This document shows, one piece after another, positions 1-34,533 of a stretch of DNA of 34,533 nucleotides. Origin of the DNA: Desulfobacteraceae bacterium. Lineage in GTDB: Bacteria > Desulfobacterota > Desulfobacteria > Desulfobacterales > Desulfosalsimonadaceae. The stretch spans positions 1-34,533 of the forward strand of contig JAQIBZ010000283.1 of the NCBI GenBank assembly GCA_027858815.1. Direction: 5' to 3'. The position numbers and the translations under genes are program-made. Under the pieces are notes generated by a model that did not search any database, had not been told where the DNA came from, and saw only the letters and a list, made by a program, of their open reading frames with translations. Every line of letters begins with the position of its first letter. Positions within the stretch are counted from its first letter, which is position 1.

Positions 1-242
1 CACACCCGCCATATAAAGTACTATAATGCTCTTTTTGCCTTTAAAAAAGTCAATATAGCCTCAATTCCACTGGTTATTTTAAGCGTATATGATTTAACTC
101 CAAACAGTTAGCGTGGTCCGACCCCGATCGCCCGCCGATCGCCATTTTATTGGATGCGTCAATATAAATCACAAATCAAGATGTGACACCATTTTCCTCC
201 ATACCCCATTGCCTTCGTGACATTATTTACTACCTCCTTTCG

Positions 243-299
243 TCGAACGCATTTTTCAGGGGGCGCTGCTTTTTGCGCTCCCGTGCAGCAAATTGTTGG
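243..299 (-). repeat. attC-like site (cassette 7 end)
   Basis: TCGAACGCATTTTTCAGGGGGCGCTGCTTTTTGCGCTCCCGTGCAGCAAATTGTTGG; complementary arms bounded by AACG/TTGTT. Confidence 0.7.
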
Positions 300-307
300 T
301 CATTGTG

Positions 308-865
308 TCATTTAATGATAGAGCATGCAAGGGCTATGAGTCCAATTGCCGCTGTAATCCCATGTAGGTATACGAAAATTAATTGTATGCAAAACAATTT
401 AACAAAACGCTTATCTGAAGAAAGATAATCGTCGAGGCCTTTGATAGCACTTCTTTTCATGTAAAAAGAGAGGGGCCAAAAGAATGGTTCTACGATTTCT
501 TTTATTAATTCTTTTGGAGGCGTAGACATTTGACTCATTAACATTTGGCCTTGATCAGAAGATAACACCCCTTCCAGCTTTTCAATCATTTCAAGGCCTT
601 TCCCCAATGTCATTCCAATCTGTTTACTGATCGCTCCGAAAACAAGTGAAGCCGTGAATGATATGAGAAACCATCGTAAACCAATCGAACTCACGAGGCT
701 TCCTACTGAATCAAGATTGCTAATAAAAAGACCGACAATTGCAGCAACACCAGTAATGGACCATGTGGTAGCCTGCTCCATCGCTTGGCTAATAGAGATC
801 GTATGTCGCCAGACTATCTTCTTAAAAATATGATCTGCTTTTAGTGGTTTACCTTCATCTGACAT
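308..865 (-). CDS. Hypothetical membrane protein (integron cassette gene)
   Basis: 185 aa ORF with hydrophobic segments (TTWSITGVAAIVGLFI, WFLISFTASLVFGAI, LFCIQLIFVYLHGITAAIGLIALACSII); flanked by attC sites. Confidence 0.7.
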   Translation of the reverse strand: MSDEGKPLKADHIFKKIVWRHTISISQAMEQATTWSITGVAAIVGLFISNLDSVGSLVSSIGLRWFLISFTASLVFGAISKQIGMTLGKGLEMIEKLEGVLSSDQGQMLMSQMSTPPKELIKEIVEPFFWPLSFYMKRSAIKGLDDYLSSDKRFVKLFCIQLIFVYLHGITAAIGLIALACSIIK

Positions 866-878
866 TTATAGTTCCTTG

Positions 879-1007
879 CCCAACGCCGCCCTTCACCCGC
901 CGGGCGGAAATGCCGAAAACGGTTAAAAGAACAGTAAAATTGTAAATGTGAAACCCTTTAAAAAAGCGGCGCCGTAAGCCCGGTCGGCTGTGAAAGGGCA
1001 TTGTTAT
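879..1007 (-). repeat. attC-like site (cassette 6 end), long type
   Basis: Outer arms CCCAACGCCGCCCTTCACCCGCCGGGCGG and CGGTCGGCTGTGAAAGGGCATTGTT are imperfectly complementary. Confidence 0.7.
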
Positions 1008-1375
1008 AAAGCCTTTTTATCAGGCCAAATTTCGGATTCTCTTTGTTTTCCAAATGCTTTGTTGGCAGTTAAATATGTTAATACTGTTTCTCCAATATTT
1101 TCAATTCCATGCATTGAGTTTGAGGGGATGAAAACAGCATCGCCAGTTTTAACTTTGCGCATTTGGTTGTCGATAAGCATTTTACCAATTCCCGAAATAA
1201 TATAATAGCATTGTTCCTGTTCATGAGAATGTAGAAACTGCATACCACTTACCTCAACATCGGTTAGCTGAATAGAGATTTCCTTTGAACCACTATTAGA
1301 TTCACCAATTAGCAGATTCGTAGAGAACCCATCATATTTTCCGATGTTAGTATTTTCATTGTTTGTGATTAGCAT
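1004..1375 (-). CDS. Cupin-domain protein (integron cassette gene)
   Basis: 123 aa; cupin motifs HSHEQEQCYYIISGIGKMLID and GDAVFIPSNSMHGIENIG. Confidence 0.85.
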   Translation of the reverse strand: MLITNNENTNIGKYDGFSTNLLIGESNSGSKEISIQLTDVEVSGMQFLHSHEQEQCYYIISGIGKMLIDNQMRKVKTGDAVFIPSNSMHGIENIGETVLTYLTANKAFGKQRESEIWPDKKAL

Positions 1376-1406
1376 TTTAGAAACCTTTAAAACTTGTTAC
1401 TGATTT

Positions 1407-1463
1407 ATAACGTGCTTTTCAGCGGCCGCGGCTTTTTGCGGTCCGCTGCAAAAGGCTTGTTAT
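1407..1463 (-). repeat. attC-like site (end of five-gene cassette)
   Basis: TATAACGTGCTTTTCAGCGGCCGCGGCTTTTTGCGGTCCGCTGCAAAAGGCTTGTTATG, imperfect hairpin; close relative of the site at 5703-5757. Confidence 0.85.
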
Positions 1464-1483
1464 GTATTTGGTAGTTGGTAAAT

Positions 1484-2800
1484 TTAATTAAGGATAGTCA
1501 AAATATTTCCTTTTGTATTCTTTTTATGAGGCATATTTTCAAAATATTTTTTAATAATTCTTAACTGTGTGTGAGTATATTCAGGATGTACAACAGAAAT
1601 ATCTCGGAAATAATTTTTACACCCTTCTTCTTTGTACAACATGTTTTTATTTTTGTATTTCGAAAATATTTTCGTACCTCTTAGTGGAAAAATAATACTG
1701 CATTCTATAGAATTAGGTTGGCATTTCAATAATAGATCTTCTGTTATAAGCAAATCATTTGAATCCTCAAAATATAAACCTGAAATAAGAAAGGCATTTG
1801 TTGCAACACCTATTTCATTACAAATTTCAAATGCTTTGACAATTTCATTATTAGTATTTTTTCTGTTTAAAAATAAGTTTCTTTTTTCTTCATTACCAAT
1901 TTCTATGCCTATGCTTACCCATCGCCACCCAACATTTTTTAGCTTTTTTAGCAAATCAATATTCTTATTGTTTATGTGCTCAGGTCTTGATAAAAATCCA
2001 AAAGTTAAGTTTTCTATTCTACCCTTCATGCGTTGAACAAACTCTAAACAGTAATCTGTATTATATAGAAAATTTTCATCAGAAAAAAACAATATGTCAA
2101 AGTCATATGTTTTATTTAAATGTTCAATTTCTTGAACTAATTTACCTATATTTCTTGATCTTATGCCGTATTTTAATTTTTGATTTAAAATTCCATTAGA
2201 ACAATAGTTACAATTAAAAGCGCAGCCTCTTGTTGACCAAGTAAAAATAATTTTCTTCAAATTATGATTATTTTTACGGATAGATATAAACGTTTCAGAG
2301 TGGTAACAAGTATAATCTGTAATATTAAAATCGTCTAAATTATAAACTTTAGAAATACCATTATTAATTATTTTGTTTTGATTTTTAAACCAAATACCTT
2401 GTATCTCTTTTGGCTGAATTCCATTTAGCAAGTCAAGAAGAGAATATTCACCATCTCCAACACAAACAAAATCAACAAAATTTTGCTTTAAGATAATTTC
2501 TGGGACTAAAGATGCAAATGGTCCTCCAAAAATAATTTTAGTGTTTGATTCTGCTTTAACTTCTTTTGCAATAGATAAAGCAGAATCAAGGTGCATTTCT
2601 GTAACTGAAAATCCAATATATTCAAACCCCTCTGAACAAATTTGGGAAATAATTCGGCTATAAGAACACTTATGTGTTTCATATATTATTAATTCATATC
2701 CGTGCTTTTTCAGGTAAGTATATAAACTCGCCAAGCCAACACTAATTTGACTATACTCAAAAGGTGAATCATTAAAATAAATAATTGCTATATCACCCAT
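1484..2800 (-). CDS. Radical SAM protein with N-terminal B12-binding-like domain
   Basis: STRGCAFNCNYCSNG (CxxxCxxC); N-terminal Rossmann-like region with FSVTEMHLDSAL, IIFGGPFASLVPE, VCVGDGEYSLLDLL. Confidence 0.88.
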   Translation of the reverse strand: MGDIAIIYFNDSPFEYSQISVGLASLYTYLKKHGYELIIYETHKCSYSRIISQICSEGFEYIGFSVTEMHLDSALSIAKEVKAESNTKIIFGGPFASLVPEIILKQNFVDFVCVGDGEYSLLDLLNGIQPKEIQGIWFKNQNKIINNGISKVYNLDDFNITDYTCYHSETFISIRKNNHNLKKIIFTWSTRGCAFNCNYCSNGILNQKLKYGIRSRNIGKLVQEIEHLNKTYDFDILFFSDENFLYNTDYCLEFVQRMKGRIENLTFGFLSRPEHINNKNIDLLKKLKNVGWRWVSIGIEIGNEEKRNLFLNRKNTNNEIVKAFEICNEIGVATNAFLISGLYFEDSNDLLITEDLLLKCQPNSIECSIIFPLRGTKIFSKYKNKNMLYKEEGCKNYFRDISVVHPEYTHTQLRIIKKYFENMPHKKNTKGNILTILN

Positions 2801-3446
2801 TAATATTATCCAGATTTATAATATATTCTAATAATTCAAATGCCATATCTGAATATTCAGCAATCCGTTTGGGTTTGTCATTTAGTTCTCCAATTTCGAC
2901 CTGTGAAATTTTGCCAGAAATATTATGCCCCTCTATAGCCATAGCCACATCAAATGCCCAATTATTTGGTAACTTAGAATAATTGAATAAATCTTTTTTA
3001 AACATATAGGTCCCCGATAACGGCATTTTAATATAAGATAATTCTGGAAGCTTTAGCTTAATTGCAGGTTTAGCAACTAAATTTCCGACAGGAAATTCAT
3101 CATAATTTGATTGATATATACCATTAACAAACACAACATTGTCACCTATAAATGAAATCAATGTTTCAATCCATTCCAGTTTGGGATTTATAATGTCACC
3201 ATCTATTTTTATAACCAAATCATTTGTGGTAGCTAATATGCCAGCTTTCATTGCATATCCTAAACCTTGTTCTTTGCACTTGACAACTTTTGCACCACAC
3301 TTTTTTGATACCTCAAACGTGTTATCAATTGAATTATTATCAACAACTATAATTTCGGTAACATACCCTGATTGATTAATTTCATTGATTATTTTTTCAA
3401 TTGTAGCTTCTATGTTAAGCCCAGGAATAACTACTGATAACTTCAT
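2793..3446 (-). CDS. Glycosyltransferase family 2
   Basis: SVVIPGLNIEATIEKIINEI, EIIVVDNNSIDNT, KIDGD; GT-A fold signature. Confidence 0.88.
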   Translation of the reverse strand: MKLSVVIPGLNIEATIEKIINEINQSGYVTEIIVVDNNSIDNTFEVSKKCGAKVVKCKEQGLGYAMKAGILATTNDLVIKIDGDIINPKLEWIETLISFIGDNVVFVNGIYQSNYDEFPVGNLVAKPAIKLKLPELSYIKMPLSGTYMFKKDLFNYSKLPNNWAFDVAMAIEGHNISGKISQVEIGELNDKPKRIAEYSDMAFELLEYIINLDNING

Positions 3447-4101
3447 TTATATTTTCAATCCTTTGTTTATTGAAATTTGATACTCCTTCAATATACGACT
3501 TTGGTGCTCGTCCATTCTTTTGAGCAGGATTCCCTGAGTATGCAATATTGGCTTCGGTATTTTTTGTAAGAACTGAACCTGCTGCAATATAACAACCTTC
3601 TGCAACTTTTATCCCCCCAATAATTAATGCCCTCCTACCGACAAATACATTTTTGCAAATTTCAGGTGATTTTTCTATTTCAGAAACAGTAACATCCTTA
3701 AATTTATGCAATAAATCACCTTGAGCTATAGAGTTTTCTCCAATTATGCTATTATTGCAGATAAAACCAGATATTGTGCAAAATTCACCTATTTTTACGT
3801 TGTCATAAACTCTTGCACCATATTCGATTACACTATATTTACCCACCAGCGTTTTCTCACCTATGTATGAGTGATAATCAAATCTACAATTATTATCGAT
3901 TTTTGCACCCAAACAAATAACACTGTTACCCATCACGATCGAATTATCACCTATTTCAGTATAATGATCTTTAACTTCATTTTGTACAGAAGTAGAAAAT
4001 TGAAATCCAGGAAAACCTATAATACAATTAGGCCCAATAAATACATTCTTTCCAATTCTAACATTTTTTGACAATGTAGCGGTAGGGTGTTTGAATTCCA
4101 T
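3415..4101 (-). CDS. Left-handed beta-helix (hexapeptide repeat) acyltransferase
   Basis: Repeated hexapeptides (IGKNVFIGPNCIIG, IGDNSIVMGNSVICLGAKI, IIGGIKVAEGCYIAAGSVLTKNTE). Confidence 0.85.
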   Translation of the reverse strand: MEFKHPTATLSKNVRIGKNVFIGPNCIIGFPGFQFSTSVQNEVKDHYTEIGDNSIVMGNSVICLGAKIDNNCRFDYHSYIGEKTLVGKYSVIEYGARVYDNVKIGEFCTISGFICNNSIIGENSIAQGDLLHKFKDVTVSEIEKSPEICKNVFVGRRALIIGGIKVAEGCYIAAGSVLTKNTEANIAYSGNPAQKNGRAPKSYIEGVSNFNKQRIENINEVISSYSWA

Positions 4102-4856
4102 TACAAATACCTTTTTATAAAATCACACGAAGTTGTAATAACTTCATCAGAATCTTCTTCAAGGCCGTGTGATGAATTTTTCAACCCAATAAGTTTCAAA
4201 TTTTTTGAAAGAGAATTGTTAACAAATTTTTCTGAGTCTTCGATAGATACAATTTCATCTTTTTCACCGTGAAAAATTATTGCAGGGGTATTACATTCCC
4301 ATCTGTAATTCAAAGGTTTATAATAATAAAACTCTATTGCCATTAAAGGATTCAAAACAAAGTTTTCTCCAATCACTATTTTATTATTTACACTTAATAG
4401 ATTATCAATTCCGTTAGAAGGAAAAAAAGATTTTGACCATTCGGAAATTGTCGAAGTGAATGTAGAGCCATAATCAATTACAGGATTTAACATTATCGCA
4501 CTGTTAAACGATAATTTTTTTTCTTGCATTAGCAAAAGGAGAATACTGGACCCAAAACTAGCAGTAATTATTGACACCCTATCATATTTCGCAAATAAAA
4601 AATTGATAACAGCATATAAATCTGCAATCATTCCTGGCAACGTAATTAATTCTGATTTTATGTCCGATTCACCATGCCCCCTAAAGTCAAATCTAAAAGT
4701 AGACAACCCCTTTTTATTAAGTTCCTCTGCAAAGTCATTATAAAACCCCCCCTCTTCTTTTGACGAAGTTATGCCATGACAAAGTAATACAACATCCGAT
4801 TTGCTTTCCACATTTTCCAAGAATTTAATATCATGATTGTCTATTGTTTTAATCAA
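4101..4856 (-). CDS. Alpha/beta hydrolase
   Basis: VVLLCHGITSSKEEGGFYNDFAEELNKKGLSTFRFDFRGHGES; nucleophile elbow ASFGS; IFHGEKDEIVS; C-terminal SSHGLEE. Confidence 0.85.
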   Translation of the reverse strand: MIKTIDNHDIKFLENVESKSDVVLLCHGITSSKEEGGFYNDFAEELNKKGLSTFRFDFRGHGESDIKSELITLPGMIADLYAVINFLFAKYDRVSIITASFGSSILLLLMQEKKLSFNSAIMLNPVIDYGSTFTSTISEWSKSFFPSNGIDNLLSVNNKIVIGENFVLNPLMAIEFYYYKPLNYRWECNTPAIIFHGEKDEIVSIEDSEKFVNNSLSKNLKLIGLKNSSHGLEEDSDEVITTSCDFIKRYL

Positions 4857-4858
4857 AA

Positions 4859-5641
4859 TTACCTCCTTTTAACTGCTTTCAAATCAACTATTATAATGTT
4901 TGAAACCTCGTTGCCTGTCATATTGCACTTAACTACTCCAAAAAAATCATTGTTTAAAAGATTATTCAAAAAACCTCTTTTCTTTTTAAACGATTTATTT
5001 AGCTCTTTAAAGCTTTGACTTGATTCAAAAAGCATAGATGCTGCTAAAACACCATGAGAACCACAGCCCGCCAATATTATCACTTTTTTGATAGTAGAGT
5101 AAGGATTGGTATGTCTTACAATTAAACCATAATCAATGTGGTCTAAAGTTGATTTAGAATATGCTTTTCCAAAAAACATTAAACTATCATTTTCATCAAA
5201 ATATATTTCTTTAGTAATATTTTCTAACATCGCTTTAGTACATGGGTTATGAAGCGGACCTCCAACTGAAACGATATATTCGTTAAAAATAGCTAGATAT
5301 TGTTTTGTTGCGTAATAATGCTTAATAATGGAATTGTCATACAAATTTCGTAATGATTGCATAATAGTTGCTGCAGCTGTTGCATCCGGCCCAGCTAATA
5401 GTGCAATATCATTTTGATCATTTTGTTCGATAGAACCACTAACGATATACATGTTACTGTTGTTTCTAAATGTGTATAATTTTCTTAGTCGATATCTAGA
5501 AGTAATCAAATATGTCAAGGTATTGGCAGTTGTCTTTACAACAATCTGCATACTCAAGACTATAAGTGAGGCCAATATACTTATAAAAAGGGGGATATAA
5601 TTTTTTGATATAATGGAAAACAAATTAATTATAAAATCCAT
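4859..5641 (-). CDS. Membrane-anchored protein of unknown family
   Basis: 260 aa with N-terminal TM helix (IPLFISILASLIVLSMQIVV); soluble region contains LLAGPDATAAATIM, VSVGGPLHNPCTKAMLE and ILAGCGSHGVLAASML. Confidence 0.6.
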   Translation of the reverse strand: MDFIINLFSIISKNYIPLFISILASLIVLSMQIVVKTTANTLTYLITSRYRLRKLYTFRNNSNMYIVSGSIEQNDQNDIALLAGPDATAAATIMQSLRNLYDNSIIKHYYATKQYLAIFNEYIVSVGGPLHNPCTKAMLENITKEIYFDENDSLMFFGKAYSKSTLDHIDYGLIVRHTNPYSTIKKVIILAGCGSHGVLAASMLFESSQSFKELNKSFKKKRGFLNNLLNNDFFGVVKCNMTGNEVSNIIIVDLKAVKRR

Positions 5642-5702
5642 TTTTTATTTAACCTTTAATTTTTTTCATATGTTTATCTTATTGAAATAAAGTTGAATTA
5701 CA

Positions 5703-5757
5703 TAACGTGATTTTCAGCAGCCGCTGCTTTTTGCGGTCTGCTGGAAAATGTTTGTTA
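5703..5757 (-). repeat. attC-like site (end of lspA cassette)
   Basis: TAACGTGATTTTCAGCAGCCGCTGCTTTTTGCGGTCTGCTGGAAAATGTTTGTTAG, imperfect hairpin. Confidence 0.85.
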
Positions 5758-6232
5758 GTTTCTTACCCCATTTTGAGGTGAATATAATTAACCCAATTGC
5801 CCCCACAGTTATAGCTATGTCGGCTACATTAAAAATGCCAGTTCGCAATGGACCAATACCAATTAGCATAAAATCGACTACCAAACCGTCATTAAAGGCT
5901 CTATCGTAGAGATTTCCAAAACCTCCACCGACGATAAGCAACCCAAGGATAAGATTTATCTTTGACATTGGTTTTATGGCAATATAAATAAGCCCGCCAA
6001 ACAATATTATCCCTACGGCAACTGTGAAGATATAAAACCTTAGGTCGCCGGGAAGAGTCCCTCCCAGACCTAACATAGCGCCACTATTTTCAACATAGAT
6101 AAATTTGAAAAATCCACCAAAATATGAAATTGGGTTATTGCCTTTTAAGCTATCTATGGCCTGAATCTTGGTTAGGCGGTCACACCCAACAAGCAATAAT
6201 AGAGTGGAAAATATTACGAAATATTTTTTCAT
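5714..6232 (-). CDS. lspA: Lipoprotein signal peptidase (signal peptidase II), integron cassette copy
   Basis: CDRLTKIQAID, VENSGAMLGLGG, GGGFGNLYDRAFNDGLVVDFM and GIFNVADIAITVG match LspA motifs with both catalytic Asp regions. Confidence 0.88.
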   Translation of the reverse strand: MKKYFVIFSTLLLLVGCDRLTKIQAIDSLKGNNPISYFGGFFKFIYVENSGAMLGLGGTLPGDLRFYIFTVAVGIILFGGLIYIAIKPMSKINLILGLLIVGGGFGNLYDRAFNDGLVVDFMLIGIGPLRTGIFNVADIAITVGAIGLIIFTSKWGKKLTNIFQQTAKSSGC

Positions 6233-6266
6233 TTAGAATTCTGAATTCCTTTGTTAAATATGGAAA

Positions 6267-6310
6267 CTAACGCCGCATTCAGCGGCTTGTCCGCTGCAAT
6301 GCTTTGTTAG
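6267..6310 (-). repeat. attC-like site (end of TIR-like cassette), short type
   Basis: CTAACGCCGCATTCAGCGGCTTGTCCGCTGCAATGCTTTGTTAG, imperfect hairpin. Confidence 0.85.
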
Positions 6311-6321
6311 CTCTTTTGCTG

Positions 6322-7146
6322 CTATAAGAGCTTATTAAAGTCAAGTTCATAACCAGCATCTTTCATTTCTTTAGCAATATCTACTTGCCAGTCTTTATCA
6401 GAAATATAAACCATGCCGCTAATATCATTTGGCAACTCTATGGCACCAGCCACCAATGGAACTACATTTTCTCTGCCAAGCTTACCTATCAAATAACCGT
6501 GCTCGAAAACAACATTTTGTCTCGCACGAGCTTTAAGCTCACCTTTATCGGCGCTTTCTTTGACATTTCCAAGATCATCTGGCGTATAGAGAACTATCGC
6601 AAACCCTACATTCGAATATTTTTCTATTTTTTCGATGATTGTCCGCCCACGACTAGCTTGTTCGTGCAATATAACCGCTTTAAATCCAAGCTTTTCTATA
6701 AAACGTGCTGTACGTTCTTTGGCCTCACCATCATGCCCATGAACAATAAATACTTGGGTTAAATCTTTATCCTCGTTCTCACTCGCTAAGTCAGAAGACT
6801 CCTTTCCAGATTCATTTTCTGGATCTGGAAAGTCATATTCATCGTTTTCTACATCTAAGGTAAGCGAGTCAATGTATGAAATCATTGTTTCACCATCCTC
6901 CCGCCAGAACCTTTGAGCGTCGGATTCTCCTCGATGAACAACATACGCGATATGAGAAAGCTTGCTGTTGAGTGTGGAGACTTCCGCTGGTAAGTTCTCG
7001 TTTAAAAACTGGGTGAACTTGCGCCGCCAAGTATTAAATCGATCCCTTCCGAATGAACCCCCTCTTTGCTCGTATGCGTTAACAACCTCTCCAAGCAATC
7101 TTTCTCGGAAAGACTCAAGTCCTTCCAACACCTCTTTTTTATTCAT
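6322..7146 (-). CDS. TIR-like nucleotide-binding protein (CAP12/Pycsar-effector-like TIR, PF10137-like)
   Basis: C-terminal QVFIVHGHDGEAKERTARFIEKLGFKAVILHEQASRGRTIIEKIEKYSNVGFAIVLYTPDDLG...RARQNVVFEHGYLIGKLGRENVVPL is the classic signature of this family. Confidence 0.88.
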   Translation of the reverse strand: MNKKEVLEGLESFRERLLGEVVNAYEQRGGSFGRDRFNTWRRKFTQFLNENLPAEVSTLNSKLSHIAYVVHRGESDAQRFWREDGETMISYIDSLTLDVENDEYDFPDPENESGKESSDLASENEDKDLTQVFIVHGHDGEAKERTARFIEKLGFKAVILHEQASRGRTIIEKIEKYSNVGFAIVLYTPDDLGNVKESADKGELKARARQNVVFEHGYLIGKLGRENVVPLVAGAIELPNDISGMVYISDKDWQVDIAKEMKDAGYELDFNKLL

Positions 7147-7170
7147 ATCTTCCTTACCTAATAGGAGAGC

Positions 7171-7267
7171 TAACGCCGCAGTAAGCTGCCGAAAAAGCCG
7201 ACACGACAGCCTACAAATTTCACGATAAACAAACTCGGCTTTTTTGGTCAGCTTGAGTGCAATTGTT
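7171..7267 (-). repeat. attC-like site (end of methyltransferase cassette)
   Basis: TAACGCCGCAGTAAGCTGCCGAAAAAGCCGA pairs imperfectly with TCGGCTTTTTTGGTCAGCTTGAGTGCAATTGTTA. Confidence 0.85.
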
Positions 7268-7976
7268 ATCTTTTTATTGCTACATAACCGCCAAAGAGAT
7301 AGGCTTTAAAAAATTTTTGAACCTGAATAAAACCCGCTTCTATAAATAGCAATTCGATACGCTTTTCAGATATGAAGTGAACCTCTTTTTCACGCATTGC
7401 AAATTCTTCATTAACCCTATCGTTTTCGGCTCTTATAAATAGCTGCTGATTTTTCCAGGCAGCATTGAGAACATTATATTCATCTGAGCCAATCTCTCCT
7501 TCAAGATCAACAAGAACTATAGGTGCACCTGGTTTTAACTTGTCCGCAATGGCTTTCAAGAAATACAATTTTGCACCATCATCAGGTAAAAAGTGCATAA
7601 CCAGAATAGCTGTGGCAGCATCAAAGTCTTTCTCTGCTACATCATCAATTAGTCCCAGCACAAGGGAGATTTTGCTCTTCAGAGTGGCCGCCGCTACTTT
7701 TTCCCTGGCAATAGAAAGCATCGGCTCTGCTGGATCAAAACCGGTAAAAGACCAATTGGGATTGTTTTGTGAACAGTCAATTATCTCTTTTCCTGTTCCA
7801 GCACCTGCCACTAAAATTCTCGCCACACTGTTCAGCCTATCCCTTAGAAGGTGCTGTGTTAACTCATAAATGGCTTGATAAGCAGGTATTATTTTATGTG
7901 CGGTATCATCATATTCATTGGACCATTCACCATTGAAATCTATTTGTTTTTCCATAAGTATAGACTGCCTTATCAA
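7266..7976 (-). CDS. Class I SAM-dependent methyltransferase (integron cassette gene)
   Basis: ILVAGAGTGKEIIDCSQNNPNWSFTGFDPAEPMLSIARE (SAM motif I/II); LVLGLIDDV; ILVMHFLP. Confidence 0.88.
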   Translation of the reverse strand: MIRQSILMEKQIDFNGEWSNEYDDTAHKIIPAYQAIYELTQHLLRDRLNSVARILVAGAGTGKEIIDCSQNNPNWSFTGFDPAEPMLSIAREKVAAATLKSKISLVLGLIDDVAEKDFDAATAILVMHFLPDDGAKLYFLKAIADKLKPGAPIVLVDLEGEIGSDEYNVLNAAWKNQQLFIRAENDRVNEEFAMREKEVHFISEKRIELLFIEAGFIQVQKFFKAYLFGGYVAIKR

Positions 7977-8024
7977 AGCCTTTAGTTATTAATTATCCAG
8001 TTTAAATCTATTTTTTCAGCAAGA

Positions 8025-8150
8025 TAACGTCTCCCGGTCACCTGCGCCGAAAGCTCCCACAAAAGTTGTAAAAAGAACAAATATTTTCTATACATCAATA
8101 TCTGAAAAAACGCCAGCTTTCGGCGTCAGAGTGCGCCGGGTTGTTGGGCG
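8025..8150 (-). repeat. attC-like site (end of first cassette), long type
   Basis: TAACGTCTCCCGGTCACCTGCGCCGAAAGCT pairs with AGCTTTCGGCGTCAGAGTGCGCCGGGTTGTTGGGC. Confidence 0.88.
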
Positions 8151-8159
8151 GTGCATTAG

Positions 8160-8933
8160 CTATTTCTGTCCATATATTACCATGCGAAGAGACTCGTAAA
8201 GAACATGCTTTTGCTTTTCCATTTCATTCAGTATTTCTATAGCCTTTTCTCTTTTTCCAATTTTAAGGTACACTTTTGCCAAATCCATATGAGTCATACT
8301 GAGTTGATCATCAAGATCAATTGACTTTTTATAGCTCTGTATCGCCAATTCGAGTTTACCAAGACCATGATACGCATCGCCAAGGCCACCATGTGATATA
8401 ACATGAGTTGGATTTGCTCTTAAAGCTACTTTGTACTCTATTATGGCTTTTTCATAACGCTTGTTGTTGAGGTGGTCTACTGCAATATGATACCGGGCCA
8501 TATAATGGTTTGGGTTTAGTTCTGCAGTGCGTTTGAACTCTTTGATTGCCTTTTTTTCATAGTTTGGTTGTAGGCCGTATGTCTCAAGGGTGCGCTGTAA
8601 TTCATCATCAGTGATTTCCCCCTGCGAGGGAGGACTGTTCACTATTTGTTCATAAATATAACTTTGAGTAGCTGCTCTATGTGATCTTTGATATTTTTTG
8701 AAAAATACATATCCAAGCAAAAAATGGGCTTCGTCGGAATCTGGTTTGATTGATATTGCATGTTCGTATTCGTCCTGCGCTTTATCAAGGTTCCCCTGCC
8801 TATGAAAATCCTTGCCTTGGAGAAGGTGATATTCAAAATTATTGCCTGTGTCTGGCCCATCCTCTTCAGCTTGTATGTTCACAACAATGCTTAAAACAAG
8901 CAATAGTGCTAAAAATGTAATGTAAATTTTCAT
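8160..8933 (-). CDS. TPR-repeat protein with signal peptide (first cassette)
   Basis: MKIYITFLALLLVLSIVVNIQA signal peptide, followed by TPR units (A..YHIAVDHLNNKRYEKAIIEYKVALRANP, AHGGLGDAYHGLGKLELAIQSYKKSIDLD). Start chosen at 8933 rather than the track start 8957. Confidence 0.85.
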   Translation of the reverse strand: MKIYITFLALLLVLSIVVNIQAEEDGPDTGNNFEYHLLQGKDFHRQGNLDKAQDEYEHAISIKPDSDEAHFLLGYVFFKKYQRSHRAATQSYIYEQIVNSPPSQGEITDDELQRTLETYGLQPNYEKKAIKEFKRTAELNPNHYMARYHIAVDHLNNKRYEKAIIEYKVALRANPTHVISHGGLGDAYHGLGKLELAIQSYKKSIDLDDQLSMTHMDLAKVYLKIGKREKAIEILNEMEKQKHVLYESLRMVIYGQK

Positions 8934-8950
8934 AATTAACTCTCTGTAGC

Positions 8951-9112
8951 CCAACAATTATTGGAAGTACTAATCGGCGCTTTATTTTACGCCCAATTTG
9001 CTTACGAAATCTTCATATCACGCCAATTGGGCGTATATTACCCGAAATAAGGGTGATATGAGGAAAAAGTTCTTGATATCACATTTATCAATATGATAAC
9101 TTGAAAGCCATG
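8951..9112. promoter_or_regulatory. Putative attI region between intI and the first cassette
   Basis: Minus-strand GTTGGGC core site at 8957-8951 just before the first cassette gene. Inverted repeat TACGCCCAATT (8988-8998) / AATTGGGCGTA (9025-9035) and TTACCC...GGGTGA nearby. Confidence 0.6.
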
Positions 9113-9126
9113 TGAACAAATGTTCA
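9113..9126. promoter_or_regulatory. Putative LexA box TGAACAAATGTTCA
   Basis: Perfect palindrome containing GAAC-N4-GTTC, 59 bp upstream of the preferred intI start (9185). Confidence 0.75.
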
Positions 9127-9184
9127 TTTTATTTGGCTTTTGGATTATCTTATCATGAAAACTTGTCAATTTAAAGAGGTATTT

Positions 9185-10156
9185 ATGCTCAATTCGCCAA
9201 AACTTCTGGATCAGGTAAGAAATCTCATTCGTTTGAAGCACTATAGCATAAGAACAGAAGGGACTTATGTCAGTTGGATAAAACGCTATATTTATTTCCA
9301 TAACAAACGACACCCAAAGGATATGGGAGAAAATGAAATCCGGCAATTTTTAACCGATCTGGCAGTAAATCGGAAAGTCGCTGCTTCGACCCAAAACCAG
9401 GCTTTTAATGCATTACTGTTTTTATATCGTGAGGTATTGAAACAGGAATTTAATAATTTAGGGGATGTGGTACGTGCGAAAACAACCCGAAAACTGCCGG
9501 TTGTATATACCCAGTCAGAAATTCGCATCATTATAAACCAGCTTGAAGGCCGGAACTGGCTGATGGGCCAGACAATGTATGGTGCAGGATTAAGGGTTAT
9601 GGAATGCGTTCGTCTACGGGTAAAGGACATTGACTTTGGTTACCGACAAATAGTTGTGCGTGACGGAAAAGGCCGTAAGGATCGAATTACCTTACTCCCG
9701 GATATTATGGTTGATAATCTTAAAAGACATCTTGAAAAAGTCAAATCGATTCATGATTTTGACCTAAAAGCGGGTTTCGGAACTGTTTACATGCCCTATG
9801 CACTGGAAAGAAAATATAAACATGCAGATCGAAGTTGGTCATGGCAATGGGTATTTCCTGCGTCAAAACGGTCCATTGATCCACGGAGCAAAATTGAGCG
9901 GAGGCATCATATAAATGAGTCTGTTATTCAGAAGGCCGTCAAAAAAGCGACTCGCAGTGCCGGCATAACAAAAACAGGCAATTGCCATGCCTTGCGCCAT
10001 TCCTTTGCAACCCACCTTCTTGAATCCGGCTATGATATTCGGACCATACAGGAACTGCTGGGGCACAAAGATGTATCCACCACCATGATCTATACCCATG
10101 TGCTCAACCGTGGCGGTCGTGGGGTAAAGAGTCCGGGGGATATGTTATGGAGCTAA
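9185..10156 (+). CDS. intI: Integron integrase (tyrosine recombinase)
   Basis: R...[39 protein letters not shown] catalytic region, plus the IntI-type insertion [42 protein letters not shown] before ATG 9185; the track start at 9140 is also possible. Confidence 0.95.
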
Positions 10157-10773
10157 CCGACAGACAACTGAGTGTTTATGAATATATCCTTCACCATCAC
10201 CAGCAGCATAGCATGGCGCCCACGGTTCGGGAGATCTGTGAATACCTGGGATTAAAAGGGCCGGCCGGTGTTCACCGGATTTTAAATGTGCTGATTGACA
10301 AAGGATTTATCGAATCCATTTCCGGTAAAAAGCGGTCATGGCGGCCAATTCTCAGCCCTATGATCGGACTATATGAGGCAAAAACAATTCCCTTGGCCGG
10401 GCATATTGCCGCGGGAACCCCCATTAGTATATATGAGCATGTGGAAGAATATCTTCCGGTTGATCCGGCTTTATATGGTTATGAATCATGTTTTGCCGTC
10501 AGGGTAACGGGCGATTCCATGATCGACGCCCATATTGCCGACGGCGACCTGGCCATCATTGTGCCGGTCAATGACACAGATGACGGCTCCATTGCTGCGG
10601 TTATTGTGGAAGATATTCTGATTGAGGCAACCCTGAAAATCATTCGCCGCAAGAAAAATGTCATTGAACTGCATTCCGCAAACCGCAAGTACCCTCCGAT
10701 CATTTTCAAAGGAAAGGACCGGAAAAAAATCCGTATTGTCGGGAAGTATGTGGGGCTGATCCGGGTTAGATAA
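10147..10773 (+). CDS. lexA: LexA-family SOS repressor / S24 peptidase
   Basis: Winged [15 protein letters not shown]...[31 protein letters not shown]; Ala-Gly cleavage site [16 protein letters not shown] Ser; EATLKII Lys. Confidence 0.93.
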
Positions 10774-10858
10774 ATCGGGCAGACACAAAAAATTACGCCG
10801 TAATCTTATGTTATTTCATCGTTGACGAGACGCTATAATCCCTTTTGTTCCTTCGGAA

Positions 10859-10880
10859 CACGGGCAACCAGTTGCCCGTG
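10859..10880. repeat. Perfect inverted repeat CACGGGCAAC-CA-GTTGCCCGTG
   Basis: 10-bp perfect arms with 2-nt loop downstream of lexA. Confidence 0.8.
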
Positions 10881-11606
10881 CCACCCTGGATAATCTTCGA
10901 TTCAATGTTCTATTTTCAGATTTCAGCTTGGTTTTCCGTGCCTGACACCTGAACTCTGACACCTTATTTTCCCGGAATTCGCGATGACTCTCCCTGGGCG
11001 GATTATTGAAAGAAGAATGGAAAAAACTAAACTACTTTGGTTCGTAAGGACAACAACCGGGGCGCGGCCCGACAGCGGGATGATTTCTGCAGGTATCCGG
11101 ACGATTTTCATAAATCATACATTTACGGCTTATTTCGTCGAGATAAAGGCAATCGCCATTGGCAAATCGAACGAGTATAAAAATCTGATTTTTTGAATTA
11201 ACATGCGCAACGGAGGGCCTGGGGGTAAACCTTGATTTTTGATTTTATATAACAATAGAGTTGATTTGAAGATACGTGGTGCGCCTTCCTCCCATTGCCA
11301 CGCAGCTGAGTCCAACTCTTTCCAACTCTTTTTTGCAGATTAAGAAAGCAAACTGTCTGAGCGTAGCGAGTTTTTACTTTCGCTGCAAAAAAAGTTGAAC
11401 GAGGGAAGCCGAAGGCCAAGTTGCAGGGTGGGCTTTTTTGGTTCTTTTTTGCCCACTAAAAAAGAACATGAAAAAACAAATTGAACATCGAACATTGAAC
11501 GCTCAACATCCAACATCGGATTGAATCATTTTTATGTAGGACTTCCAAATGCCCGGAAATGGAGGAATTATGCATTCCCACGGAGGACCGTGGGAACGAG
11601 AAAATG

Positions 11607-11850
11607 CTATCCACCGGCAATGGGTTGAAAAATTTTGATTTGGGCACCGTCTTTCAGAGGAGATTTTTTCTTCAAAGCCCTGCCGTCCATGCTAACGATT
11701 CCCAATCGTTTTGGCGCAAGATTTAAATAAACCAAAAGGTCATCAATAGATGCTTCATCCGCGATAAAGACCTCAAGGCCGCTCAAATGATCATACCCGT
11801 CAAAAGAGCGGCCCAGTGTTCCATATAATTTAACAGTCAGTCTCAATGAC
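11607..11850 (-). CDS. MoaD/ThiS-family ubiquitin-like sulfur carrier
   Basis: RLTVKLYGTLGRSF...IKIFQPIAGG with terminal GG. Start uncertain (probably a TTG near 11847); the track start at 11906 lies inside the upstream gene. Confidence 0.8.
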
Positions 11851-11853
11851 AAA

Positions 11854-13587
11854 TCATTTCTCAAAAAAGTTAAATGTCGTATCCATTTCCTGATCCGAAA
11901 TAACAACTACTTTGTTAAACGGGGGAAGCGGTTCTTCATAAAACATTTTCGGCAGGCGATCATCTTCTTTTGTGAACCCGGCTTTTCTGTTAAATTCAAC
12001 TTCTATTTGAAGGACTTTTTTTCCAATATTATGCCAATCTTCTTCGGAAAAAGGTTTTCCTGATTTTGCCGCTACCATTTTACAGACATTCCCAACACCG
12101 TCAGGAGCGCCAAATCCGGTCTGGGCAAAGTCACATATTCCCACTGTATCAACGAGAATCATATGTATCTGGGCATCCCTGGATGCCTTTACCTGGCCTT
12201 TGGAAGAGAATCGATCCAATGTGCCGCCAAATTCTTCGAGGTTGGAATCAACCACCCAGCCAGCCGTATGATCAGCGCCCATGGGACTTGTCGCATACGT
12301 CACTGCCATGCCATTGATCACCCGGGGATCATAAGCGGAGATGCTTTGGCCTTTCACCACCGGAACCCTGTCGTGATTAAAATGTTTGCCCACCCGCTCG
12401 GGGCCGTGCCCGATAAGTTTTCCGAACTCCGTGCCTTTGGCAACTTCTTCAACCATTTCAATGGCAGCCTGAGCATCACCAAATTCTCTGTACCCGGCAT
12501 CCATAGCAACGGCAATTGCCACTCCGGTGCTAATCGTATCCAACCCGATATCATCACAAAGAAAATCAAGTTGTGCAATGGCATCAAGATCACTATTACC
12601 AAGCATCCCTCCCATTGACCAGATGGTCTCATACTCAAGAGAGGAAGTGACGTATTTTCCCTGCTCATCCACATATTCATTGGAACAGTTAATGATGCAC
12701 TGGGCACATCCTTTATGATTTTGTATTCCGCCACGGCGTTTAATAATCCGGGCCATGGTTTCGCCGCTTATTTTATCCGCATCTTCAAACTGGCCTTCTC
12801 TGGCATTCCGGGTGGGATATGCGCCGGCTGCATTAATGGGTTCAAGCAATACTGCTGAGCCGAATTCAGCCAGTTGTTCGGTAAATTCATCTGCCAGAAC
12901 TGCCTTGGCAAATATCTTCGCGCTGTCTTTAAACGTTTTTATGTCATGAATGGGTTCGGCATTTTTGGCATTTTTTTCAACAACAATCGCTTTTAACCCC
13001 TTGGACCCCATGACGGCACCGAGTCCGCCACGTCCGGCAGCACGACAGGGGCGGCCGTCCCTGTCTGTGGCCTGGATGGATGCCGCAGACAATTGAAGCT
13101 CGCCGGCAGGACCGATGCAGAGCATGCTTGTATTGTCTCCGTGGGCATCATTGAGAACGGTCACCAGCTCATATGTCCTTTTGCCCCAAAATGCGGTTGC
13201 ATCCAGTAAGACGGCATTACCCGTCTGGTCGATTTTTAAGATAAAAAAATGATCTTTTTCAGGTTTACCTTCGATAATGATGGCTGAAATGCCAATATGC
13301 CCGAGATCTGCGGCAATCGTTCCACCCACATTGCTCTCCTTGATTCCACCGGTCAAAGGGCTTTTTGCCCCTACGGAAAGCCGGGAGGAATTAACAAGGG
13401 ATGAACCACTCAAATATCCGGGCGCAAAAATCAATTTATTTTCAGACCCGAGGGGATCACACATTGGCGGCACTTCTTTGTTAATAAAAAAAGACGTCAG
13501 CCCGCGCCCTCCCATTCCGGTGAAAGCGGGTTCGATATCTTCATTGATGATCGTTGCTCTATCCATATCGACCCTTAAAATTTTCAT
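11854..13587 (-). CDS. Aldehyde ferredoxin oxidoreductase family (tungsten pterin) protein
   Basis: MKILRVDMDRATI..., GRGGLGAVMGSKGLKAIVV, GCAQCIINCSN (CxxCxxxC), DTVGICDFAQTG. Confidence 0.93.
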   Translation of the reverse strand: MKILRVDMDRATIINEDIEPAFTGMGGRGLTSFFINKEVPPMCDPLGSENKLIFAPGYLSGSSLVNSSRLSVGAKSPLTGGIKESNVGGTIAADLGHIGISAIIIEGKPEKDHFFILKIDQTGNAVLLDATAFWGKRTYELVTVLNDAHGDNTSMLCIGPAGELQLSAASIQATDRDGRPCRAAGRGGLGAVMGSKGLKAIVVEKNAKNAEPIHDIKTFKDSAKIFAKAVLADEFTEQLAEFGSAVLLEPINAAGAYPTRNAREGQFEDADKISGETMARIIKRRGGIQNHKGCAQCIINCSNEYVDEQGKYVTSSLEYETIWSMGGMLGNSDLDAIAQLDFLCDDIGLDTISTGVAIAVAMDAGYREFGDAQAAIEMVEEVAKGTEFGKLIGHGPERVGKHFNHDRVPVVKGQSISAYDPRVINGMAVTYATSPMGADHTAGWVVDSNLEEFGGTLDRFSSKGQVKASRDAQIHMILVDTVGICDFAQTGFGAPDGVGNVCKMVAAKSGKPFSEEDWHNIGKKVLQIEVEFNRKAGFTKEDDRLPKMFYEEPLPPFNKVVVISDQEMDTTFNFFEK

Positions 13588-14972
13588 GGCATTCCTCTTT
13601 TTTCATCCATTGTCGCGATGATGCTCTCTTTGAGAATATCGACTATCTGATCAACGCCTGCTTTATCAATAATTAACGGCGGGGATAATATACATAAATT
13701 TTCATACGGCCGGACAATCAGCCCTTTTTCCTGACAAAATTCATCCACTCTTTGCGCAACGGCTATATTCTCATCTTCATTGTCAGAAACCACGCATTCA
13801 ACACACGCCATTAAATTAATACCGCGAACATCACCAACAATAGGAAGCTCCTTTAACGTTTTCAGGCGTTTCATGAAATAAGCACCCACCTCGAGGACAT
13901 GGTCGTTTATTTTATCCCGCTTCATGATTTCAAGATATTTTAAGGCAGCCGCACACGTCACCGGATGTCCGGAATAGGTAAATCCATGGGTATAATAAGA
14001 CTTCTCGGCAGCAGCGTCTCCGCTGATCTGATTCACCAGTTTTTCTGAAATGATTGCCGCACCCAATGGTTGATAACCGGATGTGATTCCTTTTGCCACG
14101 GTAATAATATCCGGAACGATGCCGAAAACCTCTTCTGATGCAAAATAATGCCCCAGCCGTCCAAAAGCGGTAACCACCTCATCGGAGATATACAGCACGT
14201 TGTATTCTCTGCATACATCCAATGTCTTTTTATGATATCCACGGGGCGGAACAATCACCCCACCGGAACCCATGACCGGTTCGGCAATAAAACACGCCAC
14301 CTTATCCGGCCCGATCTCTAAAATTTTATCCCTTAATTCGCTGACCTTCAGATCACAAAAATCCTCTATGCTCATTCCCTCAGGTCTTTTATATGGATTG
14401 GGATCAGAGGTGGAATGAACAATATCGGTTACATAATCAAAATAGCTTCTGTCACATTTTTTACCATTTAAGGAGGCCGTTAAATAGGTGCTGCCATGAT
14501 AGGCATTCTCACGATAAATAATGTGTTTTTTTTCAGGTTGGCCCAGACAATTAAAATAATAATGGGCAAAGCGGATCGCTGATTCAACAGCCGTTGAACC
14601 GCTGTTTGTAAATTGGAAACAGTTCAGATCACCGGGGGTTAATTTGCTGAGTTCAGATGCCAACTGGATAGAGGGAGGACTCGTCATCGCGCCAAAAGGT
14701 GTATAATACGCCAGTTGAACACACTGGTCTGAAATAGCTTTTGCCATTTCTTTATTTCCATACCCCAGGTTCACACACCACATACCTGAGATGGCATCAA
14801 GGTATCTGTTGCCCTCATTATCAAAAACATGAACCCCTTTAGCGGATTCAATAATCATAGACTCAGCATCACTTCCCAGATCCGACCACGGATGGATAAT
14901 GTGTTTTTTATCTTTTGCTGCAAGATTTATATCTTTTCCCGCAAGAATCATATCTTCTTCTTTAAAATTCAT
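13584..14972 (-). CDS. Class III (omega) aminotransferase, PLP-dependent
   Basis: NSGSTAVESAIRFA, YHGSTYLTASLNG, FIAEPVMGSGGVIVPP, YISDEVVTAFGRLG, ITVAKGITSGYQPLGA. Start 14972 preferred (AAAGGATATT-ATG). Confidence 0.92.
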   Translation of the reverse strand: MNFKEEDMILAGKDINLAAKDKKHIIHPWSDLGSDAESMIIESAKGVHVFDNEGNRYLDAISGMWCVNLGYGNKEMAKAISDQCVQLAYYTPFGAMTSPPSIQLASELSKLTPGDLNCFQFTNSGSTAVESAIRFAHYYFNCLGQPEKKHIIYRENAYHGSTYLTASLNGKKCDRSYFDYVTDIVHSTSDPNPYKRPEGMSIEDFCDLKVSELRDKILEIGPDKVACFIAEPVMGSGGVIVPPRGYHKKTLDVCREYNVLYISDEVVTAFGRLGHYFASEEVFGIVPDIITVAKGITSGYQPLGAAIISEKLVNQISGDAAAEKSYYTHGFTYSGHPVTCAAALKYLEIMKRDKINDHVLEVGAYFMKRLKTLKELPIVGDVRGINLMACVECVVSDNEDENIAVAQRVDEFCQEKGLIVRPYENLCILSPPLIIDKAGVDQIVDILKESIIATMDEKRGMP

Positions 14973-14980
14973 AATATCCT

Positions 14981-16195
14981 TTAAATTAATATATTTTCCG
15001 AGACCTTCCCCCGCATACAATGATTCGACATCATGGATGACGCATATCCGCCCGCATTGATAAAAACAAGGGGGTCTCCTTCCTTGATCTGATCCGGCAT
15101 GGAAAAATTATCTTTCCATACATCCAGCGACTCGTTGATATTGCCCACAATCGTAACGGTTTTCATCTTGTCTGTTTTTTGCTGATGAACCACCGGCTCA
15201 CAGGGCAGTCCGTAAAACGTCGGTTCAATGGCCAGGTTAAACCCGCCATTAACACCGATAAAATCCGTTGCCCGTTTTCTCTCAACCGTATTGACCTCCA
15301 ACACCAGAATACCGCTGTCTTTGACAATATAGTCTCCGGGTTCAACACAAATGGTCAGCCCTTTATTTCCAAAATGGGACTTTATAATCGAAACCCAGGC
15401 ATCCAGATCCAGAGACACATCATCAATGTCATGAGGCACCCCGAGCCCGCCGCCTAAGTTAACAAACTTCAAATCTTTCACTTTGTCCGTAAACCAGTGC
15501 GTGGCATCCAGGATTTCATTAAATATGGATAATTGATTGTTCAGATAACCGCATCCGGTATGAAAATGGATGGTCTCCACGATGAAGTTATGCTCCGCAG
15601 CAAGCCGCAGCGCTTCTTCAAACTGCTCCCTGTAAATACCAAACTTGGTGGTTTTATCTCCGCTGTATTTGAGTGTTTCATTATCCCGGTAACCAACACC
15701 CATAGCCGGGTTAACACGGATGCCGATTCTGCGATTTTGACAAAACTGTCCCAATCGCCGGATGGTACTTAAAGAATCACAATTTAAAGCCACATCCGGA
15801 TTATCGGCAAGTAATCTCAACTCATCATTGGTCATTGCATGAGCTGTATATGAAATTTCACTGCGTTTAAAGCCGCAGGAAAACGCATGCAATAATTCAT
15901 TGGGAGAACATATATCCGCACCACAAGAGCAATTATTTTTAATATACGTCAGGACAGGGGCAAACCGGTTGGCTTTTATTGCATAAAAAATTTTATACGC
16001 ATCAAGCTGGCTCAAGGCATTATGCAATCGCTCGATATTCGCAGCAATCCGGCGTCCGCTATAGAAAAAAGCCGGAGTATGCGTTAAACCGATTAAATCT
16101 GTCACAGAATTCCCGGAGAAAACCAACTGCCCGTCTTTATAGCAAAGATCTTCCCTTTCCCACCACAAACGGTTGTTTTGTGGAATCATCCACAC
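14981..16195 (-). CDS. Fold-III PLP-dependent decarboxylase-like protein (LysA/ODC family), divergent active site
   Basis: FYAIKANRFAPVL, HFHTGCGYLN, NLGGGLGVP, EPGDYIVKDSG, NAGGYASSMMSNHCMRGK; usual CE/DSxD motif reads NESLD. Confidence 0.88.
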   Translation of the reverse strand: MWMIPQNNRLWWEREDLCYKDGQLVFSGNSVTDLIGLTHTPAFFYSGRRIAANIERLHNALSQLDAYKIFYAIKANRFAPVLTYIKNNCSCGADICSPNELLHAFSCGFKRSEISYTAHAMTNDELRLLADNPDVALNCDSLSTIRRLGQFCQNRRIGIRVNPAMGVGYRDNETLKYSGDKTTKFGIYREQFEEALRLAAEHNFIVETIHFHTGCGYLNNQLSIFNEILDATHWFTDKVKDLKFVNLGGGLGVPHDIDDVSLDLDAWVSIIKSHFGNKGLTICVEPGDYIVKDSGILVLEVNTVERKRATDFIGVNGGFNLAIEPTFYGLPCEPVVHQQKTDKMKTVTIVGNINESLDVWKDNFSMPDQIKEGDPLVFINAGGYASSMMSNHCMRGKVSENILI

Positions 16196-16656
16196 TTCCT
16201 TTCCAGGTCTCGAAGGTATTTTCTGCCTGAATCATTAATCGATTCTTTTCGACCGGTCACCCATCCCCGACAGTTAACCGAACCGCAGACACAAGGAAAT
16301 TGTCGGAATAATATATCTTCTGTTGAGGCATAATCCATTGTCAACGCCTCTCCTTTTTCAATATCCTGCAATGCCCAGATTTCAAGCTTGTTCATGTCCA
16401 GGCATACAAGCGGATCACACGAATGTAACAAAAGTCCTGAAAAGTGCGGGTCATAGAGATGCAGGTGGGGGGTAATCTGAAGGGTATGCTGAAGAATATA
16501 AGGCACCGTAATTCCCGTCATTCTGGCAACCATCTCTCCCTTTTTAAAATGGCGTTCTACATAAATGCCGTTTCCTTGTGTTTCGCAATGGTTAATCGTG
16601 AAATCATCAATAACTGGATAGTCTTTGCCGCTTTCCAACTCATAAGGATAAATCAT
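16186..16656 (-). CDS. SET-domain protein (putative protein-lysine methyltransferase)
   Basis: GNGIYVERHFKKGEMVA, LLHSCDPLVCLDMNKLEIWALQDIEKGEALTMDYASTED, post-SET CVCGSVNCRGWVTG. Confidence 0.88.
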   Translation of the reverse strand: MIYPYELESGKDYPVIDDFTINHCETQGNGIYVERHFKKGEMVARMTGITVPYILQHTLQITPHLHLYDPHFSGLLLHSCDPLVCLDMNKLEIWALQDIEKGEALTMDYASTEDILFRQFPCVCGSVNCRGWVTGRKESINDSGRKYLRDLERKCG

Positions 16657-16718
16657 TGTGTCCTCTTTCTGTTTACATGTAATAATTAGTCTCTGAACAA
16701 AAACCCTGAAATTAAGTT

Positions 16719-16803
16719 GTCATTACGAGGAGTGAGGAACGAACGACGAAGTAATCCCCTGTCTTTAATGAGATTGCTTCGGTCGTGCCTCCCTCGCAAC
16801 GAC
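16719..16803. repeat. REP/MITE-like palindromic element
   Basis: GTCATTACGAGGAGTGAGGAACGAACGACGAAGTAATC ... GAGATTGCTTCGGTCGTGCCTCCCTCGCAACGAC are imperfect inverted arms; outer TAATTAGTCTCTGAAC/GTTCAATCACTAATTA flank the element. Confidence 0.75.
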
Positions 16804-16907
16804 AAAATATTCATTATTGAGGGACTTTCCGTTCAATCACTAATTAGTTAAAATAAGAATTCCCTCTAAAGAACAAAAAATATGGCTGATAATTTGGTGA
16901 ATCACCA

Positions 16908-18113
16908 CTACGCCGCTTTCAAAATTTTAGACGCTTTTTGCAGTGCCTCGACTTTATCAGGCTGTTCCCACGGAAATATGTCTCTCCCAAAATGACCATA
17001 TGCAGCGGTCTGGCGATAGGACCAGCTTTCCGGTTTTGTCAGATTCAGGTTTTCGATGAGTGCTGCCGGGCGAAAATCAAAAATGTCACTGTCTTTTACA
17101 ATCATCTCAATAATCGATTCATCGATAAGTGCTGTCCCGTAAGTATCGACATTGATTGATACCGGTTTTGAAACACCAATGGCATAGGCGACCTGAATTT
17201 CACATTTTTCAGCCAGGCCGGCCGCAACGATATTTTTTGCCGCATAGCGGGCATAATAGGCAGCCGAACGATCCACCTTGGACGGATCTTTTCCTGAAAA
17301 AGCGCCGCCGCCATGGCTCCCGACACCGCCGTAGGTGTCCACGATAATTTTTCTTCCGGTCAGTCCGGCATCCGCATAGGGTCCGCCAAGGTAAAAAGTA
17401 CCCGTCGGGTTAATAAAATATTCGGTATCCTTTTTCAGCAGTCCGGTGGATTGAAACTGATCCTTGACAACTTCGATCAGGTCTTTGCGAATTTTTTCCA
17501 ACGACACCTCATCGGTCTGGTGGGAAATTACCACTGATTTGATAAATTCCGGACGGCCGTGATTATATGCGACGGATACCTGGGCCTTGGAATCAGGTCT
17601 GAGGTATGAAATTTCTTTTGATTGCCGCATGTTCTCAAGGGTCTTGAGAAGCCTGTGACTATAGGCGATAGGAGCGGGCATCATTTCCGGTGTTTCGGAT
17701 GTGGCATACCCGAACATCATTCCCTGATCGCCGGCGCCTTGCTCATCATAGAGTCCTTCACCCCGGGTGACGCCCTGGGAGATATCCGGTGACTGGCCAT
17801 GGATTCGACTGATATACTCAAAATTATCGCCACAAAACAAAAGTCGTTCATCGTCATATCCGATTTCATTGACAACCTGTCTGGCAATTTTTTCCGGATT
17901 TATTTCTTCCCATCCATTGCATGTAATCTCTCCCACATTTGCAACCAGATTATATCCTGCCATGGTTTCACAGGCCACACGACCTTTGGGATCTTTTTCA
18001 AGGCATGCATCAACAATTGCGTCTGAAATCTGATCACATATTTTATCCGGATGTCCGCTACCGACAGATTCTGATGTAAATACATGCTTGCTGCTGATCT
18101 TACTCATAATCAA
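16908..18113 (-). CDS. metK: S-adenosylmethionine synthetase
   Basis: HVFTSESVGSGHPDKICDQISDAIVDA, GGGAFSGKDPSKVDRSAAYYARYAAKNIVAAGLA. Confidence 0.97.
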   Translation of the reverse strand: MIMSKISSKHVFTSESVGSGHPDKICDQISDAIVDACLEKDPKGRVACETMAGYNLVANVGEITCNGWEEINPEKIARQVVNEIGYDDERLLFCGDNFEYISRIHGQSPDISQGVTRGEGLYDEQGAGDQGMMFGYATSETPEMMPAPIAYSHRLLKTLENMRQSKEISYLRPDSKAQVSVAYNHGRPEFIKSVVISHQTDEVSLEKIRKDLIEVVKDQFQSTGLLKKDTEYFINPTGTFYLGGPYADAGLTGRKIIVDTYGGVGSHGGGAFSGKDPSKVDRSAAYYARYAAKNIVAAGLAEKCEIQVAYAIGVSKPVSINVDTYGTALIDESIIEMIVKDSDIFDFRPAALIENLNLTKPESWSYRQTAAYGHFGRDIFPWEQPDKVEALQKASKILKAA

Positions 18114-18222
18114 GTTCCTCTGAAAATTCTATGTTATTAATTAGTTATGTCTACTCAAAACCGATTCCATTCAACTGGCCCCAGGTATTTAGATTTGAAA
18201 TACGAAAGCAACCATAACCTTA

Positions 18223-18239
18223 ATGCCATATTCGTGCCA
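18223..18239 (-). promoter_or_regulatory. Putative sigma54 (-24/-12) promoter upstream of metK
   Basis: Minus strand TGGCACGAATATGGCAT: GG and GC dinucleotides with canonical spacing, ~110 bp upstream of metK. Confidence 0.6.
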
Positions 18240-18596
18240 AACATTCCGCCATACAATTAAAAACTTGATTTTACATGAGATAAATTTTTAATAGAAAAAG
18301 GATAAATAATGTATTTGCATCTGCTATTATAAAATTGTATATTTTATATACAGTTTTTTCTATACAGTTTGAATATATGTAAACTATTGACACGGTGCGT
18401 TATATGTAAGATATAAAGTAAAAATATTTATTTACAAAAATTATGTAACAATAATAAAATGTTTCAATAAAAACAGCGGTCAGATAAAGAAGGAAAGTCT
18501 TTTTTTTTGGTTTGTGTATCTTTTACACACTCGTCATTACCAGGGAAAAGCCAGAGTAAAACCAGAGTTAAGCCAAAGTAAAAATAGAAGAGAGAG

Positions 18597-19970
18597 ATGG
18601 ATTCGAATATGAATAATTTAAAAATTTTGGTCGTGGAAATCGGCCAAGTTGTATTCAACCAAATCAGACATATTTACAGTGATCAGCCTACCAAGATTTT
18701 CCTTGCCAAAAGTCTTGGGCATGCCTTTGAAAAATTTGAAGAAATGACTTTTGATATCCTTATTATCAACGGTTCGGCCCTCAGGCACAACATCTTCCAC
18801 TCTATAGACCTTTTAGAAACCATTTCCGATAATTGTTCGATAACCCAAATCATCATCCTTGCTGAAAAAAAAGATCTTAAAGCGGCATCCTCTGCGTTGA
18901 AAACCGGCTCGTGCCAGTATTCAAGACTGCCGATCGACGACAACGAGCTCAAGATGTTAATTGACGCAGCAGTTCACAACAGACCGGAATTTGGAATGAA
19001 CAATCTGTTAAAAGATGATATCAAAAAAATATCATTCCATGACATGGTCGGCATTTCCGGACTTATGAAGGATGTTTTCAGACAAGTCCGTCAGGCCGCC
19101 ATGACAGATATCCCCGTATTAATCAGCGGGGAAACCGGTACGGGTAAGGATCTGGTTGCAAATGCCATACACCAGATCAGTGCGAGACAAGAATATCCGT
19201 TTATCCCGATCCACCTTGGATCGCTTCCATCCGAACTGGTCTCGAGCGAACTTTTCGGACATGAAAAAGGTGCCTTTACCGGCGCATGGAAGCGATACAA
19301 AGGGTCTTTTGAAAAAGCGAAAAAAGGGACAATCTTTCTTGATGAAGTCGGAACCATTGATCAAAAAAATCAGATAGCGCTTTTACGGGTTTTGGAGACA
19401 CAGTCTTTTAGCAGAATCGGTGGAACGGTTAATGTTAAAACCAATGTCCGGGTGGTTGCAGCAACCAATGAAAATCTTGCTGTTGCGGTTGCAAAGAACA
19501 AATTCCGGGAAGATCTTTTTTACAGGCTCGACGTTTTTTCAATAATCATACCCCCTGTAAGAAACAGACCCGGAGATATTTCCCTTCTGGTGGATTACTA
19601 TCTGAAGCGGTTCAATGATGCTTATCAAAAAAATATCATGGGGCTTTCACCGGAATGTATTTCCATCATGGAATCTTATGAATGGCCGGGAAATGTCCGG
19701 GAGATTAAGAACATCATCCACAGGGCAGTGGTGATGTGCGCCGAAAAGGTGCTCCTGCCAAAACATCTCCCCAAAAGACTTTTAGAAGGCAGCGGAAACA
19801 GTCATCCGGTAGATATAAAAGTCGGGGACACTATTGAAGAGGCAGAATACAAGCTTATTACTGAAACCTTAAACGTCAATATGAACAACAAAAGCAATAC
19901 AGCCAGGATATTAGGTATCAGCCGGAAGGCGCTGTATAATAAATTAGAAAAATATAACCTGATGCTTTAA
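18597..19970 (+). CDS. Sigma54-dependent transcriptional activator (AAA+, Fis-type HTH) with degenerate receiver domain
   Basis: GETGTGKDLVANAIH, ELFGHEKGAFTGAWKR (GAFTGA), GTIFLDEVG, C-terminal NTARILGISRKALYNKLEKY; N-terminal region lacks a phospho-Asp (FDILIINGSA). Confidence 0.92.
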   Translation: MDSNMNNLKILVVEIGQVVFNQIRHIYSDQPTKIFLAKSLGHAFEKFEEMTFDILIINGSALRHNIFHSIDLLETISDNCSITQIIILAEKKDLKAASSALKTGSCQYSRLPIDDNELKMLIDAAVHNRPEFGMNNLLKDDIKKISFHDMVGISGLMKDVFRQVRQAAMTDIPVLISGETGTGKDLVANAIHQISARQEYPFIPIHLGSLPSELVSSELFGHEKGAFTGAWKRYKGSFEKAKKGTIFLDEVGTIDQKNQIALLRVLETQSFSRIGGTVNVKTNVRVVAATNENLAVAVAKNKFREDLFYRLDVFSIIIPPVRNRPGDISLLVDYYLKRFNDAYQKNIMGLSPECISIMESYEWPGNVREIKNIIHRAVVMCAEKVLLPKHLPKRLLEGSGNSHPVDIKVGDTIEEAEYKLITETLNVNMNNKSNTARILGISRKALYNKLEKYNLML

Positions 19971-20074
19971 TTTATTATAGAGGTATCACACCCAAATGAG
20001 TCAAAGGGCAGACCTTTATGATCACAGATAATTCTGCATAGTTGAATTGAGAAAATGGATAAGGCAATTGTATA

Positions 20075-22756
20075 ATGACCAGCAAATTAACGGTTTCTGT
20101 TACTCAGGACCGAACGCTTCTTCCCGAGTGGATTGAGTCGAAAGGCAAAATTTCAGAACAAAGTGCTGAAATTCAGAAAGAAATTTTTAAAACATATACG
20201 CGTGATGCCGGTTCATGGCTTTTTTATCTCGGATTTATTAAGCAAAACACTGAACTGTCTTCATCAATTAATTATTATATTCAATTTTCCGCATTATTCA
20301 TCCAAAACCTCAGCCGAATGCCGAATCTTGAAACACTGAGGCACACTGTTCAGGTAGAAATTGCCGAAGATGCGCTGACGCAGTTTGTTGAAAGTGCACC
20401 GATGATGACCGGTGCCGAGTATATTGATGTGAATATGCTGACAGATCTGTGGAAAGAACTCGGGAAAATATTTTCAACATTGATCGAAAAATACGAAAAA
20501 AGCGTGGCGTCTTTTTTCAGCGCCCTGAATCCTGCTGTTCATCTTGCCGGGAGGGTTTTTTTCCATCTGGTGGAAAATAAAAATAATGCGCTTCCATTTG
20601 CATTTATGGCGACGTATTCCACCGGCATGGGACGAAACGGGATTCCGAATCACCTGCCGCTAAAAAATGCCATTAATGAATACGGCGGCAATGATGACAA
20701 GTTGCTGGAACTTCTTTCAACCGTATACAAATCCGCTGAAAAAAGTGACCTGATCCGGGATTTAATTGATACGGGAGAATTATTTCATCCCCTTGCCTGG
20801 GACAGCACCGAAGCCTATGATTTTTTGAAAGAGATTCCTTTTTATGAGGAATCCGGCATATTATGCCGGATTCCGGACTGGTGGAAACAGCGATCGTCCG
20901 GACCGAAACTTGATCTCTCCCTTGGCGATGCAAAGCCGTCGTTTGTGGGACTGGATGCCATTGTAGATTTTAATCCGAGGATTTTTTTCGGTGATACGGA
21001 AGTTTCAGAAGATGAGGCAAGACAAATGCTGGAGACATCCGAAGGACTCGCCTTTATAAAAAATAAATGGATACCGGTGGACCATGAAAAATTAAAACAG
21101 GCCATCAAGGCATATGATAATGTCCGGAAAATGGCAGATGATGGCTTCAGCCTGCGGGATGCCATGCGGCTCCAGCTGAATCCGGAAAAAGTGTTGAATA
21201 ATTATCAGCCTGGGATGGATGGAGACGCAGACATTTCCGTTTCAAGCGGTGAGTGGCTGTCATCTGTGGTGAAAAAGCTCAAAAACCCCGGCCTGGTTGA
21301 TGATATATCGCCCGGCAAGGGGTTTAACGCCAATCTGCGTGATTACCAGCAAAAAGGCTTAAACTGGCTGCATTTTCTGGACTCATTGAATTTCGGCGCC
21401 TGTCTGGCTGATGATATGGGGCTTGGCAAAACGGTTCAGGTTCTTGCCTTTTTGAGCACACTGAAAAAAAAGAAAGATACCCCTGCAAGTCTGCTGATTA
21501 TTCCGGCTTCGCTTATTTCCAACTGGATCGGTGAAATAGAAAAATTTTTTCCGGATATACGTTGGCTGGCCGCACATCCTCACTATTCAAAATCAGATGC
21601 CCCCCCCTTAAATCTTATCAGCAAAGATCCGCAGGAATTGAACAAGCTTGATCTGGTGATGACGACCTATGCACTGGCCCAAAAATATGAATGGCTCACC
21701 GATTATCAATGGAATTATGTGATACTTGATGAAGCCCAGGCCATAAAGAATCCGGCGACCAAACAGACCAGAGCCGTTAAAAACCTCAACGCCCGCAACC
21801 GAATCATCATGTCCGGCACCCCGGTTGAAAACAGAATTTCAGATCTATGGTCTTTATTTGATTTTTTAAACCCCGGGCTTTTGGGAAATAAAACGGAGTT
21901 TTCTCAGTTTTCAAAACAGTTGAAAGATAATCCAAAAGGATATGCCCGATTGCGCAAACTTGTTTCACCCTATGTATTAAGACGCTTGAAAACAGACAAA
22001 TCCGTTGTTTCGGACCTGCCCGAAAAGGTTGAGATGAAAACCTATGCCGGGCTCAGCAAGAAACAAGTGGTGCTGTACCAGAAAGCGGTCGCTGATCTTA
22101 AAAAATTTATTGAAACCACTGATGGCATTCAGCGAAAAGGCGTGGTGTTATCGTCATTGATGAAGTTTAAACAGCTTTGCAACCATCCGGATCAATTTGC
22201 CGGCACCGGGCAATTTAAAGAAAAAGACAGCGGGAAATTTCAAAGACTGAAAGAGATTTGCGAAATCATTTATGAAAAAAGGGAACGGGTGCTGATCTTT
22301 ACTCAGTTCAAAGAGATGTGTGAACCGCTCAAAGACTTTCTTGAAACAATTTTTCATCGAAGCGGGCTTGTATTTCATGGCAGTGTCGCGGTGGGAAAAC
22401 GGAAAAAGATTATTGATCAGTTTCAAAGTGACGCCTATTCTCCTTTTATGATTTTATCTTTAAAGGCAGGTGGTGTTGGCCTGAACCTGACGAAAGCCAA
22501 TCATGTGATTCATTTTGACCGGTGGTGGAACCCTGCGGTTGAAAATCAGGCCACGGACAGGGCGTTTCGGATCGGGCAGAAAAAAAATGTGGTGGTGCAT
22601 AAGTTTATTACAAAAGGGACGGTCGAAGAAAAAATTGATCAGATGCTTGAAGAAAAAAAACAACTGTCCGACAAGGTGATCTCTCCGTCCGGCGAGTCAC
22701 TGATTACTGAAATGGACAACAAAGACCTGATCAATCTTTTTAAATTATCATTATAA
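20075..22756 (+). CDS. SNF2-family DEAD/DEAH-like helicase
   Basis: LRDYQQKGLNWLHFLDSLNFGACLADDMGLGKTVQ, DEAQ, SGTPVENRISDLWSLFDFLNPGLLG, LSLKAGGVGLNLTKANHVIHFDRWWNPAVENQATDRAFRIGQ. Confidence 0.96.
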   Translation: MTSKLTVSVTQDRTLLPEWIESKGKISEQSAEIQKEIFKTYTRDAGSWLFYLGFIKQNTELSSSINYYIQFSALFIQNLSRMPNLETLRHTVQVEIAEDALTQFVESAPMMTGAEYIDVNMLTDLWKELGKIFSTLIEKYEKSVASFFSALNPAVHLAGRVFFHLVENKNNALPFAFMATYSTGMGRNGIPNHLPLKNAINEYGGNDDKLLELLSTVYKSAEKSDLIRDLIDTGELFHPLAWDSTEAYDFLKEIPFYEESGILCRIPDWWKQRSSGPKLDLSLGDAKPSFVGLDAIVDFNPRIFFGDTEVSEDEARQMLETSEGLAFIKNKWIPVDHEKLKQAIKAYDNVRKMADDGFSLRDAMRLQLNPEKVLNNYQPGMDGDADISVSSGEWLSSVVKKLKNPGLVDDISPGKGFNANLRDYQQKGLNWLHFLDSLNFGACLADDMGLGKTVQVLAFLSTLKKKKDTPASLLIIPASLISNWIGEIEKFFPDIRWLAAHPHYSKSDAPPLNLISKDPQELNKLDLVMTTYALAQKYEWLTDYQWNYVILDEAQAIKNPATKQTRAVKNLNARNRIIMSGTPVENRISDLWSLFDFLNPGLLGNKTEFSQFSKQLKDNPKGYARLRKLVSPYVLRRLKTDKSVVSDLPEKVEMKTYAGLSKKQVVLYQKAVADLKKFIETTDGIQRKGVVLSSLMKFKQLCNHPDQFAGTGQFKEKDSGKFQRLKEICEIIYEKRERVLIFTQFKEMCEPLKDFLETIFHRSGLVFHGSVAVGKRKKIIDQFQSDAYSPFMILSLKAGGVGLNLTKANHVIHFDRWWNPAVENQATDRAFRIGQKKNVVVHKFITKGTVEEKIDQMLEEKKQLSDKVISPSGESLITEMDNKDLINLFKLSL

Positions 22757-22800
22757 TTTCAGATTATTACAATGAAATCCGAAATAAGGAAGAAATACGA

Positions 22801-23904
22801 ATGAGCTATTATGGTTTTCCAAAATATGTACCGGTGGCTGAAAAAAAAGCCAAAGCTGAAAAAAAACTCCAACAGTTAAAAAAGAAAAATCCTGACATAA
22901 ACCCGGTCACTATAGACGGACAGACGCTGGCAAAAACATGGTGGGGAAAAGCGTGGAACAAAAATCTCGAAAAATATGCGGATTACAGCAACCGAATCGG
23001 CAGGGGCCGGAGCTATGTACGTCATGGCGCGGTGCTGGACTTACGGATCACTCCCGGCAAAGTTCAGGCACTGGTCCATGGTTCAGCTTCAAAACCGTAT
23101 TCCGTTACCGTTGATATCAAAGAGATGCCGAAAAAAAACTGGATAAAAATTAAGCAGGCATGTGCGGGTAAGATGGAGCACATGCAGCAGCTGATTGCTG
23201 GAAAATTCCCCACGGAACTAGAGCAGATATTTACCGAAAAAGGCAGCGGTTTGTTCCCTGTACCGGATGAAATAAAGTTTAAATGCAGTTGTCCGGACTG
23301 GGCCTATATGTGTAAGCATGTTGCCGCCACCCTTTACGGTATCGGAGCGCGACTTGATGAAGACCCCCATCTGTTTTTTCTTTTAAGAAAAGTAAATATT
23401 AACGATCTGGTTTCTGAAACAATCAGAGAAAGTAAAAAAGATCTTCTTTCCAAGGCCAAAAAGAAAACATCCCGGGTCATTGAAGATAATGATACCTTGT
23501 CGGATATTTTTGGAATTGATCTGGGCGAACAAAAAAGTGCCAAAAGTCCAAAGAAAAAGCCGGTGCTCAAAACTAAAAAAGGGAAAAAGACGAACACCCA
23601 AAAACCCTTAAAGGCAAAATTGATAGTACCGGCAAAACCAGCAAAACCGGCAAAACCGGCAAAACCGGCAAAACCGGTAAGACAAAAAGCAAAACCAACA
23701 GCAAAAAACAAATCAAAAAAGACAACTGCGGCCGGGGTGGTTGAACAGATCATCAGAAAACACAAAAAAAGCATCCGTTTTTCGGAAATAATTGCCAACT
23801 CCGGTTTTGAAGATCAGAAAGTAAGAAATATTATTTACCGCCTTAAACGACAGGGAAAAATCAGTATTATTGCCCGGGGAATCTATCAATGGACGAGTTC
23901 TTGA
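22801..23904 (+). CDS. SWIM zinc-finger protein with Lys/Ala/Pro-rich (histone H1-like) linker and C-terminal winged-helix-like domain
   Basis: FKCSCPDWAYMCKHVAATLYGIGARLDEDPHLFF (CxCx6CxH); PAKPAKPAKPAKPAKPVRQKAKPTAKNKSKK; EQIIRKHKKSIRFSEIIANSGFEDQKVRNIIYRLKRQGKISIIARGIYQW. Confidence 0.9.
   Translation: MSYYGFPKYVPVAEKKAKAEKKLQQLKKKNPDINPVTIDGQTLAKTWWGKAWNKNLEKYADYSNRIGRGRSYVRHGAVLDLRITPGKVQALVHGSASKPYSVTVDIKEMPKKNWIKIKQACAGKMEHMQQLIAGKFPTELEQIFTEKGSGLFPVPDEIKFKCSCPDWAYMCKHVAATLYGIGARLDEDPHLFFLLRKVNINDLVSETIRESKKDLLSKAKKKTSRVIEDNDTLSDIFGIDLGEQKSAKSPKKKPVLKTKKGKKTNTQKPLKAKLIVPAKPAKPAKPAKPAKPVRQKAKPTAKNKSKKTTAAGVVEQIIRKHKKSIRFSEIIANSGFEDQKVRNIIYRLKRQGKISIIARGIYQWTSS
23629..23682 (+). repeat. 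In-frame 9-bp tandem repeat (CCGGCAAAA)n encoding PAK
   Basis: Six consecutive units, four identical CCGGCAAAA plus CCAGCAAAA and CCGGTAAGA. Confidence 0.9.
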
Positions 23905-24212
23905 AGGTGAGATCCGGATTCTTTCAGACTTTCAAGGGACAAATCAAGGCAAATCAAGTGACAGTATACCTATTCCGCCAAGAAATAAATATACTGCCCC
24001 CTATTTATATACGCCTGTTTGGACAGGAAGAAAAAGTCTGTCATTTTTGATAACTATCCTTACAATACTATTAGCATGTGATACCAAGGCTAAAAATAAT
24101 AATACGGGTTGAGTTTTTGTGACGTTAGGGGTAAATTAAAGTCTATCTAATTTATTTTTAAATAGTTAGCTTGGCTCGACCCTATCCGCCAAAATACCCG
24201 GATAATCATTTG

Positions 24213-25787
24213 TCAAATGCGAAAGCTTTCAGATTGGCCGCCATATTTTTTTCTTAAAACCGGTTTTTCAATTTTCCCCGTTGGATTCCTTGGGACTTCA
24301 TCAAAAATGAATTTTTTGGGTCGTTTGTATCGTGGCAGTGAAGAGCAGAATTCGACCAGTTCTTCGCTGGAGACATTCCGCCCTGTTTTGATTTTAACCA
24401 CTGCCGCAACAATTTCGCCCAACCGGGTGCTTGGAAGTCCGATTACAGCCACATCCTGAATCAGGGGATGCGCCTGTAAAAAATCCTCTATTTCTACCGG
24501 GTAGATATTTTCACCGCCAGTGATGATGACATCTTTTTTTCTATCCACCAGCCAGATAAATCCGTCCGCATCCTCCTTCGCCACATCGCCGGTGCAGAGC
24601 CACCCATCCGTGAGCACCTCCCGGGTGCCCTCCGGATTTTTGTAGTACTCTTTCATAATGCCCGGTCCTTTGACCATGAGTTCTCCCGGCATCTCCGGGC
24701 CTAACGGGTTGAGCTTGTCATCCACAATCTTATATTCCCAATCAAAACCCGGTCGTCCAATGGCACCGACCTTGTGCATGTTTTCTATCCCCAGATGGAC
24801 GCAGCCAGGTCCGGTGGATTCGGTGAGGCCGTAATTGGTGTCGTACAAATGATGCGGAAATATCTTCTTCCATTCCTGAATCAGGCTTTTGGGAACAGGC
24901 TGAGCACCGATATGCATGAGTCGCCATTGGTCCAGTTCATAATCGGAAAGTCGGATGTCTCGATTTTCGATGGCAAAGAGGATATCCAGTGCCCAGGGAA
25001 CCAGAAGCCAGACAATGGTGGCCTTTTCTTCGGATACAGCTTCGAGGATGTATCGGGGCTCGATTCCTTTTAAAATAACCGCTTTTGCTCCCACGATAAA
25101 GTTTCCAAACCAATGCATCTTCGCTCCGGTGTGGTAAAGCGGCGGGATACAGACAAAATTATCCTCATGGGTTTGGTTATGGTGGCGATTTTCGGTAATC
25201 GCAGAAGCTTCCAGCGTTCGATGCGTATGAAGCACGGCCTTGGGATCACCCGTGGTTCCGGAAGTAAAGTAAAGCGCTGCGTCATCGGTAATACAGATAT
25301 CCACTTTTGGATCATCTGATTTTTGATCTGCGGTAACGGTATCAAAGGATTCTGCATAGTCCGGTGTTTTTTCAGAAGGTCCGGTGAAAATATACGAAGA
25401 GACGCCGGGCTCGAGGTCCGGCCGGATGGCATCTATGCGTTCGATAAACTCCTCACCAAAAATGATCATCTTCGCCTCGGCAACCTGAGTGCAGTAACTG
25501 ATTGTTCCGGCCTCAAAACGAAAATTTAAGGGTACTGCCAGGGCACCGGTTCGTAATATTCCGAAATAGATGGGAAGCCAGTTCAGACAGTTGGTCATGA
25601 GCTGTACCACCTTGTCACCTTTTTTGATGTTCCTTTCAATTAATCCCCGGGCAGTTTGGTTTGCCAGGGCGTCAAACCGGGCCCAGGTGATTTCCGTACG
25701 CTGTTCCAGGGCGGGAATCCGTTCCACAAGGGCCGTTTCATTGCCGTACATTCGGGCGTTTCTTGCCAGTATCTCTGTAATGAGCAT
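24213..25787 (-). CDS. AMP-binding acyl-CoA synthetase / CoA ligase
   Basis: YFTSGTTGDPKAVLHTHRT, GWLCTGDVAKEDADGFIWLVDRKKDVIITGGENIYPVEIE, PRNPTGKIEKPVLRKKY. Confidence 0.93.
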   Translation of the reverse strand: MLITEILARNARMYGNETALVERIPALEQRTEITWARFDALANQTARGLIERNIKKGDKVVQLMTNCLNWLPIYFGILRTGALAVPLNFRFEAGTISYCTQVAEAKMIIFGEEFIERIDAIRPDLEPGVSSYIFTGPSEKTPDYAESFDTVTADQKSDDPKVDICITDDAALYFTSGTTGDPKAVLHTHRTLEASAITENRHHNQTHEDNFVCIPPLYHTGAKMHWFGNFIVGAKAVILKGIEPRYILEAVSEEKATIVWLLVPWALDILFAIENRDIRLSDYELDQWRLMHIGAQPVPKSLIQEWKKIFPHHLYDTNYGLTESTGPGCVHLGIENMHKVGAIGRPGFDWEYKIVDDKLNPLGPEMPGELMVKGPGIMKEYYKNPEGTREVLTDGWLCTGDVAKEDADGFIWLVDRKKDVIITGGENIYPVEIEDFLQAHPLIQDVAVIGLPSTRLGEIVAAVVKIKTGRNVSSEELVEFCSSLPRYKRPKKFIFDEVPRNPTGKIEKPVLRKKYGGQSESFRI

Positions 25788-25877
25788 TTTTTTCTCCTAT
25801 TTTCCCATTCATTACCTTTGCGATGCCGCGTGTGGAGTGGCATTTCGGTAAGTAAATGTTTTGATCTTATTTTGTTG

Positions 25878-26291
25878 CTATAAATCGCCGGTCATGATCG
25901 ATATCCCGTTGCTTGCCAGGATGTCGAGACCCTTTTCCAAATTGTCGTACCGAAGAACGAGGATATTTTTTTCCTGGCTGGTAAAGGCATACATATACTC
26001 AATATTGATGTCAGCCTCGCGAAACAGCATCATGATTCGGTTGATGTCCTGTGGATTTTCTTTCACCTCCACAATCGCCACCGGGGTCTTTTTTGCTGCA
26101 AAACCCTGGTCTTTTAAGACGGATAGTGCACGTTCTGTTTCTTTCACGATCAGGTGCAATATGCCGAAATCAGCTGTATCGGTCAAGACCATGGCCGTGA
26201 TTGGAATTCCGGACTCGGAAAGGGCTGATGTGATGCGTGAGAGTCTTCCCGGCCGGTTTTCGAGAAATATCGTAATTTGTTCAATGGCCAT
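25878..26291 (-). CDS. Tandem ACT-domain protein
   Basis: ITIFLENRPGRLSRITSALSESGIPITAM and second ACT-like half VEVKENPQDINRIMMLFREADINIEYMYAF. Confidence 0.88.
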   Translation of the reverse strand: MAIEQITIFLENRPGRLSRITSALSESGIPITAMVLTDTADFGILHLIVKETERALSVLKDQGFAAKKTPVAIVEVKENPQDINRIMMLFREADINIEYMYAFTSQEKNILVLRYDNLEKGLDILASNGISIMTGDL

Positions 26292-26311
26292 TATTGTCCT
26301 CCTTAAAATAA

Positions 26312-27301
26312 TTAAAAGGGTGTCTTGTACCCGTTAAAACAAACCAATCCTGTTTTTTCAATCCATTTCTTGATCTGATTCATGTGTTCTTCACTGGGCG
26401 GTTTCATGTCCTTAAACCTGTACTCCTGGTCCATTTGCCGGTATTTGGATTCGCCGAGGCGGTGGAAGGGTAAAATATTGATGGCTTCCAGGCCGCATGA
26501 ACGAACAAATTCGGCTGTCTCTGTAATATTTTCTTTGGAATCATTGATTCCCGGTATGATGGGAATGCGGATGATATAAAAACCGTTCCAATCAGGATCC
26601 TCGGCCAAAAGCCGGGTGTTTTTAAGAATCAGACGATTGTCCACACCGGTAAGTTCACGGTGCCGGTCCGGGTTCATGTGTTTCAAATCGCTAAACACCC
26701 ACTCCACATATTTCATGGCTTCCATAAAATATTTAGTGGGAACGCAGGTGGTGGTCTCCACGGCTGTATGGATATACTGCTCCCTGCATTTTTTTAAAAT
26801 TGAGAGCATAAACGCCTGCTGAAAAAAAGGTTCCCCGCCGCTGAACGTCACGCCGCCATGAGCGCCCCAGAACTGGCGATCCCTTTTAAATATTTCCATC
26901 AGATCATCTATCGTGTAATATTTTGCTGTGAGGGAGAGTGCCTCATGCAGACAGACGTCCACGCATTCATGGGTGTTGCATTCGTCACAAAATTTCCGAT
27001 CGTGAAGTAAGGTTTTGCCGTCATCGGCAATGGAAATCGCCTTATGGGGGCATGCCTTTATGCATTCTCCGCAGCACACACATTTGGATTTTTTCCACAT
27101 AATCACCGGAACCCGCGCAAGGCCTTCCGGGTTGCAGCACCATATGCAGTGGAGCGGGCAGCCGCTTAAAAATACGGTTGTTCTGGTACCCGGGCCGTCG
27201 TGAACCGAATGCGCCTGGATATCAAAAATCAGGGCCCGCAGCTCCTGTGCAATTTGTTCTTTTGGCGATGTGGCATCCTGGCCTGAAAAAGATTTCAGCA
27301 T
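26312..27301 (-). CDS. hpdA: Glycyl-radical enzyme activase (radical SAM), HpdA-like
   Basis: SGCPLHCIWCCNPEG (CxxxCxxC); ferredoxin-type clusters CVCCGECIKACP and CDECNTHECVDVC; GGVTFSGGEPFFQ. Confidence 0.9.
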   Translation of the reverse strand: MLKSFSGQDATSPKEQIAQELRALIFDIQAHSVHDGPGTRTTVFLSGCPLHCIWCCNPEGLARVPVIMWKKSKCVCCGECIKACPHKAISIADDGKTLLHDRKFCDECNTHECVDVCLHEALSLTAKYYTIDDLMEIFKRDRQFWGAHGGVTFSGGEPFFQQAFMLSILKKCREQYIHTAVETTTCVPTKYFMEAMKYVEWVFSDLKHMNPDRHRELTGVDNRLILKNTRLLAEDPDWNGFYIIRIPIIPGINDSKENITETAEFVRSCGLEAINILPFHRLGESKYRQMDQEYRFKDMKPPSEEHMNQIKKWIEKTGLVCFNGYKTPF

Positions 27302-27327
27302 AATTCCTACCCCCTTGTGTTTTGCTT

Positions 27328-28659
27328 TTAAACGTATGCTTCCCTATGACTTGTCATCGCATGCTGTTTTTTGGCAACCAGAGGCAAACTGCAGGCAAAC
27401 AAAATGGATACCACAAAAGAACCCATAGCAAAATAGATGGAGTAGCTATAGCTGCCGGAGATATCCTTGAGATAGCCGCCTATAAAAGAGCCGGTAAACG
27501 GGCCAATTCCCATTACAATGAGGGTGGCCAACCCCCAGATTTTGCCAAGGGTTTTTCTGCCATATACAGCGCCGGTGTATCCCACAATACCGCCGGGAAC
27601 AATAGCCCAGTAAATTGCAAAAATAAAACAGGCTATATAGGCATTAATAAGGGAGGTTCCGCTTTGAAGGAGAAACAAACAGGCTAAAACCCCGGTGAAG
27701 GGGCCGATAATGAGCATAATCTTTCGGCCCATTGCCTCATTGTCCACCTTCGACACCACTTTGTCTGCAATAACGCCCATTATGGGCATGCTGAAGATAC
27801 CGATGAGACCGATCACCGCATATATCCCTGTGGCATTGGAAAGTGGCATACCGATATCTTCTTTCCAAAAGCTGACGACCTGAGTCCAGATAAGGAATTC
27901 ACCCATCATTGCAGTTAAAAAAGTGAGAATGGCTCCCCAGATGGCGTAACTGGAGTAGGCCTCCTTCACTTCCCATTCGTATTCAGCGTTTTCTGAACCC
28001 CCTGTACCGGGGATTTCGCCAAAGGGTTCCATGCCGTAAATTTCCGGGCGCCTTCTGGATACCAATACAGCCAGTACCAAAGCCGCAAAGATAATTACTG
28101 ATAAAATGACCATGGCACCCCTCCAGGCATCAGGGCCTCCGCCTTCCAGGCTGTGTTTTGTCACATAGGCCAGGACAAACTGGGCCATGGGTGCCCCGGC
28201 AAATGCCAGGCCCCACATAGTGGCATAAGATTTACCCACATACCATTTGCGAACCGAGACTGTCGAGGTTACCCAGAGCATACCAGTGGCGATTCCGGCC
28301 AGCAGTCCGAAGGTAAAAAGGTAGGCGAAATAAGTATTGATCATACTGGTTAAGAAAAATCCCAGGCCGCCGAACACTGCGGCAATCGCATACACGGGCC
28401 GGGTGCCCCACTTGTCCAATATCATTCCGGCAAAAAAGGCGGTTACTGCATAGAACAGCATCATCAGGGAATATCCCAGGGTCACCTGGGCCTGGGTCCA
28501 GCCAAGATCTGCGCTCATGGGGACCTTGAGAATAGCAAATGTTGCCCGATATCCGAAGAGACAAAATACTGCCAGCCAGGAGGCCAAAACCACCCGCTTG
28601 CCGTAGAAACTTCTTTTTTTTTCATTTATATCGTTCATTGGGTACCTCCAAATTTTCAA
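27328..28659 (-). CDS. Major facilitator superfamily transporter
   Basis: ~12 hydrophobic segments; AGMILDKWGTRPVY MFS motif A-like loop; positioned between small subunit and activase genes. Confidence 0.92.
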   Translation of the reverse strand: MKIWRYPMNDINEKKRSFYGKRVVLASWLAVFCLFGYRATFAILKVPMSADLGWTQAQVTLGYSLMMLFYAVTAFFAGMILDKWGTRPVYAIAAVFGGLGFFLTSMINTYFAYLFTFGLLAGIATGMLWVTSTVSVRKWYVGKSYATMWGLAFAGAPMAQFVLAYVTKHSLEGGGPDAWRGAMVILSVIIFAALVLAVLVSRRRPEIYGMEPFGEIPGTGGSENAEYEWEVKEAYSSYAIWGAILTFLTAMMGEFLIWTQVVSFWKEDIGMPLSNATGIYAVIGLIGIFSMPIMGVIADKVVSKVDNEAMGRKIMLIIGPFTGVLACLFLLQSGTSLINAYIACFIFAIYWAIVPGGIVGYTGAVYGRKTLGKIWGLATLIVMGIGPFTGSFIGGYLKDISGSYSYSIYFAMGSFVVSILFACSLPLVAKKQHAMTSHREAYV

Positions 28660-28719
28660 AGGATCTGTGCAATTAATTCGTAAATGCGGTTTATAAAATA
28701 ACCCATTGCATTAGGATTT

Positions 28720-28754
28720 TTTTCCAGAGAGCGGCAGTCCCGCTCTCTGGAAAA
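28720..28754. repeat. Perfect 15-bp stem-loop between hpdC and the MFS gene
   Basis: TTTTCCAGAGAGCGG-CAGTC-CCGCTCTCTGGAAAA. Confidence 0.9.
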
Positions 28755-28768
28755 TTAATTCAAGACTG

Positions 28769-29029
28769 TCACGCTACAAACATTTCGCAGGTGACAGCAC
28801 ACATATCTGCATAGGCCATGAACTTGGGTTCATGCATAGATGCATTGCAGACCCCTGTAAATTCGTCATCAGGCTTGTAATTCTGGCAGATCCGGCACTT
28901 GGGCAAGGGCAGATACCCTTCCGGAACCGGTGCATCGGCGCTGACGATTTTTTTGGTGATCAGGTCAATGCCTTTCCGGACATCAATGGGTGCATAGTCG
29001 AGAGCATTTCTGTAGTTAAGCTGTTGCAT
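28769..29029 (-). CDS. hpdC: 4-hydroxyphenylacetate decarboxylase small subunit-like Fe-S protein
   Basis: 86 aa immediately downstream of the glycyl radical enzyme; Cys at 45, 48, 61, 77, 81. Confidence 0.85.
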   Translation of the reverse strand: MQQLNYRNALDYAPIDVRKGIDLITKKIVSADAPVPEGYLPLPKCRICQNYKPDDEFTGVCNASMHEPKFMAYADMCAVTCEMFVA

Positions 29030-29043
29030 GGTAAATTCCTCCT

Positions 29044-31758
29044 TTATACTGATTCATATTCAGTTCTTGCGATGAGTTCATCCTGTACTGCTTTGCCGAT
29101 TTCTACCCAGTACTGGGTAAAACCCGCAACCCGGACCATGAGATCCCGATAATTTTGCGGATTTTTCTGTGCATCCTTTAAGACTTTTGAATCCACAATA
29201 TTAAACTGCACATGGAATCCGCCTTTACGCATATAGCCGCGAATCAGGTCAAGCAGCTTTCTGGATCCTTCCAGGCCCTGAATGGCTGACGGGTGAATCT
29301 TGATGTTCAACTGAGAGTTCTGGGACATGCTGTGGTCCCAGATAGAGGCGGAATTCATCAGGGCAAAGGGTCCGTTTTTGTCTGTTCCCGGGTAGGCGGA
29401 CATGGAGGCATCGGCAAACGTTGTGCCGGCCAGCCTTCCGTCTGCCGTTGCGATGGCAGCAGACCCCATGGCACCATGGGTGGAAACTGAAATCTGGCAG
29501 GGATACATCGTGTGGCCGTAAAGGGACTCGTAGTTGGCACAATCCGGGCAGAAGAAATTTTCCCATTCCAACAGTATATTGTCCGCATAAGAATCATCGT
29601 TTCCATACTTGGGCGCTTGAATGGCTGCAAAATGGAGTTTATCCCATTCCCCTTTATCCAATTCGCCTTTTTCCTGATCTGCAAGAGAGAACGAGTCAAT
29701 ATCATGGGAATCCTTGAACCCGAAGTTGGCTTTCATGGCTTCTTTCAGGGTATCCAGGGAAACTGTTTTGTCATCAAATACCTGTTTTTTAAGGGCTGCC
29801 AGGCTGTTTACCACCGTTATGGTTCCGCAGCTTTCCACGTTAAAAGTCGCATTGTAACGATACCCCAGTTCATTGATCAAATGTCCTGTGTCCAGGCAGT
29901 CCGGTTTTAACATGGAGGTAATAATTGCCATATTGTTCTTACGCCAGATATCATGCTGGATATTGTTGCAGGTGGCCAGGCAATCGCAGGTTTCCTGCCA
30001 GTAAAGTTTGAACTGATCCCAAATCTCTTCGTATGTTTCAAACTCACGGTCATGAGCTGCAAAAACCTGTTCACCGGTCTGCTGATCGGTTCCGTTGAAC
30101 AGAGTAAGCTCCAAAATCTTGGGCATGGAAATGAAGTGGACGCCTACGCTGGTGGGCTGGCCGCATCCGCCGGGGATCATATATTCCTTGCCGTTCAAGT
30201 GGAGTGTCTTCCATGTGCAGGCAGATGTTTCAAGGCACCCGCCAATGGCCCACGCCCTGGCATCCTCAATATCCATTCCTTCAGGACCATATTGTTTCCG
30301 CAAAAAATCCATCGCAACGCGGTTACTCATAAATGCCGGGTATCCGGCACCGGTCTTGATTACTTCCATGGCTTTCATCAGGAAATCTTCCGGTGTTTTT
30401 TCATCATAAAGAAGTGCCAGCGTGGACTGAGGCATGGCATTGGTCGCGCCAGCCTCTAAAACAAGATATTCTAATCGGTTGACCGCTGTGGCACCTTTTT
30501 CATTCAATCCACCGATAGAAACGGTGTTGAAAGTGTTTCCGGAAAGGACACCGCCGACGACACCAACAGAGGCAAAACAGTCAATGGAAGTCTTCACCAC
30601 ACGGTCCAGTTCGAGAAGCTCCAACACTTCATCCTCAGTGATTCTACCGGCCGCAATATCTTGCTCAAAATATGGATAGAGGACCTGACCGATTCGGCCC
30701 GGGGACATTCCGGAAATTGCATCCTCATTCAGGACTGCAAGGTGAAGTGTTTCGATCATCTGGAATGCTTCGATAAAGGTTCGGGGCGGATGATGGGCGA
30801 TCCATTCCAGGCGCTCTGCAATATCTGCGTATTCTTTTTTCTGTATTTCATCTGTTTCCTGATTAACTAGCCGTTTTGCCTCTTTGGCATAGTTCAATAT
30901 CCAGGCCTGGATGCCCTGACATGCAAGAATGACCGCCTCATAGTTATACAGCCGGTTTATTCCCACCATACCGTCTCCGTTTGCCCGGCCGGCAACCTTG
31001 TCCTTCATCTCCTTCGCAATGGCAATAATTCCGTCGAATCCGTATTCAAGGGGATAGTAGTAGTTGATTACTTCACGTCCTTGCGGCAGGGTAAAACCGG
31101 AATCGAACATGCAGACGATATTTCTCATGATCTTTTCTTTGGTTTTGTATTCCGGTACCATCTTCTCATATTTGTGGCCCAAATCGTCCACTGATTTTCC
31201 TTCCCAGATGCGGGCCAGTTTCAACAAGGCCGGAATTTCTTTTTGCCGCATACCAAATTTGCCGGCAATTGAGATGACCTTGTCAAAACTCTTGGTGACG
31301 TTGCCGCCCCCCTGACCAAATTTTGAGTGAAGATCAACACTCAAGGCGCCTCTTTCCATTGCTTCCTTATAAAATTCGTCTTCTTTGGCCAGGTAAAATC
31401 CTTCAGACAGCCAGGGCATGGGGAAAGAACCTCGAAAAAAACGGGCCTTGTGCATGACGAGAAGTTCACCCGGGAAGATCACCGGCGACAGATGGGAAAA
31501 GGCTGCTTTCAGTGCCATGGCACGCCGCACCACCGGAACCTCACTATCATGGAGCATATATTCTCTGGTATACCAATACGGGAATTCGTTTTCTGTAGAG
31601 GAGAGGGTGTCCATGAAAATTTCTTTTAGTTTTTCGACCCTGGGATGGCTGTTTCTTTTAATTTCCCGGTCGATCATCTCGGCTGGCGCCTCTCCACCGG
31701 ATTGTAAGTCCATGGTCATTCCGGCGTCTTCCAGTACTTCTTTAAGTTTCTTAGCCAT
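29044..31758 (-). CDS. hpdB: Glycyl radical enzyme, 4-hydroxyphenylacetate decarboxylase large subunit-like
   Basis: Glycyl loop RVAGFTQYWVEIGKAVQDELIARTEYESV (G879); AIGGCLE (C508/E510); S349, F410, H541 and E642 sit at +5 from recalled C. scatologenes HPAD residues S344/F405/H536/E637. Confidence 0.87.
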   Translation of the reverse strand: MAKKLKEVLEDAGMTMDLQSGGEAPAEMIDREIKRNSHPRVEKLKEIFMDTLSSTENEFPYWYTREYMLHDSEVPVVRRAMALKAAFSHLSPVIFPGELLVMHKARFFRGSFPMPWLSEGFYLAKEDEFYKEAMERGALSVDLHSKFGQGGGNVTKSFDKVISIAGKFGMRQKEIPALLKLARIWEGKSVDDLGHKYEKMVPEYKTKEKIMRNIVCMFDSGFTLPQGREVINYYYPLEYGFDGIIAIAKEMKDKVAGRANGDGMVGINRLYNYEAVILACQGIQAWILNYAKEAKRLVNQETDEIQKKEYADIAERLEWIAHHPPRTFIEAFQMIETLHLAVLNEDAISGMSPGRIGQVLYPYFEQDIAAGRITEDEVLELLELDRVVKTSIDCFASVGVVGGVLSGNTFNTVSIGGLNEKGATAVNRLEYLVLEAGATNAMPQSTLALLYDEKTPEDFLMKAMEVIKTGAGYPAFMSNRVAMDFLRKQYGPEGMDIEDARAWAIGGCLETSACTWKTLHLNGKEYMIPGGCGQPTSVGVHFISMPKILELTLFNGTDQQTGEQVFAAHDREFETYEEIWDQFKLYWQETCDCLATCNNIQHDIWRKNNMAIITSMLKPDCLDTGHLINELGYRYNATFNVESCGTITVVNSLAALKKQVFDDKTVSLDTLKEAMKANFGFKDSHDIDSFSLADQEKGELDKGEWDKLHFAAIQAPKYGNDDSYADNILLEWENFFCPDCANYESLYGHTMYPCQISVSTHGAMGSAAIATADGRLAGTTFADASMSAYPGTDKNGPFALMNSASIWDHSMSQNSQLNIKIHPSAIQGLEGSRKLLDLIRGYMRKGGFHVQFNIVDSKVLKDAQKNPQNYRDLMVRVAGFTQYWVEIGKAVQDELIARTEYESV

Positions 31759-31869
31759 AAGTCTTCTCCTTCAAATTAAAAATTATAAAATCCAATTATC
31801 GGCTGAAATCTTTTATTACTTCTTCTGCTTCCAACTTCTTCAAATCCTGTTGCGTTCATCTCACCTTAT

Positions 31870-31886
31870 TGCATCACGCATGCCAA
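31870..31886 (-). promoter_or_regulatory. Putative sigma54 (-24/-12) promoter of the hpd operon
   Basis: Minus strand TTGGCATGCGTGATGCA: GG and GC at canonical spacing, ~112 bp upstream of the hpdB start. Confidence 0.6.
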
Positions 31887-32105
31887 GATTTTATGCAGCA
31901 CCATTATATAAAAAATAATATATAATTTAAGGTAGTTATATGATAGGTTATGGTTTTTAGAAAAAAGAAAGGAATTCAATCTTTAAAATTTCGAAGATTT
32001 GAGTTCTCAGATTTTCGAAATTTTGAAGATTTAAGAAACTCCAGGCGTAAAGTGCTTCTGTATTTTTGAGGGCATGGAAGTAGAACGATATAAAAAATCG
32101 TAAGC

Positions 32106-32213
32106 GTTCACAGGGCACCGCATCTGCTTTGTTCCCGGGCACTTGAAGTACGACGAGTACGTCTTCGTGTTCGGCGCCTCGCATCTGCGGCACCCTGTAA
32201 ACGCCTACAGAAC
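32106..32213. repeat. Palindromic intergenic repeat
   Basis: GCGTTCACAGGGCACCGCA ... TGCGGCACCCTGTAAACGC arms (16/19 complementary) around CTTGAAGTACGACGAGTACGTCTTC. Confidence 0.65.
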
Positions 32214-32391
32214 AGCAGTTTACGAAAAATTGATAATTTCGATTCCGTGAACGGGTACAAAAAATCTGTTTTATCTGCATCACTGGTATATTTAGCGCCG
32301 ATTCTTTGAATCGGTGTCATCAATGGTACATTAATTGCAATTTTTGTTCATTCAGGCGGTAAGCTAAACCAATGCTGCAATACGATTATTT

Positions 32392-32491
32392 CCTAAGTTG
32401 AGCGTATTTGATTTTGAAACTCAAAATCGGATAATATCCTTAATTTAGAATATAAAAATATTCTTTCAACATTTAAAACGCTCAATTTAGG
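32392..32491. mobile_element. MITE-like element with ~13-bp terminal inverted repeats
   Basis: CCTAAGTTGAGCG ... CGCTCAATTTAGG (1 mismatch) with internal perfect hairpin GATTTTGA-AAC-TCAAAATC. Confidence 0.7.
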
Positions 32492-32507
32492 TATATGAAT
32501 TCAGGAG

Positions 32508-33845
32508 ATGGCCATGCTGGAAAACGCATTATATGTTCAAGTTTTTGTACCGTTTCGTAACTTTATTAAAAGGGAAGAATTTGCAGGTATTCTATTACTG
32601 ATATTTACGCTAATTGCTCTGGTTTGGGCAAACTCACCCTGGTATGATTTATATATAAACCTTCAGCAAATGGATGTGGCATTCCAGATCGGGACTGTGA
32701 TCGTTTCACAAACAGTGATTCACTGGATCAACGATGGGTTGATGGCAATTTTTTTTTTCGTTATCGGTCTGGAGATCAAACGGGAGATTTTGGCAGGCGC
32801 GCTCTCTTCTTTCAAGCAGGCATCCCTTCCGATTGCCGCAGCTATTGGAGGAATGATTGTCCCGGCACTTATCTACACAATTTTTAATTTTGGCAAAGCC
32901 GGCAGTCCGGGATGGGGGATTCCCATGGCTACGGATATTGCTTTTGCCCTGGGCGTTCTTTCCCTGCTTGGAAACCGGGTTCCCTTTTCATTAAAAGTTT
33001 TTCTTACAGCAGTAGCCGTTGTCGATGATATTGGAGCGGTCGTGGTGATTGCCTTTTGCTACACTTCAGAAATCGTTTGGATAAGTCTATTTGCAGGGAC
33101 CATATTTTTTTTATTGTTGATTACGCTCAACCGTATGGGCGTCAAGAACATCGCCTTCTATGGCATTTTTGGTATCTGTTTGTGGTTTTGTCTGCTCACT
33201 TCAGGTATCCATGCCACAATTGCCGGTATTTTGGCCGCTTTTACAATTCCCGTAAAAAATAAATTCTCAACCCGTTATTTTATGTTGGAAAATAAAAAAT
33301 TTATGCATGAGCTTGCCCAGTTAGACATTAGCAGTGATGACCTGCTGAACAATCGGCGTCAACACTCGATCATGTCTGAAATCGAAGCCATTTGCAGAAA
33401 AGTTGAATCTCCGCTTATCTCGACAGAACAAAGGCTTCATCCATGGGTAACCTATTTTATCATGCCCTTATTTGCCCTTGCCAATGCCGGTGTCAATCTT
33501 AACGGGGATCCGGGTACCATTGTCACCCATCCCGTATCTATCGGTATTATGGCCGGTCTTTTGCTGGGGAAACCGGTGGGAATTGTTTTAGGCGCCTGGC
33601 TGATGATCAAATTAAATATATCTTCCCTGCCGCACAGTGTTTCCTGGCGGCAGCTTTACGGTGTCAGCTGGCTTGGCGGTATTGGATTTACCATGTCCCT
33701 GTTAATCGCAAACCTTGCTTTTACGGATGTTTCCAATCTCTACTTCGCAAAAATTGGCATTCTCAGTGCTTCCATATTAGCTGCCATTACCGGATGGGTA
33801 ATACTCAGAAAAACATGCACTAGAATTAAAGGTGTCAGATCTTGA
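32508..33845 (+). CDS. nhaA: Na+/H+ antiporter NhaA
   Basis: DGLMAIFFFVIGLEIKREIL, ATDIAFALGVLSLLGNRVP, AVVDDIGAVVVIA, MPLFALANAGV, GIGFTMSLLIANLAF. Confidence 0.97.
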   Translation: MAMLENALYVQVFVPFRNFIKREEFAGILLLIFTLIALVWANSPWYDLYINLQQMDVAFQIGTVIVSQTVIHWINDGLMAIFFFVIGLEIKREILAGALSSFKQASLPIAAAIGGMIVPALIYTIFNFGKAGSPGWGIPMATDIAFALGVLSLLGNRVPFSLKVFLTAVAVVDDIGAVVVIAFCYTSEIVWISLFAGTIFFLLLITLNRMGVKNIAFYGIFGICLWFCLLTSGIHATIAGILAAFTIPVKNKFSTRYFMLENKKFMHELAQLDISSDDLLNNRRQHSIMSEIEAICRKVESPLISTEQRLHPWVTYFIMPLFALANAGVNLNGDPGTIVTHPVSIGIMAGLLLGKPVGIVLGAWLMIKLNISSLPHSVSWRQLYGVSWLGGIGFTMSLLIANLAFTDVSNLYFAKIGILSASILAAITGWVILRKTCTRIKGVRS

Positions 33846-33904
33846 ATTGTGAATTAATTCAACCATCGACTTGCGCCTTAATTCACAATTCAGGACCTGA
33901 CACC
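33831..33904. repeat. REP-like palindrome overlapping the nhaA stop codon
   Basis: GGTGTCAGATCTTGAATTGTGAATTAA (33831-33857) / TTAATTCACAATTCAGGACCTGACACC (33878-33904), 25/27 complementary. Confidence 0.88.
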
Positions 33905-33912
33905 GGTTCCTC

Positions 33913-34140
33913 TCACCTTGACGTAAAATATCGCCAGATACGCATCATGGTGTCATAGGGCATCTCGAAAATAGTTGTCAAAATTCCTCTATGCTCACTT
34001 CTTTTAGTACCACCCAGCTTAAAATCTGAGTAAAACTTGTTCCCACATGAAGGACAAACCATAACCATCCCGCCGATGTGTTTAGGGACTCTTAACTGTT
34101 GGCCACATTTTGGGCATTGCTTTTCAGTGAAATCAGTCAT
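33913..34140 (-). CDS. Zinc-ribbon protein
   Basis: CPKCGQQLRVPKHIGGMVMVCPSCGNKF double CxxC. Confidence 0.8.
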   Translation of the reverse strand: MTDFTEKQCPKCGQQLRVPKHIGGMVMVCPSCGNKFYSDFKLGGTKRSEHRGILTTIFEMPYDTMMRIWRYFTSR

Positions 34141-34177
34141 TGTTTTAGTTGCTGCCTAATTAGTGCGACATGTGGTG

Positions 34178-34533
34178 TCACATCTTGATTTGTGATTTAA
34201 TCTTATTATACAATCTTTTCAATATTTTATCATCACTCAATTTTACTCTGAAAGACGAAACATTTCTACTGACAGAAGAATAAGTGACATGGAACAGGTT
34301 GCCGATCTCCTCGTTTGTGTACACCCCATATTCCCAGATGCAATACATCAATAAATCCCTGTTTATTTTAGCCGTCCCATACATTCTTCCGGATGCAACG
34401 AATTCTTCCGGATCACAATCAAGTAGAGCAGCCGCTTTTTTAATAATGACACGAGGATCTGCGGAACGAAAGATATCCCGCTGCTGGGGCTGTTCTTTAT
34501 GCGGGGTATCCGGTAAATGGGCCCTTTTTATTT
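34178..34533 (-). CDS. REP-associated tyrosine transposase (RAYT-like), C-terminal part, runs off window
   Basis: Open to the window edge: ...PHKEQPQQRDIFRSADPRVIIKKAALLDCDPEEFVASGRMYGTAKINRDLLMYCIWEYGVYTNEEIGNLFHVTYSSVSRNVSSF..., DnaA-like HTH tail typical of this group. Confidence 0.75.
   Translation of the reverse strand, partial: IKRAHLPDTPHKEQPQQRDIFRSADPRVIIKKAAALLDCDPEEFVASGRMYGTAKINRDLLMYCIWEYGVYTNEEIGNLFHVTYSSVSRNVSSFRVKLSDDKILKRLYNKIKSQIKM

Follow-up and report, generated by a model that had tools for sequence, protein, structure and literature searches.

Integrons are viewed as collectors of single small genes, and the question raised by the present locus is whether they can also carry a complete operon as one cassette. 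An earlier note on this DNA had proposed that five minus-strand genes, lying between attC-like sites at 5703-5757 and 1407-1463, form a giant cassette encoding an apparent biosynthetic pathway, one that possibly makes or modifies a glycolipid or another small molecule. The window, i.e., the whole stretch of DNA analysed, is a 34,533-nt contig from a 4.85-Mb draft genome very probably of the Desulfobacterota (663 contigs, estimated contamination 6.2%), and the five-gene cassette is known from this one contig of a fragmented draft genome. We conclude that the stretch represents one 4.3-kb cassette carrying a complete operon, the products of which most likely modify an envelope glycan or a lipid-linked sugar, and we assign this reading a probability of about 0.6. 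The genomes used for comparison are designated G221 (same genus), G081 (same family) and G678 (another class of the phylum), this being a coarse measure of kinship.

The window contains an integron platform whose features are collected in Table 1. The integrase IntI is full length, belongs to the integron-specific clade defined by TIGR02249 and has an 83% identical orthologue in G221. Seven minus-strand cassettes lie between intI and the contig end, and their seven attC sites are found downstream of intI in a single orientation. Since the seventh site is a member of the same attC family as the two sites that flank cassette 5, the array runs on towards the contig end. Measured boundary to boundary, cassettes 1 to 7 span 925 (a value that relies on the attI position set by eye), 854, 903, 565, 4,295, 527 and 637 bp; cassette 5 thus exceeds its neighbours in length by a factor of about five (4,295 bp versus 527-925 bp in the other six). 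In the orthologous integron of G221, whose array is a different one, neighbouring attC sites are 501-1,300 bp apart. Base composition also sets cassette 5 apart, with a GC content of 27-33% for the genes of its operon versus 39-48% for the other genes listed in the window. The TIR protein of cassette 3 corresponds to the candidate defence family PDC-S35 (PADLOC, E 4.7e-84). A scan of the whole window against Rfam returned no match.

Table 1. Features of the integron and of the five-gene operon within the window.
Feature	Gene coordinates	att site	Strand	Basis or remark
Integron integrase IntI	9188..10156		+	TIGR02249 integrase_gron, E 2.3e-138, 461 bits vs cut-off 265
LexA-like repressor	10147..10773		+	Pfam Peptidase_S24 and LexA_DNA_bind; overlaps intI end
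Putative attI core GTTGGGC		8949..8955	-	By eye from sequence; insertion point of cassette 1
Cassette 1, TPR protein	8160-8933	8026..8142	-	Arm duplex -29.7 kcal/mol
Cassette 2, methyltransferase	7266-7976	7172..7267	-	99-bp copy, 97% identical, in G221 orthologous array
Cassette 3, TIR protein	6322-7146	6269..6308	-	Arm duplex -23.0 kcal/mol
Cassette 4, LspA	5714-6232	5704..5756	-	AAC...GTT core; arm duplex and covariation; upstream boundary of cassette 5
Cassette 5, five genes		1409..1461	-	AAC...GTT core; arm duplex -25.4 kcal/mol and covariation; downstream boundary
Gene 1, P5 membrane protein	4859-5641		-	N-terminal membrane helix and uncharacterised domain
Gene 2, alpha/beta hydrolase (Hydrolase_4)	4101-4856		-	Pfam 8.3e-22
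Gene 3, LbetaH (hexapeptide) sugar acyltransferase-like	3415-4101		-	Pfam 7.6e-25
Gene 4, family 2 glycosyltransferase (GT2)	2793-3446		-	Pfam 1.2e-16
Gene 5, B12-binding and radical SAM enzyme	1484-2800		-	Pfam 4.2e-19 and 8.3e-15
Cassette 6, cupin	1004-1375	882..1005	-	Arm duplex -30.3 kcal/mol
Cassette 7, membrane protein	308-865	about 245..297	-	Stem family of 1409-1461

The attC calls rest on our own arm-duplex energies, shuffles and a covariation count instead of HattCI. More specifically, AAC...GTT pairs 36-150 nt apart were scored on the gene strand by calculating the energy of the duplex formed by their 26-nt arms. The six array sites scored in this way gave -30.3, -29.7, -25.4, -23.0, -20.4 and -16.0 kcal/mol. 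Coding DNA outside the integron also yields AAC...GTT pairs down to -24 kcal/mol, and duplex energy by itself is therefore insufficient proof of an attC site. For the covariation count, four sites of the same length were aligned (the two flanking cassette 5, the one at the end of the array and one from the G221 array). Compensatory changes, affecting both sides of the stem, were found in 9 of the 21 stem pairs, and 88% of cells pair; shifting the partner by 1-3 columns lowers this share to 36-44%. In addition, the attC of cassette 2 recurs in the G221 array between other genes. On the grounds of the covarying stem and of this recurring array site, the flanking sites of the five-gene cassette are real attC; their cores lie within 2 nt of the coordinates that had been proposed. 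The interior was searched in the same manner and no internal attC was found: the best candidate reaches -13.3 kcal/mol, whereas 30 dinucleotide shuffles of the same interior gave minima of -12.4 to -19.7 kcal/mol, 29 of them stronger than the candidate. The stretch 1409-5704 is accordingly an integron cassette by a testable definition, namely a unit bounded by attC, equipped with its own 3' attC and with an interior free of such sites.

Within these boundaries, which leave about 60 bp ahead of the first start and 23 bp beyond the last stop, the genes are packed as a tight operon, since all four junctions are either overlaps or a 2-nt gap. Genes 1 and 2 are separated by the gap, with AGGAGG (a good Shine-Dalgarno sequence) upstream, while genes 2/3, 3/4 and 4/5 overlap by 1 nt (TAATG), 32 nt and 8 nt. 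The ORF list and the junctions read from the sequence agree with the gene arrangement described in the earlier note, and Pfam bears out the families that it had named (alpha/beta hydrolase, LbetaH, GT2 and B12 radical SAM), the membrane protein encoded by gene 1 having no Pfam match. Candidate catalytic residues appear to be preserved: a candidate hydrolase triad, S100-D200-H230, is invariant between the window and a second cassette described below (L025), H132 of LbetaH is invariant among three LbetaH proteins, and both the radical SAM motif CAFNCNYC (CX3CX2C) and the DGD motif of GT2 look intact. All NCBIfam matches of the five proteins are far under the curated cut-offs; the nearest are NeuD/PglB/VioB for LbetaH (2.7e-23, below cut-off) and the lipid biosynthesis B12/rSAM family TIGR04072 for the radical SAM enzyme (2.7e-30, below cut-off). 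The LbetaH proteins are also near QdtC-type sugar and DapD/DapH-type acyltransferases, and the nearest solved relatives of GT2 are GpgS (glucosyl-3-phosphoglycerate synthase, 2e-16) and dolichol-phosphate mannose synthase (9e-12). Assignment to a catalogued anti-phage system was considered and dropped because PADLOC gave no match for P5, the hydrolase or LbetaH and only a weak one, given below, for the radical SAM protein.

The first gene product, P5, represents a membrane protein family without an entry in Pfam, NCBIfam or PADLOC, none of which returned a match. Its uncharacterised domain, which was aligned with five homologues, carries the motifs GGP-N-T, D-Y-G, N-P and A-G; a genome-wide scan with the P5 alignment recovered only the copy in one genome (G333). 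Searches of plasmids, phages and viral contigs gave no match to P5, and viral contigs gave none to the radical SAM protein. AlphaFold predictions of P5 alone or with one homologue reached a mean pLDDT of 43.5 and 34.7, respectively, from a shallow alignment. P5 has weak colinear GGPxxNxxT and (V/I)xAG motifs in common with the S-layer outer domain PF05124 (S-layer protein 9fsa), but it is membrane-anchored, lacks S-layer architecture and the likeness is not significant (E 0.07 and 0.2; 13.2 and 11.7 bits versus a Pfam cut-off of 23.9). With scores under that cut-off, P5 was rejected as a PF05124 S-layer domain.

Is the operon found elsewhere? Three of the five proteins (P5, the radical SAM protein and LbetaH) were searched in 389 genomes of the class without yielding any close relatives. 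In this sample, the operon is thus no ordinary chromosomal locus of the group, and its absence suggests that the cassette may be mobile. Distant P5 homologues occur in five other genomes, and in two of these (G081 and G678) the P5 gene adjoins an LbetaH gene. In G081, a four-gene operon (L012) encoding a GT4, a polysaccharide deacetylase, LbetaH and P5 lies exactly between two 72-nt direct repeats that are 89% identical, 3,870 bp apart and fold as attC. As this genome has no integron integrase above the cut-off, L012 constitutes an orphan attC cluster. In G678, one cassette and an attC at 2052-2136 come after a truncated integron integrase; next is an overlapping operon (L025) composed of an ORF without family, a hydrolase, LbetaH and P5. 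A Y1-type transposase gene (identified by eye) takes up its downstream end and the downstream attC is lost; L025 is thus a module in a decayed integron that retains the upstream attC only. The hydrolases of the window and of L025 are 33% identical (E 1e-31), as are their LbetaH proteins (E 5e-18). When the whole genomes of G081 and G678 are searched with the window LbetaH, the P5-linked copy comes first in each, with an E-value some 10 to 11 orders of magnitude lower than that of the next match. All three P5-LbetaH operons are AT-rich, with a GC content of 33.9% in L012 and 33.1% in L025. The remaining P5 homologues (L013, L040 and L041) have neither an LbetaH neighbour nor a convincing attC.

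In all three operons found to combine P5 and LbetaH, the pair therefore lies in an attC context, and both boundaries are present in two of the three (the window and L012). The partner enzymes vary and include a hydrolase, glycosyltransferases, a deacetylase and a radical SAM enzyme; given that the companions differ between cassettes, there is no single conserved pathway. We propose that the five-gene cassette is one of a loosely defined family of multi-gene cassettes with a P5 and LbetaH core and interchangeable partners. The occurrence of this core in attC contexts of two classes suggests selection rather than accident. The earlier note had set out beforehand what would count against a giant multi-gene cassette (internal attC sites, a flank that fails as attC, or an ordinary chromosomal locus in relatives); none of these was found, the last as judged from three of the five proteins in 389 genomes of the class, relatives with P5-LbetaH instead occurring in attC contexts, and the structural claim holds. 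The proposed glycolipid or small-molecule pathway fares less evenly: the enzyme classes fit, but they point to no particular substrate or product, and P5 falls outside any named family.

Two rival accounts concern the origin of the unit. Ordinary cassettes could have merged through loss of the intervening attC, leaving an accidental series of genes, and such fusion by loss of attC has precedents in class 1 integrons (PMC4670013). Yet genes that overlap by up to 32 nt or sit 2 nt apart leave no space for attC remnants, the attC-like signal in the interior is at or below chance, and the hydrolase-LbetaH-P5 set recurs in L025 and the LbetaH-P5 pair in L012, making a fusion very improbable. We find it harder still to credit that an ordinary operon was put between two attC by chance in a non-integron event. 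Transposase genes are indeed found near other P5 loci (L013 and L025), but the interval 1464-5700 contains none, the boundaries hug the first start and last stop, and the L012 module is likewise exactly attC-bounded.

With a single cassette as the preferred structure, the function of its products can be considered. What the enzymes appear to have in common is that they would add groups to, or remove them from, a sugar or sugar-lipid close to the membrane, where P5 is presumably held by its N-terminal helix. As read from the architecture, IntI would excise the five genes as one circle via attC x attC recombination and the circle would insert at attI or another attC, so that five functions would arrive or leave together. 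The most likely site of action of the products is the inner face of the membrane, with an envelope glycan or a lipid-linked sugar as their target: GT2 would transfer a sugar, LbetaH would acylate the transferred sugar, the hydrolase would remove or trim an acyl group, the B12 radical SAM enzyme would methylate or rearrange the lipid or sugar, and P5 could anchor or sense. Such steps would yield an exchangeable modification of the cell surface, with potential effects on recognition by phages or predators.

We regard it as unlikely that the cassette instead carries a defence or conflict system in which phage elicits a response from the membrane protein and the glyco-enzymes, P5 being a sensor or effector. 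The genomic neighbourhoods point this way: a nearby cassette in the window carries the TIR protein of PDC-S35, P5 homologues adjoin a TIR-NB-ARC gene in L040 and an HD protein in L013, and the P5 of L012 is beside cassettes with STAND-Mrr and kinase genes. Against this, the cassette contains no recognised effector domain and PADLOC, with which P5, the hydrolase, LbetaH and the radical SAM protein were scanned, gives only a weak match of the latter to PDC-M51A (E 1.8e-9). The two readings are not exclusive, as surface modification could itself be a way to escape phage. A further possibility is that the cassette does not modify the cell surface but makes a diffusible product, either a small molecule or a glycolipid signal. 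Natural product pathways often contain cobalamin radical SAM enzymes and hydrolases, both present here, and the GT2 is nearest to glucosyl-3-phosphoglycerate synthase, a cytosolic osmolyte enzyme. We consider the chances of such a product slim, because the cassette has no carrier protein, ligase, exporter or core synthase and nucleotide-sugar acyltransferases (QdtC) are among the close solved relatives of LbetaH.

Returning to surface modification by a captured operon, a broader proposal is possible, although we hold it tentatively and rate it somewhat below even odds: that Desulfobacterota integrons specialise in capturing complete envelope-modifying operons, in the form of 4-5-gene P5 and LbetaH cassettes with exchanged partners. 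Such cassettes might provide plug-in surface chemotypes evading phages, and might be under-counted since attC clustering stops at about 4 kb. In surveys, attC sites count as one array if the distance between them is under 4 kb (PMC9668308); the two attC of the present cassette are 4.24 kb apart, beyond this limit, and surveys would tend to split the array here. If operons travel as single cassettes, multi-step pathways would be movable in one recombination event.

What is new here is the size of the cassette, the number of its genes and the recurring P5-LbetaH core. A cassette generally contains a single ORF, although cassettes with two or without any are also on record (PMC8618304), and a large metagenomic catalogue puts the median length of integron-associated genes at 402 nt (PMC7370490); in the mainly open-access literature searched, we found no description of a 4-5-gene cassette. 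The locus resembles the cassettes of sedentary chromosomal integrons in its IntI, candidate attI, single orientation, one attC per unit and AT-rich accessory genes, but differs from the usual single-ORF cassette in holding five genes over 4,295 bp. As in toxin-antitoxin and other two-gene cassettes, a single attC serves more than one co-transcribed gene; unlike in toxin-antitoxin cassettes, the five genes are enzymatic or membrane genes and no toxin is present. Class 1 fused cassettes also have several genes without attC between them, whereas here the genes overlap, there are no attC remnants and the core recurs in other genomes. The closest functional parallel may be the surface-polysaccharide cassettes of Vibrio rotiferianus DAT722, which include acetyltransferases and whose genes, like those described here, may decorate envelope sugars: deletion of cassettes changed the surface polysaccharide, and the authors proposed that cassette products decorate it (PMC3590141). 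In that organism the effect was spread over many cassettes deleted together, whereas here the whole operon is one unit.

The same-genus genome G221 holds an orthologous integron on its contig 127 (L053), whose cassette content is wholly different from the window's, and one attC of that integron is 97% identical to a window site. G221 has three intI genes (83, 75 and 59% identical), and its contig 127 shares a dispersed short repeat with the window in two places (81-90% identical). In the window, intI and a lexA-like gene share a strand and overlap each other. This pair is also retained in G221, and a second copy lies on contig 93 of the window's own genome (L022), where intI carries an internal deletion.

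Counting outward from intI, cassette 3 encodes a TIR protein of CAP12/PCTIR type, matching the candidate defence family PDC-S35 (E 4.7e-84). Cassette 4 encodes signal peptidase II (LspA), an unusual function for a cassette; the stop codon of the gene falls within its own attC.

At L012, the P5-LbetaH locus of G081, a protein kinase gene and two unknown genes apparently form another multi-gene cassette, which an nSTAND-Mrr gene adjoins. At L040, where the homologue of the membrane protein P5 has no LbetaH neighbour, genes for a methyltransferase and a TIR-NB-ARC protein adjoin it, and the group is possibly a conflict system.

Coordinates of the features in the window and related loci
Locus	Feature	Position
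Window	intI and lexA-like gene	9188-10773
Window	attC matched in L053	7169-7267
Window	cassette 3, TIR protein	6322-7146
Window	cassette 4, LspA	5714-6232
Window	dispersed repeat	34172-34360
L053	orthologous integron	11901-17907
L012	apparent multi-gene cassette	14538-17070
L012	its bounding attC-like sites	18018-18078; 14515-14564
L012	attC-like site after nSTAND-Mrr gene	6658-6721
L040	P5 homologue neighbourhood, contig end	4599-9124

Follow-up and report, generated by a model that had tools for sequence, protein, structure and literature searches.

Gene content and conservation of the locus

The window analyzed here is a stretch of 34,533 nucleotides (positions 1 to 34,533 of contig JAQIBZ010000283.1) from a Desulfobacteraceae bacterium (assembly GCA_027858815.1). 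As the preliminary description had noted, five open reading frames lie on the minus strand at 11607-16656, separated by overlaps or short gaps. They encode a SET-domain protein of 156 aa (16186..16656), a fold-III PLP decarboxylase with N- and C-terminal Orn_Arg_deC domains (14981..16189), a class-III aminotransferase (13584..14972) that scores above the cut-off of the NF005447 equivalog, a 577-aa aldehyde:ferredoxin oxidoreductase (AOR) with AFOR_N and AFOR_C domains (11854..13587), and, beside the AOR, a ThiS/MoaD-like protein (PF02597; 11607..~11846) with a presumed TTG start codon. All five families were confirmed by Pfam, each above its curated cut-off. The SET and decarboxylase genes overlap by 4 bp (ATGA), as do the aminotransferase and AOR genes, and the remaining gaps are ~8 to 10 bp.

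The SET gene is indeed the first of these five coupled genes, but it does not mark the front of the conserved unit, which in the closest relatives also includes metK and a sigma-54-type regulator. The metK gene (16908..18107, minus strand; TIGR01034, 508 bits) is the third of three copies in the window genome and is predicted to provide a dedicated supply of SAM. Divergent from it is a gene for a sigma-54-dependent transcriptional activator (18597..19970, plus strand; PF00158 and HTH_8), the predicted regulator. The metK gene upstream of SET is conserved at 89 to 95% identity in loci L009 and L010 and at 65 to 68% in L011 and L012, and the regulator is kept in the same place in L009 (96%), L010 (89%), and L012 (47%). 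In Desulfobacula, a homocysteine-synthesis-like gene pair lies between metK and SET. Upstream of metK we found a sigma-54 (-24/-12)-like element, TGGCACGAATATGGC (18225..18239, minus strand), the single match in the window against 0.04 expected. An identical 15-mer precedes metK in D. alkenivorans, and the corresponding comparison in D. cetonica gave a TGGCAC-N5-TTGC element. Scans of the operon region for terminators and sigma-70 promoters gave no clear excess over shuffled sequences.

A genome-neighborhood check showed that the arrangement is conserved beyond close strains. SET-decarboxylase pairs were found again in members of the Desulfobacterota, Myxococcota, Alphaproteobacteria, and Gammaproteobacteria, and another genome of the window's genus (L009/G005) has the full operon, its proteins being 91 to 96% identical; the five-gene set is therefore not a chance neighborhood. 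The tight spacing is not fully conserved, as the sister genome has gaps of 163 bp between the decarboxylase and aminotransferase genes and 231 bp between the aminotransferase and AOR genes.

A BurB-type SET protein and its decarboxylase partner

The best PDB match of the SET protein was BurB (9l4t; phmmer E value of 5.5e-46, compared with 4.8e-07 for MLL1). Its AF2 model was closest to the BurB-SMM-SAM structure 9l4v (Foldseek TM score of 0.86, 51% identity), whereas histone methyltransferases reached TM scores of ~0.55 to 0.65 at ~20% identity. The SAM- and Met-site residues of BurB (H72, T73, S88, H93, Y124, and R133) are all identical in the window protein, and cysteines C95, C137, C139, and C144 are retained; differences from BurB occur at R42, A44, R70, V130, M132, and H138. 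Among 48 SET sequences, H72, H93, and Y124 are invariant, and position 73 is Thr or Ser. BurB forms S-methylmethionine (SMM) in vitro and is required for DMSP production in vivo (PMC12542666, PMC7496086). Since BurB contacts Met mainly, and according to its structural description entirely, through the main chain (PMC12542666), the substrate of the window protein is not fixed by sequence alone. On these sequence and model comparisons, the window protein is a member of the BurB family, predicted to catalyze the first step of a pathway, Met + SAM to SMM. The preliminary description had proposed a protein-lysine methyltransferase acting on the operon enzymes, in line with the public annotation of such SET proteins as "protein-lysine N-methyltransferase." Membership in the BurB family displaces that proposal, and a search for protein-lysine methylation is therefore the wrong test. 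Methylation of free lysine to trimethyllysine and on to valerobetaine, first considered from the enzyme chain, was dropped because BurB is the closest solved relative and MmtN is the alternative partner of the decarboxylase.

The nearest solved relatives of the decarboxylase are diaminopimelate decarboxylases, but it scored 211 bits against the LysA profile TIGR01048, below the cut-off of 297.9. It carries EPGD and N-E-S-L-D in place of the LysA motifs EPGR and C-E-x-x-D, so that the EPGR arginine and the C-E-x-x-D cysteine are lost, and the best lysA match of the window genome is located elsewhere (C334). Assignments as a LysA, polyamine, or exosortase-type decarboxylase were rejected, every profile falling under its curated cut-off. 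The family is paired with two unrelated methionine S-methyltransferases, the BurB-type SET protein and the class-I enzyme MmtN, and the signature EPGD/GCGY/NINEALD is common to SET-paired and MmtN-paired decarboxylases and distinct from that of LysA. MmtN-decarboxylase neighbors were found in Rhizobium lusitanum (L107), whose MmtN matched the MmtN structure 7VVV with an E value of 3.9e-105, and in Rhodovulum sp. P5 (L105); such neighbor pairs in other bacteria lie on plasmids. A search of the window genome for MmtN as a second Met S-methyltransferase, run without a positive control, found none.

As a yardstick we used the cluster of the soil bacterium Eleftheria terrae instead of the bur cluster of the Burkholderia pseudomallei group, and the BurI role was predicted with the Eleftheria decarboxylase (49% identity) standing in for BurI and the S. 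mobaraensis SMMDC. The NF005447 aminotransferase is above the cut-off in the window, Eleftheria, and Rhodovulum. It adjoins MmtN in Rhodovulum and a BurB-like SET gene together with aldehyde dehydrogenase (ALDH), AMP-binding, and PKS genes in Eleftheria.

An AOR in the aldehyde dehydrogenase position

In Desulfatibacillum, Desulfosarcina, and Desulfobacula, the order metK-SET-decarboxylase-aminotransferase is followed by an aminobutyraldehyde/betaine-aldehyde-type dehydrogenase in the slot that AOR and MoaD occupy in the window, a clean exchange at a single operon position. No ALDH gene or remnant was found beside the AOR in the window, no homologue of the exchanged ALDH was detected in the window genome at an E value of ≤1e-40, and no AOR above 59% identity was found in the ALDH-type genomes. 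The AOR is related to 1aor and 9mqx and can be aligned with the P. furiosus enzyme at its cluster cysteines (C294, C297, C301, and C485), at H440, and at the Glu-rich motif EYETIW (position 318). It thus resembles the known structures (P. furiosus AOR 1AOR, 9MQX, 8C0Z, and 9G7J) in its two AFOR domains, iron-sulfur cysteines, and aligned active-site positions, but differs from known tungsten AORs in falling into a subclade of its own with AORs of polyamine clusters. Judging from the family, tungsten rather than molybdenum would be the metal and ferredoxin the acceptor.

The closest outside AOR (76% identity, clade support of 98/99) neighbors genes for agmatine deiminase, N-carbamoylputrescine amidase, and GABA aminotransferase, and other related AORs lie near PotA/PotD or putrescine aminotransferase genes. 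MoaD-like reading frames adjoin related AORs in L009, L096, and L100. Because the replaced ALDH belongs to the aminobutyraldehyde family and the kin of the AOR lie in polyamine clusters, both enzymes are expected to act on short cationic aldehydes. Only two genomes, from a single genus, showed the AOR form; both are fragmented drafts, and the named one is a MAG. In a tree of SET, decarboxylase, and aminotransferase, this form falls among the Desulfobacterales that carry the ALDH, but support is only moderate (97 for the window and G005, then 57 and 71 at the next forks); that the ALDH came first and the AOR later is therefore suggested mainly by how widely the ALDH form is distributed.

Predicted DMSP synthesis, alternatives, and known systems

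Drawing on family membership, retained active-site residues, gene order, and the ALDH/AOR exchange, all visible in the sequences, we infer the substrate of each enzyme, the direction of the pathway, DMSP accumulation, and its physiological role. We consider it highly probable that the operon encodes BurB/I/D/E-type DMSP biosynthesis in an anaerobic Desulfobacterota bacterium, with an oxygen-sensitive tungsten AOR in place of BurE and the electrons saved as reduced ferredoxin. MetK would make SAM, and the BurB-type SET protein would transfer its methyl group to the sulfur of free L-methionine, yielding SMM (step 1). The decarboxylase, in the BurI role, would convert SMM to 3-dimethylsulfoniopropylamine (DMSP-amine; step 2), and the aminotransferase, in the BurD role, would convert DMSP-amine to DMSP-aldehyde (step 3). 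The AOR would then oxidize the aldehyde to DMSP, passing two low-potential electrons to ferredoxin (step 4), with the MoaD-like protein aiding in assembly of its cofactor. Sister lineages would use the betaine/aminobutyraldehyde-type dehydrogenase for this last step, which the AOR-MoaD pair, kin of the polyamine-cluster AORs, would have replaced in the window lineage. The operon probably serves to produce a compatible solute or stress protectant, and its induction would probably depend on sigma-54. The chain from amino acid to amine, aldehyde, and finally acid plus reduced ferredoxin, proposed earlier, is thus supported as a prediction. It is not an undescribed pathway, however, as the route from Met through SMM, DMSP-amine, and DMSP-aldehyde to DMSP has been published (PMC7496086, PMC12542666). 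The chemistry is known; as far as the literature searched goes, the occurrence of such DMSP synthesis genes in Desulfobacterota and the use of an AOR for the aldehyde dehydrogenase are new.

The polyamine-type AOR might serve another aldehyde: the first four genes would lead to DMSP-aldehyde, which housekeeping enzymes would oxidize, and AOR and MoaD would be hitchhikers acting on, e.g., 4-aminobutyraldehyde. The closest AORs do sit in polyamine clusters, and loss of burE lowers but does not abolish formation of the downstream product (PMC7496086). We nevertheless regard this as unlikely, since the AOR gene overlaps the aminotransferase gene by 4 bp, fills the ALDH slot of its relatives, and is retained in the sister genome despite repeats separating the genes, and since no ALDH closely related to the exchanged one is encoded in the window genome. 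It is quite improbable that the genes serve both to form and to use up SMM or DMSP-amine in some other context, such as methyl storage or sulfur overflow, with no accumulation of DMSP. Many loci carry SET and decarboxylase genes with neither the aminotransferase nor an aldehyde enzyme, so this module may have other uses, and in Pandoraea the SET gene is paired with one for a methionine-gamma-lyase-like enzyme; against this, the window and five related loci hold the complete four-step set, including the aldehyde-oxidizing enzyme.

DMSP could also be no more than an intermediate on the way to a specialized metabolite (gonyol or cyclopropanol type). This is the case in Burkholderia, whose burB was discovered in a cluster of that kind (PMC7496086); the Eleftheria terrae and Rhizobium lusitanum homologues likewise adjoin AMP-binding and PKS genes. 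No NRPS or PKS gene was seen adjoining the operon in the window or in L009 to L014, however, and one AMP-binding protein in the window (24213-25787) lies >4 kb past the regulator amid unrelated genes, making this reading very improbable. Least credible of all would be methylation of protein lysines, for instance on the operon enzymes, by the SET protein while the other genes degrade lysine, ornithine, or diaminopimelate. The Pfam SET domain, the public annotation, and the solved relatives of the decarboxylase speak for it, but BurB is the nearest solved relative of the SET protein in both sequence and fold, the decarboxylase has lost the arginine and cysteine named above and is elsewhere paired with MmtN, and a gene for SAM synthetase accompanies the operon.

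DMSP is a stress-protecting sulfur compound and a main precursor of the climate gas dimethyl sulfide; its synthesis is attributed to algae, plants, and bacteria that are mostly aerobic, and sulfate reducers are known as its consumers. No AOR is known to take part in making DMSP, and the literature searched yielded no example. A 2026 review reports BurB from Burkholderia thailandensis only (PMC13360808). A 2025 study of anoxic saltmarsh found only Roseovarius-type dsyB and no mmtN, does not mention burB in its main text, and left open further DMSP synthesis genes in anoxic sediment bacteria (PMC12596276). Our data make it reasonably likely that sulfate-reducing and related anaerobes living in anoxic sediment synthesize DMSP de novo, one lineage conserving energy through a tungsten AOR that feeds ferredoxin in place of an NAD(P)-linked dehydrogenase. 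Sulfate reducers would then be producers as well as consumers of DMSP, AOR would gain its first role in osmolyte production, and the database names "protein-lysine N-methyltransferase" for the SET protein and "diaminopimelate decarboxylase" for its partner would need correction. Candidate DMSP genes are also present in the cultured Desulfatibacillum alkenivorans DSM 16219, Desulfosarcina cetonica, Desulfobulbus rhabdoformis DSM 8777, Thiorhodococcus drewsii, and Thiorhodococcus minor.

Among known systems, the MmtN pathway (PMC9135737) begins with the same Met-to-SMM reaction, and in Rhodovulum and Rhizobium MmtN adjoins the decarboxylase family of the window, but the SET protein has no relationship to MmtN, a methyltransferase of class I (Rossmann). 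The MSMT/SMMDC/DMSPAAT/DMSPADH system of Streptomyces mobaraensis (Liao & Seebeck 2019), described in later papers as homologous to Bur (PMC7496086, PMC12542666), performs, as likened there, the same four reactions as predicted for the window; it belongs to an aerobic actinomycete and uses an aldehyde dehydrogenase for the final step. The bur module of Burkholderia thailandensis (BurB-BurI-BurD-BurE) matches the window in its first enzyme (51% identity, fold, and active-site residues; PMC7496086, PMC12542666) and in the predicted order of its chemistry, from SET methyltransferase through PLP decarboxylase and aminotransferase to aldehyde oxidation. The window operon differs in standing alone, in including metK, in belonging to an anaerobe, in having no NRPS/PKS genes, and in encoding AOR and MoaD in place of the aldehyde dehydrogenase.

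Gene layout and predicted control region

The preliminary description had placed five closely coupled minus-strand genes at positions 11607-16656. All five open reading frames were found there, and Pfam confirmed the family of each: SET (16186-16656), PLP decarboxylase (14981-16189), class-III aminotransferase (13584-14972), AOR (11854-13587), and a ThiS/MoaD-like protein (11607 to about 11846). SET and decarboxylase overlap by 4 bases, as do aminotransferase and AOR. On the same strand, 251 bp upstream of SET, lies metK, the third copy in this 95%-complete genome, and a sigma-54-dependent activator gene is divergent from it. Between these two genes we found a -24/-12-like element, TGGCACGAATATGGC, which occurs once in the window against 0.04 expected; an identical 15-mer lies 5' of metK in Desulfatibacillum alkenivorans.

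The metK-SET gap also carries a palindrome-like repeat (16700-16820; GAGGCACGACCGAAGCAATCTC ... TTCGTCGTTCGTTCCTCACTCCTCGTAATGAC). In the sister genome (locus L009), other short repeats lie within the decarboxylase-aminotransferase and aminotransferase-AOR gaps, indicating that repeats invade the operon while leaving gene order unbroken. Downstream (9140-10773), a tyrosine recombinase gene with an integron-integrase-like N-terminal domain (PF13495) is overlapped by a LexA repressor gene, possibly an integron integrase with its own LexA.

SET protein, decarboxylase, and predicted pathway

BurB of Burkholderia thailandensis converts methionine to S-methylmethionine (SMM) with SAM, the first step of DMSP synthesis, and is followed by BurI (decarboxylase), BurD (aminotransferase), and BurE (dehydrogenase) (PMC12542666; PMC7496086). 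By sequence, BurB (9l4t) is the nearest solved relative of the SET protein (E 5.5e-46), with MLL1 second (E 4.8e-07). An AlphaFold2 model built from 26 family members (pLDDT 78) best matched the BurB-SMM-SAM structure (TMq 0.86, 51% identity), compared with about 0.55-0.65 and about 20% identity for histone methyltransferases. H72, T73, S88, H93, Y124, and R133 (published BurB numbering) are kept, along with the cysteines.

The decarboxylase was rejected as LysA: it scored 211 bits, under the lysA cut-off of 297.9, the best lysA match in the genome is another gene, and motifs of diaminopimelate decarboxylase (DapDC) are replaced. Most SET-adjacent relatives have EPGD (few EPGT or EPGE) where DapDC has EPGR, GCGY for the HxGS region, and N-[IV]-N-E-[SA]-L-D for the C-E-x-x-D cysteine motif. 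Other partners of the decarboxylase provide an independent test. On a Rhizobium lusitanum plasmid, the gene next to it encodes a class-I methyltransferase that hits MmtN structure 7VVV at E 3.9e-105; a Rhodovulum sp. P5 plasmid carries the decarboxylase together with an MmtN reading and an NF005447 aminotransferase. Because the decarboxylase is the common partner of MmtN and SET, which are unrelated but make the same product, these arrangements point to SMM as its substrate. The Rhodovulum mmtN (NZ_CP015040.1, L105:5944-8174) was missed in annotation; it occupies two frames (7321-7578 and 7524-8159), partly within the annotated decarboxylase CDS, through a frameshift, sequencing error, or fusion.

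The sequence establishes which genes and enzyme families are present; from homology and gene partnership, we infer the substrate of each enzyme. SET would convert methionine and SAM to SMM and SAH, the decarboxylase SMM to DMSP-amine and CO2, and the aminotransferase DMSP-amine to DMSP-aldehyde, which AOR would oxidize with H2O and 2 oxidized ferredoxin to DMSP and 2 reduced ferredoxin. The dedicated metK fits the SAM demand of this predicted pathway. In a Desulfobacula MAG, a DUF39/homocysteine-synthesis-like gene and a small NIL-type gene lie between metK and SET, an arrangement consistent with methionine as the starting material. The pathway would most likely serve to make a compatible solute, conserving its electrons at low potential.

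Exchange of the aldehyde-oxidizing enzyme

A scan of genome contigs gave 46 loci with this SET family. The order metK-SET-decarboxylase-aminotransferase-ALDH occurs in D. alkenivorans, Desulfosarcina cetonica, and the Desulfobacula MAG, and decarboxylase-SET-aminotransferase-ALDH in Desulfobulbus rhabdoformis and Thiorhodococcus drewsii; Thiorhodococcus minor shares the latter order for the three genes compared. The D. cetonica aminotransferase gene (L011:9636-11010) is in pieces through frame changes, either a pseudogene or a draft-assembly error. AOR and MoaD occupy the ALDH slot only in the window and in the sister genome, Desulfococcaceae SF_100_bin68 (91-96% identity across the operon); both genomes are fragmented drafts, the sister a MAG. 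No ALDH matched the exchanged ALDH at E<=1e-40 in the window genome, and the best match in the sister reached 32%. Conversely, the four ALDH-type genomes searched held no AOR above 47% except one 59% paralogue in Desulfobacula. The ALDH form extends to distantly related taxa (Desulfobulbus, Thiorhodococcus, Eleftheria), so AOR probably arrived later; the tree gives this order only moderate support.

Among 98 AOR relatives, genomes that lack this SET family yielded AORs at 67-76% identity. The closest (G041; clade support 98/99) adjoins a MoaD-like ORF and neighbors genes for agmatine deiminase, N-carbamoylputrescine amidase, putrescine/ornithine carbamoyltransferase, and GABA aminotransferase; other related AORs are close to PotA/PotD or a putrescine aminotransferase. 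These polyamine-gene neighbors make 4-aminobutyraldehyde the likely ancestral substrate, which resembles DMSP-aldehyde in being a short cationic aldehyde. The replaced ALDH is likewise of the aminobutyraldehyde family: its score exceeds the cut-off of the aminobutyraldehyde dehydrogenase model NF010000, and its next-best matches include betaine-aldehyde dehydrogenases. In an alignment with P. furiosus AOR, the window enzyme matches at the cluster cysteines and at the active-site positions.

Other SET contexts and known DMSP synthesis

BurB-family SET genes also occur in other settings. In Pandoraea (loci L026, L027, and L035), SET at 8001 is directly followed, with no decarboxylase there, by a gene (about 8435-9690) for a methionine-gamma-lyase/O-succinylhomoserine sulfhydrylase-like PLP enzyme that could cleave SMM to dimethyl sulfide; if true, the pair may be an unreported DMS source. 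In alpha- and gammaproteobacterial MAGs (L021, L041, L045, L054), the gene before SET encodes another kind of fold-III decarboxylase, ODC-like and about 25% identical to that of the window, with EPGR and TCDS kept in the aligned members; SMM may therefore have a second type of decarboxylase. Two-gene SET-decarboxylase modules without an adjoining aminotransferase or aldehyde enzyme (L016-L020, L022-L025, L029, L031-L033, L053, L102, L103; Desulfobulbaceae, Desulfoluna, Myxococcota, Niveispirillum, and others) may yield DMSP-amine, or DMSP via unlinked enzymes. Stand-alone SET genes in Pseudomonas (L030, L034, L036-L040, L042, L043, L046-L048, L050-L052) have a conserved neighborhood without a decarboxylase homologue.

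The DMSP route itself is already known, as are the families to which the SET protein, decarboxylase, and aminotransferase each add a new member. Within an incomplete literature search, two predicted features appear new: the presence of a BurB route across several phyla in addition to Desulfobacterota, BurB having been stated in 2026 to be reported only in B. thailandensis (PMC13360808), and AOR instead of ALDH. That search found no AOR role in DMSP synthesis; the sole paper naming both concerned the DMSO reductase superfamily. Methionine S-methylation in this group is not wholly unexpected, as plant-like MMT genes were noted earlier in some Deltaproteobacteria (PMC9135737). In Eleftheria terrae, SET and decarboxylase share one cluster with an aminotransferase, a gamma-aminobutyraldehyde dehydrogenase, and genes of the AMP-binding and PKS types, company that likens it to the bur cluster. 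Compared with the Bur route, the window operon has enzyme types in the same order but differs in the last step.

Follow-up and report, generated by a model that had tools for sequence, protein, structure and literature searches.

A 4-hydroxyphenylacetate decarboxylase small subunit that has lost all four ligands of its N-terminal cluster site and probably carries a single [4Fe-4S] cluster

The hpdC gene on the minus strand of the window (the whole stretch of 34,533 nucleotides of Desulfobacteraceae DNA that was analysed; hpdC at 28769..29029) encodes an 86-aa small (gamma) subunit of 4-hydroxyphenylacetate decarboxylase (HPAD) in which all four ligands of the N-terminal iron–sulfur cluster are lost and those of the C-terminal cluster are kept. 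The HPAD small subunit has been described as a protein with two [4Fe-4S] clusters, important for soluble expression (PMC12358834). Judging from the sequence, the window quite probably encodes a functional, naturally one-cluster form of this subunit, which would bind one C-terminal [4Fe-4S] cluster and act mainly as a structural partner of HpdB. If this is so, HPADs in general probably do not need two clusters.

The first-pass annotation of this DNA had proposed that 28769..29029 encodes an HpdC-like small subunit, and our results agree with that. The hpdC product scored 64.7 bits on NF033716 (HPAD small subunit; cut-off 50), it exceeded the cut-off of PF18524 (HPIP_like, match at residues 43-83), its best match in PDB was the HPAD small subunit 2y8n_B (phmmer, E 5e-4), and the gene directly follows a full-length hpdB. 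The score for the N-terminal domain PF18671 was slightly below the cut-off (24.4 versus 25). An incorrect start codon hiding Cys residues had been named as a point to check, and the annotated start was upheld. The hpdC ATG lies 14 nucleotides from the end of hpdB, and the gap between the two genes (29030..29043, minus strand) contains a well-placed ribosome-binding site, GGAGG, 8 nucleotides upstream of the ATG. The only in-frame extension to the upstream stop codon, ISIKEEFT, has neither Cys nor His. As the in-frame extension is devoid of Cys in the window and in 11 homologous loci of the one-cluster type, a hidden hpdC start codon was rejected. A second HpdC or HPIP-like small subunit was not found in the window's genome, and no Rfam families were found in the window.

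The N-terminal half of the window's HpdC (residues 1-44, 28898..29029) has no Cys and no His residues. In the alignment of 32 homologs, its Y6, A9, D22 and P36 occupy the columns of H3, C6, C19 and C36 of the Clostridium scatologenes-type protein, which we take to be the N-terminal cluster ligands from prior knowledge and their co-conservation, and not from structure coordinates. Thus, where two-cluster HPADs have His or Cys and three further Cys residues, the window's protein has none of them. The central claim of the first-pass annotation, the loss of the N-terminal [4Fe-4S] ligands, was clearly borne out by the homolog alignment that it had suggested as a check: all four ligand columns lack ligand residues in the window, and neither a hidden start, nor alternative N-terminal Cys or His ligands, nor a second small subunit could make up for them. 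Its list of substituting residues was correct only for P36; Q3, Y6 and K19 came from unaligned numbering and give way to Y6, A9 and D22, which does not affect the conclusion.

The picture at the C-terminal HiPIP-like half (28772..28897, minus strand) was different. C45, C48, C61 and C81 were invariant in 32 of the 32 aligned homologs, in one- and two-cluster proteins alike. These four cysteines had been noticed earlier together with C77, which turned out to be an extra, non-conserved residue. The fourth C-terminal ligand named in that annotation, C78, has to be corrected, as the conserved column corresponds to C80 in the 2y8n numbering (C81 in the window).

The genes around hpdC are those of an HPAD system. 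Read along the minus strand (31758 to 24213), the order is hpdB, hpdC, an MFS transporter gene, hpdA, and the genes of an ACT-domain protein and a CoA ligase. The 904-aa product of hpdB (29044..31758), the large glycyl radical subunit, reached 1580 bits on NF033715 (cut-off 1150) and an E value of 4e-302 with 2y8n_A. Since both hpdB and hpdC exceed the curated cut-offs, they encode HPAD subunits by NCBI criteria. The catalytic set of HPAD comprises the radical Gly, the thiyl Cys, Glu1, Glu2 and His, and the window's HpdB keeps Cys508, Glu510, His541, Glu642 and Gly879. The enzyme is predicted to decarboxylate 4-hydroxyphenylacetate to p-cresol. Indoleacetate decarboxylase was rejected as an identity of HpdB, which scored 685 bits versus the NF033718 cut-off of 1100 and is accompanied by a small subunit; a BSS/MAS-type X-succinate synthase was rejected as well (1008 bits with 2y8n_A versus 176 with MasD and 169 with TutD).

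The MFS transporter gene (27328..28659, minus strand, PF07690) has a related counterpart after hpdC in many homologous loci. The hpdA gene (26312..27301, minus strand), which is located 1.5 kb downstream of hpdC, encodes a radical SAM activase that keeps both of its ferredoxin-type clusters; its best NCBIfam match was NF033717 (HPAD activase), at 386.5 bits slightly below the cut-off of 420. All eight activase cluster cysteines (C74/77/80/84 and C105/108/113/117) were present in 14 of 14 one-cluster genomes. In two-cluster genomes, seven of the eight were present in 21 of 21 and C77 in 18 of 21. Owing to this retention, a general loss of clusters across the operon was rejected. The genes of the ACT-domain-pair protein (25878..26291, PF19571) and the AMP-binding CoA ligase (24213..25787), both downstream of hpdA on the same strand, possibly serve arylacetate-CoA formation for the supply or use of 4-hydroxyphenylacetate.

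Three further glycyl radical enzymes besides HPAD were seen in the window's genome. One glycyl radical enzyme of this genome (L071, G000:C301:15562-15870 with flanks) is very close to the 1-methylalkylsuccinate synthase MasD (1004 bits over 622 aa with 9o8u_A), and the host may therefore activate alkanes. HPAD was found in none of the 10 same-genus genomes searched, while genomes elsewhere in the order do have it; this distribution could stem from horizontal gain, from patchy loss or from contamination, which is reported as 6.2%.

To place the window's protein among its relatives, we collected 41 hpdC sequences from 21 loci of an hpdB scan and from family searches in sampled genome sets (the window's class and order, the classes of Clostridium uliginosum and Tractidigestivibacter, and the order of Tannerella forsythia); this census is a sample weighted to the window's relatives and not an exhaustive one. 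All four N-terminal ligands were present in 25 of the 41 proteins and lost in 16 (none of four, or only C6, kept), that is, in 15 of the 40 homologs other than the window's. The proteins with the loss came from Desulfobacterium and other members of the window's order, from Tannerella and other Bacteroidales, from the Neisseriaceae Crenobacter and Craterilacuibacter, from Atopobium/Lancefieldella, which keep C6 alone, and from one genome of the class of Tractidigestivibacter (locus L064). Except for C6 of Atopobium, the four ligands were kept together or lost together, and the loss was inherited through a 12-member group that includes the window. As the pattern is nearly all-or-none across the 41 homologs and is inherited in this group, the loss is not a matter of chance. 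The one-cluster proteins of Tannerella and Atopobium scored near 100 bits on NF033716, and would thus already carry the annotation of HPAD small subunit; all the cluster-less homologs that were scored passed this model, indicating that the N-terminal ligand set defines the two-cluster type and not the whole family.

The census also disclosed some variants. In three hpdC genes on separate branches (L004:8718-8987, L054:1189-1443 and L056:4152-4406), which were counted among the 25 four-ligand sequences, CxxC replaces HxxC, giving an all-Cys N-terminal site. In one genome (G894, loci L058 and L077), the gene of the HPAD large subunit adjoins a dnaA-like gene instead of hpdC, and the match to the hpdC family lies on another contig. 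Another locus (L053:1501-4404, G522:C16) encodes a large subunit of the HPAD type (1313 bits) and is immediately followed by an hpdC of the two-cluster kind, but the large subunit has the substitutions Glu505 to Ala, Glu637 to Ile, His536 to Leu and Ser344 to Cys; this is probably an HPAD-family glycyl radical enzyme with a different substrate.

The distribution of the loss bears on the question of whether the window's small subunit is simply degenerating, with the operon in decay and the ligands lost under relaxed selection. We regard this as extremely unlikely. The absence of the N-terminal ligands and the slightly too low PF18671 score would fit decay, but the same loss is common to relatives with intact reading frames across Thermodesulfobacteriota, Bacteroidota and Pseudomonadota. 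Moreover, the C-terminal ligands, the residues D16, K19, G20 and D32 of HpdC and the gene order are conserved, and HpdB and HpdA are intact.

When 43 large subunits were placed on a maximum-likelihood tree, at least three changes, in three separate places, were needed to account for the cluster-less rows, and well-supported branches force this minimum. A single origin of the loss was rejected, as the tree with all of them in one clade was 1465 log units worse (p-AU 1.4e-70). One of the three changes could instead be a gain, which still leaves a minimum of two losses however the tree is rooted; the simplest reading is that the N-terminal site of a two-cluster ancestor was lost three times. The exclusion of the two-cluster L004 from the 12-member group of the window was weakly supported (69/31). 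Enzymes of opposite cluster state could be closely related: the large subunits of Atopobium and Olsenella are 87% identical, and that of L064 is 80-82% identical to those of the two loci L067 and L070. The HPAD catalytic residues were retained in every one-cluster row. A scan for hpdB columns that track the loss revealed no convincing compensating column, at the low power that three loss events allow, and no gained Cys among the columns that change with the loss.

Within HpdC itself, one substitution accompanied the loss throughout. At the position of C19, each of the 16 cluster-less proteins has Asp, encoded by GAT or GAC in 12 of 12 checked, two changes away from a Cys codon. This Asp precedes a probable turn (D-L-I-T-K-K in the window, D-R-R-T-G-K in Tannerella) in an N-terminal half where D16 and G20 are invariant and K19 and D32 nearly so. 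It is a reasonable proposal that the Asp caps the turn where the cluster once tied the chain. The Foldseek search with the AlphaFold2 model of the window's HpdC gave 2y8n_B as the top match (E 5e-5), and the model of a two-cluster control matched it better (E 9e-10, TM 0.6). However, the pLDDT of the N-terminal half of the window's model is only about 40-60, and this low confidence allows nothing firm to be said on the metal-free fold.

A constant Asp could also be read as a sign that a cluster is still held at the N-terminal site by unusual ligands, be it Asp22, another carboxylate, or residues that HpdB or a partner protein would provide. Asp can ligate iron–sulfur clusters in a few proteins, and the Atopobium members, which keep C6, have one additional Cys as well as His residues nearby. 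Nevertheless, this seems very unlikely for the window, where D22 is the only carboxylate among the former ligand positions of a half devoid of Cys and His, where the hpdB scan points to no new cysteine donor, and where the genome search disclosed no other protein of the HpdC or HPIP type.

Returning to the one-cluster reading, we infer that a single [4Fe-4S] cluster would be bound in the C-terminal HiPIP-like half by C45, C48, C61 and C81, and that HpdC would pack on HpdB, so that the large subunit stays soluble and assembles correctly. The N-terminal half would keep its backbone framework, held without metal, with the Asp at the former Cys19, just before the turn, capping this turn. HpdA would activate the enzyme for the usual glycyl/thiyl radical route, by which the activated one-cluster HPAD would convert 4-hydroxyphenylacetate to p-cresol. 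In the simplest reading, the essential structural function lies with the C-terminal cluster domain, and the N-terminal cluster is a module that can be lost; the latter is probably dispensable for the reaction, as relatives have lost the same cluster with the rest of the enzyme intact. On balance, we favor the view that there are two natural forms of HpdC and that the N-terminal site is a dispensable module, lost on about three occasions, with Asp taking the place of Cys19 on each. The earlier suggestion that such a protein challenges the need for two clusters can be maintained as an interpretation, because the ligands were lost repeatedly in systems whose catalytic and activase residues are intact.

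A different role for the N-terminal cluster, regulatory or redox, e.g., in the quenching of the glycyl radical, is conceivable for two-cluster HPADs, if the one-cluster lineages have shifted this role to the remaining cluster or, owing to their lifestyle, can dispense with it. A function in glycyl radical reduction has been proposed, without confirmation, for the HPAD small subunit (PMC12358834), a similar idea was put forward for the BSS beta subunit (PMC12590467), and the all-or-none behavior of the ligands suggests that selection acts on the site as a whole where it is kept. However, the losing lineages have no obvious common lifestyle, and a loss without visible change elsewhere counts against a role essential to the chemistry, though a conditional role would be consistent with it. 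We consider this role possible, yet rather doubtful. It is compatible with the anatomy of a one-cluster HpdC, but contradicts the view that the N-terminal cluster is purely dispensable.

These results bear on the function of iron–sulfur clusters in accessory subunits of glycyl radical enzymes. That one of the two HPAD clusters has been lost repeatedly in nature, in enzymes that keep the residues connected with catalysis, speaks against an essential relay of two clusters. The role of the cluster can be tested directly on matched enzymes of the one- and two-cluster kinds, and the Atopobium and Olsenella pair, if its states are as they appear, is a ready-made experiment. Published alignments include the large subunit of the T. 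forsythia enzyme (PMC6181972), and the missing ligands in this species may already be known to specialists. In that case, the repeated independent loss and the constant Cys-to-Asp signature are what is new here.

Among known systems, HpdBC of C. scatologenes (2y8n/2yaj) is the best PDB match of both window chains and of the predicted fold. It shares with the window the gene pair, the 86-aa length of the small subunit, the C-terminal ligands and the catalytic residues, but its HpdC has H3, C6, C19 and C36 and two clusters, whereas these N-terminal ligands are all absent from the window's protein. The HPADs of Tannerella forsythia and other Bacteroidales (L005-L007, L023) are in the same part of the tree as the window's, with large subunits 74% identical to it, the same order hpdB-hpdC-MFS-hpdA, which is also found in Crenobacter, and small subunits that likewise lack every N-terminal ligand. 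They belong, however, to another phylum, and have Ser and Asp at two of the lost positions where the window has Ala and Pro. The accessory beta and gamma subunits of BSS and MASS sit on the surface of their glycyl radical enzymes and have a HiPIP-like fold with only one [4Fe-4S] cluster (PMC12358834; PMC12590467), an arrangement like that predicted for the window's HpdC, and MASS beta (9o8u_B) was the second Foldseek match of the window's HpdC (rmsd 1.7 over 59 columns, E = 0.5). In contrast to the window's enzyme, these X-succinate synthases have a large subunit of another family and catalyze another reaction, and the window's small subunit keeps the HPAD-specific N-terminal half in a remodelled form.
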